A DNA stretch of 64,000 bases from Hymenobacter oligotrophus (GTDB lineage Bacteria; Bacteroidota; Bacteroidia; Cytophagales; Hymenobacteraceae), in assembly GCF_003574965.1 (NCBI RefSeq), contig NZ_CP032317.1:3038001-3102000 (forward strand). Direction: 5' to 3'. The translations under genes and the position numbers were made by a program. Positions within the stretch are counted from its first letter, which is position 1, and the number at the start of each line of letters is the position of its first letter. The notes under the pieces are model-generated. The model searched no databases and was not told where the DNA came from. It worked only from the letters and a program-made list of their open reading frames with translations. This document shows positions 1-64,000 of the stretch, piece by piece.

Positions 1-1437
1 CTGCACGTTATCCTTGTACTCCCACTCGCGGGCGGCCATTACGTTTTTCAGGTACGACTCGCGCGAAATCGTGAGGGCCGAGTAGTCCTTCCATTTGTCG
101 GGGTAGCCGATTTTCACCGTGAAGGAGTTCAACTTCTTTTGGGCTTCCTGCTTGGTAGCGGGGCTCATCCACTCGAGCTGCTGAATGTGCTCGGCCATGG
201 CCTCCTTAATGTGGCCCACCATCTCCAAGGCCTTCTGCTTGGTTTCGGGCGTGAAAGCGCGGTCGACGTACAGCTGGCCGAACGCCTCGCCCAGCGAAGC
301 ATCCGTGGAGCGCAGCATGCGCTTCCAGCGGGGTTGCTGCTGCTTGGCACCCGTGAGCACCTGCTGGAAGCGGAACGACTCATCCACATACGCTTTGGGC
401 AGCGCCGAAGCCATGCTCGAAGTGAGGTGCCAGCGCAGGTAGGTTTTCCAGTCGCTGAGCGGTTCGGCTTTCATGGCGGCGCTGGCGTCCTTAAAGAAGT
501 CGGGCTGACCCACGATTACTTCCTTAGCCGCACCTAGGCCCACTTGCTGCAGCACCGCCGGAATAGCCAGGTTGCCGAACTGCTTATCGGCTTCGGCCAC
601 CGTCATTTTGTTGTAGTTGGCGTACGGGTCGCGCAGGGCTACGCGGTCCTTCGAAGCCTTGGCCAGGCGCGTCTCAAGGCGCATCACCGTTTCGGCGTTC
701 TTCTTGGCCGTGGCCTCGTTGTCGCCGAGCAGCTTAAAGGTGTTTACCAAATAGGTAGTGTACGCCGAGCGAATGCCCTTGGAGCGCGCATCGTCTTTGA
801 GGTAGTAGTCGCGGTCGGGCAACGTGAGGCCGCCTTGCGAGAGGTACACCGCGTACTGGGTGCTGTTCTTGCGGTCTTGGTTTACGCCTAGGCCAAATAC
901 CGAGCGCGTTTGCAGCATTTGCTGACGCGCCAACGAGGTTTGCAGGCCCTTCAGGTCTTTGATGCTGCCAATGCGGGCGAGTTCGGGCTGCAGGTACTTC
1001 AGGCCGGCCGCCTCGATGGCCGCGGTGTCCATGGCCGAGGCGTAGAAGTCGCCCACCTTCTGCAGGTTCGTGCCCTTCTGCGCCCCCTTGTTGGCCGCTG
1101 CTTCTTCCAAGATCTGCCGCATCAGGGCCTGGTTCTTATCGATGAGCGTATTCCAGGAGCCCCACGAGGTTTCGGCGGCCGGAATGGGCGTGTTCTTCAG
1201 CCAAGTGCCCGAGGCGTACTGGAAGAAGTTGTCGCAAGGCGATACTGATTTGTCGATGGTGGCAACATCGAGGCCTACGCCGGGTACGCTGGGCTGCTCG
1301 GTGGTAGTAGCGGTGGCAGTAGCCGCAGTGGGGGCAGCGGTAGCCGCCGTTTGCGTGGTGCTGCTCGAGGAGGCGCAACCACCTAGGAAGCTGGCCAGCG
1401 CGCCGGCAGCCAGCAGCAGGTACTTGTTGTGTGTCAT
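1..1437 (-). CDS. M13 family metallopeptidase (neprilysin/PepO type), C-terminus outside window
   Basis: This is the N-terminal 479 codons of a zinc endopeptidase of family M13; the reading frame stays open to the window edge. The ATG at 1437 opens a lipoprotein signal peptide (hydrophobic stretch ending in FLGGC), then a Thr/Ala-rich linker and the M13 N-terminal helical domain (VSPCDNFFQYASGTW, then NQALMRQILEEAA). It is collinear with the complete paralogue just upstream at 1631-3754, and the two are probably a tandem duplication. The zinc motif HExxH lies beyond the window, so catalytic competence cannot be judged here. M13 enzymes cleave short peptides; an envelope location is inferred from the lipobox. 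Confidence 0.9.
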   Translation of the reverse strand, partial: MTHNKYLLLAAGALASFLGGCASSSSTTQTAATAAPTAATATATTTEQPSVPGVGLDVATIDKSVSPCDNFFQYASGTWLKNTPIPAAETSWGSWNTLIDKNQALMRQILEEAAANKGAQKGTNLQKVGDFYASAMDTAAIEAAGLKYLQPELARIGSIKDLKGLQTSLARQQMLQTRSVFGLGVNQDRKNSTQYAVYLSQGGLTLPDRDYYLKDDARSKGIRSAYTTYLVNTFKLLGDNEATAKKNAETVMRLETRLAKASKDRVALRDPYANYNKMTVAEADKQFGNLAIPAVLQQVGLGAAKEVIVGQPDFFKDASAAMKAEPLSDWKTYLRWHLTSSMASALPKAYVDESFRFQQVLTGAKQQQPRWKRMLRSTDASLGEAFGQLYVDRAFTPETKQKALEMVGHIKEAMAEHIQQLEWMSPATKQEAQKKLNSFTVKIGYPDKWKDYSALTISRESYLKNVMAAREWEYKDNVQ

Positions 1438-1569
1438 GCGTGGGATGGTAATGACAACAGTGAACGAACGGGGAAAAGCGCGGAGCTTCCGATGGGGTAA
1501 AGTCCCGCGCTTCTAAGTTCGGTATTAATGCCGGGTTTTGTAGCACAGCTTGGCAACAAGCGCGGCACT

Positions 1570-1604
1570 AAAAAAGCAGCTTGGCATTACCAAGCTGCTT
1601 TTTT
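1570..1604. terminator. Intrinsic terminator between the two M13 genes
   Basis: Inverted repeat with 15-bp arms (1570-1584 and 1590-1604) and a 5-nt loop. The arms begin with A6 and end with T6, so it can work on either strand. It follows the stop of the 1631-3754 gene on the minus strand and precedes the start of the next M13 gene, suggesting the two peptidases are transcribed separately. Confidence 0.8.
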
Positions 1605-1630
1605 TGCGTATTTATCAACAAGCAAGCGGC

Positions 1631-3754
1631 TTACCAGATTTTGGCCCGGTCGGCTTGGGCGCGTACCATCTTTTGGCCTTCTTGGCAGCCAAAAGCCTCG
1701 TAGAACTGCGGCATGTTCATCAGCGGCCCGATGGTGCGGTATTGGCCCGGCGAGTGCGGATCGGTGAGGATTTGCTGACGCAGGGCTTCGGCCCGAATGT
1801 TGGTGCGGCGCAGCTGCGCCCAGGCCAGGAAGAAACGCTGCTCGGGCGTAAAGCCGTCGATTTTGGGGCGCGGGTTGCTGCCGTATTTCTGCTGCAATTG
1901 CTTCTGCAGGGCCCCGTACACTACGGTTAGGCCGGCAAAGTCGGCGAGGTTTTCGCCCATCGTCAGCTTGCCGTTTACGTGCACCGAGTCGAGCGGCGAG
2001 AAGGCGTCGTACTGGCGGCCTACCACAGCGGCGCGCTTGGTAAACTCGTCGGCGTCTTCCTTGGTCCACCAGTCGCGCAGGTTGCCTTGCGAGTCGTACT
2101 GGCGGCCTTGGTCGTCGAAGCCGTGGGTGATTTCGTGGCCGATTACGCCCCCAATGGCGCCGTAATTCACGGCGTCATCGGCTTCGGGGTCGAAGAAGGG
2201 CGGTTGCAGGTACCCAGCCGGAAACACAATCTCGTTCATGGGCGGATTGTAGTAGGCGTTTACGGTGGGCGGCGTCATGCCCCACTCGTTGCGGTCGATG
2301 GGCTTGCCGAGCTTCTGTGCATTGTCTTTGTATTCCCACTCGCGGGCGGCCAGCACGTTCTTCAGGTACGACTCGCGCGAGATGGTAAGGGCCGAGTAGT
2401 CCTTCCACACGTCGGGGTAGCCAATTTTCACGCGCAGCGCGTTCAGCTTTTTCAGGGCTTCCTGCTTGGTTGGTTCGCTCATCCAAGTGTTCGAGCGAAT
2501 GTGGTCGGCCATCGACGCTTTGATGTTGTTTACCATCTCCAGCGCTTTGGCTTTGGCCTGCGGCGAGAAAGCCTTGGCTACGTACAGCTCGCCAAAAGCC
2601 TCGCCCAGGGTGGCATCCGTCGAGGCCAGCATGCGCTTCCAGCGCACCGTTTGGGTTTTGGCCCCGCCCAGCACCTGCGAAAAGCGGAACGTCTCGTCGG
2701 TGTAGGCTTTGGGCAGCGCGCCGGCCACCGAGCGCACCAGGTGCCAGCGCAAGTAAGTCTTCTGATCACCTAGGGGCTCGGCCTTGAGCGTGGCGTTTAG
2801 CTCGTCGAAGAAAGCCGGCTGGCCTACGTTTACCTCTTTGGCGGCGCTGAGCTGCAACTCCGAGAGCAGGCGCGGTAAATCGAGGTTGGGGTAGCGCTTG
2901 GCCGCGGCGGCCACCGTCATTTTGTTGTAATTGGCCTCGGGGTTGCGCAGCTCCACGCGGGTACGCGAGGCTTTGGCCAGGCGCGTTTCGATGCGCTCTA
3001 CCGCGGTGGCGTTCTGGGCGGCCGTGGCTTCGTTGTCGCCGAGCAGCTTAAACATGTTGCGCAAGTAGGTGCGGTACGCCTCCCGGATGTTCTTGGAGCG
3101 CGCATCGTCTTTGAGGTAGTAGTCGCGGTCGGGCAGCGTGAGGCCGCCCTGGTTCATGCCCACGATGTACTGCGTCGAGTTCTTGTCGTCGATTTCGACG
3201 CCGGCGCGGAAGTAGCTGCCCACCTGCAACATCTTCTGCCGGGCCATGGCCGATTGCAGGCCTTTCAGGTCTTTGATGCTGCCAATGCGGGCGAGTTCGG
3301 GCTGCAGGTACTTCAGGCCGGCCGCTTCGATGGCCGCGGTGTCCATGGCCGAGGCGTAGAAGTCGCCCACCTTCTGCAGGTTCGTGCCCTTTGCAGCGCT
3401 CTTGTTGCCCGCTGCTTCCTCCAAAATTTGCCGCATCAGGGCCTGGTTGCGGTCTTGCAGCAGGTTGCGCGGGCCCCAGCTCGAGGCGTACGACGGGATG
3501 GGGTTGTTCTTCAGCCACACGCCGCCCGAGTACTGAAAGAAGTCTTCGCACGGCGACACCGAGTTGTCGATATCGGCGGGGTTGATGCTGCGCCCTTTGA
3601 TTTCGGGCTCGGTGCTGGCGGAGGCCGTGGCGGCGTTGGGAGCGGCCGGGGCCGAAGCCGAGGCGGTGCCGGCCGTGTTGCTGGCGGCGCAGCCCGCCAA
3701 AGCCAGCACCGAGGCAACGGCCGCGGCGCGCGTTAGGGTAGGCAAATGTTTCAT
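1631..3754 (-). CDS. M13 family metallopeptidase (neprilysin/PepO type), complete
   Basis: A 707-residue zinc endopeptidase, about the normal family length. The chosen ATG at 3754 gives a lipoprotein signal peptide (MKHLPTLTRAAAVASVLALA, then GCAAS); an in-frame extension to 3868 would put unrelated sequence before it. An Ala-rich linker leads into the M13 N-terminal domain and the C-terminal catalytic domain, which has the zinc motif HEITH followed by GFDDQGRQYD, and the third ligand region GENLADFAGL. The protein ends in DRAKIW, the usual aromatic M13 C-terminus. Its neighbour at 1-1437 is a paralogue with a nearly identical 137-bp patch. Role: extracytoplasmic peptide turnover (inferred). 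Confidence 0.95.
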   Translation of the reverse strand: MKHLPTLTRAAAVASVLALAGCAASNTAGTASASAPAAPNAATASASTEPEIKGRSINPADIDNSVSPCEDFFQYSGGVWLKNNPIPSYASSWGPRNLLQDRNQALMRQILEEAAGNKSAAKGTNLQKVGDFYASAMDTAAIEAAGLKYLQPELARIGSIKDLKGLQSAMARQKMLQVGSYFRAGVEIDDKNSTQYIVGMNQGGLTLPDRDYYLKDDARSKNIREAYRTYLRNMFKLLGDNEATAAQNATAVERIETRLAKASRTRVELRNPEANYNKMTVAAAAKRYPNLDLPRLLSELQLSAAKEVNVGQPAFFDELNATLKAEPLGDQKTYLRWHLVRSVAGALPKAYTDETFRFSQVLGGAKTQTVRWKRMLASTDATLGEAFGELYVAKAFSPQAKAKALEMVNNIKASMADHIRSNTWMSEPTKQEALKKLNALRVKIGYPDVWKDYSALTISRESYLKNVLAAREWEYKDNAQKLGKPIDRNEWGMTPPTVNAYYNPPMNEIVFPAGYLQPPFFDPEADDAVNYGAIGGVIGHEITHGFDDQGRQYDSQGNLRDWWTKEDADEFTKRAAVVGRQYDAFSPLDSVHVNGKLTMGENLADFAGLTVVYGALQKQLQQKYGSNPRPKIDGFTPEQRFFLAWAQLRRTNIRAEALRQQILTDPHSPGQYRTIGPLMNMPQFYEAFGCQEGQKMVRAQADRAKIW

Positions 3755-3931
3755 GAGTAGCAGTGCAAAAAGGAAGGCGCCCCAAAGGGTGGGGCAAAGA
3801 CTTGCGTTGCCCAATTTAGGCTGCACGCGGTTACCCAACCAGCGCTGGTTGGCCCTACTTGCGCCCACGCCACCTAGGGCCGCGCGGCGAGTGCGTAACT
3901 TGCGGCCTTCATCTGCTTATCTGTTGACGTT

Positions 3932-4387
3932 GTGCGCACGCTCCGGTTTCTCTGCTTCGCTTTTGTTATTGCCCTAGGTGCTGCCCCGGCCGCCCAGGCC
4001 CAAGCCCCGGCGCCTGCTGCCCCGGCCACCGCCAACGGCCCCGAACAGGAGTTTCTGACCGCAGCCGATGCAGCAGCCGGCCTGATGAAGCGCCTCATGG
4101 CCCAGCCCGCCACCGCGGCGGTCGAGGCTCCGTTGCAGCGCGAATGCACCGCCCTTTGCCAACGCGCCAAAGCCCAGCGCATTACGCCCGCCTACACCCA
4201 GTGGCTGCGCAGCCTACGCAAGGAAGAACTGCGCACCGCCGTGCAGCACCTGCAGGCCAGTGCCTTTGTGCAGTACCTAGGCAAGCTGCAAACCGCGCCC
4301 GAGTTTGAGGCCCGCTACAAACGCAGCCCCGTAGCCGCCGACATGATGCTGCAAATTTTGAACGCATTTGATATCGAGCGGTATTAG
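3932..4387 (+). CDS. Small secreted protein of unknown function
   Basis: A 151-residue protein read from a GTG at 3932. No upstream ATG is in frame, and this start gives a good signal peptide (MRTLRFLCFAFVIALGAAP, then AAQAQA cleavage region). The mature part is helical, with two cysteines about 4 residues apart (RECTALCQRAK), and ends at FDIERY. It is divergent from the M13 gene across a 177-bp gap. I do not recognise the family. Codon use and base composition match the neighbours, so it is probably a real resident gene. The GTG start is the least certain point. Confidence 0.65.
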   Translation: MRTLRFLCFAFVIALGAAPAAQAQAPAPAAPATANGPEQEFLTAADAAAGLMKRLMAQPATAAVEAPLQRECTALCQRAKAQRITPAYTQWLRSLRKEELRTAVQHLQASAFVQYLGKLQTAPEFEARYKRSPVAADMMLQILNAFDIERY

Positions 4388-4449
4388 CGCGCTGTAGCGC
4401 GGAGTTCAGTCCGCGTTTGCCAGAACAACAGCCCCGAAACCACTTCCGC

Positions 4450-4582
4450 GTCATCCTGAGGCGCCAGCCGAAGGACCTTGTTGTAACCTCACCCCCCGCC
4501 CCCCTCTCCGGAAGAGAGGGGGAGCGGTTCGTATCCGGCGTCAGCACGCGGGATAAGGTCCTTCGCTTAAGCTCAGGATGAC
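4450..4582. repeat. Composite long inverted repeat, copy 1
   Basis: The outer arms are GTCATCCTGAG (4450-4460) and its complement (4572-4582). The next layer is GAAGGACCTT (4470-4479) against AAGGTCCTTC (4555-4564). In the centre lies a pyrimidine-rich CCCCCTCTCC block facing a GAGAGGGGG block. The same three-layer arrangement recurs at 14821-14954 and, as a right half only, at 4677-4752. It is a dispersed palindromic repeat with no coding capacity. Confidence 0.75.
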
Positions 4583-4676
4583 AAAACCTTCGGGCATCAG
4601 CACGGAAGATGTCTCGACAAGCTCGACATGACCGTTCTGGGGCTGGGTAGGACCGGTGTTCCCTAGGTCGTCAGGC

Positions 4677-4752
4677 TCCCCCTCTCTTCGGGAGAGGGGG
4701 CCGGGGGGTGAGGTCTCGATAAGGTCCTTCGGCCAGCGCCTCAGGATGATAG
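4677..4752. repeat. Partial copy of the composite inverted repeat
   Basis: This contains the central CCCCCTCTC/GAGAGGGGG hairpin, then AAGGTCCTTC and CTCAGGATGA, which match the right half of the 4450-4582 element. The left outer arm is replaced by unrelated sequence. Confidence 0.65.
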
Positions 4753-4795
4753 GATAAACAACGACGCCTTTGCAGCCATTGCCTTATCAAAAGCT

Positions 4796-5872
4796 CTACC
4801 GCCGGCGGGGCTTGGCGCGCACGTACTGGTTGGGCCATTCCACCTCGGCACCTAGCTCCTCGGCGGCGTGCAGCGGGAAGTACGGGTCGCGCAGCAGCTC
4901 GCGGCCCAGCAGCACCAAATCGGCTTGGCCGGTGGCTACAATTTGCTCGGCGTCGGCGGCGGAGGTAATGAGGCCCACGGCTCCGGTAGCAATGCTGGCC
5001 TCGCGCCGAATGCGCTCGGCAAACGGCACTTGGTAGTTGGGGCCCACCGGAATAGAGGCGGCAGGCACGTTGCCGCCCGTGGAGCAGTCAACCAAATCCA
5101 CGCCTTTGGTTTTGAGCACCTGAGCCAGGGCCACCGAGTCGTCGGCGGTCCAGCCGCCCTCGGTCCAGTCGGTAGCAGAAATGCGCACCAGCAACGGGTA
5201 ATCGGCGGGCAACAGCTGGCGTGTGCTTTCCACCACTTCTACCAGCAGCCGAATCCGGTTCTCGAACGAGCCGCCGTAAGCATCGGTGCGCTGGTTGCTG
5301 AGCGGCGACAAAAACTCGTGGAACAAGTACCCGTGGGCGGCGTGCAACTCAATTACCCGAAAGCCAGCCTCCAGGGCCCGCAGCGTGGCAGCCCGAAAAT
5401 CGGCTTTCACTTTCTCGATGCCGCCTAGGTCGAGTTCGAGGGGCGCAGGCTCTTCGGCGCCAAAGGGCACCGGGCTGGGCGCTACCGCAGGCCAGCCGCC
5501 CTGGCTTTCGGCCACCACCGTGCCGCCTTTCCAGGGGCTGCTGTGGCTGGCTTTGCGCCCGGCGTGGGCCAGCTGAATGCCGGGCACGGCGCCGTGGGCC
5601 TCCATGAATGCCGTGAGGCGCTGCAAGCCGGGCACGTGCTCGTCGTGCCAAATGCCCAAGTCGTCGGGGGTGATGCGGCCCTCCGGCGATACGGCCGTCG
5701 CTTCTATAATAATGAGGCCGGCGCCGCCCACCGCCCGGCTGCCCAGGTGCACCAGGTGCCAATCGTTGCTGAAGCCGTTGGTGCTGCTGTACTGGCACAT
5801 CGGCGACACCGCAATGCGGTTTTTCAGGGTGAGGCCGCGCAACGTAAGCGGCGAAAACAGGGCTACCGTCAT
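4796..5872 (-). CDS. NADH:flavin oxidoreductase, Old Yellow Enzyme family (YqjM-like)
   Basis: A 358-residue TIM-barrel FMN enzyme that reduces activated C=C bonds using NAD(P)H. The start MTVALFSPLTLRGLTLKNRI at the ATG 5872 fits the family; a TTG three codons upstream is possible. Family features are visible in order: the FMN region SPMCQYSS with the Cys typical of the thermophilic-like YqjM class, the IQLAHAGRKAS segment, the substrate-binding HAAHGYL pair, the barrel strand GSFENRIR, and the C-terminal FMN phosphate region DLVLLGRELLRDPYFP. The C-terminus ends in ...RAKPRRR. The true substrate is unknown; these enzymes often serve in detoxifying unsaturated carbonyls. Confidence 0.95.
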   Translation of the reverse strand: MTVALFSPLTLRGLTLKNRIAVSPMCQYSSTNGFSNDWHLVHLGSRAVGGAGLIIIEATAVSPEGRITPDDLGIWHDEHVPGLQRLTAFMEAHGAVPGIQLAHAGRKASHSSPWKGGTVVAESQGGWPAVAPSPVPFGAEEPAPLELDLGGIEKVKADFRAATLRALEAGFRVIELHAAHGYLFHEFLSPLSNQRTDAYGGSFENRIRLLVEVVESTRQLLPADYPLLVRISATDWTEGGWTADDSVALAQVLKTKGVDLVDCSTGGNVPAASIPVGPNYQVPFAERIRREASIATGAVGLITSAADAEQIVATGQADLVLLGRELLRDPYFPLHAAEELGAEVEWPNQYVRAKPRRR

Positions 5873-5947
5873 ACTAATCAACCATGGTGAAAGCGGGTAC
5901 AGGCTGCATAAACCACCCGCTGCCCGGGTTGGTTGCGGCGCGGGGCC

Positions 5948-6379
5948 CTAGGTGCGTGGGGCAGGCTGGCAGCCGAGCAGCCACGCCACGGCATCGGCCT
6001 CGTCGGTAAAGCGTTCGGCCATAAAGGGTTTGTCCTCGAAAAAATGGGCGGGCGGAAAGTTTTCGCCCGAGGCAGCATCGCGCAGGTGCAGCGGCGCCAC
6101 CAGGTAGGCCAGGTACGAGCGTTGCCCGCTTAGGCGCAGCGGCAACTGCGGGGTAAACCGGTCGAGCATCCAGTGCATCACCTCCTTGTCGGTATCGATG
6201 CGCCGGCGGGCATCGAGCAGCCAATACGGGCACTGGTGGGCCGCGGCCAGCTCAAGCATATCGAGGTAGCCTTGCTGAAGCTCGGGCAGGCTGGCCTGGC
6301 GCAGCCACCGGCCCACCACCAAGTGCAGATCGGGGCGGTAGGCAAGGTCCAGAAAACTGCGCGTTGTGGGCGAAATCAT
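5948..6379 (-). CDS. Small conserved protein, paralogue 1 of a three-member family in this window
   Basis: 143 residues, soluble, no signal peptide. It shares a layout with the proteins at 28468-28908 and 57596-58015: a start followed by LxLxYRPDLxL, a Trp-Arg pair (GRWLRQ), a Glu/Gly stretch, YWLLDARR, then SYLAYLVAPLHL and a C-terminal acidic helix ending in AVAWLL. The alternating strand/helix pattern and the central L-x-D-x-R resemble SpoIIAA/STAS-like folds, but that is inference and I cannot name a Pfam family. The stop codon lies within a CCTAGG site. It shares a short divergent gap with the pirin gene at 6537. Confidence 0.75.
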   Translation of the reverse strand: MISPTTRSFLDLAYRPDLHLVVGRWLRQASLPELQQGYLDMLELAAAHQCPYWLLDARRRIDTDKEVMHWMLDRFTPQLPLRLSGQRSYLAYLVAPLHLRDAASGENFPPAHFFEDKPFMAERFTDEADAVAWLLGCQPAPRT

Positions 6380-6536
6380 GGCAAAAGAAGGCGGCAGGTG
6401 GGCGGCAAAGGTAGGCAGCGCCCCCCGATGCCCCGCGCCGCCAAAACCCGAGCCGGCCGCCGGCTGTACTACCCCTTTGTTGGTTATCGGCGGCAGCCTA
6501 CCTAGGTTGCCCTTCCCTCCTCTACTTTACCTGGCC

Positions 6537-7391
6537 ATGCGCACCATTAAGCAGCAGCACCGCGCCCTGAGCGCCCCCATCAACGACCTGATTACCTACC
6601 GGGCCTTGCCCACGCAGTCGGTCGAGCACCTCGATCCGTTTCTGTTTCTGAACCACCACGGGCCGCAAACCTACGCGCCCCACAACCGCGGCTTGCCGTT
6701 TGGGCCGCACCCCCACCGTGGCTTCGAAACGGTGACGTTTATTCTGGAAGGCGACATCATGCACAAGGATACCGGCGGGCACGAAAGCGTGATTAACGCG
6801 GGCGGCATTCAGTGGATGACAGCGGGCTCGGGGCTGATTCACGCCGAGGTTTCGTCGGAGGAGTTCAAACGACAGGGCGGCCCGCTCGAAATTCTGCAGC
6901 TGTGGGTAAACCTGCCGGCCAAGCACAAAATGACGGCGCCGCGCTACATCGGCCTGCAAGCCCCCGACATTCCGCAGGCCAGGCTCGACGAAGGCCGCGT
7001 GAGGCTGCACGCCGTTTCGGGCGAGTGGGCCGGCACCGCTGGCGCTGTGCAGCCGCTGGCGCCCATTGCCTTGGCCTGGGCCGAGCTGCGCACCGGCGGT
7101 CAGCTAAACTTGCCCATTACGGCCGAGCACACCATTTTCTTTTACACCGTGCGCGGCAAGCTGCGCGTGAACGGGCACGAAACCGAAGCCCTGCGCCTCG
7201 TGGAGTTCAACCACGACGGCGACAAGCTGCAGCTGGAGGCGCTTACCGATGCCGTGGTGCTGTTGGGGCACGCCCAGCCTTTCCGCGAGCCTATTGTGGC
7301 CTACGGGCCATTTGTGATGAATACGCCGGAGGAAATTGAGCAAGCTTACCACGATTACCAGGCCGGTAAATTTGGACACTGGCGTGGCTAG
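6537..7391 (+). CDS. Pirin family protein
   Basis: A 284-residue bicupin. The ATG at 6537 (MRTIKQQHRALSAPINDLIT) fits pirin N-termini; an in-frame extension to 6366 is Pro/Ala-rich and overlaps the divergent gene, so it was rejected. The N-terminal cupin has the metal-binding pattern PHPHRGFETVTFILEG with two histidines, then H-K-D and a glutamate in IHAEVSSEE, as in pirins with quercetinase-like activity. The C-terminal pirin domain follows (ITAEHTIFFYTVRGKLRVNG). Pirins are cytoplasmic iron or redox-linked proteins; the actual substrate is unknown. A terminator hairpin follows at 7395-7434. Confidence 0.93.
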   Translation: MRTIKQQHRALSAPINDLITYRALPTQSVEHLDPFLFLNHHGPQTYAPHNRGLPFGPHPHRGFETVTFILEGDIMHKDTGGHESVINAGGIQWMTAGSGLIHAEVSSEEFKRQGGPLEILQLWVNLPAKHKMTAPRYIGLQAPDIPQARLDEGRVRLHAVSGEWAGTAGAVQPLAPIALAWAELRTGGQLNLPITAEHTIFFYTVRGKLRVNGHETEALRLVEFNHDGDKLQLEALTDAVVLLGHAQPFREPIVAYGPFVMNTPEEIEQAYHDYQAGKFGHWRG

Positions 7392-7394
7392 TTC

Positions 7395-7434
7395 CTAGGT
7401 GCTGCCGGGGTTATCCGGCCTTGGCAGCACCTAG
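7395..7434 (+). terminator. Terminator hairpin after the pirin gene
   Basis: Arms of 12 bp (7395-7406 and 7423-7434) beginning with CTAGGTGCTGCC, with a small inner CCGG pairing in the loop. There is no long T tract, so intrinsic termination is likely but not certain. Between it and the next gene (7435-7670) the DNA turns distinctly AT-rich and shows no other gene. Confidence 0.6.
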
Positions 7435-7670
7435 CCATAAGCCTACCTCACGCAAGGCTATGGCTGCAAGCCCATCAGTAGCCAATCTTAAGCTCAACTA
7501 TATGTAATTCAATATTATATACGGCTGATCAGAAGCTTTAAAACTTACAATTTTATCCTCCAAAGCTATTACCACAATCCCGGAATTATATAATAAACTT
7601 GTCAAACGGCTTGGTGCTTGCAGCAGAGGCCGCCCACAAGTTTGTACAACGTATACTTTTAGCGGGGTTG

Positions 7671-9491
7671 GTGAAGAAGTGGCTTACGGTGCTGCTGGGG
7701 CTTTGGTCGCTGGCGGCGGTGGCGCAAACAGGGGTTTCGGAGCCGGAGTTGGCGCAGTGCGATGCGGCCGTGCAACGGTTTTTGCAACGTTGGAAAATAC
7801 CAGGCGCCACGGTGGCCATCAGCCGCCAAGGCAAGCTGGTGTACTCGCGCGGTTTCGGCCACGCCAACCTAGAGCGCACCGAATTAATGCAACCCTCGCA
7901 CTTGCTGCGGGTGGCCAGCGTGTCGAAACCGGTAACGGCCGTAGCCATCATGAAGCTGGTGGAAGACGGCCAAGTGCAGCTCACGCGCAAGGCCTTTGGC
8001 CCCGAGGGCTACCTCAACATGCCCTACTACACCGGCGTAATCGAGGATAAGCGCATTTACGACATTACGGTGCAGCAACTGCTCGAGCACACCGCCGGCT
8101 GGAACCGCAACGCCGGCGTCGACGGCTTCAGCAGCTCCGACCCCATTGATTTTCCGCTGCACGTGGCCGCCGCCATGCAGGTGCCCAACCCCGTGCCCGA
8201 CTCCACGCTGGTGCGCTACCTGCTAAGCAAGGGCCTCAACTTTACGCCCGGCAGCCGCTTTGCCTACTCCAACATCGGCTACATTGTGTTGGGCAAAATC
8301 ATCGAGCGCGTTACGGGCCAGCCCTACGAGGCGTGGGTGCGCCGCCACGTGCTCGAGCCCACCGGCGTGAGCGAAGCCCACCTGGGCCACAACCTGCTGG
8401 CCGACAAGCTGGAGCGCGAGGCCGAGTACTTCAGCAAAGACCTCAAAGAATCGTGCTATGGCACGGGCAAACGCGTGCCCTACCCCTACGGCGGCTGGAA
8501 CCTCGAGGCCATGAACGCCCACGGCGGCTGGCTGTTTTCGGCCCGCGACCTGGTGCGGCTGGTGCTGGCCATCGACGGCTTGCCTACCCGCCCCGATTTG
8601 CTGCTGCCCGCCACCCTCGATACCATGACGACCTCGCACGAGCCCAACCGGCGCTACGCCAAAGGCTGGCTCGTGAACAAGGACCGCACTACGTGGTGGC
8701 ACACCGGCTCGCTCGATGGCACGGCCAGCTGCGTAGTGCGCACGGCCTCGGGCTACACCTGGGCCATTTTGCTTAACGGCCGCTCCACCACCAACCGCTT
8801 CTGGAACGACCTGGAAGAGCTGGGTTGGGAGTGCATCAACGGCACCGCCACTTGGCCGATCCACGATTTGTTTCCGCCGGAGCGGAACGCGCGCAACCTG
8901 CGCGTGGCTAGCCTATGTGTCGGCACAGCCCGCTTGGCCTGGCACAACGGCAACGGCAGCGCCCGCCTGCTGGTGCTGCAAGAAAAAAGCCCCGTGCGCG
9001 ACTTGCCGCAGGACGGCACCAACTACGTAGCCGATGCCTCGTTTGGCCGCGGCGCCATTTTGGGCCACGGCTCGGTGGTGGCCGCCGGCCCCGATAGCAC
9101 CGTAACGGTGCGCGCCCTGCAGCCCGGCAAAACCTACTACGCCCGCCTGGTGGAGTACCACCAAACCGCGGCCACCGGCCAACACCCCGTGTACGCCCTC
9201 GAGGGCAACCCCGTGCTGGAGTTTACCATGCCGGCCGCGCCGGTGGTGGCCAAGAGCAGCAAGGCCGGCAAAGCCGCACTGGCCCGCGCCGGCAAGGCGC
9301 GCGCCAAGCGCGCACCCCAAGCTGTGCGCCTCGCTGCGCCCAACTTCCTGCCCACGGCCGATGCCGAAAGCGCCCAACCGGGCCAGCCGATGCCCGTTTC
9401 GCCGGCCACCGAGCCCCAGTCAGCTTCTTACTGGATTCGTTTGCGCGAAATGAGCCGCGGTTTGCTGAAATGGTTGGGCACCTCGAGCTAA
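7671..9491 (+). CDS. Serine hydrolase, beta-lactamase / PBP4* type, with C-terminal fibronectin-like domain
   Basis: A 606-residue secreted hydrolase of the class C beta-lactamase fold. The GTG at 7671 gives a clean signal peptide (MKKWLTVLLGLWSLAAVAQ); an upstream TTG at 7599 would add 24 residues. The three active-site motifs are intact: SxxK as SVSK (about residue 82), YxN as YSN in FAYSNIGY, and HxG as HTGSLDG. After about residue 400 comes a beta-rich module (LRVASLCVGTARLAW to PVLEFTMP) resembling a fibronectin type III fold, then a Lys/Ala-rich tail. Likely a D-Ala-D-Ala peptidase, esterase or similar; the substrate cannot be read from sequence. Confidence 0.9.
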   Translation: MKKWLTVLLGLWSLAAVAQTGVSEPELAQCDAAVQRFLQRWKIPGATVAISRQGKLVYSRGFGHANLERTELMQPSHLLRVASVSKPVTAVAIMKLVEDGQVQLTRKAFGPEGYLNMPYYTGVIEDKRIYDITVQQLLEHTAGWNRNAGVDGFSSSDPIDFPLHVAAAMQVPNPVPDSTLVRYLLSKGLNFTPGSRFAYSNIGYIVLGKIIERVTGQPYEAWVRRHVLEPTGVSEAHLGHNLLADKLEREAEYFSKDLKESCYGTGKRVPYPYGGWNLEAMNAHGGWLFSARDLVRLVLAIDGLPTRPDLLLPATLDTMTTSHEPNRRYAKGWLVNKDRTTWWHTGSLDGTASCVVRTASGYTWAILLNGRSTTNRFWNDLEELGWECINGTATWPIHDLFPPERNARNLRVASLCVGTARLAWHNGNGSARLLVLQEKSPVRDLPQDGTNYVADASFGRGAILGHGSVVAAGPDSTVTVRALQPGKTYYARLVEYHQTAATGQHPVYALEGNPVLEFTMPAAPVVAKSSKAGKAALARAGKARAKRAPQAVRLAAPNFLPTADAESAQPGQPMPVSPATEPQSASYWIRLREMSRGLLKWLGTSS

Positions 9492-9604
9492 CAAACCACT
9501 AATTCGTGCAACAACCGCTTTATTGTGCAGCTTCATTAGTTGCGTAATAAATTCTTCTGCTAACTTAGCTATCTACCTATACCTCAAGCAGACGCGCAAA
9601 CAGA

Positions 9605-10054
9605 ATGATTAGCTTTTCGGACGAGGTTCTGCAACTGCTGCAAGAAGCAGGATGGTACAAAGGCAGAAGCGTGGATACGAACCGTTATGCGGCTGCCACC
9701 CGGGCCAACAATTGCGCTTGGCAAGAGCCAGCGCAGCGTTTTTTGGCTGAGTTTGGAGGCTTGCTGCTGCGTTTTTTGCGCCGCGACGGCAGCGTTACCA
9801 CCTTGCACTTCAACGTGTCGCAGGCGTTGGCCACCCACAACAGCTCGCAGGTGTTCACCGATTGCATGGCGCGCCTAGGTTCGGAGGGCCTCACGGTGAT
9901 TGGGCAGGCTTACGCCGAAGACCTGGTGCTGCTGATGGACGGCGAAGGCCGCGTGTACGGCGGCGGCTGCGACGACTGCCTGTACCTAATTGCCCACAGC
10001 GGCGAAGAGGCCATCGAAACGATTTGCCTCGATTTGGCCTTCGAAGTGGTTTAG
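9605..10054 (+). CDS. SUKH-3 family immunity-type protein
   Basis: 149 residues, cytoplasmic. It matches the SUKH-3 pattern: an N-terminal LLQEAGWYKGRSVDTNRY, then PAQRFLAEFGGLLLRF, a middle THFNV-type strand, and a C-terminal half with GLTVIGQAYAEDLVLLMDGE followed by GRVYGGGCDDCLYLI and a helix GEEAIETICLDL. SUKH proteins usually neutralise polymorphic toxins. No toxin gene is next to it: the upstream neighbour is a hydrolase and the downstream one a convergent GNAT. Its stop overlaps the GNAT stop by 4 bp. It may be an orphan immunity gene; toxin neutralisation is known for the superfamily, not shown here. Confidence 0.75.
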   Translation: MISFSDEVLQLLQEAGWYKGRSVDTNRYAAATRANNCAWQEPAQRFLAEFGGLLLRFLRRDGSVTTLHFNVSQALATHNSSQVFTDCMARLGSEGLTVIGQAYAEDLVLLMDGEGRVYGGGCDDCLYLIAHSGEEAIETICLDLAFEVV

Positions 10055-10569
10055 CGCCCTGCGGCGTCAAGGCGCTTTTCGTAGCAGTAGAAGCGCAGGC
10101 CCGGCCGGAAAGCCAGCGTGATTTCGCCGGCAAACCGGTAACCCAGCTTCGGGAAAAGCTGTTGCGTGGCCTTATTTTCCGAGTTGGTATTGACGCGCAG
10201 GCTGCGTAGCCCCCACTCAGCGGCCAATTGCTCGGCTTGCTGCAACAAAGCCGCCGCCACGCCCCTACCTTGCACCTCCGGGTCGACGGCCAGGCGGTGC
10301 GTAACCACGGCCGGCTCGGCCGCGTCCCAATCGGCTTGGGCGTATTCGGGGTCTTGGTCGGTGGTGAGGGCCGCCACGCCGGCTACTTGTCCTTCGAGCT
10401 CGGCCACCCACAATTGTTCCCGTTCGATATCGACCCGAAACACGGCTTCGTTGGGGTAATCGGCTTCCCACTGAAAGTTACCGGCCGCCTGCATCAGCGG
10501 TACCACACGGCGCACAATGCGCAGGATGGCAGGCAAATCGGCAGTGGTGGCGCGGCGCAGGTACAGCAT
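10051..10569 (-). CDS. GNAT family N-acetyltransferase
   Basis: A 172-residue acetyl-CoA-dependent acyltransferase. It starts MLYLRRATTADLPAILRIVR, the usual GNAT strand 1/helix 1. The acetyl-CoA pyrophosphate loop is visible as VDPEVQGRGVAAALLQQAEQ (Q/RxxGxG), followed by the C-terminal SLRVNTNSENKATQQLFPKLGYRF, typical of the family. The substrate is unknown. It sits tail-to-tail with the SUKH-3 gene (4-bp overlap) and 41 bp downstream of the MFS gene start on the opposite reading order, so it may be transcribed with neither. Confidence 0.92.
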   Translation of the reverse strand: MLYLRRATTADLPAILRIVRRVVPLMQAAGNFQWEADYPNEAVFRVDIEREQLWVAELEGQVAGVAALTTDQDPEYAQADWDAAEPAVVTHRLAVDPEVQGRGVAAALLQQAEQLAAEWGLRSLRVNTNSENKATQQLFPKLGYRFAGEITLAFRPGLRFYCYEKRLDAAGR

Positions 10570-10610
10570 AAAGGCTTTGGGTGGGTTGGCTTAAGAAAAC
10601 GGGCGCGAAG

Positions 10611-11858
10611 CTACTCAACCAGCACGGGCTCCGCGACTGCGGTTTGCGGTAGGTTTTTGCGCAATGAGCGCCTGGCCAGCCATACGCTAATGGCCGTGAG
10701 CACCGCCCCGGCCAGGAAGGGCGCACCCGGGAAGTACATCGGTGCTTTGGGCCCCGTGAAATATGCAAACAAGTTGGTCATCAGGGGCGGGCCTATCACC
10801 GAGGTAACGCTTACCAAACTGGTGAGGCCGCCTTGCAGCTCGCCCTGTTCGTTGGCGGGTACCTGCGACGAAATCAGCCCTTGCAGCGCCGGGCCGGCAA
10901 TACCACCTAGGCAATACGGCACCAAAAACACGAACATCATCCAGCCTTGGGTGGCAAACGCAAATAGGGCAAAACCCACCGCGTACAAGGTCATGCCCAG
11001 GTAAATGGCGCGTGCGGCCCCCAGGCGCGGATTGATGTACCGAATGAGCACGCCCTGCACCAAGGCCACCATCAGCCCCACGGCACCTAGGGAGTAGCCC
11101 ACCCACGCCTTGTTCCAGCCGAATTTCTCCATGGTGTAGTACGACCACGTGCTTTGCGTGGCGTGGGCCGCGATGTAGATGAACACCAGCGAGCCAACCA
11201 GCCCCAGCACCACCGGGTAGCGCTGCAGCTGCCGCAACGAGCCCACGGGGTTGGCCCGCCGCAGCTCAAAGGGCCGGCGGTTTTCGGGAGCCAGCGACTC
11301 GGGCAGCACCAAGTAGCCGTAGAGCCAGTTGAGGAAAGCCAGCCCGGCCGCCGCCATAAAGGGCACGCGCGGGCCCAGCTCGCCCAGCACCCCGCCTAGC
11401 ACGGGCCCGATGATAAACCCCAGCCCGAACGCAGCGCCCACCATGCCAAAATTTTGCGCCCGCTCCTCGGGCGGGCTCACGTCGGCGATGTAGGCGGTGG
11501 CAGTCGTCATGCTGGCGCCGGTAATCCCTGCGATAAGGCGACCCGCAAACAACCACGCAATGGTGGGCGCAAACACCAGCAGTAGGTAATCGAGCCCGAA
11601 GCCGAACAGCGAAAACAGCAGCACCGGCCGCCGGCCGTACCGATCGGAGAGGTTGCCCAGTACCGGCGAAAACAGAAACTGCATGATGGCAAACGCAAAC
11701 ACCAGCCAGCCGCCGTACTGCGCGGCCTCGCTGATGCTGCCGCCCGTGAGCTGCCGAATCAGATCGGGCAGCACCGGAATGATGATGCCAAACCCGATGA
11801 CATCGATGAGCAGCGTAACGAAGATGAAGCCCAGCGCGGCTTTGCGTTTGTCGGCCAT
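10611..11858 (-). CDS. MFS transporter, TetA-like (TCR/Tet family)
   Basis: A 415-residue, 12-TM drug:H+ antiporter-type permease. The ATG at 11858 ([20 protein letters not shown]) is preferred to a TTG five codons upstream. Seen in order: the N-terminal TM1 with [17 protein letters not shown], motif [20 protein letters not shown] after TM2, motif C-like [19 protein letters not shown] in TM5, a central loop rich in Arg, and a second six-TM half. These are shared by TetA(A-C) and by many Bacteroidota relatives of unknown substrate, so tetracycline export is only one option. No TetR-type regulator is adjacent, unlike classical tetA operons. Confidence 0.9.
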
Positions 11859-12042
11859 AACAGGGAAGTACAACTAGGTTGGGGTGCGCTGGTTTGGCTG
11901 AGCCCTAGGTGGTTGGCGGCCACGGGGCTGGCAGCAAGGCAGCGGGCCGTAAAAGTAAGCCGCTGCCAAGCGCCAAGCATCAGCCTGCGTTATTACTTTG
12001 GCGCAACCGCTGTGCTTGGCGGCTTAACCAACTCACTCCTCT

Positions 12043-12405
12043 ATGTTTCAAGGACTACGCACGGTGGTGTACCCCGTGGGCAACCTGGCCCGGGCCAAAG
12101 AATGGTACAGCCAAGCGCTGGGCCAACCGCCTTATTTCGACGAGCCGTTTTATGTGGGATACAACGTGGGCGGCTACGAGCTGGGTCTCGACCCCGACGG
12201 CCCCGTGGCCGGCCAATCGGGGCCCGTGGCTTACTGGGGCGTGGCCGATGCTGCCGCGGCCTACCAACGCCTGCTCGACCTAGGTGCCCATGCGCACGAG
12301 CCCGTGCGCGACGTCGGCAGCGGCGTTTGGGTGGGCACCGTGCAAGACCCATTCGGCAACTTGTTCGGAATCATTGAGAACCCGCACTTTAGTCTTCCGG
12401 CTTAG
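12043..12405 (+). CDS. VOC (glyoxalase/bleomycin resistance) family protein
   Basis: A 120-residue single VOC module with the paired beta-alpha-beta-beta-beta arrangement: LRTVVYPVGNLARAKEWYSQ, then FYVGYNVGGYELGLDPDG, and a second half AYWGVADAAAAYQRLLDLGA ending in VQDPFGNLFGIIENP. Candidate metal ligands include the final Glu in IIEN and an acidic residue in strand 1, but the usual first His is absent. Probable cytosolic enzyme or binding protein of unknown substrate. Upstream at 11991-11999 there is a weak TTACTTTG promoter-like sequence. The gene is divergent from the MFS exporter. Confidence 0.88.
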   Translation: MFQGLRTVVYPVGNLARAKEWYSQALGQPPYFDEPFYVGYNVGGYELGLDPDGPVAGQSGPVAYWGVADAAAAYQRLLDLGAHAHEPVRDVGSGVWVGTVQDPFGNLFGIIENPHFSLPA

Positions 12406-12585
12406 GCGTTGCTGACGCGCCGGCAGCATGGCTTCCGTCGACTTGTACCTGCGGGCTGACATCGTGGCATTATTTTTTGTTTGGAAAGCACTTTGTTCAG
12501 AACAAAACAACTGCTTCGGCGGTACTCAAGCCTCCGGTCCGAAGTTCCAATGTTGTCTTCTTTTCAACCCAAAACGCTAAGTACC

Positions 12586-13341
12586 ATGGCTATACAACGT
12601 TATTCCGACTCGTTCGGCGACATGACGCCGCAGAGCTTCTCGTCGATGCTGGATCGTTTCTTCAGCGACTCGCTGAACACGCGCGGCCGCCTCAGCGCGT
12701 TTGTGCCGCACGTGGATGCGTACGAAACTGAGCGTGGCTACGAAATCGAGGCCTCGCTGCCGGGCATGAAGCGCGAAGACATCAGGGTTGAGTTTCAGCA
12801 GGGCCGGTTGTCGATTTCGGGCGAGCGGCGCATGCAAAACGAGCGCAACGACCGCCGCTACCACCTGATGGAAAGCCAATACGGCTCGTTTCAGCGCACG
12901 TTTCAGCTGCCCGATGTAGCCAATGGCCAAGGCATCGAAGCAACTTTTGAAGACGGTGTGCTGCGCATCAGCGTGCCCAAGGACCAGCAGAAAACCATGC
13001 GCCACCGGGTCGAAATTCGCGGGGGCCAGCAGCAGCAAAACAACCTGCAAACCGGCCAGGTGTCGGGCCGCATGGGCCAGCAAGCCGCCGATATTCGGGT
13101 GGAAGAAGGCCACAGCCAAGGCCAAGGCGCGCAGCAAGCGCAACCCAGCCGCGCGTACGAAGGTGCTACGGCCGCTGCGGGCACAAGCCCCAGCGGCAGC
13201 GCGCCGCAAACCCCCAGCATGAGCAGCCAGGGCAGCAACTCTGGCTCCTGGACCAACGCCAGCTCGGCCGCGGATAGCTACGGCGACGGCCACCCCGACG
13301 ACGGCGCCGGCTCGATGCGCGGCTCGGGCGTGGGCTCTTGA
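12586..13341 (+). CDS. Hsp20/alpha-crystallin small heat-shock protein with long low-complexity tail
   Basis: 251 residues. The ATG at 12586 (MAIQRYSDSFGDMTPQSFSS) fits sHsp N-termini; an in-frame start at 12550 is possible. The alpha-crystallin domain runs about residues 40-140, with PHVDAYETERGYEIEASLPG, the GRLSISGERR strand and the family signature FEDGVLRISVPK. A normal sHsp would end soon after; here about 110 further residues follow, rich in Gln, Ser, Gly and Ala, and probably disordered. sHsps bind unfolding proteins without ATP. It is followed by a very strong palindromic terminator. Another Hsp20-like gene (14298) and cbpA (17817) lie nearby. Confidence 0.92.
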   Translation: MAIQRYSDSFGDMTPQSFSSMLDRFFSDSLNTRGRLSAFVPHVDAYETERGYEIEASLPGMKREDIRVEFQQGRLSISGERRMQNERNDRRYHLMESQYGSFQRTFQLPDVANGQGIEATFEDGVLRISVPKDQQKTMRHRVEIRGGQQQQNNLQTGQVSGRMGQQAADIRVEEGHSQGQGAQQAQPSRAYEGATAAAGTSPSGSAPQTPSMSSQGSNSGSWTNASSAADSYGDGHPDDGAGSMRGSGVGS

Positions 13342-13356
13342 TGTGGTACCGAAGCC

Positions 13357-13404
13357 AACAAACACGGGGGCTTGCTTCGGCCGAAGCAAGCCCCCGTGTT
13401 TGTT
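13357..13404. terminator. Perfect 24-bp-arm bidirectional terminator
   Basis: A perfect palindrome with arms 13357-13380 and 13381-13404 and no unpaired loop. It lies between convergent hsp20 (ending 13341) and the minus-strand gene whose stop is at 13403. The arms start AACAAACACGGGGG, so neither side gives a long U tract. Confidence 0.85.
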
Positions 13405-14104
13405 AGGTAGTGGGGTCGGGCGTGGGGCTGTGCTCTACCGACTGCCCATCGGCCGCCGGACCTAGGGCCGCCAGGGTAATGGGGCCCGGCGTAACCAGCC
13501 GCAGGGCGGCGGGCAGCCCCACGTCGAGCAGGTCTTGCACCAGGCCCTCGCCGGCGGCTTCGGGGGTGTAGGTATCAACGGTGGTGGCCACCACGGTTAC
13601 GGGCCGCTCGGGCAAGCTCACCAGCGTAGCGCGGCGGTCGAAATCGGGCGGAAACACGCCGGCGTACAAAATCAGCCGCTCGTAGTTGAAGCGGTTGCCG
13701 CTTAGCCAGCGACAAGCCGCGGCGGCGCCTTGCCCGTAGCCCAGCACCGTGCAGCTAACATCGGGCGGACATTGGGCCAAAATGTGCTCGGCCAACGCAT
13801 CGAGGTAAGCCGTAAGGTCGGTCAGGTCCGGCAGCAGGTCGCCACTGCCCGGCGCCAGCCACGCCGCGGCCAGGTGCGGTACTTCGGCCAGGCTGTTGCC
13901 GGGCACGGTGTAGCGCGAGAGGCCTTCGGGCAATACCAGCAGCCGTTCGGGCGCTTCGATGGGGGCCAGCTGGGCCGCCAGGTCGGTTACCGATTGGTCG
14001 GCATCGTGCAGGCAAAACCATACGCTTCGGATGCCCGGCCCCGGCTCGCCCGACAGGGCGTAGCGAGCCGTGCGGGTGGTGGCAAAATCGTGGAGAGGCA
14101 GCAT
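13403..14104 (-). CDS. Alpha/beta-hydrolase-fold protein lacking the nucleophile (probable pseudoenzyme)
   Basis: 233 residues from the ATG at 14104 (MLPLHDFATTRTARYALSGE); an upstream GTG at 14230 adds 42 poor residues. It resembles the phospholipase/carboxylesterase (YpfH-like) branch: strand IRSVWFCLHDADQ, VLPEGLSRYTV, then VLGYGQGAAAACRWL, which is the nucleophile elbow. The usual GxSxG (GFSQG) is GYGQG here, so Ser is replaced by Gly124 (codon GGG at 13733-13735). The C-terminal His motif normally reading G-H-x-I is PGPITL. Both changes argue against hydrolysis; a binding or scaffold role is inference. The frame is intact and composition normal, so it is not an obvious dying gene. Confidence 0.75.
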   Translation of the reverse strand: MLPLHDFATTRTARYALSGEPGPGIRSVWFCLHDADQSVTDLAAQLAPIEAPERLLVLPEGLSRYTVPGNSLAEVPHLAAAWLAPGSGDLLPDLTDLTAYLDALAEHILAQCPPDVSCTVLGYGQGAAAACRWLSGNRFNYERLILYAGVFPPDFDRRATLVSLPERPVTVVATTVDTYTPEAAGEGLVQDLLDVGLPAALRLVTPGPITLAALGPAADGQSVEHSPTPDPTT

Positions 14105-14297
14105 AACGGACACGGATTGGGTGGGCCTAAGCCTATACGCATGCCCGGGGTTTTGGCTGCCAAGCTGGCGCAAAGGCGGCAGCACCAGCCTGCCAAACTC
14201 GGCCAATGTGGCAAGCCAATTACTCGGCACGCATACATTTAGGGTTGGTACATGTTTTGCCTATAACCCTCTGACAAACAGAAGGACGACTGATACC

Positions 14298-14681
14298 ATG
14301 AAGCTCATAAGCCAACAATTTCTGCACAACATAGCCCCCCAGCTCGACCTGCTTAATACCCTGGGCGGTGGGGTAGCGCAGGCGCAGGTAAGCATGCACA
14401 AGCGCGAGCAGGGCGTGGTTATTCGGGTGTCGGCTCCGAGCGTACAACCCGATACGTTCCGCCTGGTGCTCAACGACAATACCCTGAGCGTATTTGCCGA
14501 GTACCGCCACCACCCCGACGACAAGCTGGCCGCGCCGCTGTTCGTGCAGGTGTTCGATTTGCCCGATACCCTCGATGTTGCCCGCATCGACGCGGTGCAC
14601 CACAACGGCGAGTTGCGCGTGCGCATCCCGTACCAGGACCCCGCCAACCGCTACCGCGAAATCAACATCAAGCGCCGCTAA
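14298..14681 (+). CDS. Hsp20-like (alpha-crystallin domain) protein, divergent
   Basis: A 127-residue protein from the ATG at 14298 (MKLISQQFLHNIAPQLDLLN). The sHsp beta-sandwich is recognisable: VVIRVSAPSVQPDTFRLVLN, LSVFAEYR, FVQVFDLPDTLDVARIDAVH, and NGELRVRIPY, which corresponds to the sHsp signature NGxLxIxIP. It lacks an IXI tail. It is much shorter and more divergent than the Hsp20 at 12586. Role: ATP-independent holdase, inferred from the fold. A terminator with a T run follows at 14744-14770. Confidence 0.8.
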   Translation: MKLISQQFLHNIAPQLDLLNTLGGGVAQAQVSMHKREQGVVIRVSAPSVQPDTFRLVLNDNTLSVFAEYRHHPDDKLAAPLFVQVFDLPDTLDVARIDAVHHNGELRVRIPYQDPANRYREINIKRR

Positions 14682-14743
14682 GCCAGGCTTGGCTCTTCAT
14701 TGCTTTCTATAACGTCGGGACCGACCGACACCCATGGTTTCAC

Positions 14744-14770
14744 AGCCACTGCCAGCCGCAGTGGCTTTTT
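14744..14770 (+). terminator. Intrinsic terminator after the Hsp20-like gene
   Basis: Arms AGCCACTGC (14744-14752) and GCAGTGGCT (14758-14766) with a 5-nt loop, followed by TTTTT. A classic rho-independent form on the plus strand. Confidence 0.85.
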
Positions 14771-14820
14771 CGTTGTTGGGGTTCGGCGGTCAGCGTTTTT
14801 GCTCACGCTGGTTTACACCT

Positions 14821-14954
14821 GTCATCCTGAGGCGTGAGCCGAAGGACCTTCTCACGCGTACTGACATCGGATAGCTTACACTCCCCCTCTCTTTTGGATA
14901 GGGGACCGGGGGGGGGTGAGGTCCTGATGAGAGAAGGTCCTTCGGCTCAGGATG
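14821..14954. repeat. Composite long inverted repeat, copy 2
   Basis: Same build as 4450-4582: outer GTCATCCTGAG facing CTCAGGATG, then GAAGGACCTT facing AAGGTCCTTC, with a CCCCCTCTC block and a G-rich block (9 consecutive G at about 14908-14916) in the middle. The surrounding gap (14682-15036) holds no gene. Confidence 0.75.
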
Positions 14955-15036
14955 TCGATAGTTTCACGCCAGATGTTCCGGCAAGCTTGACAGCACGATT
15001 CGGCGAAGCCAACAATTACCCACGAACAACCTCCTG

Positions 15037-15366
15037 CTACCCAAACAACGGCCAGAGCAAGAAGAACATGGTTACCAGCGAGAGCAGAAACCAGCGCATA
15101 ATTTGGCCGCGGTGCTGGCGCGGCAGCATGTTGCTGAGCATCAGCAGAGCCGCAACCATAAGGGCGAGGTGCAGCAGCAAAAACGCCGTGGTTTTAACCC
15201 AGTTGCGCACAATGGTGTTTTCGGGCTGAAGCTGGTTGCTCTCGCCCAGGCCCGATACTACCCAGCTGATGAGGAAATACGACACCGCCTCGAAGGCCAC
15301 AAAGCCCGCTAAACCAATAAGAAAGGCCTTGGAGCCAGCAGATTCGGGTTGTACGTCGGTAGCCAT
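15037..15366 (-). CDS. Small three-TM membrane protein
   Basis: 109 residues from the ATG at 15366 (MATDVQPESAGSKAFLIGLA). Three hydrophobic spans are clear: AFLIGLAGFVAFEAVSYFLI, TTAFLLLHLALMVAALLML and MRWFLLSLVTMFFLLWPLFG, the last ending at the C-terminus. A short hydrophilic loop (GLGESNQLQPENTIVRNWVK) joins the first two. I do not recognise a family. It is divergent from the GH25 gene at 15479. Inner-membrane location is inferred. Confidence 0.75.
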   Translation of the reverse strand: MATDVQPESAGSKAFLIGLAGFVAFEAVSYFLISWVVSGLGESNQLQPENTIVRNWVKTTAFLLLHLALMVAALLMLSNMLPRQHRGQIMRWFLLSLVTMFFLLWPLFG

Positions 15367-15478
15367 AGCGCCAAGATAGCAGCCGCGGGCCAATGCGCAC
15401 CTAGGGCAATTGCCGCTGCCCCGGGGCACGAGTTACGCACCGGTTGGCGTTATCTTCGCTCTTAGCTCCGCTTTGCTT

Positions 15479-16327
15479 ATGCCCCGTACCCGACGTCCTG
15501 TGCCTGTTTCGCCCCGGCGCCGCCCGGCTCCGAAGCGCCGCGCGTGGCTGCCGGCCGTGCTGCTTGCGCTGTTGCTGGTGCTGCTGGGCTCGGGCGCGTT
15601 TTACTGGCACTACCGCCGCCAGATACACCGCTACGCCCGCCGGGCTTGGGCTTCTTTCACGGCCGAGCAGCTAACGGGCCGCGAAAAAACTCCCTTGCTC
15701 TCGGGCTACTCGGTGCACGGCATCGATGTGTCGTCGTACCAGGGGCGCGTTGATTGGGAAGAAGTTTCGCGCCACAACGTGCGGTTTGCGTTCATCAAAG
15801 CCACCGAAGGCGTAAGCCTGCGCGACCGGCGCTTCCAAAAAAACTGGGGCGGTGCCAAGCGGGCGGGCATTGTGCGCGGCGCCTACCACTACTTTCAGCC
15901 CAACTACGACGGCACCGACCAAGCCAACCTGTTTGTGCGCACCGTGCCCCTAGGTACCGGCGACCTGCCGCCCGTGCTCGACGTGGAGCACCCCGAGTTT
16001 CACGACGTGGCCGTGATGCGCCGCAACGTGGCTACGTGGCTGCGCCTGGTGGAGCGGCACTACGGCGTGCGCCCCATTTTGTACTCCAACTACAGTTTTT
16101 ACAAGCGCTACTTAGCCGGCCACTTCGATAAGTACCCGCTGTGGCTGGCGCACTACGAGGTGGAGCGCCCCTCGCTGCCGCGCGATAAATGGATTATCTG
16201 GCAGCACTCCGACGAGGCGTACGTGCCAGGCATCCGCGGCGCCGTCGATTTCAACGTGTACCAAGGCAGCTACGAGCAATTACTATTGCTGCGCATACCC
16301 CCAAATGCAGCTGCCCGAGCCAATTAG
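15479..16327 (+). CDS. Glycoside hydrolase family 25 muramidase, membrane anchored
   Basis: 282 residues from the ATG at 15479. A basic N-terminus and one TM helix (about residues 23-40) are followed by a GH25 catalytic domain (about 75-275). GH25 lysozymes cleave the beta-1,4 bond between MurNAc and GlcNAc. The catalytic pattern is present: GIDVSSYQG (D83), then LDVE (D168 and E170), with FAFIKATEG, GAYHYF and WIIWQHS in the expected places. A type II membrane orientation (catalytic part in the periplasm) is inferred. A promoter-like TATCTTCG lies 21 bp before the start. Possible role: cell-wall remodelling together with the RlpA-like protein downstream. Confidence 0.95.
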   Translation: MPRTRRPVPVSPRRRPAPKRRAWLPAVLLALLLVLLGSGAFYWHYRRQIHRYARRAWASFTAEQLTGREKTPLLSGYSVHGIDVSSYQGRVDWEEVSRHNVRFAFIKATEGVSLRDRRFQKNWGGAKRAGIVRGAYHYFQPNYDGTDQANLFVRTVPLGTGDLPPVLDVEHPEFHDVAVMRRNVATWLRLVERHYGVRPILYSNYSFYKRYLAGHFDKYPLWLAHYEVERPSLPRDKWIIWQHSDEAYVPGIRGAVDFNVYQGSYEQLLLLRIPPNAAARAN

Positions 16328-16330
16328 CGC

Positions 16331-16384
16331 CTGCCCGGCCCAAGGTGCCCGCCTGGGCCCGGCTGCCGGGCAGCCCGGTTTTTT
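16331..16384 (+). terminator. Terminator after the GH25 gene
   Basis: Outer arms CTGCCCGGC (16331-16339) and GCCGGGCAG (16365-16373), then CCCGG and a run of six T. The long loop is GC-rich and may form an inner stem. Confidence 0.65.
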
Positions 16385-16455
16385 GCCGCGAAACCGAGCT
16401 GCGATTCGCCAAACAAGGCTAATTTAGGCTCCGGTTGAGCTGGTGTTTGTTGCTT

Positions 16456-16845
16456 ATGGTATCTGCAATTTCGCGTTCGTTTTTTCTTTTGGCCCTAGGT
16501 GCCAGCCTGCTTACCAGCTGCGCCGGCAGCAAGGCCTACACCGAAACCGGCAAAGCCTCGTACTACGCCGATAAGTTTAACGGGCGCAAAACCGCCAGTG
16601 GGGTGCCGTACCGCCCCGGCAAACGCACGGCTGCGCACAAAACCTTGCCTTTTGGCACGGTGGTGCGCGTTACCAACCAGCAAAACGGCCGCTCCGTAAA
16701 GGTCACCATCAACGACCGGGGCCCGCACGTAAAGGGCCGCGTCATCGACCTTTCAAAAAAAGCCGCTCGCAAAATTGGCGTCGACAAAGCCGGCGTGGCG
16801 CCCGTGCAGGTGCGCGTGGTGCGCCAAGCCAGCGCCGCCCGCTAG
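16456..16845 (+). CDS. rlpA: RlpA-like septal ring lytic transglycosylase-type lipoprotein
   Basis: 129 residues from the ATG at 16456. A lipoprotein signal ends in LLTSCAGS. The rest is one double-psi beta-barrel with the RlpA pattern: [18 protein letters not shown], then [16 protein letters not shown], and [22 protein letters not shown]. The conserved Asp in NDRGP is the likely acid/base. RlpA of Pseudomonas cleaves glycan strands lacking peptides; this one has no SPOR domain, so septal targeting is not evident. It lies after a muramidase gene, which supports a wall role. Confidence 0.93.
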
Positions 16846-16862
16846 CGTTTATCTTCAGCCCC

Positions 16863-17060
16863 ATGCGCATTCGTAAAAAAGTAAAATGGACCGCGCCGCC
16901 GGTCGCCACCGCGCGGTTTGTGGTGCTCAGCCAGTTCATCAAGGCCGCCGAGCAACAGGGCTGGTCGGAGCAGGAGGTGCAATTTGTGATTGACGAGGTG
17001 GTGGAAGCGCGCGACGATGCCGAAGCCCGCGACATTTTAGCCGATTACACTTTTGCCTAA
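16863..17060 (+). CDS. Small conserved-looking protein of unknown function
   Basis: 65 residues: a basic start ([13 protein letters not shown]), then helical sequence [20 protein letters not shown] and a highly acidic C-terminal part ([20 protein letters not shown]). No signal or TM. The gene lies 17 bp after the RlpA stop and has TATCTTCA, close to the -7 element, 5 bp before its ATG, so it may have its own promoter. I do not recognise the family. The strong terminator at 17081 marks its end. Confidence 0.7.
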
Positions 17061-17080
17061 CCCCCGTTGCCTAGGTGCCC

Positions 17081-17126
17081 CAACGCACACGGGCCCGCAG
17101 CAGCAGCTGCGGGCCCGTGTGCGTTG
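17081..17126. terminator. Perfect 20-bp-arm bidirectional terminator
   Basis: Arms 17081-17100 and 17107-17126 pair perfectly around a 6-nt loop (CAGCAG). It sits between convergent genes ending at 17060 and 17147. Confidence 0.85.
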
Positions 17127-17146
17127 CAAGCAATAATTAATGAAGC

Positions 17147-17569
17147 TTAGCCCTTGCGCTTCGATTTCATCTTGGCTTTGCCCGATTGGCCGCCCTTCAC
17201 GGCTTGCATCAAGCTGTCTTGCTCGGCTTTCATGCGGGCGGTAGTCAGGCGGCCGCTCAACGACATGTAGTCGCCTTCCTGCAATTGCGAGGTGTTGCCA
17301 TCGGCCAGCACCACCACGCCATCGGCTTGCACTTTGGTGCCGTTCGGGAAGCTCTTGATGTTGGGCGCCGTCAGCTCCGAGGTGAAGCCGTTTTCGGTTA
17401 TCATTACTTTGCCCTGCTTCATCAGCACACCGTCTTTCACGCCGGCGTTCTTCAGTACAGGGCGCGGGGGCGGCGTGGCGGCTTTGCGGGGCGCCGGACG
17501 CGTTTGGGCCTGGGCCGACAGCGTGAGGGCCAAGGCACCTAGGACTAGGAGCGAGGAAATGATTTTCAT
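17147..17569 (-). CDS. Secreted protein with DUF6799-like repeats
   Basis: 140 residues from the ATG at 17569 with a signal peptide (MKIISSLLVLGALALTLSAQ then AQT). After a Pro-rich segment come short beta repeats of the pattern gVLMKqGKVMITENGF, NGTKVQADGVVVLADGN and GDYMSLSGRL, which resemble the DUF6799 repeats found in many secreted Hymenobacter proteins. The C-terminus is Lys-rich (GKAKMKSKRKG). Function unknown; periplasmic or outer-surface location is inferred. The family name rests on memory of the pattern. Confidence 0.75.
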   Translation of the reverse strand: MKIISSLLVLGALALTLSAQAQTRPAPRKAATPPPRPVLKNAGVKDGVLMKQGKVMITENGFTSELTAPNIKSFPNGTKVQADGVVVLADGNTSQLQEGDYMSLSGRLTTARMKAEQDSLMQAVKGGQSGKAKMKSKRKG

Positions 17570-17816
17570 GCGCGTGGGTAGGAATGCAGAAAGGTGGTTG
17601 AAATTAGCCATTGGCACGTTTTGGTGCTAATGCTGCTTACGCAACACGCGCCCGGAGTGTGCTGATAAACAGAGGCAAGAAACGCGCCAGCTTGGCTGCA
17701 TCTGACCTTACGAAAAAGCAACCCAAACCGGACTGCGTTCGAATTAGGAACGCTAGCGGCTGCCGGCGACTTTGGCAGCCCACAAGCACCTAGACCCAAG
17801 CGCAGCCCTGCTGGCC

Positions 17817-18773
17817 ATGGAATACAAAGACTACTACCAGATTTTGGGCGTTGAGAAGAACGCGACCAAAGACCAGATCAAGAAGGCGTACCGCAAGCTG
17901 GCGCGCCAGTACCACCCCGATGTGAACCCCAACAACGCCGAAGCCGAGCGAAAGTTCAAGGAGGTGAATGAAGCCAATGAAGTACTCAGCGACGACGAAA
18001 AGCGCCGGAAGTACGACCAACTGGGCGCCGATTGGCAGCGCTACCAGCAAGCGGGCGGCCGCGGCGGCTTTGGTGGGCAAGGCGGCTTCGATTGGTCGCA
18101 GTACGCCAGCCAGGGCGGCGGGTTTGGGGGCTTTGGCGGCGCCCACGACTTTGCCGATGCCGGCGACTTTTCCGACTTCTTCAGTTCTTTTTTCGGGGGG
18201 ATGGGCGGCGGCCACGGACGCACCCATTCCGCGCGCCCCGCAGCCGGCCACGATTTGCAAGCCGAAATGGAGCTGACGCTCGAAGAAGCCTACCACGGCG
18301 GCCCGCGCACCGTGGTGCTGGGCGAGCGAAAGCTGCGCATCAACATCAAGCCCGGCGTGGAGGACGGCCAAACCATTCGGCTGCGCGACCAGGGCGCGCC
18401 CGGCCGCCACGGCGGGCCCAACGGCTCCTTGCTCATCACCTTCCGCATTCAGCCCGATGCGCGCTACGTACGCACCGGCCCCGACCTAACCCTTGACGTG
18501 CCCGTGAGCCTGTACAAAGCCCTACTCGGCGGCGAGCAAGTGGTAGAGACCCTAGGCGGCCCCGTGAAAGTGAAGATCAAGCCCGAAACGGCCAACGGCA
18601 CCCGCCTGCGTTTGCGGGGCAAAGGTTTTCCGGTGTACGGCCACGTCGGCCAACACGGCGACTTGTACCTGCGCCTGCAAGTGCAGCTGCCGCAGCAGCT
18701 CTCGACGCAAGAGCAGGAGTTGTTTCGGCAGCTGGCCCAGCTGCGTGGCGAGGCCGTGGACCAACCTTCCTGA
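17817..18773 (+). CDS. cbpA: DnaJ-like co-chaperone CbpA
   Basis: 318 residues from the ATG at 17817 ([20 protein letters not shown]). The J domain (1-70) has the HPD motif in YHPDVNPNN, which triggers DnaK ATP hydrolysis. A Gly/Phe-rich segment follows (about 75-140, [16 protein letters not shown]), then two C-terminal substrate-binding domains ([39 protein letters not shown], then [12 protein letters not shown]). There are no CXXCXGXG zinc repeats, so this is the CbpA/type II class, not DnaJ. Two Hsp20-like genes lie within 5 kb. Confidence 0.95.
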
Positions 18774-19109
18774 CCCAACGCATCAGCCATGACCAAGCGC
18801 TACATCTCGCCCTTTCCTTGCGCGCCTGCGCCGCGACCTAGGGCCCGCCTGAAGCCGTGCCTACAGCCCGAGGCCTGGCGCGCCACGAACGCCGGTTGGC
18901 CGGCAAGTGTTCAGCTTAACAATTAACGCGTCGTTGCGGGCAAGTGCTTTAAGTTGAATTTGTTTAGAAAGTCAGGAGTGGTCATGCTCATCTGGCGTAC
19001 GCTTGTCGAAGCATGACCGTTCTTGTTCTTCCGGGAGACTTTCAAAACGACTTCGTTACCAAGACAATAACTCACAAACTCTTACCCTCGTTAACTCATT
19101 AACTAATCC
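18774..19109. other. Intergenic region without a gene, with one imperfect inverted repeat
   Basis: 336 bp between convergent cbpA and the ZIP gene. It holds GTCATGCT (18981-18988) facing AGCATGAC (19010-19017), possibly a decayed relative of the GTCATCCTGAG repeats. A short AT-rich block follows. No reading frame looks real. Confidence 0.5.
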
Positions 19110-19844
19110 TCAATGCCCATTCACCACCAGCGCCAGCGCGGCACCTAGGAGCGTCGCCAGCAGCTTGCGCACGTTAATCTTGTGCTCGGGGCTTACTTCA
19201 AACAGAATGGTGGTGGACACGTGCAAAAAGTTGCCGCTTACCAGGCCCAGCAGTGCCGGGTACCAGCCGCCTTGCTCGGCGGGGTTCAGGCCGCTGTAGT
19301 GGCTCCAGAGTACACCCAGGGGCGCGGCGGCCGCAAACAGCATCAGCCAAGGCAAGGCGCGCCCAAAGCTGCCCAGGCGGGTTACCAACACGGCCATCAG
19401 GGCAAATGCCGCCGGAATGTGGTGCAGCGCCACGCCGGCCAACACGGCATAAAACCCGCCCGGCACCTCGCTCTGGGGCTGGCGCACCAAAATGCTGCCT
19501 TCCAAAAATCCGTGTAGCGTAAGCGAGCCAAGCAGCAGAAAGGGCACGCCCGCATGCGCGTGCTCGGCGTGCACGTGCTGGTGGCCATGCTCTACGCCCT
19601 GCGAAAACAACTCAAGTACCAGTTGGCCGAAAAACCCGGCTAGCAAAAAATACCCCACGCGGTGCGCCGAGCCATCGAGGGCAATGGCCTCGGGCAGCAA
19701 GTGCGTGAGCGTGAGCGTAACCAGGTAAGCCCCGCTGAACGCCAGCAACGGACGAAGCCAGGTGGTGTGGCTGGTGGGCACAAAGCGCGTAAGCCAGCCG
19801 GCGCCAAGCACCGTTCCGAACAGCAGCAAAAGAGCTACGAGCAT
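19110..19844 (-). CDS. ZIP family metal transporter
   Basis: 244 residues, eight predicted TM helices. The ATG at 19844 (MLVALLLLFGTVLGAGWLTR) is chosen; a TTG at 19871 is an alternative. The His-rich cytoplasmic loop between TM3 and TM4 (VEHGHQHVHAEHAHAG) and the TM4 metal site in LHGFLEGSI, with H-x-x-x-E, followed by TM5 HHIPAAFAL, are the defining ZIP features. It moves divalent metals, probably zinc, into the cytosol. It lies 34 bp after the methyltransferase stop and is likely co-transcribed with it. Confidence 0.93.
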   Translation of the reverse strand: MLVALLLLFGTVLGAGWLTRFVPTSHTTWLRPLLAFSGAYLVTLTLTHLLPEAIALDGSAHRVGYFLLAGFFGQLVLELFSQGVEHGHQHVHAEHAHAGVPFLLLGSLTLHGFLEGSILVRQPQSEVPGGFYAVLAGVALHHIPAAFALMAVLVTRLGSFGRALPWLMLFAAAAPLGVLWSHYSGLNPAEQGGWYPALLGLVSGNFLHVSTTILFEVSPEHKINVRKLLATLLGAALALVVNGH

Positions 19845-19878
19845 GGCAAAAAGCTGCGGCAGCGCGCACAAAGCGCGG

Positions 19879-20628
19879 CTACTTTTTAAGAATGAAGATC
19901 ATGCGAGGGCTTTCGGCCTCGATGTAAGGGTTCAGGTCGTAGTCGCCCAGCACCTCGCCCAGGCGCAGGCCCGCGAGGTAGAAGTACTCCCGAAACCGCT
20001 CGATGGTAAGGGCCCGCACGCGCTCCTGAAAGTGCTGCTCCCGGCCCCTAGCATCAGTAAACCGGATGTCCTTAACGATAAAATCACGGTCGAGGTGGCG
20101 GTCGATGCTGAACAGCGTGCCCTCAACCTCCTTCTGCTCGTGCGCCACCAGCTCGCGCACAGTGCGCTCGGTGTTCATGAAATCGATAACGAGTTTGCCG
20201 CCGAACTGCAGCGCATCGGCCGCGTTGCGCAGGGCTACCACGTTCTCGGCCTCCTCGTCAAAATACCCAAAGCTGGTGAACAGGTTCAGGATGAAATCGA
20301 AGGGGCCTTCGGGCAAGGGCGCCCGCATGTCGTGCACGAAGAAGTGCAGCCGCTCGTTTTCGAACTGCCGGGCGTGGTCGATGCTCTGCGGCGAAAGGTC
20401 GATGCCGGTTACGTCGTAGCCTTGTTCGTTGAGATATATCGCGTGCCGGCCTTTGCCGCAGGCCAAATCGAGCAAGCGCTGTTTGGGCTTGGGGTGCAGG
20501 TGTACCAGCAGCTTATCCAAAAACGCGCGGGCCTCGTCGTGGTTGCGGTGCTGGTACAGCAGGTGGTAGTAGGGCGAGTCGAACCAGGTGCTAAACCACT
20601 CGGCCGACTCGGCGTAGGATCGCGCCAT
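19879..20628 (-). CDS. Class I SAM-dependent methyltransferase
   Basis: 249 residues from the ATG at 20628 (MARSYAESAEWFSTWFDSPY). The Rossmann-fold motifs are plain: motif I LLDLACGKGRHAIYL, an acidic end of strand 2 in VTGIDLSPQSI, and motif IV region FDFILNLFTSFGYF. The C-terminus ends in PRMIFILKK. The substrate is unknown; related Bacteroidota proteins are annotated only as methyltransferase domain proteins. It is the first gene of a probable two-gene unit with the ZIP transporter. Confidence 0.92.
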   Translation of the reverse strand: MARSYAESAEWFSTWFDSPYYHLLYQHRNHDEARAFLDKLLVHLHPKPKQRLLDLACGKGRHAIYLNEQGYDVTGIDLSPQSIDHARQFENERLHFFVHDMRAPLPEGPFDFILNLFTSFGYFDEEAENVVALRNAADALQFGGKLVIDFMNTERTVRELVAHEQKEVEGTLFSIDRHLDRDFIVKDIRFTDARGREQHFQERVRALTIERFREYFYLAGLRLGEVLGDYDLNPYIEAESPRMIFILKK

Positions 20629-20778
20629 GGGGCAAATTGCAATAAGCGGAAAGAACAGCCCGGCGCGCATGCGTAGGGCTAGCCAGCATGCACCGGCGCC
20701 CCGGCGCAGCCACTGGCGGGCATGCCAGCGCTGTGCCGGGGCGCTCGGGGGCCAACAAGAAGGGCCACAAACCGCAGC

Positions 20779-21174
20779 TTAGTTCTGCTTCTGCTCGCCT
20801 TCCTTGTTGTTCAAATCGTGCTGCGTTTCGGTCGGGGCCGGGGTGTGGGCCTCGCCTACTTTGTTGCCAGCGCCGCCGGCTGCATCGGGCGTGGAGGCAC
20901 GCTGGGCTTGCGGCTTATCGGGCAAGCCACGGGCCGGGTCGAGCGTTTGCTCTACTTCCATCTGCGAGCTGGCCGGTTTCTCGATAGCGCCGCCTTTGTG
21001 CTGGCTGGGCGCGTCGGTGGCTTGGTCGAAGTCATACGACTCGCGGGTGCCGGGGGGCACCATATCAACCGACACTTTTTTGTCGGCGCGCCAGTCCGAA
21101 GGTTCGCTGCTGCACGAGGCCAGGCCCAGCAGAGCTACGGCGGCCAGGCCCAAAATGCGTTTGTTGGAGGTCAT
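20779..21174 (-). CDS. Small hydrophilic lipoprotein
   Basis: 131 residues. The signal MTSNKRILGLAAVALLGLA ends in the lipobox LASC at residue 21. The mature chain is polar and probably disordered (KGGAIEKPASSQMEVEQTLD, then Ala/Pro/Gln-rich to GEQKQN). I see no known domain. Stop at 20779 and a 50-bp gap to the YcxB-like gene start suggest it could be co-transcribed from upstream, though the genes read in the same direction with a separate start region. Confidence 0.75.
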   Translation of the reverse strand: MTSNKRILGLAAVALLGLASCSSEPSDWRADKKVSVDMVPPGTRESYDFDQATDAPSQHKGGAIEKPASSQMEVEQTLDPARGLPDKPQAQRASTPDAAGGAGNKVGEAHTPAPTETQHDLNNKEGEQKQN

Positions 21175-21224
21175 AAGAGAGAATGCGGAAGAAAATCAAA
21201 TGCGAAATACGGAGAATTCGACCA

Positions 21225-21869
21225 TTAGGCCGCCTTCGGAGCGTTGGGAGTTGCGCCCGCCTCGGTCGGCAGCAGGTTTTTGCGGCGCAGCAGGTTCTCG
21301 AACATCTGCTGATCCTTGGCCGAGTTGAAGATGCGCGTGGGAATGTGCAAAAACACCGGCACCCACATCAGCTTAGCCAACCACAGCCTCCAGCCCGAAA
21401 TCTGGTCGGCTACGTCGGGCTGCTTCAGGTTCAGCACGTACGCGTCTTTGTCGCGGCGCACCGATTCGATGGTATCCCAGTTCATGCCGCGCGGCGGGTC
21501 TTTCTCGTTGCTGCGCATGGCAATGTAGCGCGGGTCGAACTCATAGCTCACCCGGTCGAACAGCACCTTGCTCTGCTCCATTTGGGTTACGCCCGTAACC
21601 TGGGCCGAGCGCACCAGCACGTAGAGCACCGCTACCAGCACGGCTGCGGCTACCCACCACCACGAAAAGCTGAACGCGGCCGGCAGCAGCAGCACTACCA
21701 GCGGAATAACAGCCTGCCACCAGTCGCGCTTCCATACCTGGGTAAGCGCCATGCGGGTGAAGGTGTTCTTATCGAGTTGATGTTTCTTGGTGCGTATGGC
21801 GAGCGGCGAGGGCGCTTGTTGCTGCTGAACGAATTGCCGGCCGCCACCACGCGGAATGGGAGGTTGCAT
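21225..21869 (-). CDS. YcxB-like membrane protein
   Basis: 214 residues from the ATG at 21869. A polar N-terminus rich in Gln precedes two adjacent hydrophobic segments (AVIPLVVLLLPAAFSF and WWWVAAAVLVAVLYVLV). The C-terminal domain follows the YcxB-like pattern: VLFDRVSYEFDPRYIAMRS, MNWDTIESVRRDKDAYVLNL, then VPVFLHIPTRIFNSAKDQQM. Such proteins are membrane-anchored PH-like domains of unknown role. Immediately upstream of the ATG (21876-21972) is an inverted heptamer array that fills the whole gap to nadC. Confidence 0.8.
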   Translation of the reverse strand: MQPPIPRGGGRQFVQQQQAPSPLAIRTKKHQLDKNTFTRMALTQVWKRDWWQAVIPLVVLLLPAAFSFSWWWVAAAVLVAVLYVLVRSAQVTGVTQMEQSKVLFDRVSYEFDPRYIAMRSNEKDPPRGMNWDTIESVRRDKDAYVLNLKQPDVADQISGWRLWLAKLMWVPVFLHIPTRIFNSAKDQQMFENLLRRKNLLPTEAGATPNAPKAA

Positions 21870-21875
21870 TATCTA

Positions 21876-21972
21876 AGTTGTCGGTTATCAGTTGTTAGTT
21901 GTCAGCAGGCCCCGTTGTTAGCCGAAGCGTGGACTTAGCCCACTGACAACTAACAACTCGCAACTGACAACT
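21876..21972. repeat. Inverted heptamer array, locus 1 (unit AGTTGTC)
   Basis: Left arm 21876-21903 is four consecutive 7-mers of AGTTGTC type (AGTTGTC, GGTTATC, AGTTGTT, AGTTGTC). Right arm 21945-21972 is four 7-mers of the complement (GACAACT, AACAACT, CGCAACT, GACAACT). A 41-bp spacer lies between them. The arms begin 6 bp from the YcxB-like start codon and end 3 bp from the nadC stop, so the array fills the gap. Confidence 0.85.
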
Positions 21973-21975
21973 GAA

Positions 21976-22836
21976 TCAAAACGCTTTCAGGCTCAGGTCC
22001 AGGCTTTTTACGGAATGCGTAAGCGCCCCGACTGAAATAAAATCGACGCCGGTTTCGGCCACGGCTCGGATGGTGTGCTCCGTGATGCCGCCCGAGGCCT
22101 CGGTAGGGAAACGTCCGCCCACCAGCCCCACGGCTTCGCGCAGTGTGTCGGGCTTCATGTTATCGAGCATGATGCGCTCGATGCCGCCCACCGCCAGCAC
22201 CTGCTGCACCTCCTCCAGCGTGCGGGTCTCCACCACAATGGGCAGCTCCCGACCTAGGGTTTTCAGGTAGGCGTGGGTGGCCTCAATAGCCTGCCGGATG
22301 CCGCCGGCGTAGTCCACGTGGTTGTCCTTCAGGATAATCATGTCGAACAAGCCGTAGCGGTGGTTTACGCCGCCCCCGATCAGCACGGCCCACTTTTCGC
22401 AAATGCGGAAGTTAGGCGTGGTTTTGCGGGTATCGAGCAGGCGGGCTTTGGTGCCAGCCAGCAAGCTCGTGAGGTAGGCCGTGTGGGTAGCAATGCCACT
22501 CATGCGCTGCATGCAGTTGAGCACCAGTCGCTCGGCCGTGAGGATGCTGCGCGCCGGGCCTTCCACCGTCAGGGCCACGTCGCCGTGCTTCACGCGGGAG
22601 CCATCGGGCAGCTGCACCTGTACCGTAAGGGCGGCGTCTACCTGCCCGAAGATTACTTGGGCCAGCGCCACGCCGGCCAGTACGCCCTCGTCCTTTACCA
22701 GCAAACGCGCTTGCTTGCGGGCCTCTGCGGGTACCCCGGCCAGCGAGGAATGGTCGCCGTCGCCGACATCTTCGGCCAGGGCCGACTGAATAAACAAGCG
22801 CAGGGCTTCGGGCGTGAGGTAAGGAGCGTTTTGCAC
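21976..22836 (-). CDS. nadC: Nicotinate-nucleotide pyrophosphorylase (carboxylating), quinolinate phosphoribosyltransferase
   Basis: 286 residues, starting at a GTG (22836). It converts quinolinate and PRPP to nicotinate mononucleotide, CO2 and PPi in de novo NAD synthesis. Type II PRTase features: EDVGDGDHSS, RLVLNCMQRMSGIAT, LLDTRKTTPNFR (quinolinate-binding Arg/Lys), GGGVNHRYGLFDMILKDNH-type region, and the barrel end IMLDNM and EASGGI. A perfect -7 element TATTTTTG (22841-22848) ends 4 bp before the GTG, pointing to a leaderless or very short-leader mRNA. DUF4783 lies directly upstream, a pairing I recall from other Bacteroidota. Confidence 0.97.
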   Translation of the reverse strand: MQNAPYLTPEALRLFIQSALAEDVGDGDHSSLAGVPAEARKQARLLVKDEGVLAGVALAQVIFGQVDAALTVQVQLPDGSRVKHGDVALTVEGPARSILTAERLVLNCMQRMSGIATHTAYLTSLLAGTKARLLDTRKTTPNFRICEKWAVLIGGGVNHRYGLFDMIILKDNHVDYAGGIRQAIEATHAYLKTLGRELPIVVETRTLEEVQQVLAVGGIERIMLDNMKPDTLREAVGLVGGRFPTEASGGITEHTIRAVAETGVDFISVGALTHSVKSLDLSLKAF

Positions 22837-22840
22837 GGCG

Positions 22841-22848
22841 CAAAAATA
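22841..22848 (-). promoter_or_regulatory. Bacteroidota -7 element for nadC
   Basis: TATTTTTG on the minus strand matches TANNTTTG exactly. It ends only 4 bp upstream of the GTG start. No convincing -33 TTTG is seen at 19 bp. Confidence 0.55.
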
Positions 22849-22853
22849 GCAAA

Positions 22854-22878
22854 AGGCCCCGACTTAAAGCCGGGACCT
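22854..22878 (-). terminator. Probable terminator of the DUF4783 gene
   Basis: On the minus strand an imperfect stem (10-bp arms, two mismatches, TTTAA loop) is followed by TTTTGC. It lies between the DUF4783 stop (22932) and the nadC promoter, so the two genes are probably separate units. Confidence 0.5.
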
Positions 22879-22931
22879 GCCGTTGTAACCAGACCGCAAA
22901 AGAAGAGGGAGAAAGTAGCGGTCTAGGCCAT

Positions 22932-23330
22932 CTATTCGTGCGTAAAATCGATGGTGTCGATCTGCTGACTGCCCTGCGCCGGTTTCATCTTGATGAAAAC
23001 CCGGTAGCTGCCGCTTTTGCCGGCGTATTTGCCGATTGCGTATTGAATGCCTTCGTTTGAGGCGCCTTGGTGCACTAACTCAAACGTGGCGGGCGAGTTT
23101 TTGGCGAAGAAGTCCTTCAGCACAAACTCGGCTTGCGTAGCACTGTAGCTCTGCTTGTCGCCATCGAAGCCCAACTCCACCGTACCCCCAAAGTACTGGG
23201 ATATGGCGCGCGAAGAGCCGTTGCGAATGGCCGAGCGCACCGCCCCGAACGTATCGCCCTGGGCGTTGACTACGGGCGCGGCCAAAGCCAAGCACAGCAC
23301 AGTCAGAACTCGGAAAAACAATCGTTTCAT
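22932..23330 (-). CDS. DUF4783 domain protein, secreted
   Basis: 132 residues with a signal peptide (MKRLFFRVLTVLCLALAAPV then VNAQG). The mature chain has the DUF4783 pattern: AVRSAIRNGSSRAISQYFGG, VELGFDGDKQSYSATQAEFV, LKDFFAKNSPATFELVHQG, then YRVFIKMK. These proteins have an NTF2-like cystatin-type fold and are periplasmic with unknown function. It is next to nadC but separated by a likely terminator. Confidence 0.85.
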   Translation of the reverse strand: MKRLFFRVLTVLCLALAAPVVNAQGDTFGAVRSAIRNGSSRAISQYFGGTVELGFDGDKQSYSATQAEFVLKDFFAKNSPATFELVHQGASNEGIQYAIGKYAGKSGSYRVFIKMKPAQGSQQIDTIDFTHE

Positions 23331-23460
23331 GTGTTAAGCTGGGTTGCAGCGGCGGATGTGCTAAAACTGTGCCAAGGTAGGCAGGTACGTAAGATGCGAC
23401 AAATGGGCGGCTGCTACTCCAAAATAGTGAATGGTTACGTTTTGCCACCTGCCTTCCCGT

Positions 23461-23468
23461 TATCTTTG
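23461..23468 (+). promoter_or_regulatory. Bacteroidota promoter -7 element for gpmI
   Basis: TATCTTTG matches TANNTTTG exactly and ends 4 bp before the gpmI ATG at 23473. A TTTG that could act as -33 is at 23441-23444, 16 bp upstream, a little closer than usual. The transcript would have almost no 5' leader. Confidence 0.65.
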
Positions 23469-23472
23469 CCTC

Positions 23473-25017
23473 ATGAATAAACCGGTACTGTTGGTAATCC
23501 TTGATGGGTGGGGTTTAGGCACCAATCCGGCCGTGTCGGCTATTGCCGCGGCCAACACGCCCTTCGTGGATTCGCTTTTTCAGCGCTTCCCGCACAGCCG
23601 TTTGCAAGCCTCGGGCGAGGCAGTGGGCTTGCCCGAAGGACAGATGGGCAACTCCGAGGTAGGCCACATGAACCTAGGCGCCGGCCGTGTGGTGTACCAG
23701 GATCTGGTGCGCATCAACAAGGCCATTCGGGAGCGGAAGCTGGGCAGCATGCCGGCCCTGCAGCAGGCCTTTGAGTACCTGCGCCAGCACCCCGATAAAA
23801 ACCTGCACCTGATGGGCCTGCTCTCCGATGGTGGCGTGCACTCCCACATCGAGCACCTGAAGGCTCTGTGCACCCTCGCCCACGACGAGGACGTGCACCG
23901 CGTGTTTATTCATGCCTTCACCGACGGGCGCGACACCGACCCCAAAAGCGGCGTGCGCTACGTAAACGACCTAGAGGAACACCTGCAGCACGGCGCCAGC
24001 GGCAAAATTGCCTCGATTGTGGGCCGCTACTACGCCATGGACCGCGACAACCGCTGGGAGCGGGTACAAGTAGCCTACGATTTGCTCGTGAACGGCAAAG
24101 GCCAGCGCTGCAACAACCTCATCGGGGCCATGCTCGACTCTTACCGGGCCGGCGTTACCGACGAGTTTCTGAAGCCGCTGGTGAAAATTGGGGCCGACGA
24201 CCAGCCATTGGCCACCATGCAGCAGGGCGATGTGGTGATCTGCTTTAACTTCCGGACCGACCGCGGCCGCGAAATCACGCAGGCCCTCACGCAGCAGGAT
24301 TTCCATGCCTTCAACATGCACCGGCTGAACCTGCACTACCTCACCATGACGAACTACGACGCCACGTTCGTAGGGGTACAGCCCATTTTCGACAAGGACA
24401 ACCTCGATCAAACCCTAGGTGAAGTGTTGGCCGCCCACGGCCGCACCCAAATTCGGATTGCCGAAACCGAGAAGTACCCGCACGTTACGTTTTTCTTCTC
24501 GGGGGGCCGCGAGGCCGAGTTTGCCGGCGAAAAGCGCCTGCTGCGCGCTTCGCCCAAGGTAGCCACCTACGACCTGCAGCCCGAGATGAGCGCCTACGAG
24601 CTGCGCAACGCGCTGGTGCCGGAGCTACGCGCCCGCACCGCCGATTTTGTGGTGCTCAACTTCGCCAACCCCGACATGGTGGGCCACACCGGCGTGTTTG
24701 AAGCGGCCGTGCGCGCCTGCGAAACCGTGGATGAATGCACCCGCGACGTGGTAACGGCCGCCATCGAGAGCGGTTACGCCAGCATCATCATTGCCGACCA
24801 CGGCAACGCCGACATGATGATTAACCCCGACGGCACGCCCAACACGGCCCACACCACCAACCTGGTGCCGTGCATCCTGGCCGATCCCGACTTCCTAGGC
24901 ACCCTGGCCGATGGCAAGCTGGGCGACATTGCGCCTACCGTACTGCAGATACTGGGCCTGCCGCAGCCCGCCGAAATGACCGGCGAATCCCTGTTGCGCC
25001 CCCAAGCCCATGCGTAA
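23473..25017 (+). CDS. gpmI: 2,3-bisphosphoglycerate-independent phosphoglycerate mutase
   Basis: 514 residues, normal length for iPGM. It interconverts 3- and 2-phosphoglycerate in glycolysis using two Mn2+ ions. The ATG at 23473 gives MNKPVLLVILDGWGLG with the first metal Asp; an in-frame ATG at 23431 was rejected because the promoter element lies between. The phosphoserine nucleophile is S61 in GQMGNSEVGHMNLG. Further motifs: FIHAFTDGRDTDP, VGRYYAMDRDNRWER, FRTDRGREIT, VLNFANPDMVGHTG and IADHGNADMM. Its stop overlaps the start of the next gene by 8 bp, indicating co-translation. Confidence 0.97.
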   Translation: MNKPVLLVILDGWGLGTNPAVSAIAAANTPFVDSLFQRFPHSRLQASGEAVGLPEGQMGNSEVGHMNLGAGRVVYQDLVRINKAIRERKLGSMPALQQAFEYLRQHPDKNLHLMGLLSDGGVHSHIEHLKALCTLAHDEDVHRVFIHAFTDGRDTDPKSGVRYVNDLEEHLQHGASGKIASIVGRYYAMDRDNRWERVQVAYDLLVNGKGQRCNNLIGAMLDSYRAGVTDEFLKPLVKIGADDQPLATMQQGDVVICFNFRTDRGREITQALTQQDFHAFNMHRLNLHYLTMTNYDATFVGVQPIFDKDNLDQTLGEVLAAHGRTQIRIAETEKYPHVTFFFSGGREAEFAGEKRLLRASPKVATYDLQPEMSAYELRNALVPELRARTADFVVLNFANPDMVGHTGVFEAAVRACETVDECTRDVVTAAIESGYASIIIADHGNADMMINPDGTPNTAHTTNLVPCILADPDFLGTLADGKLGDIAPTVLQILGLPQPAEMTGESLLRPQAHA

Positions 25018-25594
25018 GGGCTCATGGTTGATAAAAACGGCGGCGCTGCTCCTGCTTGGGTGCAGCGCCGCCTGCTCTTCGGACCCCTCGGAGCGGCCGG
25101 CCCGGCAACCCGCCGGCTACTTCGATGTGCCTGGCCTGCTCGATGCGCAAGTAAAGCAGTTGCAGCAGCAAGGCACAGCCCTGCAAAAGCGCGTGGTACT
25201 GCGCAACGGCCAACCCGAAACAACGCGCTTGGCTGCGCCCAACTGGGCCAACGAGCTGCAGCTGTTTTACCAAGCCGATATCAACAAGCCAGCCCTGCGC
25301 GGTGCCTACCAAGCATCGGCCACCGACTCGGCGGGCCTAACGCGCCGCACCTTCCGCCGCGGGCCCGAGGTAGACCACCCCGTGCGCGAGCTCACGGTGC
25401 TGCAAGCCGGGCCGGTGGTACGCGAGCTTACCGCCACCGTAAGCCAGGACAACCCGCTGTTTTTCTCGGGCAAGCAGTTCCGCATGCGCTTCGGGGCCGA
25501 TGGCACCCTGAGCAGCTACGAGGTGCGCGGGCAGCAAAAGCTCATAGCCTTCGATACCACGCGCTACATAGCTAGTGGCCAGGTTGTGCAGTAA
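25010..25594 (+). CDS. Lipoprotein of unknown function, translationally coupled to gpmI
   Basis: 194 residues. The ATG (25010) lies inside the last codons of gpmI. The signal MRKGSWLIKTAALLLLGC is followed by SAACSSD, so the lipid-modified Cys is either C18 or C22. The mature protein alternates strands (LQLFYQADINKPALRGAYQA, HPVRELTVLQAGPVVRELTA, FSGKQFRMRFGADGTLSSYE). I recall similar proteins after gpmI in other Hymenobacter, but cannot name a family. Probably an envelope protein; the link to glycolysis may be only positional. Confidence 0.85.
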   Translation: MRKGSWLIKTAALLLLGCSAACSSDPSERPARQPAGYFDVPGLLDAQVKQLQQQGTALQKRVVLRNGQPETTRLAAPNWANELQLFYQADINKPALRGAYQASATDSAGLTRRTFRRGPEVDHPVRELTVLQAGPVVRELTATVSQDNPLFFSGKQFRMRFGADGTLSSYEVRGQQKLIAFDTTRYIASGQVVQ

Positions 25595-25611
25595 TTTAGA
25601 GTTGCCGTTGG

Positions 25612-26175
25612 CTAATCCAAATACGGCTCGATGCGCACTTTGCGCACTTGCCCGCTGCTCATGGAGGCCACCACGCGGTTCATCTGCATGTCGTCGGAGA
25701 TGAGCAGGCTGTCGCAGCCGCTGCCTTGGCGGCGGTAGCTGGCGCCTACGCGGCTGCGCAGGGCCTGGCCGTAGGGCGTAGTAAACGTTACCAAGGTGGC
25801 GCTGCTCAGCAAATCTTTCTCGGGGGTGCGGTAAAACACCCAGCGGTTGCCGCCTTGCTGCACGGTTACGAGCGTATCGGTTTGCTTGGGGGTGTGGGCA
25901 TTTTTCACGGCTTTGCGGCTGGTAATGCGCCCGCCGCTGCGCACAATGTCGGCGGCGGTAAGCTCGGTGCCGAAGGGGTCGTTGGCGGCGTCGGCGTCGG
26001 TAATGGAGCACACGCGCTTGGCCCGGGCCACGGCAGGCTTGGCCGGCGCGGGCTGGGCGCGCGGTTTGGTTACCGGCCGGCGGGGCGGCTCGGCGTTGGC
26101 CGTCTGCGGATCGTCGCGGCAAGCAACCAGGATCATCAGGCCTGTCAGAAGCGTACCGGGCACCATAATATTCAT
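25612..26175 (-). CDS. Lipoprotein of unknown function
   Basis: 187 residues from the ATG at 26175. The lipobox is LVAC (about residue 19) after MNIMVPGTLLTGLMI. A Pro/Ala/Lys-rich linker leads to a domain with two cysteines (RVCSITDADAANDPFG and GSGCDSLLISDD), which might form a disulfide. Polar, beta-rich C-terminus (VRKVRIEPYLD). No known family. It is convergent with the gpmI-linked lipoprotein gene, 17 bp apart. Confidence 0.75.
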   Translation of the reverse strand: MNIMVPGTLLTGLMILVACRDDPQTANAEPPRRPVTKPRAQPAPAKPAVARAKRVCSITDADAANDPFGTELTAADIVRSGGRITSRKAVKNAHTPKQTDTLVTVQQGGNRWVFYRTPEKDLLSSATLVTFTTPYGQALRSRVGASYRRQGSGCDSLLISDDMQMNRVVASMSSGQVRKVRIEPYLD

Positions 26176-26225
26176 GCGCTGGGGCTATTTACAGCCCTAT
26201 ACGCAACTCGGCATAAAATAACTAC

Positions 26226-26651
26226 CTAGGCCACACCCAACAGCGTGAGCACCAGCCAGCGGCGGCCGCCGTCGTTGCGGTGCTCGCCTAGGTACACGCC
26301 TTGCCAAGTGCCCAGGGCCAGCTCGCCGTTGGTTACCGGTAGGCTTACGCTGCTGCCCAGCAGGGCGGCTTTCAGGTGCGCGGGCATGTCGTCGGGGCCT
26401 TCGAGGGTGTGCCGGAAGTACGGGGCGTTTTCGGGGGCCGTGCGGTTGAAGAACTGCTCGAAATCGTGACGCACGGTGGGGTCGGCGTTTTCGTTGATGC
26501 AGAGGCTGGCCGAGGTGTGCTGAATAAACACGTGCAGCGTGCCCACCCGAACCTGCTCCAGTTCGGGCAACTCGGCCGTAATCAAATCGGTGATGAGGTG
26601 AAAACCGCGCCGAACGGCCGGTAAGCGCATCCGCTTCTGAACGCTGATCAT
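26226..26651 (-). CDS. yjbQ: YjbQ family protein (UPF0047, secondary thiamine-phosphate synthase)
   Basis: 141 residues from the ATG at 26651 (MISVQKRMRLPAVRRGFHLI). An extension to 26729 only translates the heptamer repeat upstream, so it was rejected. The family signature is complete: TLHVFIQHTSASLCINENAD, then VRHDFEQFFNRTAP, DDMPAHLKAALLGSS and LGTWQGVYLGEHR with the conserved His/Glu set. E. coli YjbQ can make thiamine phosphate as a side activity; the main role is unsettled. The start codon abuts an inverted heptamer array. Confidence 0.93.
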   Translation of the reverse strand: MISVQKRMRLPAVRRGFHLITDLITAELPELEQVRVGTLHVFIQHTSASLCINENADPTVRHDFEQFFNRTAPENAPYFRHTLEGPDDMPAHLKAALLGSSVSLPVTNGELALGTWQGVYLGEHRNDGGRRWLVLTLLGVA

Positions 26652-26657
26652 GGGTTG

Positions 26658-26799
26658 GTATTGAGTATCGAGTACTGGGTAGTGAGTATTGGGTATTAAG
26701 TACCGAGTAGTGAGACTTTGTTCAGACAATCCTGCACGTGGTCTCAGTTTTCGTTTCCCAGTACTAAATACTCGCTACCCTGTACTCAATACCCAATAC
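26658..26799. repeat. Inverted heptamer array, locus 2 (unit GTAYTGR)
   Basis: Left arm 26658-26713 is eight 7-mers in strict register, each starting GTA (GTATTGA, GTATCGA, GTACTGG, GTAGTGA, GTATTGG, GTATTAA, GTACCGA, GTAGTGA). Right arm 26758-26799 is six 7-mers of the complement, each ending TAC. The spacer is 44 bp. The array begins 6 bp from the yjbQ start codon and ends 5 bp from the stop of the beta-helix gene. Confidence 0.9.
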
Positions 26800-26804
26800 T
26801 AACA

Positions 26805-28325
26805 TCACGGATTGACGCGCTCATAGGCGCCGGGGTCGGGGCTGGTGGCGCTGCGCCCTAGGTTGCGCAGGTCGGTGGTGAGTTGGGGCAGCGGTACGGC
26901 GCGGTTGCTGGCCGGCGACAGGGTATCGAGGCGGTAGTCGAAACGCTCGGTAAAGCGCTCCGGCGTGCGCCGAAATTTGGGGTTCACGTTGAGGAGGTTG
27001 CCGTTGCGCGCCAGACCGGGGCGGCCGTTGGCATCGGCCGCGGCGGCGTAGGCTTGGGTGCGCAGCACGCTGTGCTGCACGCTGATTTGCCCTAGGTACT
27101 TCTGGCTGTTCACGAACAACAGCTCCTCTTCGCTCGAGCCCCACACAATGGTGTTTTGCATGCTGAGCACGGGCAGTACGCTAAGCGTAGGCTGGCGCAC
27201 GGGCAGCACATCGGCGAGGGTGATGGAAGCGGTTTCGCGGCGGAACTGCGGCGTGTAGTTGGCAATGGTGCAGTATTGCAGGTTGTAGGTGCCGCCCTGA
27301 AAACCACCTAGGGCATACTCGCCGCAGTTGGTGAGCAGGGTGTTGCGCACGTCGAAATCGCCGGAAAAGCTGAGAATGCCGCCGCCGTTGAAGCGTTGCC
27401 CGCCGCTGGCAAACGTAAGCCCCGCCCCCGAAATGTTGCGGATTGCGGTATGCTCGACGGTAACCTTTGGGAAGGGCTGCTGGGCCTCGGGGTTGTACAC
27501 CAATAAGCCAAACGAGGCATTCTTGATTTCGCAGTAGCGCACCACGCTGTTGCGGCTGCTGCCAGCCTCAAACTGAATACCGGCCCATTGACCCGGAATG
27601 TCGTTGTAAAACGCCTCAAGCCGGTCGCCCTGAAACCGCACAATGCGGCGGTCGTCGGGGCGCACTTCGCCCGAGGGCTGCAGCGTGGGGTTTACCAGCA
27701 AGGTGCCACGCACAATGATGCCCGTACGCGCATGGCAGTACACGCGGGTGCCCTCCTCGAGGCGCAGCGAGCAACCGGCTGGCACCACCACCCCGCCGTA
27801 AATTACATGGGGCTTGTCGTTGCGCCACACGGCGTTGCAGGCCAGCGTTTCGTTGACGTGGAAATAGGCATTTTGCCCGTAGGCCACCAGCTGCACCCGC
27901 TGTTGGTTGCCGTTGGTGCTGAATTCGATGCGGTCTTCCTGCAGAAAAGGCCGGTTTTGCGGCTGGGCGTTAGCTCCCAGCGTAGCTTTCACCAGAATCA
28001 GAAGGCTGTCTTGGCCCCGGATGGTAACGTTTTGGGCCACCGCGCCCGAGTCGCCGTTGATGACGAGCTTGTACGGGTTGCCGTAGGTACCAGCCAGCCG
28101 GATTTCGGCTACCTGCACCGCCCGCTTGTTGCGGTTGTACACCCACAGGCGCTTGGCCACGGTGCGCGTTTGCACAAATACCGTGTCGAAGGCGACGGTA
28201 TCAACCGAAAAAGCCAGCCGCACGCTGCCGTCGGTGGTGATTAGCTCCTCCTTGGGTTCGCAGCCGGGCAGCACCGCGGCAGTCAACACGGCCAGCAAAA
28301 ACAAAACGGGCAACAGAAAGCGCAC
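26805..28325 (-). CDS. Right-handed parallel beta-helix lipoprotein
   Basis: 506 residues starting at GTG (28325). The signal MRFLLPVLFLLAVLTAAVLP ends at GC (lipobox). A beta-sandwich-like N-terminal part (to about residue 150) is followed by repeated short strands characteristic of pectate-lyase-like helices: GVVVPAGCSLRLEEGTRV, GIQFEAGSSRNSVVRYCEI, KVTVEHTAIRNISGAG, FDVRNTLLTNC, YNLQYCTIANY, ISVQHSVLRTQ. It ends with the PxFRxxxxxxYRLDxxSPA pattern common to choice-of-anchor beta-helix proteins. Surface or periplasmic location is inferred; no catalytic residues are evident. Confidence 0.88.
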   Translation of the reverse strand: MRFLLPVLFLLAVLTAAVLPGCEPKEELITTDGSVRLAFSVDTVAFDTVFVQTRTVAKRLWVYNRNKRAVQVAEIRLAGTYGNPYKLVINGDSGAVAQNVTIRGQDSLLILVKATLGANAQPQNRPFLQEDRIEFSTNGNQQRVQLVAYGQNAYFHVNETLACNAVWRNDKPHVIYGGVVVPAGCSLRLEEGTRVYCHARTGIIVRGTLLVNPTLQPSGEVRPDDRRIVRFQGDRLEAFYNDIPGQWAGIQFEAGSSRNSVVRYCEIKNASFGLLVYNPEAQQPFPKVTVEHTAIRNISGAGLTFASGGQRFNGGGILSFSGDFDVRNTLLTNCGEYALGGFQGGTYNLQYCTIANYTPQFRRETASITLADVLPVRQPTLSVLPVLSMQNTIVWGSSEEELLFVNSQKYLGQISVQHSVLRTQAYAAAADANGRPGLARNGNLLNVNPKFRRTPERFTERFDYRLDTLSPASNRAVPLPQLTTDLRNLGRSATSPDPGAYERVNP

Positions 28326-28467
28326 GGCAGAAAGCTAAGGTGAAAAACGGTGTCTTAGGCGGGCAGTGGCTTAGGCACGCGGCTGCTTGCGCCTGCCGCA
28401 GCCACCCAATACACAAACCTACGCCTCGGCGGCTTAACAACCGAAGGCAGCCCTAGGTGCCGGGCAG

Positions 28468-28908
28468 CTAGTGGCGCGGGGGCAACTGCATCGATACCAG
28501 CGGCTGCCGCACCCAGCGCCGGGCCTCCTCCGCCGACTCGAAGTACCGCACGTGGGGCTGCAAAGCCATGCCGTTGCTGCGGGCCGCCAGCAAAGCCGCT
28601 TTTAGGTGGTCGTGGCGTATCGCATCGGTGGGGTTTACCACGGCCACTTTGTGCAGCGGCAAATCTTGGTAGCGCGGAAAGTACTGCTGCTGCAGCCACA
28701 GGTACTCGGTGGGCAGCAAGGCCGGTAGCAGGCGCAAATCGCTCAGCCACGACACCACTTGGTAGCGCTCCACCATCAGCAGGCTTTGCCACAGCCCCTC
28801 GCGCAGCTCCCCCATCGCCACGTGCTGGTTGAGCCATTCGCTCTCCAGCAGCCGCAGGTGCGGGTCGTAGTGCATGCGCAAAAACGGCTTATCGTAAAGT
28901 TCAATCAT
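28468..28908 (-). CDS. Small conserved protein, paralogue 2 of the three-member family
   Basis: 146 residues from the ATG at 28908 (MIELYDKPFLRMHYDPHLRL); a longer frame to 29001 covers the intergenic hairpin region. It parallels the proteins at 5948 and 57596: LRMHYDPHLRLLESEWL, Glu/Gly helix (MGELREGLWQSLLMVERY), then VVSWLSDLRLLPALLP with the shared L-x-D-x-R, KVAVVNPTDAIRH, and a C-terminal RYFESAEEARRWVRQP. The last motif is like the end of STAS/SpoIIAA-like proteins. Function unknown; it is soluble, so a regulatory or binding role is a guess. Confidence 0.8.
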   Translation of the reverse strand: MIELYDKPFLRMHYDPHLRLLESEWLNQHVAMGELREGLWQSLLMVERYQVVSWLSDLRLLPALLPTEYLWLQQQYFPRYQDLPLHKVAVVNPTDAIRHDHLKAALLAARSNGMALQPHVRYFESAEEARRWVRQPLVSMQLPPRH

Positions 28909-28990
28909 AAGCACAAGCGATGAACGGCGGGCAGAAGGTCGCCTCGTGTAACCGCAGAGCGCCCCGATAGTTTGATTGCCCACAATGCAA

Positions 28991-29022
28991 TAACGCCGCA
29001 ACCCGGCGGGGCTGCGGCGTTA
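28991..29022. terminator. Terminator-like hairpin downstream of fumC
   Basis: Arms TAACGCCGCA (28991-29000) and TGCGGCGTTA (29013-29022) around a 12-nt GC-rich loop. It lies 36 bp beyond the fumC stop on the minus strand. Confidence 0.7.
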
Positions 29023-29058
29023 CAACGTCAGTTGGGCTGGGTTATTGGCTGCCCGGGC

Positions 29059-30462
29059 TTAGCGGGGCAACTCGCCCACCATGTCTTCGGGCTTTAGCCA
29101 CTCGTTAAACTGCTGCTCGTTTACGTAGCCCAGTGCCAGCGCCGACTCCTTGAGGGTGGTGCCGTCGCGGTGGGCTTTTTGGGCAATTTCGGCGGCTTTG
29201 TAGTACCCGATGTGCGGGTTCAGGGCCGTTACGAGCATCAACGACGAGTCGACGTTGCGCTTGATGTTGTCTTCGAGCGGGCGGATGCCCTCGGCGCACT
29301 TGTCGTTGAAGGCCACGCACACGTCGCCGATCAGGCGGGCCGAATGCAGGAAGTTGTAAATCATCACCGGCTTGAACACGTTCAGCTCGAAGTGGCCCAT
29401 CGAGCCGCCTACGTTGATGGCCACGTCGTTGCCAAGCACCTGGGCGGCTACCATGGTCATGGCTTCGGCCTGGGTGGGGTTTACCTTGCCGGGCATGATG
29501 CTGGAGCCGGGCTCGTTGTCGGGGATGAAGATTTCGCCGATGCCAGCGCGCGGGCCCGACGAGAGCATGCGGATGTCGTTGGCAATTTTCATCAGGCTCA
29601 CGGCCACCGTCTTCAGGGCGCCGTGGGCTTCCACGATGGCGTCGTGCGCGGCCAGGGCCTCAAACTTGTTTTCGGCCGTGATGAAGGGCAGCCCCGTAAG
29701 CTCGGCAATGTACCGGGCCACGGTTTCGGAGTAGCCCTCGGGGGTGTTGATGCCCGTGCCCACGGCCGTGCCACCTAGGGCCAGCTCGGAGAGGTGCGCC
29801 AGGGTATTCTTAATGGCACGCAGGCCGTGGTCGAGCTGCGATACGTAGCCCGAAAACTCCTGCCCCAGCGTAAGCGGCGTAGCATCCATAAAGTGCGTAC
29901 GGCCAATCTTCACGATGTTCATGAACTCCTTTGACTTGCTGGCCAGTGTGTTGCGCAGCCGCTCGATGCCCGGGATGGTAACCTCGATCAGCGTTTTGTA
30001 GGCCGCAATGTGCATGGCCGTCGGGAAGGTGTCGTTCGACGACTGCGACTTGTTTACGTCGTCGTTCGGGGCCAGGGCCTTCTTCTCGTCGAGCAGGTTG
30101 CCGCCCTGCAGCACATGGCCGCGGTAAGCAATTACCTCGTTCACGTTCATGTTCGACTGCGTGCCCGAACCGGTTTGCCACACCACCAGCGGAAACTGCT
30201 CGTCGAGCTGGCCGGCAAGGATTTCGTCGCACACGCGGCCGATGAGCTCGGCTTTGTCGGCGGGCAGGATGCCGGCGTCGCGGTTGGTGAGGGCGGCGGC
30301 TTTCTTGAGGTAGGCGAAGGCGCGGATTATCTCCTTGGGCATGCGGTTGATGTCCTGCGCAATCGGGAAGTTCTCGATGGAGCGTTGGGTTTGGGCGCCC
30401 CAGTAGGCGTCGGCGGGTACCTGTACGGTGCCCATGGTGTCTTTTTCGGTGCGGAATTGCAT
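29059..30462 (-). CDS. fumC: Class II fumarate hydratase
   Basis: 467 residues, normal for the iron-free FumC. It interconverts fumarate and L-malate in the TCA cycle. The ATG at 30462 ([20 protein letters not shown]) is the family start; a longer in-frame reading to 30561 was rejected. Motifs: [18 protein letters not shown] (active site), [32 protein letters not shown] with the catalytic His, and the fumarase signature [18 protein letters not shown] -7 element TACCTTTG lies at 30504-30511 on the same strand. Confidence 0.97.
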
Positions 30463-30810
30463 CAGCAGCAGACGACTCGGTGAAACGATGGGAATAAGCC
30501 CGGCAAAGGTAGGCAAAGGTGCCGCTCGGCCTACTGTTGAGCCGGGGCTTTGCGTAGCCACCTAGGGCCGGGGTAGGGTGCAATTTACAGACCGCCGCCG
30601 GGCCGCCGCTACGGCTGCGCGCAGGCCTAGGTATATACGTTATTTCAAACCAAAATTTGACGATTTTCAGACGCTATGATATTTCGGGTTTAACTAATCC
30701 TAGGTCATGTTCATCGAGCAATAGCCGAGCTTCATCGAATTGGGCCAACTCCTGGGCTCGTCGGCCGTTTAGGTTGCGCTGTTGAAATACTACAAACACA
30801 ATAATTTTCT
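30463..30810. other. Intergenic region between fumC and the globin gene, with a possible 41-aa reading frame
   Basis: The 348-bp divergent region holds the fumC -7 element, three CCTAGG sites (30561, 30627, 30700) and, on the minus strand, an open frame from a GTG at 30799 to a TAG at 30674. Its translation is protein-like in composition (for example RRAQELAQFDEARLLLDEHD) and ends GLVKPEIS. It could be a small gene, the tail of a decayed gene, or chance. A TAATTTTC promoter-like element precedes the globin ATG by 1 bp. Confidence 0.3.
30504..30511 (-). promoter_or_regulatory. Bacteroidota -7 element upstream of fumC
   Basis: TACCTTTG on the minus strand matches TANNTTTG; a near copy CACCTTTG lies 9 bp further upstream. 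The leader to the ATG would be about 35 nt. No clear -33 element. Confidence 0.5.
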
Positions 30811-31317
30811 ATGCTGAAAAAGTACTATTCTTCCTGCCGTTTGGTTGCCATGCTGCTGCTTGGTGCTACCCTAAGCACCAGCCTTACCGCGTGTGGCGAG
30901 CAGGAAAAAGCGCCCGAGCCCACTCTGTACGAACGCATGGGCAAGGTCGACGGCATCAGCAAGCTCGTCGACAACTTTATGGCCAATGTGGTGGCCGAGT
31001 GCGCCTCGCCCAACTCGGTGCTGCTGCGCAGCCACACCGCTTTTCTGGCCGATGTTAGCGCCGGCAACGACGCCCGCCGCCTGGCTTTCCGCAACAACCT
31101 GATCGACCAGCTGGGCCAAATTTCGGGCGGGCCGTTGGTGTACCGCGGCAAAAACATGGTGGCCGCGCACATCGGCATGAAGATTACGAACGCCGAATTC
31201 GATGCCGTGGCTGCTGAGCTTACCAAAGCCATGAACACGCAGCAGATTAAGCCCGCCGACCAGGAGCAGCTGCTGGGCCTGCTGGGCGCCATGCGCGGCG
31301 ATGTGGTAGGAAAATAA
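30811..31317 (+). CDS. Group 1 truncated haemoglobin, exported lipoprotein form
   Basis: 168 residues. The signal MLKKYYSSCRLVAMLLLGAT ends at LTACGEQ (lipobox), so the globin is tethered in the envelope instead of being cytosolic. The 2/2 globin follows the group 1 pattern: TLYERMGKVDGISKLVDNFM, a short CD region, ISGGPLVYRGKNMVAAHIGM with the haem-binding His, then ITNAEFDAVAAELTKAM. Such exported truncated globins are seen beside cytochrome and YceI genes. Possible roles: NO or O2 chemistry at the periplasmic face (inference). Confidence 0.9.
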   Translation: MLKKYYSSCRLVAMLLLGATLSTSLTACGEQEKAPEPTLYERMGKVDGISKLVDNFMANVVAECASPNSVLLRSHTAFLADVSAGNDARRLAFRNNLIDQLGQISGGPLVYRGKNMVAAHIGMKITNAEFDAVAAELTKAMNTQQIKPADQEQLLGLLGAMRGDVVGK

Positions 31318-31354
31318 GCCCCCGCTAAATCCGACTACTGCCGAGCTTCCGTAC

Positions 31355-31786
31355 ATGCGTCATTCCGCATCCAAACGCCTGTTGGTTTGGGCACTAGCGC
31401 TGGCACCCGTGCTGGCGTTGCTGGCCTGGGCCAACTGGCAAACCCCGAACCTACACGACTACGTGCCGCCCGTAACGGTGACGCGCCTGCAGTACCAGCC
31501 GGGCCCGGCCGAGCCGGCCGCCGTGCTGGAGCAGGTGCCCGGCGTAACGAGCTGCGCTGCCAACCCAGCCGCAGGCATTGCGGTGGTAATGCACCAGCCC
31601 GAGCAGGTGTCGCCGCAGCAACTGGCGGCGGCCCTGCAGCGTGCCGGCGTGCGGGCTACGGCCCTGCCGCGCCCGCCCGCCATGGTGCTTACCGGGCCGC
31701 AATGCCCGGTGCCGCCCTCGTACCTGCTGGCGCTGGAGCGGCTGCGCTTTGCGCTCAACTTCCGCCGCTTTTTCGTGGAGGTGTAG
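31355..31786 (+). CDS. Membrane-anchored protein with HMA-like fold
   Basis: 143 residues. An N-terminal signal/anchor (RLLVWALALAPVLALLAWAN) is followed by a domain resembling heavy-metal-associated repeats: AAVLEQVPGVTSCAANPAAG, then IAVVMHQPEQVSPQQLAAAL and QRAGVRATALPRP. The HMA metal loop would be CxxC; here only one Cys (SCAANP) is present, so metal binding is doubtful. A second Cys-Pro (QCPVP) lies later. It ends in a basic/aromatic helix (RLRFALNFRRFFVEV). It sits 37 bp after the globin and may be in the same unit. Confidence 0.7.
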   Translation: MRHSASKRLLVWALALAPVLALLAWANWQTPNLHDYVPPVTVTRLQYQPGPAEPAAVLEQVPGVTSCAANPAAGIAVVMHQPEQVSPQQLAAALQRAGVRATALPRPPAMVLTGPQCPVPPSYLLALERLRFALNFRRFFVEV

Positions 31787-31799
31787 CGCCGGGCGCTTT

Positions 31800-31846
31800 G
31801 CCACCTAGGGCCAGCCCCCACACGTTGGCGGGCGGCCCTAGGTGGC
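31800..31846. terminator. Hairpin built on two CCTAGG sites
   Basis: Arms of 13 bp (31800-31812 and 31834-31846), each containing CCTAGG in the form CCACCTAGGGCC and its complement, with a 21-nt loop. It follows the HMA-like gene by 13 bp. No T tract; probably a terminator. Confidence 0.55.
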
Positions 31847-31973
31847 GCCTTACCACCCCGCAGCTGTCGGGCTGCCTTGCCCAAGCGCCTGCCAGCTGCC
31901 TGCGCGCTTTTACTACCCTGCCTCATTGCCCCTTTCTACATACCACTGCCGCTCAGCGGTTTTCCTGTTGCTT

Positions 31974-32333
31974 ATGCGCCGATACGCTTTACTCCTGATG
32001 ATGGCCCTAACGGGCTGCGCCTACGACAACGTGGAGGAACTTGCCGGCCCCAAGGTGCCCTGCACCACGCCCGAGCAAGTTTCGTATTCGCTCAACGTGT
32101 CGCCGCTGCTCGACCGCAACTGCCGCTCGTGCCACGCGTCGGCGCTGCGCTCGGGCAACTTCAACATGGACGATTTCAACGAGCTGCAAACCCGCGCGCG
32201 CAGCGGCCTGCTGATGCACGTGGTAAACCACGACCCGGGCTATCCGCAAATGCCGCAGGGCGGTGCCAAGCTCTCCGAGTGCGACTTGGCCTTGCTGCAG
32301 AAGTGGGTTAACGCCGGCGCTCCGAATAACTAG
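31974..32333 (+). CDS. Mono-haem c-type cytochrome lipoprotein
   Basis: 119 residues from the ATG at 31974. The lipobox is LTGC (MRRYALLLMMALTGCAYDNV). The haem-attachment site is CRSCH in LLDRNCRSCHASALRSGNFN, with a likely axial Met in GYPQMPQGGAKLSECDL and the closing helix LALLQKWVNAGAPNN. This is the short cytochrome domain often described as planctomycete-type. It probably carries electrons at the outer face of the inner membrane or periplasm. The next gene begins at the base after its stop (TAG then ATG), so an operon is very likely. Confidence 0.88.
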   Translation: MRRYALLLMMALTGCAYDNVEELAGPKVPCTTPEQVSYSLNVSPLLDRNCRSCHASALRSGNFNMDDFNELQTRARSGLLMHVVNHDPGYPQMPQGGAKLSECDLALLQKWVNAGAPNN

Positions 32334-32939
32334 ATGGCGGCCCTCCCAACAACCGCATTTTGGCGGCGGTACGGTGGCTGGCTGCTGATAACCCTGCTCT
32401 GGTGCGCGCCCGAGGCAGGCGCCCAAGGCAAATACCAAACCCGCACCGGCACAGTGTCTTTCTTCTCCACGAGTATTCTGGAAGACATTGAGGCCCGCTC
32501 GGAGCAATCCGCGGCGCTTATCGATTTGCAAAGCGGGCAGGTGGCTTTCGTCATCCCGATCAAGTCGTTTCAGTTTAAGCGCACCCTCATGCAGGAGCAC
32601 TTCAACGAGAACTACATGGAATCGGAGAAGTACCCGAAAGCCACGTTCAAAGGCCAGCTCCACAACCTCGACCGCGACGCCCTGGCCAAAGGCCAGTCGC
32701 AGCAAGTGCAGGTAGAAGGCGACTTGTTTATCCACGGCGTAACCAAGCGCGTGCAGGTGCAAGGCGCGCTCGAGCTGCAAAAAGGCAACCTGCTGGTGCA
32801 CGCCTTTTTTAGCGTAGCCCCGGCCGATTACGGCATCGAGATACCCTTGCTCGTGCGCGAAAACATTGCCCGCATCGTGAGCATCAAGCTGGTGGCCTCC
32901 TGCGAGTCGGTGTCGCAGATATCGGCTGCCAAACCCTAA
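32334..32939 (+). CDS. YceI family periplasmic protein
   Basis: 201 residues with a signal (GGWLLITLLWCAPEAGAQG). The YceI lipocalin-like barrel is recognisable: TRTGTVSFFSTSILEDIEAR, VAFVIPIKSFQFKRTLMQEH, FNENYMESEKYPKATFKGQL, then GDLFIHGVTKRVQVQGALEL. YceI proteins bind isoprenoids such as polyprenyl quinone precursors. Start codon follows directly on the cytochrome stop. In many Bacteroidota, YceI sits with a cytochrome and a DUF5777 barrel, as here. Confidence 0.93.
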   Translation: MAALPTTAFWRRYGGWLLITLLWCAPEAGAQGKYQTRTGTVSFFSTSILEDIEARSEQSAALIDLQSGQVAFVIPIKSFQFKRTLMQEHFNENYMESEKYPKATFKGQLHNLDRDALAKGQSQQVQVEGDLFIHGVTKRVQVQGALELQKGNLLVHAFFSVAPADYGIEIPLLVRENIARIVSIKLVASCESVSQISAAKP

Positions 32940-32967
32940 CCCCCACCCCACGTCAACGCACACTCCT

Positions 32968-33888
32968 ATGCATTTACCTTTTACTCGCCTAGGTCGTCGG
33001 GTAGCCGCGACGCTGCTGGTGGGGGCTGCTGCCTCCACCGCCGCCCTGGCCCAAGACGACCTCCTGAACCAACTGGAGCAAACGCCCCAGCCCGCCGCGC
33101 CCGAGCTGGTGGAGGCCACATTTAAAGGCTTGCGCCTGATAAACGGCCACACTGTGCAAACGCCCGGGCAGGGCACGCTGGCCTTCCTCATCAGCCACCG
33201 CTTTGGGGCTCTCAACAGCGGCGCTTACAACTTCTTCGGGCTCGACCAGGCCACGCTGCGCCTGGGCTTTGAGTACGGCGTGACGGACCGCTTGACGGTG
33301 GGCATCGGCCGCAGCTCGATGGAAAAGGCCTTCGACGGCTTTTTGAAGTACAAGGCCCTGCGCCAGAGCACCGGTCCGCGCGCCATGCCCGTAACCGTTA
33401 CTCTGCTGGCCACCTCGGCCCTGAACACGCTGCGCTTTACCGACAACCTGGAGCGCACGCTGCCCCGCCGCCTCACCTACACCTACCAGGCGATGATTGC
33501 GCGCAAGTTCAGCCCCGATTTGTCGATTCAGGTGATGCCCACGCTGGTGCACCGCAACCTGGTGGCCCGGGCTACCGAGCCCAACGACGTGTACGCCCTA
33601 GGTGTGGGCGGCCGCCAGAAGCTGACCAAGCGCACCTCGCTGAACCTGGAGTACTACTACCTGGTGCCCAGCACCAAGCCCTACGATTTGCGCAACTCGC
33701 TGGCCGTGGGCTTCGACATCGAGACGGGCGGGCACGTGTTTCAGCTGCACGTTACCAACTCGCAAGGCATGATTGAGAAGCAGTTTATCACCGAAACGCG
33801 CGGCAACTTTTTCAAAGGCGACCTGTTTTTCGGCTTCAACATGGCCCGCAACTTTACGGTACGTGCCAAAGAAGGCTTCCGCAAATAA
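32968..33888 (+). CDS. DUF5777 family beta-barrel protein
   Basis: 306 residues with a signal peptide (RRVAATLLVGAAASTAALAQ). The chain shows alternating amphipathic strands of an outer-membrane barrel: FLISHRFGALNSGAYNFFGL, LRLGFEYGVTDRLTVGIGRS, LTYTYQAMIARKFSPDLSIQ, RTSLNLEYYYLVPSTK, and an aromatic C-terminal part (FGFNMARNFTVRAKEGF). This matches DUF5777, found next to YceI and cytochrome genes in Bacteroidota. Function is unknown. It starts 28 bp after YceI. Confidence 0.88.
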   Translation: MHLPFTRLGRRVAATLLVGAAASTAALAQDDLLNQLEQTPQPAAPELVEATFKGLRLINGHTVQTPGQGTLAFLISHRFGALNSGAYNFFGLDQATLRLGFEYGVTDRLTVGIGRSSMEKAFDGFLKYKALRQSTGPRAMPVTVTLLATSALNTLRFTDNLERTLPRRLTYTYQAMIARKFSPDLSIQVMPTLVHRNLVARATEPNDVYALGVGGRQKLTKRTSLNLEYYYLVPSTKPYDLRNSLAVGFDIETGGHVFQLHVTNSQGMIEKQFITETRGNFFKGDLFFGFNMARNFTVRAKEGFRK

Positions 33889-33939
33889 ACCGATCTGGCT
33901 TAACACGTTCTCGTTTTTTCCCTCTTCACACCTCCAACT

Positions 33940-34377
33940 ATGAAGCGTTTCTCTACAATGCTCCTGCTGGCCGGCCTGATGGCTACCGCTGCCTGCAACG
34001 ACTCCAACGACGACGACAACACCCCCACCACCATGCAGGCCTCGGCTACCCTAAACGGCAGCCAAGAGGTACCGGCCAACAACTCGGCCGCTACCGGCAC
34101 CATGACGGGCACCTACGACAAGAGCACCCGTACGCTCACCTACACCGTTACGTACCAAGGCTTCACGCCGGCCGCCGGCCACATTCACCAAGCGCCTCCC
34201 GGCCAAAACGGGGGCGTAATCGTGCCTTTCTCGAGCGTAGCTACCTCGCCCATCAGAGGCACTGCTACCCTAACGGAGGCCGATGCGGCCAGCCTGATGG
34301 CCGGCAACACCTACGTAAACCTGCACTCGAGCACCTACCCCAACGGCGAAATCCGCGGCAACATCACGCTGAAGTAA
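33940..34377 (+). CDS. CHRD domain lipoprotein
   Basis: 145 residues. The signal MKRFSTMLLLAGLMATAAC provides the lipobox. The rest is one CHRD domain: ASATLNGSQEVPANNSAATG, TLTYTVTYQGFTPAAGHIHQ, APPGQNGGVIVPF, and the closing NTYVNLHSSTYPNGEIRGNI. CHRD domains (from chordin) are secreted beta domains of unknown bacterial role, often near redox or cytochrome genes. It is last in the 31974-34377 run, 51 bp after DUF5777. Confidence 0.93.
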   Translation: MKRFSTMLLLAGLMATAACNDSNDDDNTPTTMQASATLNGSQEVPANNSAATGTMTGTYDKSTRTLTYTVTYQGFTPAAGHIHQAPPGQNGGVIVPFSSVATSPIRGTATLTEADAASLMAGNTYVNLHSSTYPNGEIRGNITLK

Positions 34378-34409
34378 GCCACGGCTAGCACCTAGAGTTG
34401 GTTGTACTG

Positions 34410-34460
34410 CCCCGCTTGCCGACTGCTGCCCTTCAGGCAGTGGCGGCAGGCGGGGTTTGT
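34410..34460 (+). terminator. Terminator after the cytochrome-YceI-DUF5777-CHRD run
   Basis: An imperfect long stem (CCCCGC...GCGGGG outer, CTGCC-CTTCA-GGCAG inner) at about 34410-34455, followed by TTTGTGTTTT. Confidence 0.65.
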
Positions 34461-34582
34461 GTTTTAAGGGTCGTCAGCGCCGCAGTTACAGCTTCTCATA
34501 AGTACCCAATGATTATCTGTATCAAGCTATATATAGTATCCATACTTGATTTAAACACATGTTCGTCAGATAATTATCGGCA

Positions 34583-34596
34583 GTAAACAGGTTTAC
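34583..34596. promoter_or_regulatory. Operator-like palindrome, site 1
   Basis: GTAAAC-AG-GTTTAC, a perfect 6+2+6 inverted repeat. An equal-format site lies 49 bp downstream, centre to centre. The downstream gene is dodecin (start 34779). The binding protein is unknown. Confidence 0.5.
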
Positions 34597-34631
34597 GATC
34601 AGCTTAACAATTAGCTCGGCGTTATATAGTT

Positions 34632-34645
34632 GTAAACTGGTTTAC
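34632..34645. promoter_or_regulatory. Operator-like palindrome, site 2
   Basis: GTAAAC-TG-GTTTAC, the same half-sites as site 1 with a different 2-bp centre. Being repeated in one short gap makes a chance origin unlikely. Confidence 0.5.
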
Positions 34646-34778
34646 TACCGGTGCTAAACCGGGGGTTGAGCGGTGCGTGCGCTTGGGATAGCAGCTTTTT
34701 GAGCAGTGGCTGCGTAGTACCTCGTGCCTGGCCGTGCGGCTGGGCGCCGCTTGCCGTTCACCTAAATTCTCATCGGTT

Positions 34779-35153
34779 ATGAGCACCATCAAAAAAGTTA
34801 TCGAAGTGCTGGCGTCGTCCGACAAAAGCTTCGAGGATGCCCTGCAGCGCGCCCTTACCGAGGCCAGCACCACCGTAAAGGGCATCAAATCAATTTACAT
34901 CAAAGACCAGAGCTGCAAAGTACAGGACAACAAGATCGTGGAGTACCGCATCACGGCCAAAATCACGTTCGAGGTGATGCACCGCTGGCAGCCCAACCAA
35001 CACGGCTCGGCTGCCGCTACCGAAACCATCGACGGGGGCGGCGTGCCCGATTATTCCGGCGTCGACATTAACGCCGAACCGCAGCTGCCCCGCCCTGTGG
35101 TACCGGGCGGCAGCGCCACCGCCCCCGAAAGCGGCGGCGGTTACAGTGGCTAG
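34779..35153 (+). CDS. Dodecin family flavin-binding protein with C-terminal extension
   Basis: 124 residues from the ATG at 34779 (MSTIKKVIEVLASSDKSFED). The dodecin core (1-70) has the usual beta-alpha-beta-beta order: KKVIEVLASSDKSFEDALQR, ALTEASTTVKGIKSIYIKDQ, then VEYRITAKITFEVMH. Dodecins form dodecamers that store FMN/riboflavin or CoA. The Trp that stacks on flavin in archaeal and bacterial dodecins is replaced near IKSIYIKD by Ile/Tyr, so flavin binding may differ. A Gly/Pro-rich tail of about 50 residues follows, unusual for the family. Confidence 0.85.
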   Translation: MSTIKKVIEVLASSDKSFEDALQRALTEASTTVKGIKSIYIKDQSCKVQDNKIVEYRITAKITFEVMHRWQPNQHGSAAATETIDGGGVPDYSGVDINAEPQLPRPVVPGGSATAPESGGGYSG

Positions 35154-35173
35154 AACAGCTTAACTTATAGAGG

Positions 35174-35215
35174 CCCGTGGGCCCTAGGTGCATAGCTGCA
35201 CCTAGGGCCCACGGG
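35174..35215. terminator. Perfect 19-bp-arm bidirectional terminator with two CCTAGG sites
   Basis: Arms 35174-35192 and 35197-35215 pair perfectly around TAGC. Each arm contains GCCCTAGGTGC. It lies 20 bp after the dodecin stop and before the convergent anti-sigma gene. Confidence 0.85.
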
Positions 35216-35236
35216 TTGTTTGTGGGGAGTGGGTAT

Positions 35237-35283
35237 GTAGCGCGGAACCGAAGGTCGGCGTAGCCAACGGATTTCCGCGCTAC
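35237..35283. repeat. Inverted repeat GTAGCGCGGAA
   Basis: 11-bp arms (35237-35247 and 35273-35283) with a 25-nt loop. The arm shares TGTAGCGCGGA with the hairpin at 4394-4415, so it may be a dispersed palindrome. Confidence 0.55.
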
Positions 35284-35291
35284 AACTGCGG

Positions 35292-36401
35292 TTACTCGCG
35301 AAAGGGCACCTCCAGCAACACCGGCATGCTGGTGCGGCGCCCATTTACGATGCCGGGGTGCCAGCCAGGGCCTTCGCACACCAACCGAATGGCTTCCGCA
35401 TCGGCTTCGGGGCTCAGCCCTTTCACCACCTGAATGTTCTGCAGCGAGCCATCGGCCTCCACGGTGAACTTCAGCTTTACGCTGCCGCGCACCTTGGGCG
35501 CTTCGGGTGGTAGCTGCTGCTCTTGCCGCAGGTAGCGCGTAAGGGCTGGGTAACCACCCGTGGGCAGCGGCGCTACGGGCGGTACCGCGGGCATGGTGGC
35601 TTTGCGGCGGACGGCGCCCTCGTACGCTACGGCGGCTTTGCTTTGTTCGGTCAGCATCATTTTGCTGTCGGGGGCAGCGGCGGCCCGGCTGCGCAAGGCG
35701 AAGGCTGCATCACCCGAATCGGCTACCGTGGCGAGTGGCGCAGCAGCAACGGTGGGGGCGTCGGCCTGCGGCTCGGCGGCAACTATAGCGGCCGGAGGCG
35801 GAGTGGCTGCCTCAACCTGCGGCGGCGAGGCGACACCTAGGCGCGTAGCCCGGCGCGGTTTAGCAGGCGCAGCGGCGTAGGCCGGCTCGGAGCGCTTGGC
35901 GGTGGCAGGCTTGGTGCTTGCCGCAGCGGCGGCATCGGTCGGCTCGGGTGCGGCTGGCGTGGCGGCTAACATTTCCGCTTCGGCAGCAGGCGCGGGCGGC
36001 GCCACGGCTTCGGGGGCCGATTGCCGGGCTTGGGTGCCGGCTATTGGCGGCTGCCGCAGGTTGGGCCACTGCCACACACCTAGGGCTACGAGCAGCGCCA
36101 ACACGGCCGCGGCTACGCTGAGCCACCAGGCACCATGGCGTTGCGGCTCGGCGGTTTCGGCAGCCACGCGGGCGTGCAGGCGCTGCTGCAAATCGGCCAA
36201 GGCAGCCGGGGCTATGGCCTGGGGCGCAGCGCCTAAGTAGCCCTCGAGGGCATCGGCGCACAGGGGGCAAGCCAGGGTATGCTGCTCTACCTGCCGGCGC
36301 TCGGCGGCCGCTAGGGTGCCGGCCGCATACTGGCGCAGCACCGCAGCCGGCACGTGCGCGGCGGCGGGGGCGTTTGGGTGCTGCTGGTTAGCGGGCGACA
36401 T
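35292..36401 (-). CDS. Anti-sigma factor fused to TonB C-terminal domain
   Basis: 369 residues. The N-terminus has a zinc-finger anti-sigma pattern (RRQVEQHTLACPLCADALEG with H-x3-CxxC), a single TM helix (LSVAAAVLALLVALGVW, about 93-110), a long Ala/Pro-rich periplasmic linker, and a TonB C-terminal domain (GGYPALTRYLRQEQQLPPEA, VRGSVKLKFTVEADGSLQNI, then PGWHPGIVNGRR). It overlaps the ECF sigma gene by 14 bp, so the two are co-translated. The fold order suggests that the periplasmic TonB-like end senses or pulls on a partner while the cytosolic end holds the sigma factor; that is inference. Confidence 0.85.
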   Translation of the reverse strand: MSPANQQHPNAPAAAHVPAAVLRQYAAGTLAAAERRQVEQHTLACPLCADALEGYLGAAPQAIAPAALADLQQRLHARVAAETAEPQRHGAWWLSVAAAVLALLVALGVWQWPNLRQPPIAGTQARQSAPEAVAPPAPAAEAEMLAATPAAPEPTDAAAAASTKPATAKRSEPAYAAAPAKPRRATRLGVASPPQVEAATPPPAAIVAAEPQADAPTVAAAPLATVADSGDAAFALRSRAAAAPDSKMMLTEQSKAAVAYEGAVRRKATMPAVPPVAPLPTGGYPALTRYLRQEQQLPPEAPKVRGSVKLKFTVEADGSLQNIQVVKGLSPEADAEAIRLVCEGPGWHPGIVNGRRTSMPVLLEVPFRE

Positions 36402-36981
36402 GGCTGGCGAGGTAGAGTTTGAGGTTGCGCTTGCCGTTTTGCAGGTGGCTTTTTACTTGCTTGAGGTCGAAGCCCGTGAGGTCGGCTATTTCTTGGTACG
36501 ACTGCTGCTGGCGGTAAAACAAATCGAGGCAGCGTTGCTGCTCCGGGGGCAGCCGCGCCATGGCCACCGCGAGCTGCTGCAGGTGCTCTTCGGTCGGGAA
36601 ATCATCGTCGGCATCAAGCAGATGCGCCGCCCCGTCGGATTCCACACCGGGCAACGAAATTTCGACGGCTTCGGGCGTGGCTTTGCGCCGGCGCAGCTCC
36701 ATCAGGCAATGGTTGCGGGCGGTGGTGTGCAGCCAGCTGCTGAGGTTTTGCACCTCGTGGCGGCGCAAATCCACCACGAGCTTCTCGAAGATCTGCATCA
36801 CGGCGTCCTTGCTGTCGGCCTCGTCGCGCAGGTAGCGCAGGCACACGCCGTACACCAAGTGAAAGTAGGGCTCGTAGAGGCGGCCTAGGTCTTGCACATC
36901 GCCGTGGGCGCGGTAACGCGCCAGCAGCTCGGCCTCGGTAGGCGGCTGCTCCTGGGGTTTGGTGCGGCGAAACAAAAACAT
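36388..36981 (-). CDS. ECF-type RNA polymerase sigma-70 factor
   Basis: 197 residues from the ATG at 36981. Region 2 is visible in LGRLYEPYFHLVYGVCLRYL, then DEADSKDAVMQIFEKLVVDL and SSWLHTTARNHCLMELRRRK; region 4 in MARLPPEQQRCLDLFYRQQQ followed by SYQEIADLTGFDLKQVKSHL and QNGKRNLKLYL. It would direct RNA polymerase to a specific regulon. Its stop overlaps the start of the anti-sigma/TonB gene. It is divergent from the vWA gene across 135 bp, making that gene a candidate target. Confidence 0.95.
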   Translation of the reverse strand: MFLFRRTKPQEQPPTEAELLARYRAHGDVQDLGRLYEPYFHLVYGVCLRYLRDEADSKDAVMQIFEKLVVDLRRHEVQNLSSWLHTTARNHCLMELRRRKATPEAVEISLPGVESDGAAHLLDADDDFPTEEHLQQLAVAMARLPPEQQRCLDLFYRQQQSYQEIADLTGFDLKQVKSHLQNGKRNLKLYLASHVAR

Positions 36982-37116
36982 GCGGCAAGGCTAAGCGGAC
37001 GACTGTTGCTAAAGGTAGCGGCTTTGGGCGGCGGCAAAAAAAGTTGCGGGCGTCGTGTGGAATTTCTGGCGAGGCTACATCAACCCAACAAACGCCACCG
37101 CTAACCACTCACCGCC

Positions 37117-39057
37117 ATGCGCACCGTTCTATTCTGCGGCCTCCTAGGTGCCGCCCTATACCTAGGCGCTGCCAACCCGACCACGGCTCAGGTAAAACTC
37201 AAAGCCGAGCCCATCAACCCCATTTCCGATTCGCTTGCCATCAGAGGGCTCGTAACCGACGTTAGCACGGGTGTGGGCATACCGGGAGCTACCGTGCTCC
37301 TGAAGGGCACTACCACCGGCGTCAGTACCGATGCCAAAGGGGCCTTTCGGCTCGTACTGCCCACGGCCAAGGGCAAGCACATACTGCAGATCAGCAGCGT
37401 AGGCTATGTTACCCAAGAAATGCCGGTGCGGCCGGGGCAAACGGTAGCTGTGGGCCTTTCGGCCGACACCAAAGCGTTGAACGAAGTGGTAGTAACGGGC
37501 GCCCTTTCGGGGCGAGTTGCCGGAGTTCAGATACGGGGAGCTGTCGGCAAAGCCAGGCGTTCACATGCCTCAACTCCTAGCTACTACCCGTACGACCAAG
37601 CCCGACGCCCGCGCGAAAACCGCGAATCGAACGAGCACACCACCGAAAACGGCTTCCAGCAAGTACGCAAAGCGCCGCTGAGCACGTTCAGCATCGATGT
37701 GGACGCGGCCTCGTACAGCAACGTGCGCCGCTTTTTGCTGCAAGATGGCCAGCTGCCTCCGCCCGATGCCGTGCGCACCGAGGAACTGGTAAACTATTTC
37801 CGTTACAACTACCCGCAGCCTACCGATGCCAGCGCCCCCTGCGCCCTAACGCTGGAGCAAGCCCGCTGCCCGTGGGCCCCGCAACACCAGCTGGTGCTCG
37901 TGGGCATGCAGGCGCGCACCGTGCCCACCGATAAGCTGCCGCCCGCCAATCTGGTGTTCCTGATTGATGTGTCGGGCTCGATGTCGTCGCCTGATAAGCT
38001 GCCGCTCGTGAAGGCCTCGCTGAAGCAATTGGTGCGCGAGCTGCGGCCGCAAGACAAGGTATCGATGGTGGTGTATGCCGGCGCGGCGGGTTTGGTGCTA
38101 CCACCCACGCCCGGCACCAAGCGGGCTGATATTGTGGCAGCGCTGGATAACCTCGAAGCAGGCGGCTCCACGGCCGGCGGCGAAGGATTGCGCCTGGCCT
38201 ACGCCACGGCCCGGCAGCACTACCTGAAAGAAGGCAACAACCGCGTGATTTTGGCCACCGACGGCGACTTCAACGTGGGCGAATCGTCGGACGATGCGAT
38301 GGAGCACCTCATAAAGCAAGAGCGCGAATCGGGTGTGTTCTTGTCGGTGCTGGGCTTTGGCACCGGCAATTTGCAAGACAGCAAAATGGAGCGGCTCGCC
38401 GACAAAGGCAACGGCAACTACGCCTACATCGATAATCTGGCCGAGGGCCGCCGCGTGCTGGTGCAGCAGTTTGGCGGCACCTTGTTTACGCTGGCCAAAG
38501 ACGTGAAGCTGCAGGTCGAGTTCAACCCCGCCCGCGTGCAGTCCTACCGCCTCATCGGCTACGAAAACCGCCTGCTAGCCGACGAGGACTTTAACAACGA
38601 CAAAAAGGACGCCGGCGAACTGGGTGCTGGCCAACAGGTAACGGCCTTGTACGAGGTAGTACCCGTAGGCGCGCCGCCCGTGGTAGATGGCCTGAAGTAC
38701 CAGCCCGTAGCCCAAGCCCCCACCGGCGCGGCTGCTACCGAGCTGCTCACCGTGAAGATGCGCTACAAAGAGCCCCAGGGCCAGCAGAGCCGCTTGGTAA
38801 GCCAGGCCCTAGGTGCAGCCGATGCCAAGAGCATAACCGAAGGCTCCGAAAACCTGCGTTGGGCGGCAGCCGTGGCCCAAATGAGCCTGCTGCTGCGCCA
38901 AAGCGAGCGGCGCGGCAACGCCACCTGGGAAAACACTCTGCAGCTGGCCCGCCCGGCCCGCGGCCGCGACGATGACGGTTACCGTGCCGAGTGCATCCGG
39001 ATGATGGAGGCCGCCGCTGGCCTTGCGCCCACCAAAGAAGTGTACGGCAGCCGCTAA
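37117..39057 (+). CDS. vWA domain protein (YfbK-like) with N-terminal CarboxypepD_reg and plug-like segment
   Basis: 646 residues with a signal (MRTVLFCGLLGAALYLGAAN). A CarboxypepD_reg-like domain (about 43-110: GLVTDVSTGVGIPGATVLLK, then LQISSVGYVTQ) is followed by a short stretch like a SusC plug start (ALNEVVVTGALSGRVAGVQI). Then come the YfbK N-terminal domain (STFSIDVDAASYSNVRRFLL), a von Willebrand A domain with MIDAS DVSGSMS (Asp284) and TDGDFN, and a DUF3520-like C-terminus. Such proteins bind metal-dependent ligands at the cell surface. Divergent from an ECF sigma/anti-sigma-TonB pair. Confidence 0.9.
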   Translation: MRTVLFCGLLGAALYLGAANPTTAQVKLKAEPINPISDSLAIRGLVTDVSTGVGIPGATVLLKGTTTGVSTDAKGAFRLVLPTAKGKHILQISSVGYVTQEMPVRPGQTVAVGLSADTKALNEVVVTGALSGRVAGVQIRGAVGKARRSHASTPSYYPYDQARRPRENRESNEHTTENGFQQVRKAPLSTFSIDVDAASYSNVRRFLLQDGQLPPPDAVRTEELVNYFRYNYPQPTDASAPCALTLEQARCPWAPQHQLVLVGMQARTVPTDKLPPANLVFLIDVSGSMSSPDKLPLVKASLKQLVRELRPQDKVSMVVYAGAAGLVLPPTPGTKRADIVAALDNLEAGGSTAGGEGLRLAYATARQHYLKEGNNRVILATDGDFNVGESSDDAMEHLIKQERESGVFLSVLGFGTGNLQDSKMERLADKGNGNYAYIDNLAEGRRVLVQQFGGTLFTLAKDVKLQVEFNPARVQSYRLIGYENRLLADEDFNNDKKDAGELGAGQQVTALYEVVPVGAPPVVDGLKYQPVAQAPTGAAATELLTVKMRYKEPQGQQSRLVSQALGAADAKSITEGSENLRWAAAVAQMSLLLRQSERRGNATWENTLQLARPARGRDDDGYRAECIRMMEAAAGLAPTKEVYGSR

Positions 39058-39075
39058 CCCCTACTCCCTGATTTT

Positions 39076-39837
39076 ATGCCCCGTACAACTACACAAGTGG
39101 AGGTGCCGCGCCCGTGCGCCGAGGCGTGGGAAGCCATGACGCCCACCGCGCACGGCCGCCATTGCGCCGCCTGCCAACACACCGTCACCGATTTCACCCA
39201 CAAAACCGACGCCGAAGTGCTGGCCCTGCTGCGCCAGGCTGCCGGCCGGCGCGTGTGCGGCCGCTTTCGGGCCGATCAGCTGCAGCGGCCGTTGCTGGTA
39301 CCTAAGACGGCCGCGCGCTGGCACACGTGGCTGCTGGCGGCCGGGGCCTTGCTTGGGCTACGCGCCCTAGGTGCCCCGGCGGCGCAGGGACAAACCGCGC
39401 CAACGCACCTCCCCAGGCCTGGCCAGCTACCGGCGCCCGTGCCGGTTCCACAGGTAATTGCCCTAGGTATGGTAAGCCCCGGCGCGGTTATCAGCACTTC
39501 AGTTACCGGCCAAATACTCGACGCTGCAACCGGTGAACCTATGCCCGGCGTAACCGTGTTGGTTAAGGGCACGCTGGTAGGAGTTTCGACGGATATGGAG
39601 GGAAGGTTTCGGCTGAATGTACCCGCCGGTGCCCGCGTGCTGCAAATTTCGGCAGTAGGCTACGTGCGCCGCGAGGTAACCATAGCAGATGTGTCGGAAG
39701 CCGCCCCCATCGAGTTGAAGATGAGTGCCGATGTACTTGGGGGGCTGGTGTACGTGCGCCAGCCCTGGTACGCACCGCGCACTTGGCTGAACGTGCTGCG
39801 CTCGGTGCCGCGCCGTGTGGCCAACATCTGGCGCTAA
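39076..39837 (+). CDS. CarboxypepD_reg domain membrane protein with N-terminal Cys motif
   Basis: 253 residues. The N-terminal 70 residues hold a Bacteroidota motif of spaced cysteines: PRPCAEAWEAMTPTAHGRHC, AACQHTVTDFTHKTDAEVLA, then RRVCGRFRADQL, possibly a metal site. A single TM (TWLLAAGALLGLRALGAPAA) precedes a periplasmic CarboxypepD_reg domain (VTGQILDAATGEPMPGVTVL, VKGTLVGVSTDMEGRFRLNV, then LQISAVGYVRREV), very like the one in the preceding gene. It lies 18 bp after that gene and is probably co-transcribed. Function unknown; an envelope adapter role is inferred. Confidence 0.8.
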   Translation: MPRTTTQVEVPRPCAEAWEAMTPTAHGRHCAACQHTVTDFTHKTDAEVLALLRQAAGRRVCGRFRADQLQRPLLVPKTAARWHTWLLAAGALLGLRALGAPAAQGQTAPTHLPRPGQLPAPVPVPQVIALGMVSPGAVISTSVTGQILDAATGEPMPGVTVLVKGTLVGVSTDMEGRFRLNVPAGARVLQISAVGYVRREVTIADVSEAAPIELKMSADVLGGLVYVRQPWYAPRTWLNVLRSVPRRVANIWR

Positions 39838-39944
39838 TGGCTGACACCTAGGACGCACTGCCTTAAATAATCAAATGAATGCGCAATTTCGCGCCACCAA
39901 ATTTTCCTTCGACACACCTCTAACCATTCACTCACCTATGCAAA

Positions 39945-39975
39945 CGGCCCGCCCTTGGCGGGCCGCTTCTTTTTT
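39945..39975 (+). terminator. Intrinsic terminator after the vWA unit
   Basis: Arms CGGCCCGCC (39945-39953) and GGCGGGCCG (39957-39965) with a 3-nt loop, followed by CTTCTTTTTT. Confidence 0.85.
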
Positions 39976-40011
39976 GCGGTTGATTTGCTGAGCCAGGGCA
40001 TGTGGTAAGCG

Positions 40012-41226
40012 CTACCGGCGGGGCTTGCTCTCGGCCAAACCGCGCCGGATGGTATCGAACAACGGATTATCGGACTTGGCCACCTTGCGCAGCTGCGCAT
40101 CGGCTTGCTGAAAGTGCGGGTACGCGGCGGCCGGGCGGCCCAGCTGCATGTTCAGGACGGCTACGTAAAAGTGCAGCATGCCCTGCGCCGTGGGGGTTTG
40201 CGGCGCGGTGGGCAATTGCTCCCGAAAAAACACCTCCATGGCCGGAAACTGGTTGTTGGCCTGGTAAATGTCCATCAGGTCGGCGTACATGCCGTCGTTT
40301 TCGGGGTCGAGCTGAAACAACTTCAGGGTTAGCTCTTTGGCATTGCTGGCTTTGCGGGCTACGGCGGCAGCTACTTGCTCGCGCAGGGCTGCGTAGGCAC
40401 CGGCAGGTTGGCTACCGTCAGCGTTGCGGGTGCCGAGCAGGTTTAGGGCCGGGCCGCCTTGTAGGTGCTTCTCCAGGGCCTCCACCATGCTTTGCGCCTC
40501 GCCTTTGTAGGGCTGCAACGCGTAGAGCGCGGCGGCTTGCTTGGCGTGCGGCAAGGCCTCGGCGGGCCGCTCGAGGGCCGCATAGGCGTAGGCCAGGTTG
40601 TAGTGTGCGTTGGGGTACTCCGCGTTCAGGGCCACGGAGCGCTCCAGCTCGGGCACGGCGGCGGCCAGTTGTTGCTTGCGCATCAGCATAAAGCCCGTGG
40701 CAAACCGCGACTCATAATCCTCCTGGTCGTGGCTGTGGGCCGCGGTGTAGTACTGTTGGGCCTTTTGCAACAATTCTTCGTCGCTGAAGCGCTGTTTGCC
40801 GCAGCCGCACTGCTGCAAGGTGTAGTAATAATGGCCCAGCCCTAGGTCGAGGCGGTAATCGGAAGGGTGGCGGCGCTTAAGGGCCGCCAGCACCTGGGCT
40901 ACCGGCAGTTGGTAACTACCGTACTTGCCGGGCTTGCCGCGCAGCTGCGCTACCTGCTCGTTGGCTTTCAGGTCGCGCAGCCCGAATACCTCCAGGTTCA
41001 CGCTGAGCAGGTAGTAGTTCAGGGCTATGTCCTCCTTCTTCAGCACCACGGCCACGTGGGTGTTTTTGGGGTCGAACTCCTCGAGGGCGCGGTAGGCCGA
41101 TTCGTACTTTTTCTGGCCGATGAGCTGCTCGGCTTTGGCCAGCACGGCGGCCTCGGTTTGGGCCCGGAGCGAGCCGGCACCTAGCAAAACCAGGGCGGCC
41201 GCCAACAAAAACACGCGCATAAACAT
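40012..41226 (-). CDS. Tetratricopeptide repeat protein, secreted
   Basis: 404 residues; signal peptide from either ATG at 41226 or 41220 (MRVFLLAAALVLLGAGSLRA). TPR units are visible through the chain: AVLAKAEQLIGQKKYESAYR, DYESRFATGFMLMRKQQLAA, YPNAHYNLAYAYAALERPAE and TAQGMLHFYVAVLNMQLGRP, giving a helical scaffold. A Cys pair (QQCGCGKQRF) lies near residue 140. The protein is probably periplasmic and binds other proteins; no catalytic domain is present. It is divergent from the acyltransferase gene. Confidence 0.88.
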   Translation of the reverse strand: MFMRVFLLAAALVLLGAGSLRAQTEAAVLAKAEQLIGQKKYESAYRALEEFDPKNTHVAVVLKKEDIALNYYLLSVNLEVFGLRDLKANEQVAQLRGKPGKYGSYQLPVAQVLAALKRRHPSDYRLDLGLGHYYYTLQQCGCGKQRFSDEELLQKAQQYYTAAHSHDQEDYESRFATGFMLMRKQQLAAAVPELERSVALNAEYPNAHYNLAYAYAALERPAEALPHAKQAAALYALQPYKGEAQSMVEALEKHLQGGPALNLLGTRNADGSQPAGAYAALREQVAAAVARKASNAKELTLKLFQLDPENDGMYADLMDIYQANNQFPAMEVFFREQLPTAPQTPTAQGMLHFYVAVLNMQLGRPAAAYPHFQQADAQLRKVAKSDNPLFDTIRRGLAESKPRR

Positions 41227-41339
41227 CGATTACTGGCCCGGTTGCTGCCGGAAGCCAAATGGATTCGTTAAATATGACTGATTTTGGCCAGTATGGGCAA
41301 TTGCGCCCCCGCTTGCCACCGGCCGCCCTCCTACCCAAT

Positions 41340-42740
41340 ATGCTTTTTTACGCCCTGATGAAGCCGCCCGTGCAGCTCGCGCTGCGCGTGTTTTTCCGCC
41401 GCCTCGAAATTCGCAACGCCGAGCGCTTGCAGGAGCCCGGGCCGCTGCTCATCGCCGCCAACCACCCCAACACCCTCATGGACCCCTTGGTGGTGGCCGC
41501 CAACCGGCGCCGGCAAATCTTCTTTCTGGCCAAAAGCACGTTTTTTCATAACCCGGTGTCGCGGTGGTTTTTTGAGCGCTCCAACTGCATACCCGTGTAC
41601 CGCCGGCAAGATGTGGAAACCGGCGACGCCAACGTTACGCCCGAGCAGCTGGCCGCCCTCAACGAAAAAGCCTTCGGCCGCAGCTACGACCACCTAGGGC
41701 GCGGCGGCACGCTCATGATTTTTCCGGAGGGCACCAGCGTTGCCGAGCGCCGGCTGCGCCCGCTCAAAACCGGCGCGGCCCGCATTGCCCTAGGTGCCGA
41801 GGCGCGCCACGACTTCAAGCTGGGGCTGCGCATCCTGCCCATCGGCATCAACTACTCCGAGTCGAGCCGCTTCCGCTCCGATGTGCTCATCAACCCAGCG
41901 GCGCCCATTGCCGTTGCCGATTACGCCGCGCAATACCACCACGACCCCGAAGCCGCCGCCGAGGCTCTTACCGACGAGCTGCGCCGCCGCCTGGAGCAGC
42001 ACTTGGTGGTAACCCGCGACGATGCCGAGGACGCGCTGGTGCGCCGGGTGGAGGAAACCTTTGGCCGCTACCTCGTGCCCGCGCACAACGAAGGCAGCCC
42101 CTACGAGGAGTTTCAGCTGACGCGCACGCTGCTGCAGGCCGTGGCTTGGTTTGAGGACCACTCGCCCGACCGCCTGCAGGAGCTGCACCGCCGCGTAACC
42201 GATTACAGCCAGGCGCTGCGCCGCCTGCGCCTCAGCGACGAGGCCCTGCAGCGCAGCGGCGCCGGGCGCGGCCGCCTCGAGCGGGGCGTGCTTACCACGC
42301 TCAAAGTGGTGTTGGGCTTTCCGGTGTATGCCTACGGCGCCTTCAACAATTATCTGCCCTACATTATTCCCTCGATGGTGGCGCGTCGCGCTACCAAGGA
42401 TGTAGAGTTTATTGCGCCGATTATGCTGGTTACGGGCATGCTCACCTTCGGCCTGATGTACCCGCTGCAAACCTGGCTGGTGCACCGCCTCACCGACAAC
42501 AATTGGCTGACGGCGCTGTACGCGCTTAGCTTGCCCGTTACGGGTTTTTACGCCCTGCACTATTGGAACCGCCTGACCCTGCGCCTGCAACGCCTACGTT
42601 TGCTGCGGCTGTTTCGGGAGCAGCGCCCGGTGGCCGAAGGCATCTTGCGCCAGCGCACAACCATTATGCGCCTGCTGGCCAATGCCCGCAACGCCTACGC
42701 GGCCGCCCAGCGCCAAGGCACCGCCGAAAACCCGGCGTAG
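41340..42740 (+). CDS. PlsC-like acyltransferase, membrane associated
   Basis: 466 residues from the ATG at 41340 (MLFYALMKPPVQLALRVFFR); ATGs at 41259 and 41274 would add up to 27 residues, but TGATTTTG at 41279-41286 is a near match to a -7 element and favours the later start. The glycerolipid acyltransferase motifs are present: block I NHPNTLMD with the His-Asp pair, block II PVSRWFFERSNCIPVYRR, block III FPEGTS and block IV LPIGINY. Two or three TM spans lie near the C-terminus (IIPSMVARRATKDVEFIAPI to ALYALSLPVTGFYALHYW). Likely role: phospholipid or lipid-A-type acyl transfer, substrate not readable. Confidence 0.88.
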   Translation: MLFYALMKPPVQLALRVFFRRLEIRNAERLQEPGPLLIAANHPNTLMDPLVVAANRRRQIFFLAKSTFFHNPVSRWFFERSNCIPVYRRQDVETGDANVTPEQLAALNEKAFGRSYDHLGRGGTLMIFPEGTSVAERRLRPLKTGAARIALGAEARHDFKLGLRILPIGINYSESSRFRSDVLINPAAPIAVADYAAQYHHDPEAAAEALTDELRRRLEQHLVVTRDDAEDALVRRVEETFGRYLVPAHNEGSPYEEFQLTRTLLQAVAWFEDHSPDRLQELHRRVTDYSQALRRLRLSDEALQRSGAGRGRLERGVLTTLKVVLGFPVYAYGAFNNYLPYIIPSMVARRATKDVEFIAPIMLVTGMLTFGLMYPLQTWLVHRLTDNNWLTALYALSLPVTGFYALHYWNRLTLRLQRLRLLRLFREQRPVAEGILRQRTTIMRLLANARNAYAAAQRQGTAENPA

Positions 42741-42750
42741 CGGCTGGTTG

Positions 42751-43422
42751 CTACAAGTCCAGCTTCACCCCGAAACCTAGGGTCAGGATGTCGTGCAGGG
42801 GCAAGCCGCCTAGGTTGGTCATGGCGCTGGTGAGGTACAGGTCGTTGGTGCCCAGCTCGTAGTAAGCGGCTACGGTGCGCGGCTGCCCAAAGCGGTTGCT
42901 GCCGATTACGCGCGCCACCCTGCCGCCCACAAAGCCGCCGATGCGCGTGCGCGCCGACCACCAGTAGTACCCTTTGTAATACTTTTCGTCGCGCGACTCG
43001 ACCATGCCGTTGCTGGCCGTGTGGGTCACGAACATGCCCACCGACAGCGGCCGTACCTGCCATTTGGTTTCGCCTAGGTCGAGGGCGAAGGGCGAGAACG
43101 TGGCCTTGCCCGTGAACACGCCCATGGGCGTGATGCTGTATTTTTTGGGCACGTAGCCCGCCAGCACGTCCACCTCGAGCTTGCCGCGCAAGGTGGTGTA
43201 GCCTACGCCGGCGGCTACCATGCCTTGCCCGCCGGCGGCTTGCACCAGCACGTGGTGCGGGCGGTACCAGGGTTGGGCAACAAGGCCCAGCGGCGCGGCG
43301 GGCTCGTCGGCAGCCGGCGCAGCGGCGGCCGTGGTATCGGGCACGGCGGCGCCTAGGTGCGCGGCGCGTGCAGGAGCCGGCAGCAGCGCCGCCAGCAACG
43401 GAAGCAGGAACAGGCTACGCAT
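42751..43422 (-). CDS. Outer-membrane-like secreted protein of unknown function
   Basis: 223 residues from the ATG at 43422, whose first base is shared with the stop of the metallophosphoesterase gene (TGATG), so the two are coupled. A signal peptide (MRSLFLLPLLAALLPAPARA) precedes an Ala-rich segment and beta strands of barrel type: HVLVQAAGGQGMVAAGVGYT, TLRGKLEVDVLAGYVPKKYS, YYELGTNDLYLTS, ending LHDILTLGFGVKLDL with the alternating hydrophobic C-terminal strand of outer membrane proteins. Family unrecognised. Confidence 0.8.
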   Translation of the reverse strand: MRSLFLLPLLAALLPAPARAAHLGAAVPDTTAAAAPAADEPAAPLGLVAQPWYRPHHVLVQAAGGQGMVAAGVGYTTLRGKLEVDVLAGYVPKKYSITPMGVFTGKATFSPFALDLGETKWQVRPLSVGMFVTHTASNGMVESRDEKYYKGYYWWSARTRIGGFVGGRVARVIGSNRFGQPRTVAAYYELGTNDLYLTSAMTNLGGLPLHDILTLGFGVKLDL

Positions 43423-44273
43423 CAGAACTGTACCTTTTCGAGCTTGAACTCCTTCTCGCCCCACACCGTGAGCACCACGTACTGGCGCTTTTCGAAGCTG
43501 TACGAGTTGATAAACGTCACGTCGTTGTCGAAGGGCTTGCCGATGCTGAAATCGTGGTTGTGACCGTTCAGCTCGAAGGCCAGGCGCGGCGCGGCACCTA
43601 GGGTTTGCACGTAAGAGTCAACCAACTTCGGGTCGAAATCTTCGCTCATGGGCGCCACGTGGCTCATCACAATTTGGCGCTTTACGTCGGGGGCGGGCTC
43701 GCGCAGTTCGCGCTGCACCCAGCCCACATCGGGCACGCGACCGTTGAAACCGTACTCGCGGCCGTTGGTATCCACCATCACAAACTTGGTACCGGCGTAG
43801 GTAAAGGTGTAGTTGAGCGGGCCGTATACTTGCTGGTACGCCCCGCTGCCGTTGGCCACCAAATCGTGGTTGCCCACCACCGTGAGGTAAGGCATGCGCA
43901 GGTGCTGCAGCTTATCGTGCACCCAGCGCAGCTCGCGCACCAAACCAAAGTCCGATACGTCGCCGGCCAGCACCACAAAAGCAATGTTGCGCTGCTGGTT
44001 TACGCTCTTCACAAAGTCTTCGGCCTCGGAGTAAAAGCGCTGCGAATCGCCCGTGAACACAAAGCGTAGCGTATCGCCGCCGGTGGGGTTGGGCTGGGCC
44101 TGCAGGCGCTCTAGGTTTTTCTGGGTGAGGTTGCGAAAGGCCTCGGGGGTTCGGGTTTCGTTGGGGCTGAACTCGATTAAATCGCAGCCGGCCAACAGGC
44201 ACATTACGGCACCGGCCAACAGGCTGCGGTGGAGCAATAAAGTTGTATGAAGGAGAGAGAAGAGCTGTTTCAT
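43422..44273 (-). CDS. Metallophosphoesterase lipoprotein
   Basis: 283 residues from the ATG at 44273. The lipobox is LLAGC after HRSLLAGAVMC. The calcineurin-like motifs are complete: FTGDSQRF (first Asp; Gln replaces the usual His), VVLAGDVSDFG, VVGNHD, MSHVAP and GHNH. It is a dimetal phosphoesterase in the envelope, with an unknown phospho-substrate. It precedes and is coupled by a 1-nt overlap to the outer-membrane-like protein, so they may act together. Confidence 0.92.
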   Translation of the reverse strand: MKQLFSLLHTTLLLHRSLLAGAVMCLLAGCDLIEFSPNETRTPEAFRNLTQKNLERLQAQPNPTGGDTLRFVFTGDSQRFYSEAEDFVKSVNQQRNIAFVVLAGDVSDFGLVRELRWVHDKLQHLRMPYLTVVGNHDLVANGSGAYQQVYGPLNYTFTYAGTKFVMVDTNGREYGFNGRVPDVGWVQRELREPAPDVKRQIVMSHVAPMSEDFDPKLVDSYVQTLGAAPRLAFELNGHNHDFSIGKPFDNDVTFINSYSFEKRQYVVLTVWGEKEFKLEKVQF

Positions 44274-44462
44274 GGGTTCTGCACCGTGCCCGCACATGCG
44301 GCGTGGGGCTTGGCGTGCAGTTGTTCTATACCATCGAATACACTGTTTTGTTAATATATTTTTTGGATTAAGCAATATTTAATACTGCATTACTCGTCTT
44401 TAACATGTAACAAGCTCAGCAACAGACACAAAATTTATTTAACCAGCGCTACACTGTTGAGC

Positions 44463-46124
44463 TTATTCGTCGAGGTACTGGTGCACAAACTTGATGGCCA
44501 TGGCCCCCTCGCCCACCGCCGAGGCTACGCGGGCCATGGCGCCGGCGCGGCTGTCGCCGGCCGCGAAAATGCCCGGCACGGAGGTTTCCAGGGCGTACGG
44601 CTCGCGGCGCTTTTTCCAGATGGGCGCAAACCGGGCATCGGCCAGTAAGTCGCGGCCCGTGATTACAAAACCTTTGCCGTCGCAGAGCAGGGCATTGCAC
44701 AGCCACTCGGTGCTGGGCTTGGCCCCGATGAACACAAACACAGCCCGGGCGGGGCACTCCTGCTCGGCACCGGTTTGGTTGTGGCGGAGCACCACGGTTT
44801 CGAGCCGGTCGTCGCCGCGCACTTCCCGTATTTCGGTGTAGGGCAGCAGCTCGATGTTGGGTGTGCGGCCGATTTGCTCGATGAGGTACGCCGACATCGA
44901 AGCCGCCAACGAAGCCCCGCGAATGACAATGTACACCTTGCGCGCAAACGCAGCCAGGTACATAGCTGCTTGGCCCGCCGAGTTGCCGCCGCCCACCACG
45001 TACACATCTTGCTGGCTGCACGAGCGCGCCTCGGTGCGGGCCGCGCCGTAGTACACGCCCGCGCCGGTGAGCCGCTCCATGCCGGGCACGGCCAGTTGGC
45101 GGTAGCTTACGCCGGTGGTTAGCACCACGGCGCGGGTGCGCACCTCGCTGCCATCGGCCAGGGTAAGCACCTTGTACTCGTCCTGCACGCACAGCTGCGT
45201 TACCTCCTGCGGCGACAAAAACTCGGCTCCCAGGCGTACGGCCTGCGCCCAGGCGCGGTGGGCCAGTTCGGCCCCGCTTAAGCCCGTCGGGAAGCCTAGG
45301 TAGTTTTCGATGCGCGAGGAGGTGCCGGCCTGTCCGCCGGGCGTCTGCCGTTCGATCAGTAAGGTTTTCAGCCCCTCGGAGGCGCCGTACACCGCGGCAC
45401 CTAGGCCCGAGGGCCCGGCGCCCACCACCACTACATCGTAAAGCGGCTGCGAGGCTTTCAGGGCCAAGCCCAGCTTTTCGGCAATGGCGGTGCGGGTGGG
45501 CTGCGCCAGTGCGGTGCCGTCTTCGAACACCGTCACGGGCAAGTCGCTGGGCGTTAGGCCTAGGGAACTGAGCAGCACGTCGGCCTCGGGGTTGGCTTCG
45601 AAATCGAGCCACTGAAACGCTATCATGTAGGCCGCCAGAAAGTCCTTCAGCTCGTGCGACTGCGGCGACCACTGAAAGCCCAGCAGCCGCACACCCTGAA
45701 AGCGGGGCTGGTACTGCGCCTGCCACGTGGCCAGCAAATCGTGCAGCGTGGGGTACAGCAGGTGCTGGGGTGGGTCCCAGGGCTTCATTAAGTAGTAATC
45801 GAGGTGCGCCTCGTTGATAGCCCGAATGGCCGCTTCGGTATCGGCGTAGGCCGTGAGCAGCACGCGCTTGGCCTCCGGAAACAGCGTACGCGCCTGCTCA
45901 AGCAGCTGCACCCCCTCCATATCGGGCATGCGCTGATCGGAGAGTACCAGGGCCAGCGGCTCGGCGCGGGCTTTCAGCTGGCGCATGGCCTCGAGCCCCT
46001 CTGCCCCCGAGCCAGCGCGCAGAATGCGGTAATCCTGCCGGAACTCCTGCCGCAAGTCGCGGTCGATGGCGGCAAGTACCTGCGGGTCGTCGTCGACCAC
46101 GAGCAAAGCTGGCTTTTTGGACAT
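44463..46124 (-). CDS. Response regulator fused to a thioredoxin-reductase-like flavoprotein
   Basis: 553 residues from the ATG at 46124. Three modules: a receiver domain (1-130; DDD at 11-13, phospho-acceptor D63 in LSDQRMPD, K114); a glutaredoxin-like linker (about 145-215, LLGFQWSPQSHELKDFLAAY) whose CxxC is SPQS; and a TrxR-like domain with FAD loop VVGAGPSG (235-240) and NAD(P) loop GGGNSA (378-383). The TrxR redox CxxC position reads AART (361-364), so disulfide reduction of the classical kind is not possible. Name in databases: fused response regulator/thioredoxin-disulfide reductase. The partner kinase is immediately upstream (46251-47654). Confidence 0.93.
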   Translation of the reverse strand: MSKKPALLVVDDDPQVLAAIDRDLRQEFRQDYRILRAGSGAEGLEAMRQLKARAEPLALVLSDQRMPDMEGVQLLEQARTLFPEAKRVLLTAYADTEAAIRAINEAHLDYYLMKPWDPPQHLLYPTLHDLLATWQAQYQPRFQGVRLLGFQWSPQSHELKDFLAAYMIAFQWLDFEANPEADVLLSSLGLTPSDLPVTVFEDGTALAQPTRTAIAEKLGLALKASQPLYDVVVVGAGPSGLGAAVYGASEGLKTLLIERQTPGGQAGTSSRIENYLGFPTGLSGAELAHRAWAQAVRLGAEFLSPQEVTQLCVQDEYKVLTLADGSEVRTRAVVLTTGVSYRQLAVPGMERLTGAGVYYGAARTEARSCSQQDVYVVGGGNSAGQAAMYLAAFARKVYIVIRGASLAASMSAYLIEQIGRTPNIELLPYTEIREVRGDDRLETVVLRHNQTGAEQECPARAVFVFIGAKPSTEWLCNALLCDGKGFVITGRDLLADARFAPIWKKRREPYALETSVPGIFAAGDSRAGAMARVASAVGEGAMAIKFVHQYLDE

Positions 46125-46140
46125 GATGTGGTGGTTGGGA

Positions 46141-46252
46141 ACAGGTAGCAGGTGATTGGTGACAGGTGACGAGTAGCGGGCGGCAGGAAACAGGCAACAC
46201 ATTAGAGGCACGTCAGTTACGTGTCACTTATCACCTGTCCCCAATCACCTTC
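46141..46252. repeat. Inverted heptamer array, locus 3 (unit ACAGGTG)
   Basis: Left arm 46141-46196 is eight 7-mers in register around ACAGGTG (ACAGGTA, GCAGGTG, ATTGGTG, ACAGGTG, ACGAGTA, GCGGGCG, GCAGGAA, ACAGGCA). Right arm 46211-46252 is six 7-mers of complementary type around CACCTGT. It begins 16 bp from the regulator start codon and runs 2 bp into the kinase stop codon region, so it occupies almost all of the gap. Confidence 0.85.
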
Positions 46253-47654
46253 AATCCGCCAGCGGCAGCCACACGCAAAACTCGGTGCGGCCGGGCTCAG
46301 AGTTGGCTTGCAGGCGCCCGCCGTGGCTGAGCACAATGCGCCGGGCAATATCAAGCCCCAGCCCCGTGCCTTCGCCTACGGGCTTGGTAGTGTAAAAGGG
46401 CTCGAAGATGTGCGGCAGCACCTCGGGCGCGATGCCCGTACCGCTGTCGATGATGCACACGCAAATAAATTCGCCCTCGCGGCGGGTGCGCAGCGTGAGG
46501 GTTCCGTCGTGGGGCAAAGCATCGATGGCGTTGTCGATCAGGTTGGTCCAGACTTGGTTGAGTGCCCCCGGCGAACCGTTTACCAGCACCAAGCCCTGGG
46601 CGTACTCGCGCACCACTTGCACGTGCCGCTGCCGCAATGGGTAACTCAGCAAGGCCAGGGTGCTATCGAGGCCGCCGTGCACATCGGTGGGCACCATGCC
46701 CGCGCCGCGGTCCATGTGCGTGTAATCCTTTACGTTGCGCACCAGCTCCGAAATGCGCCGGGCCGCCTCCTGCACATCGCGCACCAACTGGCGGCTGGCC
46801 AGCTGGCCTTCGAGCCACCGGAGGGCAGGCTGGCGTGCGTGCCTAGGTAGCGCAGTCAGCACGGGAGCCAAGGTATCTTCGTCGAGGCCACCGCTGAGCA
46901 GGCCCGCAGCCAAAGCATGGGCGTCGGCAATGCCTTGTTTCCGCAGCCAATCCTCGAGTTCCTCTTCGCAATCGGCTTGCTCCAGTACCGAGAGCGAGGT
47001 GCTGGCCAGCGCCGAGCGGCTGGCCAAGGCCAGCAAGGGCGGCAATTGCTCGGCCGGTACGCCCGCGGCCAGCAGCTCTTGCAGCAGCATGGGCTCGGCG
47101 CCGGTGCGGGCCGAGAGGTCGGCGGCCGCCCGGCTGATGGCGGCGGCAGGGTTGTTCAGCTCATGGGCCAAACCAGCGGCCAGCTTACCTAGGGCCCGCA
47201 ACTTGTCGTCGCGCTCTTGCCCACGGGTTTCTTCGCGCACCCGGTCGCTCATCAGCCCCACCAGCCGCTGCACCAGCTCGGGGCTTTGGTGCTCCAGCGC
47301 CGGAAACTGGCTGCGGTGCAGCATTAGCAGGGTAGCATCGGTTGTAACCACGCCGGTGGCCGAGGTTTGGCGCAGCCGCGAGTACGGCAGCACACCCGAA
47401 ATGGCCGGGGCCTCGAAGCGCAGAAAAGGCTCGCGCTGCCCGCCCTGCTCGCGCCACAGTTGTAACGCGCCGCGCAACAACACAAACATGTGGTCGGCCG
47501 GGTCGCCGGGCCTGAACAGCTCGGTACCAGCGGGCAATAAGCGCGCTTCGCCGTGCTCCAACAGCCACGCCAGCACCTCAGTGGGCAAGCCGGCCAACGC
47601 GGGCACGATGGCGAGGTCGTCGGTTGTGAGCAGCGGGGTAGTTGAAGTAGCCAT
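46251..47654 (-). CDS. Sensor histidine kinase with cyclic-nucleotide-binding-like domain
   Basis: 467 residues from the ATG at 47654. The N-terminal domain (about 20-140) has the cNMP-binding fold (LPAGTELFRPGDPADHMFVL, then LRGALQLWREQGG), and no TM is present, so it senses a cytosolic signal. The HisKA region has the phospho-acceptor His164 in LAAGLAHELNNPAAA. The ATPase domain has N box NLIDNAIDAL, G1 DSGTGI, F box FEPFYTTK and G2 GEGTGLGL. Its partner is the regulator/TrxR fusion directly downstream. The actual ligand cannot be inferred. Confidence 0.93.
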   Translation of the reverse strand: MATSTTPLLTTDDLAIVPALAGLPTEVLAWLLEHGEARLLPAGTELFRPGDPADHMFVLLRGALQLWREQGGQREPFLRFEAPAISGVLPYSRLRQTSATGVVTTDATLLMLHRSQFPALEHQSPELVQRLVGLMSDRVREETRGQERDDKLRALGKLAAGLAHELNNPAAAISRAAADLSARTGAEPMLLQELLAAGVPAEQLPPLLALASRSALASTSLSVLEQADCEEELEDWLRKQGIADAHALAAGLLSGGLDEDTLAPVLTALPRHARQPALRWLEGQLASRQLVRDVQEAARRISELVRNVKDYTHMDRGAGMVPTDVHGGLDSTLALLSYPLRQRHVQVVREYAQGLVLVNGSPGALNQVWTNLIDNAIDALPHDGTLTLRTRREGEFICVCIIDSGTGIAPEVLPHIFEPFYTTKPVGEGTGLGLDIARRIVLSHGGRLQANSEPGRTEFCVWLPLAD

Positions 47655-47935
47655 AACCGAGAGAAATAAGGGGGTAACAACCGGCAGCAGCGCGAAACAG
47701 CGCACGCGCCGGGCGGCGCCTAATGTACTTGCAACCCGGGTGGGCCTGCGAGGTTTAGCGCCATTGGCCACCTAGGCTAACGCAGCCGCCGGCCGTATGC
47801 TTTATGCCGCGCTTCAAAAAACAGAGGCGCCGCCGCCGGGCTGCCCAAAAAGTAGCATTACTAGGTCGGAAATAGCGTTTCTTGCCAAACTTTTCTGCCC
47901 GGCTGCGCATTATTCCAGAATACCCTGAGCATTAC

Positions 47936-49321
47936 ATGGCCAAAATCAAGACCCTTTATTTCTGCCAAACGTGCGGCGCGCAATCGGCTAAGTGGATTGG
48001 GCGCTGCCCCTCTTGCGGCGAGTGGAATACCTACGTCGAGGAAGTTATCCAGAAAGAAGAAATTACCCCGGCCACTGCCTGGAAAGCTTCTACCTCGGTG
48101 GGCGGCACCAGCAAAGCGGCCAAGCCCAAGGCCCTAGGTGAAATCCTGTACGAAGAGGAATCGCGCCTCGACACCCACGACGGCGAGCTGAACCGCGTGC
48201 TGGGCGGCGGCTTGGTGCCGGGCTCGTTGGTGCTCATCGGCGGCGAGCCGGGCATTGGCAAAAGCACCCTGATGCTGCAAATTGCCATGCAGCTCAAGAA
48301 CTTGCGCATCTTGTACGTATCGGGGGAGGAAAGCGAGCAGCAGATAAAAATGCGCGCCGAGCGCCTGGGCCGGCAGCACCAGGGCCTCTACATCCTCACC
48401 GAAACCAGCACGCAAAACATCTTCAAGCAGATTGATGCGCTGCAGCCCAACGTGGTGGTGGTCGACTCCATCCAAACCTTGCACTCGCAGTTGGTCGAGT
48501 CGGGGGCGGGCTCGGTAAGCCAGGTGCGCGAGTGCACCACCGAGCTGCTGAAGTACGCCAAAGACACCGGCGTGCCGGTGCTGCTCATCGGCCATATTAC
48601 CAAGGATGGCTCCATCGCCGGCCCCAAAATTTTGGAGCACATGGTGGATACCGTGCTGCAGTTTGAGGGCGACCGGCACCTCACCTACCGCATACTTCGC
48701 ACCATTAAAAACCGCTTTGGCTCCACGGCCGAGCTGGGCATTTACGAAATGCAAGGCGCAGGCTTGCGGCAAGTGTCGAACCCGTCGGAGATTTTGCTTA
48801 GCCAGCGCGCCGAAACCCTGAGCGGCATTGCCATTGGCGCCACGCTCGAGGGCAACCGCCCCCTGCTAGTGGAGGTGCAGGCCCTGGTAACGCCTGCTAC
48901 CTACGGCACGCCCCAGCGCAGCAGCACCGGCTTCGACAGCAAGCGCCTGCAAATGCTGCTGGCCGTGCTGGAGAAGCGTAGCGGCTTGCGCCTGGGCCAG
49001 CACGATGTGTTTTTGAACATTGCCGGCGGCCTGCGCCTCGAAGATCCTGCCCTCGATGCGGCCGTGTGCGCGGCCGTGGTATCGTCGCTGAACGACATTC
49101 CGGTGCCCGGCGACGTGTGCCTGGCGGCCGAGGTGGGCTTGAGCGGCGAAATCAGGGCGGTATCGCGCTTGGATCAGCGTTTGTCGGAGGCCGAGAAGCT
49201 AGGTTTCCGCGAGATGTACATCTCTCAATTCAACGGGCGCGGCCTCGACCTAGGGCGGTTTGGACTAAAGGTGCACCCGGTTGCACGTCTCGACGAAGTT
49301 CTCAGCGGGCTGTTCGGGTAA
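47936..49321 (+). CDS. radA: DNA repair protein RadA
   Basis: 461 residues from the ATG at 47936 (MAKIKTLYFCQTCGAQSAKW). A four-Cys zinc finger (CQTC...CPSC) is followed by a RecA-like ATPase core with Walker A GGEPGIGKST, the RadA-specific KNRFG motif and a Lon-protease-like C-terminal domain lacking the catalytic Ser-Lys. RadA (Sms) extends recombination intermediates and helps resolve D-loops. Length and domains are normal. It is a stand-alone gene in a 200-300 bp spacing from its neighbours. Confidence 0.97.
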   Translation: MAKIKTLYFCQTCGAQSAKWIGRCPSCGEWNTYVEEVIQKEEITPATAWKASTSVGGTSKAAKPKALGEILYEEESRLDTHDGELNRVLGGGLVPGSLVLIGGEPGIGKSTLMLQIAMQLKNLRILYVSGEESEQQIKMRAERLGRQHQGLYILTETSTQNIFKQIDALQPNVVVVDSIQTLHSQLVESGAGSVSQVRECTTELLKYAKDTGVPVLLIGHITKDGSIAGPKILEHMVDTVLQFEGDRHLTYRILRTIKNRFGSTAELGIYEMQGAGLRQVSNPSEILLSQRAETLSGIAIGATLEGNRPLLVEVQALVTPATYGTPQRSSTGFDSKRLQMLLAVLEKRSGLRLGQHDVFLNIAGGLRLEDPALDAAVCAAVVSSLNDIPVPGDVCLAAEVGLSGEIRAVSRLDQRLSEAEKLGFREMYISQFNGRGLDLGRFGLKVHPVARLDEVLSGLFG

Positions 49322-49526
49322 TCACATAAAATGGGGGTAATCACCTAAAAATGTGAGGCCTGATATAGGATTTTATATACCTGTTCGCCGTAACTTAGAC
49401 CCAGCAATTGTCTTTTCCCGTGAATTACTTGAGGCACAAATATTATAAACTCAAGCACAACGGGGCGGCTCCGGCCGCGTATGCTGATTGTTGTTCTTGT
49501 GCCACACCCCGATACCTAGCCGCCTG

Positions 49527-50993
49527 ATGTCTTTCGTCTCACGTCTCACTGCTCTGTCCCTGTTTGCACTGGGGTTGTTGGCTGCCCCCGCGGCCGCGCA
49601 GGCGCAGAGCACCGTGGTGCTCACCGGCAAAATCAACGGCAAAACCGCCGATACGGTAGCCGTATCGTTGCGCGAACACCCCCTCGACCCCAAGGAGCAG
49701 CTCACCTACGCCCGCGTCGACGGCAAGGGCGAGTTCAGGTTGGCGGTGAAGGTGGACGGCCCCACCAAAGCCGACTTGGTGTACGGCGACGACGTGGCCG
49801 GCCTGTGGCTGGAGCCCGGCACCAACCTCGACGTACGCTTTAAGGGCGAAGACCTGGCCACCACCGTGAAGTTTAAGGGCAAAGGCGCCGAAGCCAACAC
49901 CTACCTCGCCGATTTCGACGAGCGGTTCGTGGAAAACGACGGCTTTCAGGTGCTGCCCGACAATATTTCGCTTTACGAGGGGCCGTTCCTGTCGTTCCTG
50001 GACTACCGCCGCAAGGAGGAAATGAAGTTCTTGCAGGACGTGCAGGAAGACCCCAACGTGTCGGCCGCGTTTCGCAACTACACCAAAGCCGAAATCGACT
50101 ACAGCTACGCCAACGACCGCCTCACGTTTCAGGACTTGCGCGAGCAGGTAGTGGCCACCGAGGGCCGCCTGAAAATGTCGGGCACGTACTATGATTTCCT
50201 GAACGACGCGGCGTTGCTGAACAACCCCGATGCGTACCAGAACGAAAGCTACCAGGAGTTTCTGCTGAACTACGTGCACTATGCCGCCGCTACGGCCGGC
50301 CGCAAAAAAGGCGACCCGGAGTTCTACCAGATGTGCTACAACCTGGCCAAGGAAAAGCTGCAAGGCCCCATGAAGCCCGTGATTATGGGCCGCGTGCTGC
50401 AGGAGTCGTTCCGCTTTGGCCACGTGAAAATGTCGGCGGCTATGCTGGAGGATTTCCGCGGCTCCGTCGACCAGAAAAACCAGTTCTATCCCTTCCTGAA
50501 AGCCGATTTCGACAAGCACAAGGACTTTGCTATCGGCTCGCCGGCGCCCAGCTTCAAGCTTGTTTCGGCCAAAGGCGACTCGGTTTCGCTGCAGGATTTG
50601 CGCGGCAAGCTGGTGTACGTAAATTTTTGGCGCACCACCAGCGGCTTGGCCCTGCGCGATTTGCCCTACGCTCAGGAGTTGGCCAAGAAGTTTAACGGCC
50701 AGAACATCGTGTTCGTGAACATTGCCCTTGATGAAAACGAACCCGCTTGGCGGCAGCTCGTAGCGAGCAAAAAGCTGACTGGAATGCACTTGCGCGCCCC
50801 CGGCGGCCAACGCGGCCCCTTGGCCCGCGCCTACATGCTGCAGGAGGTACCGGCATACTTCCTGATTGCGGAGGACGGCACCTTTCTGAACACCAGGCCC
50901 AAACGCCTGAGCAGCCGCGCTGCCGTCGACGAAATCAAAGAATCGTTCGGCAAGGCCTCGACGTATAGCAGCGCTCTGCCTACCGGCAAATAA
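49527..50993 (+). CDS. TlpA-like secreted thioredoxin-fold protein lacking the catalytic cysteines
   Basis: 488 residues from the ATG at 49527. A signal peptide (SLFALGLLAAPAAAQAQ) is followed by an N-terminal DUF4369-like beta domain (VVLTGKINGKTADTVAVSLR), a helical middle, and a C-terminal TlpA/redoxin domain (IGSPAPSFKLVSAKGDSVSL). The redox site that usually reads WCxxC is NFWRTTSGLALRD: both Cys positions are Ser and Ala. The fold and the cis-Pro region (VPAYFLIAEDG) are kept, so the domain probably binds a partner without thiol exchange. A terminator follows at 51017-51049. Confidence 0.88.
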   Translation: MSFVSRLTALSLFALGLLAAPAAAQAQSTVVLTGKINGKTADTVAVSLREHPLDPKEQLTYARVDGKGEFRLAVKVDGPTKADLVYGDDVAGLWLEPGTNLDVRFKGEDLATTVKFKGKGAEANTYLADFDERFVENDGFQVLPDNISLYEGPFLSFLDYRRKEEMKFLQDVQEDPNVSAAFRNYTKAEIDYSYANDRLTFQDLREQVVATEGRLKMSGTYYDFLNDAALLNNPDAYQNESYQEFLLNYVHYAAATAGRKKGDPEFYQMCYNLAKEKLQGPMKPVIMGRVLQESFRFGHVKMSAAMLEDFRGSVDQKNQFYPFLKADFDKHKDFAIGSPAPSFKLVSAKGDSVSLQDLRGKLVYVNFWRTTSGLALRDLPYAQELAKKFNGQNIVFVNIALDENEPAWRQLVASKKLTGMHLRAPGGQRGPLARAYMLQEVPAYFLIAEDGTFLNTRPKRLSSRAAVDEIKESFGKASTYSSALPTGK

Positions 50994-51016
50994 CTGCCCT
51001 AAGTGCCTAGCATTAC

Positions 51017-51049
51017 AAAGGCCCCGCCCACCTAGGGCGGGGCCTTTTT
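51017..51049 (+). terminator. Intrinsic terminator after the TlpA-like gene
   Basis: Arms of 13 bp (51017-51029 and 51035-51047) with ACCTA in the loop, followed by T5. CCTAGG spans the loop and right arm. Confidence 0.9.
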
Positions 51050-51270
51050 GTTGGGGTGCATCAAAGCGTTGAATGCCCGCCAACGTTTTGGCCGGGCAGC
51101 CTAAGGTTAGTTGAGCACTAGTGCGTACAACCTAGACGAGTATTAGCCTGCACAAGGCGACTCGCGCCGGTAGTTCAGCAGCTAAGCAGTTCATATCAGC
51201 TTTTCAGCCTACGCCGCCGCAACATCCGCCACTCACTTCAGTTAACCGGCCATTCGCGACCTTTGCACCC

Positions 51271-52293
51271 ATGCGCTCTACCCTCCGCGACGGGCTTAAT
51301 TTCTTTTCCAAGCTCACGCCCCTGCGGGCGCTCAATGCCGTGCAGGTAACGGGCTCCTATGTGCTCAGCCGGCTCACCAACCGCTCGCGGGCGTGGGGGT
51401 TGCCCATGGCCGTGTCGCTCGAGCCCACCACTTCGTGCAACTTGCGCTGCCCCGAGTGCCCCAGCGGCCTTCGCTCCTTTACGCGGCCCACGGGCATGCT
51501 GGAGGGCGACGTATTTTACCGCACCATCGATGAGCTAGCGCCGCGCTTGTGGTACCTCACGTTCTATTTCCAGGGCGAGCCGTACCTGCACCCGCAGTTC
51601 CTCGACATGGTGCAGTATGCTTCGCGGAAGAAGATATACACCGCCACCAGCACCAACGCCCACTACCTCACCGAGGCCAACGCCCGCAAAACCGTGGAAA
51701 GCGGCCTCGACCGGCTCATTGTATCCCTCGACGGCACCACGCAGGAAGTGTACCAGCAGTACCGCGTAGGCGGCCGCCTCGATAAAGTACTGGAGGGAGT
51801 GAAGCGCGTGGTGAAGTACAAGCAGGAGCTGCGCAGCGCCACGCCGCGCATCATCTTCCAGTTTTTGGTGGTGCGGCCCAACGAACACCAGATCGACGAG
51901 GCCCGGCAGCTGGCCCGCGACTTAGGCGTGGACGACGTGTGGTTTAAAACCGCCCAGATTTACGACTACCAGCAAGGCTCGCCGCTCATCCCCACCATCG
52001 ACTATTACTCGCGCTACCAGAACAACCAAGACGGCACCTGGAGCATTAAAAACCGCCTACTCAACCACTGCTGGAAGATGTGGCACTCCTGCGTAATTAC
52101 CTGGGACGGGCTGGTGGTACCGTGCTGCTTCGACAAAGACGCCGAATACCGCCTAGGTGATTTGAAGGGCCAAACCTTCCGGCAGCTCTGGCACGGGCCC
52201 AAGTACCAAGGTTTCCGCAAAGCCCTGCTCAAAGGCCGCGACCAGGTAGAAATGTGCCGCAACTGCACAGAGGGTACGCGGGTGTGGGGGTGA
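51271..52293 (+). CDS. Radical SAM enzyme with SPASM domain
   Basis: 340 residues from the ATG at 51271. The 4Fe-4S-binding CxxxCxxC is CNLRCPEC in SLEPTTSCNLRCPECPSG. The TIM-barrel core follows (LIVSLDGTTQEVYQQYRVGG). A C-terminal SPASM-like region has spaced cysteines (NHCWKMWHSCVITWDGLVVP, CCFDKDAEYRLGD, then CRNC) for an auxiliary Fe-S cluster. Such enzymes usually modify peptides, but no precursor peptide or maturase neighbour is visible here, so the substrate is unknown. GACCTTTG, one mismatch from a -7 element, ends 5 bp before the start. Confidence 0.93.
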   Translation: MRSTLRDGLNFFSKLTPLRALNAVQVTGSYVLSRLTNRSRAWGLPMAVSLEPTTSCNLRCPECPSGLRSFTRPTGMLEGDVFYRTIDELAPRLWYLTFYFQGEPYLHPQFLDMVQYASRKKIYTATSTNAHYLTEANARKTVESGLDRLIVSLDGTTQEVYQQYRVGGRLDKVLEGVKRVVKYKQELRSATPRIIFQFLVVRPNEHQIDEARQLARDLGVDDVWFKTAQIYDYQQGSPLIPTIDYYSRYQNNQDGTWSIKNRLLNHCWKMWHSCVITWDGLVVPCCFDKDAEYRLGDLKGQTFRQLWHGPKYQGFRKALLKGRDQVEMCRNCTEGTRVWG

Positions 52294-52379
52294 TTAAAAG
52301 AACGTCATGCTGAGCGCAGCCGAAGTATGACGCTGCTATTCAAAGCAGGATTACTGCACAGCACCTAGACTGAAAAACA

Positions 52380-52416
52380 AAAACGGGGCGTTGCCGATGT
52401 GGCAACGCCCCGTTTT
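52380..52416. terminator. Bidirectional terminator between the radical SAM and M16 genes
   Basis: Perfect 16-bp arms (52380-52395 and 52401-52416) with loop GATGT; A4 on the left and T4 on the right give U tracts on both strands. Confidence 0.9.
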
Positions 52417-52444
52417 GCTTCGGGAGTTGGTTACGACCTAGGGC

Positions 52445-55400
52445 TTAGTCAGCCTTTTCGGTTTTCACTTTCTCCTTGCCGCCGTCTTCGTCAGACTTCT
52501 GCTTGCGCTTGGCCTTGTTGCCGTCGGCATCTTTCACTTTGGTCTTGCTCTTCTTGTCGGAAGTAGCGGGGGCGGCAGCCGGAGCAGCGGCCGGGGCCGG
52601 AGCGGGTTCGGCAGCTACGGCCGGAGCCACGGGGTTGCCGTCGGCATCCAGCTCGATTACCTCGTAGCCGAGTTGCTTCAGCTCGGGCAGGTACTTCTTA
52701 TCGCCCACGGTTACGATGTACATGTTCTCGGCGGGCAGGTACTTCTGCGCCATGGCCGCTACATCTTCCTTGGTCAGCTTCTGCAGGATTTCCGTCTGCT
52801 TGGCTACGTAATCGGTGGGCAGGTCGTACTCTACCAAGCGCGCCAGGAAGCTGGCCTTCTGCTGGCCGGTTTCGTACTTCAGGGCGTCGCTCTGGCCGAT
52901 CGAAGCCTTCAGGAACTCCAGCTCTTCGTCGGTGATGCCGGTCTTGCGGAAGTTCTCGATTTCCTTCATGAACTCGCGAACCGAGGCAGCCGAGGCATCG
53001 GCGCGCACACCAGCTTGGGCGGTGTAGGGACCCGCGTAGCGCGAGCCGCTAAAGCCCGAGCGGGCACCGTAGGTGTAGCCTTTGTCTTCGCGCAGGTTCA
53101 GGTTGATGCGCGAGTTGAAGGCACCACCCAGGATGTAGTTCATCAGGTACGCGCGGTAGTACTCGCCGGTGGCGTCGTAGGGCAGGCCTAGGTAGCCAAT
53201 GCGGATTTCCGACTGCGGAGCACCATCCTTATTCACGAAGTACAGCTTCGTTTTATCGGCTTTGGCAGCCATGTTGCCGGCGGGCAGGGTCACGGCTTTC
53301 TGCTGCCACTGGTTCAGGAAGGCCAGCTTCGGCTCGATGGCTTTCTGCTGCACGTCGCTCACCACCACCAAGTGGCTGATGTTGGGCGCGTAGTTTTCCT
53401 GGTAAAACTTCTTCACGTCGTCGAGCGTGAGGGCCGATACGGTAGCGGCCGTACCCGAGGTGGGCACGCTCATGATGTCGCCGGCACCGTAGAGCAGGCG
53501 CGAGAAGGTTTTGTCGGCCACCATCACCGGCTGCGTGTTCTGGTTGGCAATGCCTTCCAGCGTTTGCTTCTTCAGGCGGTCGAAATCGGCTTGGTCGAAG
53601 CGCGGGTGCAGCAGGCGCTGCTCCAGCAGGGCCAGCGTCTTGTCGAGGTTTTTGGTCAGCGACTGCACGTACACCGTGGTGTTGTCGGTGCCGGGGCTTA
53701 CCGAAATCTGGCTGCCCAGCTTCTCCAACTCGGCCGAAAACTGCTCGGCGGTGTACTTCTCGGTGCCTTCGTTCAGCAACGAAGCCGTGAGCGAGGCGAT
53801 GCCGGCCTTGTTACGGTCACTCTGCTCGAGGCGGTGGCCACCGCGGATGGTGAGCAGCATGGTGGTCGTCGGCATCTCGGCGTTTTGGGTGCCGATTACC
53901 TTCAGCTTGTTGGGCAACTCGCTTTTCCACACGGCGGGCACGGCCACCATGGGGCTGGCGCCAGCCTTGGGCTGCTTGGTGCGGTCGAAGTTGTCGGTGG
54001 CCTTCACGTACTTCAGGCCGGCGTACTCGTCTTTGGGGGCTTTGAAGCCGTCCTTCGATACGGTGTAGTTATCGGCCTTGGCAACGAGGTCGGGCGAGGT
54101 TTTGGGCACCACGCTCAGCACCACGGCGTGCTTACCCTGGATGTACTGCTTAAACACGCGCTGCACATCGGCCTTGGTGAGCGACTGAATGCGCTTCAGC
54201 TCCACGGGCAGCAGGTTGGGGTTGCCGGTGAGGTACTGGTAGGCGGCCAGGGTGCTCACTTTGCCGCTCACGCTGTTGAGGCGGTTGATGAGGCTGGCTT
54301 CGGCCGAGGCTTTGTAGCGGGTTACTTCCTCGTCGGTGATGCCGCGCTTGGCCAGCTCGTCGATGGAGGCACGCATGGTGGCTTCCAGGTCGGCCAGCGG
54401 CTTGCCGGGGTAGCTCAGGCCCACGAGCGTGAACTCGCCGCTCAGCTCGGAGGTGGGGTGGTACGATTGGGCTTGTACGGCCTTTTGGGCCTTCACTAGG
54501 TTCTGGTACAGCGGCGAGGTTTTCGAACCGCCCAGGATTTCGGCCAGGGCATCGAGGGGTACCTCGTCGGGGTGGTTTTGGGGCACCGTCGGGAACACCA
54601 TCTGCAGCATCGGGAAACGTACGTTGTCCTGGTAGCTGGTGTAGCGGTCCTGCGTCAGCTGCGGCGTGGGCAGCTTCATGTTCTGCACCTCGGGGCCGCG
54701 CGGAATCGAGCCGAAGTATTTCTCCACAAGCTTCACCACGTCGGCGGCTTTCACGTCGCCACCCACGGTTACGGTAGCGTTGTTGGGGCCGTACCAGCGC
54801 AGGAAGAAGTTCTTGAGGTCTTGCAGGTCGGAGCGGTTCAGGTCTTCGAGGTAGCCAATGGTCAGCCACGAATACGGGTGGCCGTAGGGGTACATCGTTT
54901 TGGCTACGTACTCCGAAGCCAGGCCGTAGGGGCGGTTGTCGTAGTTCTGGCCGCGCTCGTTTTTCACGGTGGCGCGCTGCACCTCAAACTTCTTCTCCGT
55001 TACGGCGTCGAGCAGGAAGCCCATGCGGTCGGCCTCGAGCCACAGCGCGGTTTCGAGCTGGTTCGAGGGTACGGTTTCGAAGTAGTTAGTACGGTCGCGG
55101 TTGGTGGTGCCGTTGAGGGTACCGCCGGCGGCCGTTACAGTTTTGAAGTGTTGCTCGTCGGCTACGTTATCCGAGCCCTGGAACATCATGTGCTCAAAGA
55201 AGTGAGCAAAACCCGATTTGCCGATGGTTTCGCGGGCCGAACCTACGTGGTAGGTCACGTCGACGTGGGCAATCGGATCGGAGTGGTCTTCCGACACAAT
55301 CAGCGTCAGGCCGTTGGGCAATACGTACTTCTCGTACGGAATGGCTACCTCGCCGGCCTTGCGCGTTACTTTTTCTACCAGGCGGGTGGTGCCCGTGCTG

Positions 55401-55513
55401 GCTTTGGCCGCGGTGGTTTTGGCGGCGGGTTTGGCCTGTGCCTGGGCTAGCTGCGGCGTACCTACCGACAGGAAAGCACCTAGGCCCAACAGCAACAGTT
55501 GGTTGCGGGTCAT
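52445..55513 (-). CDS. M16 family metalloprotease, two-module, with Lys-rich tail
   Basis: 1022 residues from the ATG at 55513; the signal MTRNQLLLLGLGAFLSVGTP supports this start and rules out the frame that continues upstream. The N-terminal M16 module has the inverted zinc motif HFFEH (H104-E107-H108) in FAHFFEHMMFQGS and a later Glu for the third ligand. A second M16 module in the C-terminal half (from about residue 510, PAVWKSELPNKLKVIGTQNA) lacks HxxEH, as usual for clamshell-type M16 proteins. The last 60 residues are Ala/Pro then Lys/Asp/Glu-rich, an unusual charged tail. Periplasmic peptide degradation is the likely role. Confidence 0.93.
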   Translation of the reverse strand: MTRNQLLLLGLGAFLSVGTPQLAQAQAKPAAKTTAAKASTGTTRLVEKVTRKAGEVAIPYEKYVLPNGLTLIVSEDHSDPIAHVDVTYHVGSARETIGKSGFAHFFEHMMFQGSDNVADEQHFKTVTAAGGTLNGTTNRDRTNYFETVPSNQLETALWLEADRMGFLLDAVTEKKFEVQRATVKNERGQNYDNRPYGLASEYVAKTMYPYGHPYSWLTIGYLEDLNRSDLQDLKNFFLRWYGPNNATVTVGGDVKAADVVKLVEKYFGSIPRGPEVQNMKLPTPQLTQDRYTSYQDNVRFPMLQMVFPTVPQNHPDEVPLDALAEILGGSKTSPLYQNLVKAQKAVQAQSYHPTSELSGEFTLVGLSYPGKPLADLEATMRASIDELAKRGITDEEVTRYKASAEASLINRLNSVSGKVSTLAAYQYLTGNPNLLPVELKRIQSLTKADVQRVFKQYIQGKHAVVLSVVPKTSPDLVAKADNYTVSKDGFKAPKDEYAGLKYVKATDNFDRTKQPKAGASPMVAVPAVWKSELPNKLKVIGTQNAEMPTTTMLLTIRGGHRLEQSDRNKAGIASLTASLLNEGTEKYTAEQFSAELEKLGSQISVSPGTDNTTVYVQSLTKNLDKTLALLEQRLLHPRFDQADFDRLKKQTLEGIANQNTQPVMVADKTFSRLLYGAGDIMSVPTSGTAATVSALTLDDVKKFYQENYAPNISHLVVVSDVQQKAIEPKLAFLNQWQQKAVTLPAGNMAAKADKTKLYFVNKDGAPQSEIRIGYLGLPYDATGEYYRAYLMNYILGGAFNSRINLNLREDKGYTYGARSGFSGSRYAGPYTAQAGVRADASAASVREFMKEIENFRKTGITDEELEFLKASIGQSDALKYETGQQKASFLARLVEYDLPTDYVAKQTEILQKLTKEDVAAMAQKYLPAENMYIVTVGDKKYLPELKQLGYEVIELDADGNPVAPAVAAEPAPAPAAAPAAAPATSDKKSKTKVKDADGNKAKRKQKSDEDGGKEKVKTEKAD

Positions 55514-55778
55514 ACGGTGAGAATAGAGGAGTTTGAGTGAAGCCAAGGTAAGGACAGAATGACAAAGCGCGCTGCTTTGGCGCAACCTGTTCCGCGCGAA
55601 TGACGTAGGCCGCGCCCGCAAGGCTGCTTGCCACGGGCTTTGCACCATACATTTTTTTTGAAGCCCTAGGCACTGCCGGGCCCGGGCACGCCCGGGGGGG
55701 GCGCTGGGCAAGACCCGGTAGTAAAAGGCCTCTTGGCCAGCTCCGGTGCCAATGCACCTAGGGCGAACAGCGCCGCCT

Positions 55779-56213
55779 TCAGAAAGATCGGTAGCGAAAA
55801 TACTTGGGCTTGAGGCGGCGGCGTACGTAGGCGGGCAGCGGCTCGCCCTGGGCGTAGGCCGCGGCCACTTGCGCGTAGCGCCCCGGCCCAAAGCGCTGAG
55901 TGTGGAACAGGCCGTACCCCGCCATCAAACCACCAAAAAGCACGTTCTGACGCGCTTCTATGCGGCGGTCGGCCAGCGTTGTATCGCGCGGCTGCAGCAG
56001 CCCGGCAATACCTTGGCCAACCAGCGCACTACCGCCATCGAGGTAACCGTCGCCGCCCTTGCCGCGCTGCTGAAACAAATGCCGCACCGCCCGCAAAGTG
56101 TCGGCGGGGCTGTAGCGGGCGTTGTTTAGCGGGCCGGGCGGCAGCACAGCGGCCGTTTGGGCCAGCGCCGGGGCGGCCGAGAGGAGCAGCATTGGAAGCA
56201 GCAAGTAACGCAT
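55779..56213 (-). CDS. Secreted protein of unknown function
   Basis: 144 residues with a signal peptide (MRYLLLPMLLLSAAPALAQT). The mature part begins Pro-rich (VLPPGPLNNARYSPADTL), then is basic and helical (RAVRHLFQQRGKGG), with a Gly-rich centre and a basic C-terminus (VRRRLKPKYFRYRSF). Unrecognised. The 55514-55778 gap upstream of the M16 gene contains a G/C-rich stretch (about 55676-55710) but no gene. Confidence 0.7.
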   Translation of the reverse strand: MRYLLLPMLLLSAAPALAQTAAVLPPGPLNNARYSPADTLRAVRHLFQQRGKGGDGYLDGGSALVGQGIAGLLQPRDTTLADRRIEARQNVLFGGLMAGYGLFHTQRFGPGRYAQVAAAYAQGEPLPAYVRRRLKPKYFRYRSF

Positions 56214-56260
56214 AGCTGTAGTTGGTAACGCAGCAGGCCCGCGGGCAAGGTTACCAAAGC

Positions 56261-56317
56261 TAAGCGGGGCGGCGGGTTTTTGGGTTCCGATGCGCCAAAA
56301 ACCCGCCGCCCCGCTTA
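56261..56317. terminator. Perfect 21-bp-arm bidirectional terminator
   Basis: Arms 56261-56281 and 56297-56317 pair perfectly; the arms contain T5 and A5 next to a 15-nt loop. It lies between the GT2 stop (56345) and the start of the minus-strand secreted protein. Confidence 0.85.
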
Positions 56318-56344
56318 TCAGGCTAAGTTAAGCGCGCACAAGGC

Positions 56345-57454
56345 TTACACCTCGGCCCACACGTAGCGGCGCTCTTTCCAGTTGATGTGGCCGGGCAGCA
56401 GCGTGTAGCCGATTACCAGCAACGACATGCCCGCTAGGTAAAACTCGTAGAGCAGCAGCACCCACAGCTTTTCGCGGCGGCCCACTTGCCGCAGGCTGCC
56501 CCACAAAAACGCCACTTGCAGCAGCACTTTCAGGCCAAACACCAGCGGCGTGAATGGCCACGAAATGAGCGGCGGGCAAAACAGCACCGTGTAAAACAGG
56601 CCGTACATGCCAAACAGCCCCGACAAATACCACGGCAGGCGCGTGGTGCCGCGCATCCAGCGCTTGCGCTGCTCCAGCAGGCACTTTACATTGGGCTGCG
56701 GCACCGATACCCCCAGCACACGGCTGTGCCACAAGTTGCGGTAGCCCCAGCCGGCCTGCACAATGCAGGCAAACAGCTGCAAGTCTTCGGTTATCTGAAA
56801 GGCCAGGGTTTCGTAGCCGCCGATGGTGTTGTAGGCCGCGCGCGTTACCAGCATGTTGTTGCCCACAGCGGTTACGGGCAGGTTGGCGTCCGATAGAATC
56901 CGGATTACGCTCAGGCCAAACAGCCAGTCGAGGCCCTGCAGCTTGCCAAACAAGCCGCCCTCGGCGGTGGTGGCACCCGTTACCACGCCCACCTTGCCGC
57001 CGTTGTCGATTTCGGCAGCGCCCAGCATGTACTGCACCCAGTCGGGGGCCATGGCCATGTCGGCGTCGGTGAGCAGAAAATAATCGGCCGAGGCTTGGTG
57101 GCACAGCTGGGCAATGGCGTTGCTTTTGCCCTTGGCCTTGCCCACCGGGGCGCCAATGCTCACCAACCGAAACTGCGGTTTGTCCTGGATGAAGCGCGCC
57201 ACCACTGCGGCCGTGTCGTCGGTCGAGTGGTCGTCTCCGATCAGGATTTCCAGCTTATCGGCGGGATAAGTAAGCGCCGCCAGGGCGCGCAAGCACCGCT
57301 CGATGTTGGCCGCCTCGTTGCGCGCCGGCACCAAGATGCTCACCTTGGGCCGGGCCACGGCCGGCGCCGGCACTTGCCAAAACCCCGCCAACCGCACCAG
57401 CAGGTACAGGCACACGCCGAAAAACACCACGAAGAACGCGTAGACAAGAAACAT
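56345..57454 (-). CDS. Family 2 glycosyltransferase, membrane-bound
   Basis: 369 residues from the ATG at 57454. An N-terminal TM (MFLVYAFFVVFFGVCLYLLV), a GT-A domain (VSILVPARNEAANIERCLRA; Asp in IGDDHSTDD; DxD as TDADM), the acceptor/processive motifs ITEDLQL and QRKRWMRG, then three or four C-terminal TM helices. The ED + Q-x-x-R-W set is that of cellulose synthase-like and ceramide/hopanoid glycosyltransferases. It uses a nucleotide-sugar donor; the acceptor (polysaccharide or lipid) is not determined. Confidence 0.9.
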   Translation of the reverse strand: MFLVYAFFVVFFGVCLYLLVRLAGFWQVPAPAVARPKVSILVPARNEAANIERCLRALAALTYPADKLEILIGDDHSTDDTAAVVARFIQDKPQFRLVSIGAPVGKAKGKSNAIAQLCHQASADYFLLTDADMAMAPDWVQYMLGAAEIDNGGKVGVVTGATTAEGGLFGKLQGLDWLFGLSVIRILSDANLPVTAVGNNMLVTRAAYNTIGGYETLAFQITEDLQLFACIVQAGWGYRNLWHSRVLGVSVPQPNVKCLLEQRKRWMRGTTRLPWYLSGLFGMYGLFYTVLFCPPLISWPFTPLVFGLKVLLQVAFLWGSLRQVGRREKLWVLLLYEFYLAGMSLLVIGYTLLPGHINWKERRYVWAEV

Positions 57455-57595
57455 AAGGGCAGCTTTTCAGATATCAACTGTGCGGCTTCTGCCTTACGTT
57501 AAATCACCTAGGGATAGTTACCGACGAGATACTGCCGGGTTGTCGGCCGGAGGCCTTTTGGGCACTACCTTCGGGCCCTTGCGCACCCCGCTGCT

Positions 57596-58015
57596 ATGCA
57601 CCTCATCAACCACCACGATTACTTGCGCCTCTCGTACCGCCCCGATCTGCGCCTGCTGTTCATGCGCTGGGTGCGGCCCGTATCGTCGGAAGAGCACCGG
57701 GAGGGCTACCACGTGGCCTTGGCGCTGGGCCGCGAGCAAGCTTGCGGCTGCTGGCTGATTGATTTGCGCGCCCGCGGGCTGGCCTCCGTCGAGGATTTTG
57801 CCTGGGTGCTGCGCGCGTTTCGCGAGCGGCTGGCCGAGGCAGTGCCGGCGCCCCGCCGCATCGCTTACTTGGTTACGCCCTACCAAGCCGAGGTTATGAA
57901 CGAACGCCTGCGACAGCTGGAACCCGAGGTACCCGAAGCCACGCGCCTAGGTGCGGCGGTGCAGGCTTTTACCGAGGAGCTGCCCGCGCAGCATTGGCTG
58001 CAAGCGGGGCGGTAG
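57596..58015 (+). CDS. Small conserved protein, paralogue 3 of the three-member family
   Basis: 139 residues from the ATG at 57596 (MHLINHHDYLRLSYRPDLRL). Layout as in the proteins at 5948 and 28468: LRLSYRPDLRLLFMRWVRPV, EEHREGYHVALALGREQACG, then CWLIDLRARGLASVEDFAWV and RIAYLVTPY. The acidic C-terminus (VPEATRLGAAVQAFTEELPA) replaces the EEA helix of the others. A near -7 element TACCTTCG lies at about 57566. Function unknown; the shared pattern across three unlinked sites suggests a larger family in the genome. Confidence 0.78.
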   Translation: MHLINHHDYLRLSYRPDLRLLFMRWVRPVSSEEHREGYHVALALGREQACGCWLIDLRARGLASVEDFAWVLRAFRERLAEAVPAPRRIAYLVTPYQAEVMNERLRQLEPEVPEATRLGAAVQAFTEELPAQHWLQAGR

Positions 58016-58036
58016 GCCTAGGTGCCCCCAAACGCA

Positions 58037-58072
58037 CACCGCCCCGGCAGCACAGCGGCTGCCGGGGCGGTG
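58037..58072. terminator. Bidirectional terminator between paralogue 3 and the MFS gene
   Basis: Perfect 14-bp arms (58037-58050 and 58059-58072) around an 8-nt loop, between convergent stops at 58015 and 58095. Confidence 0.8.
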
Positions 58073-58094
58073 GGACATAGCAAAAGCGTTGTGG

Positions 58095-59702
58095 TTAGGC
58101 CTGCGGGTTGGTAAGCACCGGCGTATCGTAGCCGGGGTTTTCCATTACAGCGGCCACGTGTGTGTCGTCGTCGTCGCGCACGCGCAGGGTAAGTAGCCCG
58201 GCCAGCAACATGCTGGCGCCACCTAGGGCCAGCGTATTCAGGGTGTTGCCCTGAAAGATGTTGACCGTGAAGTAGCCCAAGATGGTGGCGGCCACAATCT
58301 GCGGAATCACGATGAAGAAGTTGAACACGCCCATGTAGTAGCCCATGCGGTTGGCGGGCAGCGAGCCGGCCAAGATGGCGTAGGGCATCGAAAGGATGCT
58401 GGCCCAGGCAATGCCCACCAGCCCCATCGACACGATGATGTAGTCGGGGTTGGTGATAAACTTAAGCGAAATCAGCCCCAAGCCACCCAGCAGCAAGCAC
58501 AGCATGTGGGTGCGGCGGCGGCTGGTGCGGGCGGCAATCAGCGGAATAATAAAGGCAAACACGGCGGCCACGCCGTTGCGCACCGAGGAGCACAGGCTCA
58601 GCCAGTCGGCGCCGTCGTTGTATTGCTGCTGCACGCGCTTGGTGGTGGCCAGCTCGTCGGGGGTGAGTTGGCCTTTGGAAGCGGCGTAGTTAGCCATGTT
58701 CAGCGTGATGACCTTATCGGTGCTGCCCGTCTGAAAACGCTCAATCTCCTGGATGTCTTGCTGCAGGCCGGCCACTTCTTTGCTGCCGCCGTTGGCCTGC
58801 GCTGCAATCTGGCTTTTCAGCTTTTGGTACAGCGGCGCATCCACGCGCATGTTGTAGATGTTGCTGGTAACGGCGTTGGTGGAGTAAATCCACATCGAAA
58901 ACAGCGCAAACCAGGTGAAGAACTGCACCACAGCCAGCTGCTTCATGGCCGCCGGCATCTGAAAAATACCGGCAAACGACTCGCGCAAACCGTCCCACAT
59001 GCCCACCTTGGCGTTTTCGGCCCTAAAGGCTTCCATGTCTTCGGGCGGCGTTTCGGTGCTGGTGAACACCGTGTAGAGCACCGACAGCAGGAAAGCCGCT
59101 GCTCCTACGTAAAAAGCCCACTTTACCGAAGGCGGAATTTCGCCGGCCGGGGCCGTATTACTCATGCCCAACCAATTGGTGAACACCCACGGCAGCAAAG
59201 CCGCAATTACCGACCCCACCCCGATAAAGAAACTCTGCATAGCAAAGCCGGTAGTGCGCTGCTCCGAAGGCAGCTTATCGCCCACAAACGCCCGAAACGG
59301 CTCCATCGAGATGTTGATGGAGGCATCCATAATCCAAAGCAGGCCGCCGGCCATCCAGAGCGCGGGCGAGTTGGGCATCAGGATAAGCGCCAAGCTGGCC
59401 AGCAACGCCCCGATGAGGAAGAAGGGCCGACGCCGGCCAAAGCGCGGGCTCCAGGTGCGGTCGGAGAGGTAGCCGATAATGGGCTGCACCAGCAGGCCGG
59501 TTACGGGCGCCGCAATCCACAGAATCGGAATTTCGTCCTTGTTGGCACCTAGGGTTTCGAAAATGCGGCTCACGTTGGAGTTCTGCAGCTCGAAGCCAAA
59601 CTGAATGCCGAGGAAGCCGAAGCTCATGTTCCAGATTTGCCAGAAGCTCAGGCGCGGCTTCTTCTGGGTACCGGCGGGTGATGGGGCCGAAACGGTTGCC
59701 AT
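58095..59702 (-). CDS. MFS sugar transporter, probably maltose/maltodextrin
   Basis: 535 residues, 12 TM predicted, with a large cytoplasmic loop of about 90 residues between the halves (SQIAAQANGGSKEVAGLQQD and beyond). The GPH/SLC45-like features are seen: WIAAPVTGLLVQPIIGYLSD, RTWSPRFGRRRPFFLIGALL, then MDASINISMEPFRAFVGDKL. Homologues are adjacent to GH13 enzymes and import maltose or sucrose. It is last in a run of minus-strand maltodextrin genes: GH13 (62992-64000), SDR, GH13 (59786-61645), then this gene 83 bp on. Confidence 0.9.
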   Translation of the reverse strand: MATVSAPSPAGTQKKPRLSFWQIWNMSFGFLGIQFGFELQNSNVSRIFETLGANKDEIPILWIAAPVTGLLVQPIIGYLSDRTWSPRFGRRRPFFLIGALLASLALILMPNSPALWMAGGLLWIMDASINISMEPFRAFVGDKLPSEQRTTGFAMQSFFIGVGSVIAALLPWVFTNWLGMSNTAPAGEIPPSVKWAFYVGAAAFLLSVLYTVFTSTETPPEDMEAFRAENAKVGMWDGLRESFAGIFQMPAAMKQLAVVQFFTWFALFSMWIYSTNAVTSNIYNMRVDAPLYQKLKSQIAAQANGGSKEVAGLQQDIQEIERFQTGSTDKVITLNMANYAASKGQLTPDELATTKRVQQQYNDGADWLSLCSSVRNGVAAVFAFIIPLIAARTSRRRTHMLCLLLGGLGLISLKFITNPDYIIVSMGLVGIAWASILSMPYAILAGSLPANRMGYYMGVFNFFIVIPQIVAATILGYFTVNIFQGNTLNTLALGGASMLLAGLLTLRVRDDDDTHVAAVMENPGYDTPVLTNPQA

Positions 59703-59785
59703 ACAGGGAATGCGGAAAGGGAGGTTGGGTGATGGGGCAACAGTCGACGCAGAAACATGCTACGCGGCGCCTGTTGGCGCATCAC

Positions 59786-61645
59786 TTATTTCAGCGGTTC
59801 GATTTCGAGTACCACGGCCGAGAGGGGCGGCAGCGTAACGCGCGAGGTGTTGCTTACGGCGCGGCCGTTCAGCACATCGGTGTACGTAAACTGGTTGCGC
59901 AAGGGGTCGAGGCCCATCAGCTTCCAAGCCGCGGGCGACACCTTGAGGGTAGGCACGTAGGTTTGGGTGGCGCTGAAGTTGACGACCACCAGCACGCGCT
60001 TGTTGTCGGTGTAGCGCAGGTAGGCGTACAGGTCTTTGTCGTTGTACTCCTTGGCGAGGTTGTTGGCGTCCTGCAGCTCGTAGAAGCGGCCGCGGCGCAG
60101 CGCCTCGTGCGAGCTGCACAGGTTGAGCAAGCGGCTGTAAAAGTCGCGTAGCTGCTTTTGCTGCAGGCTCAGCTTGCCGCCGTCGAACTTGCCGCCGTTC
60201 AGCCATTTTTGGTGCTCGGGCACGCCCCAGTAATCGAAAATGGTGGTGCGGCCGTCTTCGCCCGAGAAGCCTTCGGCTCCGCGGCCCGGCTCGCCTACCT
60301 CCTGCCCAAAGTAAATCATGACGGGGCCCGAACCTAGGGTGGCCGATACCGTCATGGCCGGAATGGCGCGCAGCGGGTCGCCGGCAAAATCCTTGGAGGC
60401 AATGCGTTGCTCGTCGTGGTTTTCGAGGAAGCGCAGCATGTTGGAGGAGAAGCCCCGGCTTTCCTCGCTCCACACCTTGGTAATGTCCTCGGTTTTGCCC
60501 TCGCCGCGCATCAGGCGGCGCAGGCCGTCGTAGAGGCCTACCTTGTCGTAGAGAAAATCGAACTTGCCTTGCTCCAGGTACTTGCGGTACTCTTTGGGGT
60601 TGTAGGCTTCGGCCAGGAAGATGATGTCGGGCTTCACCTTTTTCACCTCCGGTATAACCCAGGCCCAAAAATCCACGGGCACCATTTCGGCTACGTCGCA
60701 GCGAAAACCGTCGACGTCTTTTTTGGCCCAGTACACCAGAATGTCGCGCATCTTCAGCCACGTATCGGGCACGGGCTCGAAGTACGTTTTGCGGCCGTTC
60801 TGGTAATCCACGCCGTAGTTCAGCTTGGTGGTTTCAAACCAGTCGTCGATTTTGGGCGCTTCCGAAAACACGTCGTTGCCAGTAGCTTTGGCCGGAGTTT
60901 CGGTGTACTTGCCGTCCTCTTTGGGCCCTTTGATGGCGGCACCTAGGGGGTCGTTGCCTTTGGGCACCACCAGGCTTTTGCCGGGCAGGTAGTAAAAGTT
61001 GTTGCTGGGGGCAAAGGCCTTGGTTTTGTCGTCCTTCTGGCCTAGGTCAACCACGCCGGCGGGCTTGGCATCCGACTTATAGCTGCGGGCTACGTGGTTC
61101 GGAATGAAGTCGATGAGCAGCTTGAGGCCGTTTTTGTGGGTGCGCTGCACCAGGGCTTCAAACTCCTGCATGCGCTTTTTGGGGTCCACGGCCAGGTCGG
61201 GGTCTACGTCGTAGTAGTCCTTCACGGCGTAGGGCGAGCCGGCGCGGCCTTTCACCACGTCGGCGTCGTCGAGGGCAATGCCCAGCTTGCTGTAGTCGGC
61301 CATGGTGGCGTGCTCCAGCACGCCGGTGTACCACACGTGCGAAGCGCCCAGCTTTTTCAGCTCCTGCAGCGCTTTGTCGTTGATGTCGTTGAACTTGCCC
61401 ACGCCGTTTTCGGCCGCCGAGCCGAAGGGCTTGTTGGTGGTTTTCTGGTTCCCGAACAGGCGCACCATCATTTGGTAAATGACGAGCTTGTTATCCTTCG
61501 GTACTTCGTCGGTGGTGTTGGGGTCGGCGGCTAGGTCGGCTACGGAGTCCACGGGCAAAGGGGCCGGGGGCGTGTGTGGGTACAAGGTAAAAGAAGCCAG
61601 CCCTAGGCTTAGCGCGGTGGCTGACAAGAGTAAAGAGCTTCGCAT
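59786..61645 (-). CDS. GH13 alpha-amylase family enzyme, secreted
   Basis: 619 residues from the ATG at 61645 (MRSSLLLSATALSLGLASFT), a signal peptide. GH13 conserved regions: I LLIDFIPNHV, II DGFRCDVAEM (catalytic Asp nucleophile), III IIFLAEAYNP (acid/base Glu), IV FLENHDEQRI. A C-terminal all-beta domain follows (DLYAYLRYTDNKRVLVVVNF). It hydrolyses alpha-1,4-glucans. Unusually long loop segments before region II (for example GKYTETPAKATGNDVFSEAP) suggest altered substrate shape. Export and the MFS neighbour suggest periplasmic release of sugars that are then imported. Confidence 0.95.
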   Translation of the reverse strand: MRSSLLLSATALSLGLASFTLYPHTPPAPLPVDSVADLAADPNTTDEVPKDNKLVIYQMMVRLFGNQKTTNKPFGSAAENGVGKFNDINDKALQELKKLGASHVWYTGVLEHATMADYSKLGIALDDADVVKGRAGSPYAVKDYYDVDPDLAVDPKKRMQEFEALVQRTHKNGLKLLIDFIPNHVARSYKSDAKPAGVVDLGQKDDKTKAFAPSNNFYYLPGKSLVVPKGNDPLGAAIKGPKEDGKYTETPAKATGNDVFSEAPKIDDWFETTKLNYGVDYQNGRKTYFEPVPDTWLKMRDILVYWAKKDVDGFRCDVAEMVPVDFWAWVIPEVKKVKPDIIFLAEAYNPKEYRKYLEQGKFDFLYDKVGLYDGLRRLMRGEGKTEDITKVWSEESRGFSSNMLRFLENHDEQRIASKDFAGDPLRAIPAMTVSATLGSGPVMIYFGQEVGEPGRGAEGFSGEDGRTTIFDYWGVPEHQKWLNGGKFDGGKLSLQQKQLRDFYSRLLNLCSSHEALRRGRFYELQDANNLAKEYNDKDLYAYLRYTDNKRVLVVVNFSATQTYVPTLKVSPAAWKLMGLDPLRNQFTYTDVLNGRAVSNTSRVTLPPLSAVVLEIEPLK

Positions 61646-61784
61646 AAGGCTTAAAGTTAGGAACCCGGGGGCTTGGGGGCTCAGGGTGCGGGGTTTTTCT
61701 TGCTGAATACTTTCGGCTGGCCTTGCCGGTGCGGGCCAGAGGCCAGTGAAACGCTCCAAGTTTCCCGAGCTCCCAAACCCGGGT

Positions 61785-62492
61785 TTACCACTCCTGCGTG
61801 GTGGGGTGCAGCATCAACTCGTCGATTACGACGTGGGCCGGCGCCTCCAACACGTAGCGTACGGCCTGGGCCACATCGAGGGGTTGCAGATGCGTCAGCT
61901 GCTTTTCGGGGGCTCCGGGGCGCGCGTCGTTGAAGTGCGTATCAACCAGCCCGGGGTAAATCACGCTCACCTTGATGCCGTGCGGGCGCACCTCCTTGCG
62001 CAGCGCATCGAGCACGGCGTGTTGGGCGTACTTGCTGGCGCCGTAGGCGGTGCCGTGCGCAAAAGTGCGCTTGCTCACGTCGGAGGCAATGCCCACGATG
62101 TGGCCGCGGCGCTGCTCCTTAAAGTGCGGCAACGCGGCTTTGCAGAGCAGGAAGGTGCCCTTCACGTTCACATCGAACATCCGGTCCCACTCGGCTTCCT
62201 CAAAGTTTTCGAGCAGGTTAAACGAGCCGACGCCGGCGTTGCACACCACCATATCGAGACGGCCGTAGCGGTTCAGGGCCTCGGCTACCACCAGTTGCGC
62301 GTCGGCCTCTTGGCTTACGTCGGCCACCACGGGCAAGCCGTTGGTTTTGTGGGCCACTTCCAGCAGGTCGTCTTCGGAGCGGGCTACCAGCACTACCTGG
62401 GCGCCCTGCAGGGCCAGCAACGTGGCAATGGCCCGCCCAATGCCGCGGCTGGCCCCGGTTACAATGGCTACTTGGTTGGTTAGGTCGGTCAT
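61785..62492 (-). CDS. Short-chain dehydrogenase/reductase
   Basis: 235 residues from the ATG at 62492; a frame extending to 62558 only translates the repeat arm of the neighbouring element. NAD(P)-binding TGASRGIG near residue 12, NAG (VVCNAGVG), the catalytic Ser in IASDVSKR and YGASK (Tyr-Lys) are all in place. Classical SDR length. Substrate unknown; it sits inside the maltodextrin cluster, 139 bp upstream of a GH13 gene. The gap upstream of its start codon (62493-62523) is the left arm of a mobile-like element. Confidence 0.93.
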   Translation of the reverse strand: MTDLTNQVAIVTGASRGIGRAIATLLALQGAQVVLVARSEDDLLEVAHKTNGLPVVADVSQEADAQLVVAEALNRYGRLDMVVCNAGVGSFNLLENFEEAEWDRMFDVNVKGTFLLCKAALPHFKEQRRGHIVGIASDVSKRTFAHGTAYGASKYAQHAVLDALRKEVRPHGIKVSVIYPGLVDTHFNDARPGAPEKQLTHLQPLDVAQAVRYVLEAPAHVVIDELMLHPTTQEW

Positions 62493-62500
62493 CGTGTTAT

Positions 62501-62974
62501 TTCTCGCTGAGGTTCGCTGAGGTTTACGCCGAGGTTCGCGGAGAATCTTGCAGGCCATTTACGATACGCACGATTCCTTCTTTGACGTGCACCACGCTGA
62601 AATTCATCAACAGGCCAAGCTTGCAGTCCGAAAGTTTCAGGTACGTGAGCAATTGTTTGTGGTGCACATCCAGCAAAGCATCTACCGATTTGATTTCAAC
62701 GATAACCCGATTATGCACCAGCAGGTCGAGTCGAAAACCTACGTCCATCCGCTGTCCTTCGTACACCATCGGCAACGGCACTTGGGTTTTCACCTCGTAG
62801 CCCAACAGGCGAAGCTCATAGGCCAAGGCCACCTCGTATACCGATTCGAGCAAGCTCGGACATAGGGCCGTATGCACCTTAAAGGCAGCCTTGCGGATGT
62901 TGAAAGAAATATCGTTTTCGTGCATAAAAGCTCAGCGAACCTCTGCGCTTTACCTCCGCGAACCTCAGCGAGAA
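62501..62974. mobile_element. GxxExxY gene bounded by inverted degenerate repeat arms
   Basis: Left arm 62501-62549 and right arm 62931-62974 are inverted copies beginning with the same 17 bp (TTCTCGCTGAGGTTCGC). Each arm is three or four degenerate units of 10-12 bp containing GAGGTTCGC or GAGGT. Between them lies only the 133-codon gene. The element starts 8 bp from the SDR start codon and ends 17 bp from the stop of the GH13 gene. I see no target-site duplication. Whether it moves is inference. Confidence 0.6.
62524..62925 (-). CDS. GxxExxY protein (PDDEXK_3 nuclease fold)
   Basis: 133 residues. The family-naming motif is SLLESVY here (Gly replaced by Ser) in ALCPSLLESVYEVALAYELR. The nuclease-fold triad is kept: Asp in RLDLLV, ExK as VEIKSV, then QLLTYL. 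The end KLGLLMNFSVVHVKEGIVRI is typical. These proteins are common in Bacteroidota and have no proven function; the fold predicts DNA or RNA cleavage. The start codon is 5 bp from the right repeat arm and the stop is inside the left arm, so the gene and repeats form one unit. Confidence 0.9.
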   Translation of the reverse strand: MHENDISFNIRKAAFKVHTALCPSLLESVYEVALAYELRLLGYEVKTQVPLPMVYEGQRMDVGFRLDLLVHNRVIVEIKSVDALLDVHHKQLLTYLKLSDCKLGLLMNFSVVHVKEGIVRIVNGLQDSPRTSA

Positions 62975-62991
62975 AAATCCTAGGTCAACGA

Positions 62992-64000
62992 TTACTTCTT
63001 CAGCTCCAGCACCCAGGCCGTGTAGGCGGGCACTTTCAGCGAGGCCAGGTTATCGAGCGAGGTGCCGGTAATTACCTCCTGCGCCGACTTGTAGCCTTGC
63101 ATGCGCTCGGCAAAGCGGGCGGTTTCCACGGTTTTGGCCTCTTTGCTGGCGTTCATCACCACCATCACGGTTTCGCCCTGCTCGTTGTAGCGGAAGTAAG
63201 TGTACACGCCGTTGTCGGGGATGAAGTGCATGTACTTGCCGGTGTGCAGCACGGGGTGCGTGCGGCGGTAGTTGGCCAAGCGGCTTACGTACTCGAAAGC
63301 GGCGTTTTGCTGCTCGTTGCGGCCGGCTTTGGTAAAGGCATTGTTCTTGTCGCCGGCCCAGCCGCCGGGGAAATCCTCGCGCACTTTGCCATCGGGGTTG
63401 GAGTAGTTCTTCATCAGCACCTCGGTGCCGTAGTACAGCTGCGGCGTGCCGCGCGTGGTGAGCAGCCAGGCAATGCCCATCTTGTACTTCTGGAAGTCTT
63501 CGCCCACCACCGAGAAGAAGCGGCTCACGTCGTGGTTGTCGAGGAACACCACGTTGCGCTGTGGGTCTTCGTACATCCAGTCGGTTTGCATGGTGTAGTA
63601 CAGCTTGTTGATGCCTTCCGTCCAGCCGGCGTCGCGCGTCAGGCCTTCGTTGATGGCGTATTGCAGCTGAAAATCGAGCACGCCGGGCATGTTGCTTTTG
63701 AAGCCCTGCACCTCCGGAAAGATGTTGCGCGCGAAGTAGGCCTGCTGCCCGGTGCCTTGCACCCAGGTTTCGGCAAACATCCCTAGGTTGGGGTACTCGT
63801 CGAGGATGGCCTTGCCCCAGTCCATCAGAAACTTGCGGTCCGAGTACGTGTAGGTATCCACGCGGTAGCCGTCGAGGCCGGTGTACTCTACCCACCACAG
63901 GAAGTTCTGGATGAGGTAGCGCGACACCTGCGGGTTGCTCTGGTTCAGGTCGGCCATGTGCTTATCAAACCACCCTTCGCCAAACTGCTTGCGGTCGGCA
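62992..64000 (-). CDS. GH13 glycosidase (neopullulanase/SusA-like), N-terminus outside window
   Basis: 335 residues of the C-terminal part; the frame is open to the window end. GH13 region II is YTGLDGYRVDTYTYSDRKFL (nucleophile Asp), III NLGMFAETWVQGTG (Glu), IV VVFLDNHDVSRFF. The MADLNQSNPQVSRYLIQNFL stretch before region II matches cyclomaltodextrinase/neopullulanase (SusA) relatives. The C-terminal domain ends PAYTAWVLELKK. It is the first visible gene of the minus-strand maltodextrin cluster, and the GxxExxY element sits between it and the SDR. Confidence 0.93.
   Translation of the reverse strand, partial: ADRKQFGEGWFDKHMADLNQSNPQVSRYLIQNFLWWVEYTGLDGYRVDTYTYSDRKFLMDWGKAILDEYPNLGMFAETWVQGTGQQAYFARNIFPEVQGFKSNMPGVLDFQLQYAINEGLTRDAGWTEGINKLYYTMQTDWMYEDPQRNVVFLDNHDVSRFFSVVGEDFQKYKMGIAWLLTTRGTPQLYYGTEVLMKNYSNPDGKVREDFPGGWAGDKNNAFTKAGRNEQQNAAFEYVSRLANYRRTHPVLHTGKYMHFIPDNGVYTYFRYNEQGETVMVVMNASKEAKTVETARFAERMQGYKSAQEVITGTSLDNLASLKVPAYTAWVLELKK

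Follow-up and report, generated by a model that had tools for sequence, protein, structure and literature searches.

A GxxExxY nuclease-fold gene between inverted arrays of phased repeat units, a candidate minimal mobile element of Hymenobacter and its relatives

Among the closest described parallels to the locus reported here is the RAYT system, in which the gene for one small enzyme, a HUH Y1 transposase, is flanked by palindromic repeats, and in which intergenic, gene-less copies depend on the resident enzyme. Our element comes from a 64,000-nucleotide stretch of Hymenobacter oligotrophus DNA, hereafter the window, and it shares with REP/REPIN-RAYT units both the small enzyme gene between palindromic repeats and the presence of gene-less copies beside that gene. 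The enzyme, however, is a different one, since the unit's one ORF belongs to PDDEXK_3/TIGR04256 and not to the HUH Y1 transposases, and the arms are arrays of phased units 40-80 bp long, in place of a short hairpin that bears a GTAG-like tag. The description "RAYT-like" in the first-pass annotation of this DNA is thus apt as an analogy of lifestyle, but not for the enzyme or the architecture of the arms.

Other systems share parts of the plan. MITEs resemble the short gene-less inverted-arm copies found here, which measure about 85-115 bp, but here no DDE transposase partner was identified and no target duplication was seen among the aligned sites. From Cas4/RecB-type nucleases the family is distinguished as a stand-alone protein of 110-130 aa. 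In the intervening sequences (IVS) of 23S rRNA an ORF lies in the loop of terminal inverted repeats, a plan shared by the S23-like four-helix-bundle genes considered below, whereas the window element lies between two protein genes and not in rRNA, and has a nuclease instead of S23, arms built of repeat units, and dispersed gene-less copies. For GxxExxY, PDDEXK_3, PF13366 and TIGR04256, the accessible portions of the open-access literature (e.g. PMC8934634 and PMC12085832; subscription journals and preprints fall largely outside it) describe neither arms, gene-less copies nor mobility. Recurrence, apparent independent travel and gene-less companions together make this appear to be an undescribed class of minimal mobile element, in the sense that we did not find it in the open-access literature searched.

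GxxExxY proteins are widespread and unexplained, and a link to the arms gives this family a role that can be tested, that of a mobiliser, while accounting for part of the intergenic palindromes in Bacteroidota and beyond. It would also mean that DNA can be moved by a nuclease that has neither a transposase nor a recombinase as partner, and the rule of arm periods described below (9-12 bp versus 7 bp) helps to approach the long-standing question of why ORFs like S23 lie within inverted repeats.

The window element and its protein

The element is a 476-bp unit at 62500-62975 of the window, in which one GxxExxY gene is bracketed by two inverted arms; the extent first annotated, 62501-62974, was correct to within one base. 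Its features and neighbours are as follows.

Left arm, 62500..62544, plus strand: TTTCT, then four units, CGCTGAGG, CGCTGAGG, CGCCGAGG and CGCGGAGA, at 62505, 62515, 62527 and 62537 (spacing 10/12/10 bp)
Right arm, 62930..62975, minus strand: inverted copy of the left-arm plan, four units, spacing 10/13/10 bp on the minus strand
GxxExxY protein gene, 62524..62925, minus strand: 133 aa; predicted PD-(D/E)XK fold, structurally best matched by a Cas4-type nuclease; catalytic residues intact
SDR-like flanking gene, 61785..62492, minus strand: downstream of the element; host gene and marker of locus A; ATG near 62492
GH13-like flanking gene, 62992..64000, minus strand: upstream of the element; ends at 62992 and continues past the window edge

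All three genes lie on the minus strand, and the flanking genes are presumably SDR-like and GH13-like, labels that we assign from reading the sequence. The outer 24 nt of the arms (62500-62523 and 62952-62975) are 96% complementary, and inverted matches continue inward to about 62544 and 62930. Both arms begin TTTCTCGC and carry four CGCNGAGG-like units, the innermost imperfect, those of the right arm lying at about 62963-62970, 62953-62960, 62940-62947 and 62930-62937. The arms align with a score of 28.5, where shuffled flanks of the 94 genes compared below give a mean of 9.7 and a maximum of 12.5. Arm alignment, unit positions and profile matches thus confirm the one-gene unit inside inverted arms of degenerate units that had been proposed, including the placement of the gene's ends at or in the arms: the stop codon lies within the left arm, and the ATG lies a few bases from the innermost right-arm unit.

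The window protein is a clear member of the GxxExxY (TIGR04256) and PDDEXK_3 (PF13366) families, with profile matches at 3.7e-38 (130.5 bits against a curated cut-off of 35) and 1.8e-37 (128.7 bits against 22), respectively. The GxxExxY motif is not kept letter for letter, the window protein having Ser24 at the eponymous Gly; it also has Cys22 where glycine is nearly invariant, and it keeps its catalytic residues. E27, Y30, D67, E77, K79, Q91 and Y95 are all retained, of which E27, D67, E77, K79, Q91 and Y95 are invariant in 58 of 58 proteins. The predicted structure (pLDDT 91.4) has the core fold and the D...ExK signature of a putative PD-(D/E)XK nuclease, and its fold matches are mainly DNA nucleases. 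A Cas4-type nuclease is the best match, with restriction-type folds nearly as high (8.4, 8.3), and because these trail the top row so closely, we use "Cas4-like" for the best match and not as a classification; a sequence search of the PDB with the window protein gave no match at E up to 1. The gene is under strong purifying selection, with a median dN/dS of 0.037 in 16 close gene pairs (from 28, of which six had no usable value and six more lay outside 0.05<dS<2). Two protein groups correspond to two arm styles: elements of the "HENDIS" group, which includes the window protein, have CGCNGAGG-like units near the gene, and those of the "GCAMxVH" group have GATT-containing units placed farther out.

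Recurrence of the arms and their descent with the protein

A GxxExxY gene is present in 119 of 200 genomes of the family and missing from 81. The 94 full-length elements compared (102 domains less 8 fragments) are a non-random set, mostly the highest-scoring among the matches listed. The score of a gene's own arms exceeds the 95th percentile of cross-locus comparisons (17.5) in 88 of the 94, over 35 flank clusters, and the 99th percentile (33.9) in 56, with a median of 35 against a cross-locus median of 10; L027, L036, L045, L056, L133 and L175 fall under the 95th percentile. Arms around other GxxExxY genes, on which the earlier proposal depended, are thus present across genus and family. The unit period of these arms is 9-12 bp: compared with shuffles, self-match peaks at lags of 9-12 and 21-24 in arms of the "HENDIS" group (57), and at 9-10 and 18-19 in those of the "GCAMxVH" group (30). 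In L124, L156, L170 and L148, a terminator-like hairpin inside the arms is copied inverted, giving near-identical arms of about 75-85 bp.

The family and its arms also appear to extend beyond the phylum. Scanning species genomes confirmed at least 591 relatives, of which 80 were kept and 79 scored, one being dropped for a short flank. Measured against a cross-locus control that is itself raised by a shared consensus, 33 of the 79 lie above the 95th percentile and 21 above the 99th; quite a few show little. The terminal tag GTC[TA]GAA[CT] flanks the gene on either side in the inverted sense at 30 of the 79 loci, in opposite sense at 4 and as the reversed sequence at none; a looser tag gives 53, 16 and 14. 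Loci above the 95th percentile from outside Bacteroidota bear the titles Calditrichota, Nitrospirae, Melioribacteraceae, Peribacteraceae and uncultured proteobacterium, and most of these are metagenome bins, in which binning errors are possible.

Within the family, the similarity of arms follows that of the proteins. Over the elements with an arm score of at least 19 (7 of the 94 fall under it and were left out), arm and protein similarity correlate with a rho of 0.676 in all pairs, and of 0.573 in the 3241 pairs from different loci alone, in both cases with 0 of 999 permutations reaching the observed value. At locus A, 28 elements form 378 pairs, of which 198 could be aligned over both flanks, a pair being kept if it had at least 250 aligned flank bases; here protein and arms correlate at 0.673 and left and right flanks at 0.352 (each 0/999), and the mixed comparisons give -0.078 (protein and left flank), 0.083 (protein and right), -0.077 (arm and left) and -0.008 (arm and right). 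A second locus (14 elements, 91 pairs) behaves in the same way, with 0.672 for protein and arms, 0.464 for the flanks, and 0.026, 0.122, -0.010 and -0.165 for protein or arm against flanks. The modest flank signal limits the power of this control; nonetheless, descent of flank with flank and of protein with arm was detected in the same pairs. Arms that track the protein, flanks that track each other, and the independence of the two point to gene and arms travelling together, and from these sequence comparisons we believe it very probable that they move as one unit.

The protein tree leads to the same view, requiring at least five label changes on starred branches for locus A (seven in all). 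The protein of G181 groups with the window protein (support 92/86), L048 of locus A falls within the protein clade of another locus (98/94), and L037 and L058 fall within that of a third (98/90). Arm style matches protein clade in each of these cases, with an arm similarity of only 0.42 between L048 and L055 of the clade that it joins. Consider also the window genome, G000, and its sister genome, G007, whose flanks at locus A are 94-95% identical. Their elements there share a protein identity of 0.63 and an arm similarity of 0.26, while the window element and that of G181, from another genus at the same locus, reach 0.74 and 0.81. That the window element is closer to G181 than to G007, despite the similarity of the flanks, counts for a descent of arms and protein apart from the flanks. 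The mobile unit of gene and arms suggested in the first-pass annotation is therefore well supported by phylogeny, through protein tree, covariation and flank control together.

Shared sites, gene-less copies and four-helix-bundle elements

The unit is not fixed at locus A in relatives, and it is fixation that the earlier annotation would have counted against mobility: of the 30 closest loci, 10 hold the gene unit, its frame broken in 3, while arms alone occupy 5, possible remnants 2, and 13 have no element. Neither a clean empty site with an exact junction nor a target duplication was found among the aligned sites, because the intergenic gaps differ wholly between species, holding terminator-like hairpins, other palindromic families and other genes. 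The element-free sites of locus A have terminator-like hairpins in most of the loci printed. Inversion in place at shared loci was considered and rejected, since the loci checked, once oriented by strand, have the same gene direction at locus A.

Arm types differ between G000 and G007 at shared sites. Each of the six CGCTGAGG-armed sites of G000 is occupied in G007 by a palindromic unit of one kind or another: a TAGCCC-type at A, S5, S11 and, as TTGCCC, S8, a CGCNGAGG-type at L020, and a four-helix-bundle element at S3. The gene-less sites S5, S11 and S8 switch arm type between the two genomes, as the locus-A elements do. A complete, genome-wide replacement of arm type was rejected, as seven sites of G000 are still of the TAGCCC type, four of which it has in common with G007 and one of which has no detectable arms, and because of this retention any replacement would be incomplete and proceed site by site (A, S5, S11, S8). 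Together with the varied contents of the sites, it suggests that replacement is local, with hot or permissive sites contributing. Elements also persist at one locus and in one orientation across many species, and the sites host unrelated palindromic families as well, a pattern that a permissive-site model explains too. A third palindromic family (GTCATTGCGAG...), with GTCATTGCGAGCGAAGC-like ends, fills these gaps in a number of species and frequently surrounds a terminator-like hairpin (L181, L192, L211, L216, L447, L448, L450, L454-L456).

Gene-less copies accompany the gene. The window genome has one GxxExxY gene and 21 matches to CGAACCTCNGCG, against 4 for the reversed control; several of the matches pair into gene-less elements, and some are single, in no visible pair. 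Sites S3, S5, S8, S11 and L020 have the TTTCTCGC start in common with the window element (TTCTCGC at S8) and mostly its 10/12/10 unit spacing. Over 124 genomes of two genera, the CGCNGAGGNNCGCNGAGG pattern, which fits one arm style and whose matches include the genes' own arms, has a mean of 5.4 in the 82 genomes with the gene and 1.1 in the 42 without (Mann-Whitney p 2.8e-5, uncorrected for relatedness), and at least five matches occur in 26 of the 82 against 3 of the 42 in which no gene was detected. No recent burst has been caught, as the gene-less copies within a genome fall short of near-identity.

The two arms of an element change together. In gene-less elements the two arms carry the same variable outer triplet in 13 of 19 cases (five of 24 loci, not parsed as inward pairs, were left out), against 6 of 52 when different elements within a genome are compared. 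Across 28 pairs of closely related genes, 73 of 1288 columns show a change in both arms, where 18 were expected, and 48 of the 73 changed to the same letters, against about 6 expected; in 63 of 87 elements, the two arms resemble each other more than they do the arms of the nearest protein relative. A fold-back function, template switching or end-to-end copying would each yield such coupling, and these data pick none of the three. Four of the 20 gene-less loci fetched (L240, L252, L254, L255) have outward-facing unit pairs, with reversed polarity and a short centre.

Similar arms surround an unrelated protein. Among the four-helix-bundle (TIGR02436) genes of the genus (L289-L311, e.g. G007:C1:141567-141890 and G003:C5:220934-221254), 20 of 23 lie in inverted arms that score above the cross-locus 95th percentile, and the arms of 20 such genes have self-match peaks at 7, 14 and 21, a 7-bp period, compared with shuffles. 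Such elements stand at sites where other species hold gene-less GxxExxY-type elements (G007 at S3, G003 at S11). Their own arm-protein covariation is weak (rho 0.15, 28/999 permutations, n = 18, five of the 23 loci being left out).

A candidate mechanism, its rivals and some outlying loci

Overall, we believe that a minimal self-mobilising element, with its own nuclease as the mobiliser, is the best explanation, at a probability of roughly 0.58. Its ends would be the two arms, each with about four degenerate units roughly one helical turn apart, a spacing that could let several nuclease protomers line up on a single face of each arm, or of the hairpin into which the arms fold back. Cleavage by the small Cas4-like PD-(D/E)XK nuclease would take place at its cognate arms, and gene and arms together would be copied into sites, preferably at the 3' ends of genes or where an element of this kind already sits, in which case the prior occupant would be replaced. 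Arm pairs that lack the gene would depend for their movement, as non-autonomous derivatives, on the cognate nuclease acting in trans. The proposal, already in the first-pass annotation, that the protein may recognise its own arms and move the element draws its support from covariation, gene-less copies and conserved catalytic residues; as a whole, the interpretation given there is partly supported. A fuller version stands, in our judgement, at even odds: a new class of minimal autonomous element in several phyla, in which a Cas4-like nuclease would be the sole mobiliser, reading phased arrays, overwriting older elements and driving gene-less copies, with a four-helix-bundle sister class whose arms are of 7 bp period, the period being set by the protein.

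The presence of four-helix-bundle genes, unrelated to nucleases, in arms of the same kind (20 of 23) and at the same sites makes a common outside machinery conceivable. Gene and arms would then still move together, but as passengers of host recombination between the arms, or of a transposase or reverse transcriptase acting in trans, and the nuclease would serve the element otherwise, for example in the repair or stability of the arms. The difference in arm period between the protein families (9-12 bp against 7 bp) and the covariation of arms with the GxxExxY protein across loci point instead to recognition by the encoded protein, and we consider the passenger reading unlikely; for the four-helix-bundle elements such covariation is weak. 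A somewhat less likely reading dispenses with dedicated mobility altogether. The gene would be an intergenic gene kept by the host, its hairpin ends serving as terminators, with short-tract homologous recombination swapping alleles between species and quasi-palindrome correction equalising the arms. This would suit the strong purifying selection, the elements that abut stop codons, the terminator-like hairpins in some arms and in most of the printed element-free sites, and the homogenisation of arms through template switching described in PMC8604942. Arm-protein covariation nonetheless persists across unlinked loci, the new arm type also occurs gene-less at unlinked sites, and the gene is missing from 81 of the 200 family genomes.

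Least probable, and in our view very unlikely, is an element acting at the RNA level, like the 23S rRNA intervening sequences, whose arms would form an RNA stem on which the protein acts. The four-helix-bundle relatives of S23 have the same arm plan here, coupled arms are compatible with a stem, and the Coxiella IVS, as described in PMC4990558, has its S23 ORF inside a 28-bp terminal inverted repeat; the loci examined here, however, lie between protein genes and not in rRNA, and the fold matches are mainly to DNA nucleases. The self-mobilising element remains our preferred reading.

Phage records gave no match, and two loci on viral contigs have weak arms (scores 16.5 and 14.5). Among eight plasmid members, no convincing arms were scored in five (Fusobacteria, Persicobacter, Treponema, Sphingomonas, Prevotella). 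The genes of L469 (Sphingomonas plasmid, between fabD and fabG) and L471 (Prevotella) lie in tight neighbourhoods with no detectable arms, and are possibly domesticated. L468, on a Gemmatirosa plasmid, has a GxxExxY-like gene between arrays of 12-bp units that resemble GGACTGAAGAA, with hairpins at the ends of the arrays, its long inverted match being partly coding sequence. In L366, L345, L361 and L382 of the cross-phylum set, each side seems to hold a palindrome-like stretch of its own instead of a half, resembling a gene between two gene-less elements. Finally, intergenic TAACTGA heptamers are reported in Beggiatoaceae, where the authors of PMC4679880 suggest an unidentified repeat-binding mobile protein; some of the four-helix-bundle arm units, read as the reverse complement, look similar to these heptamers.
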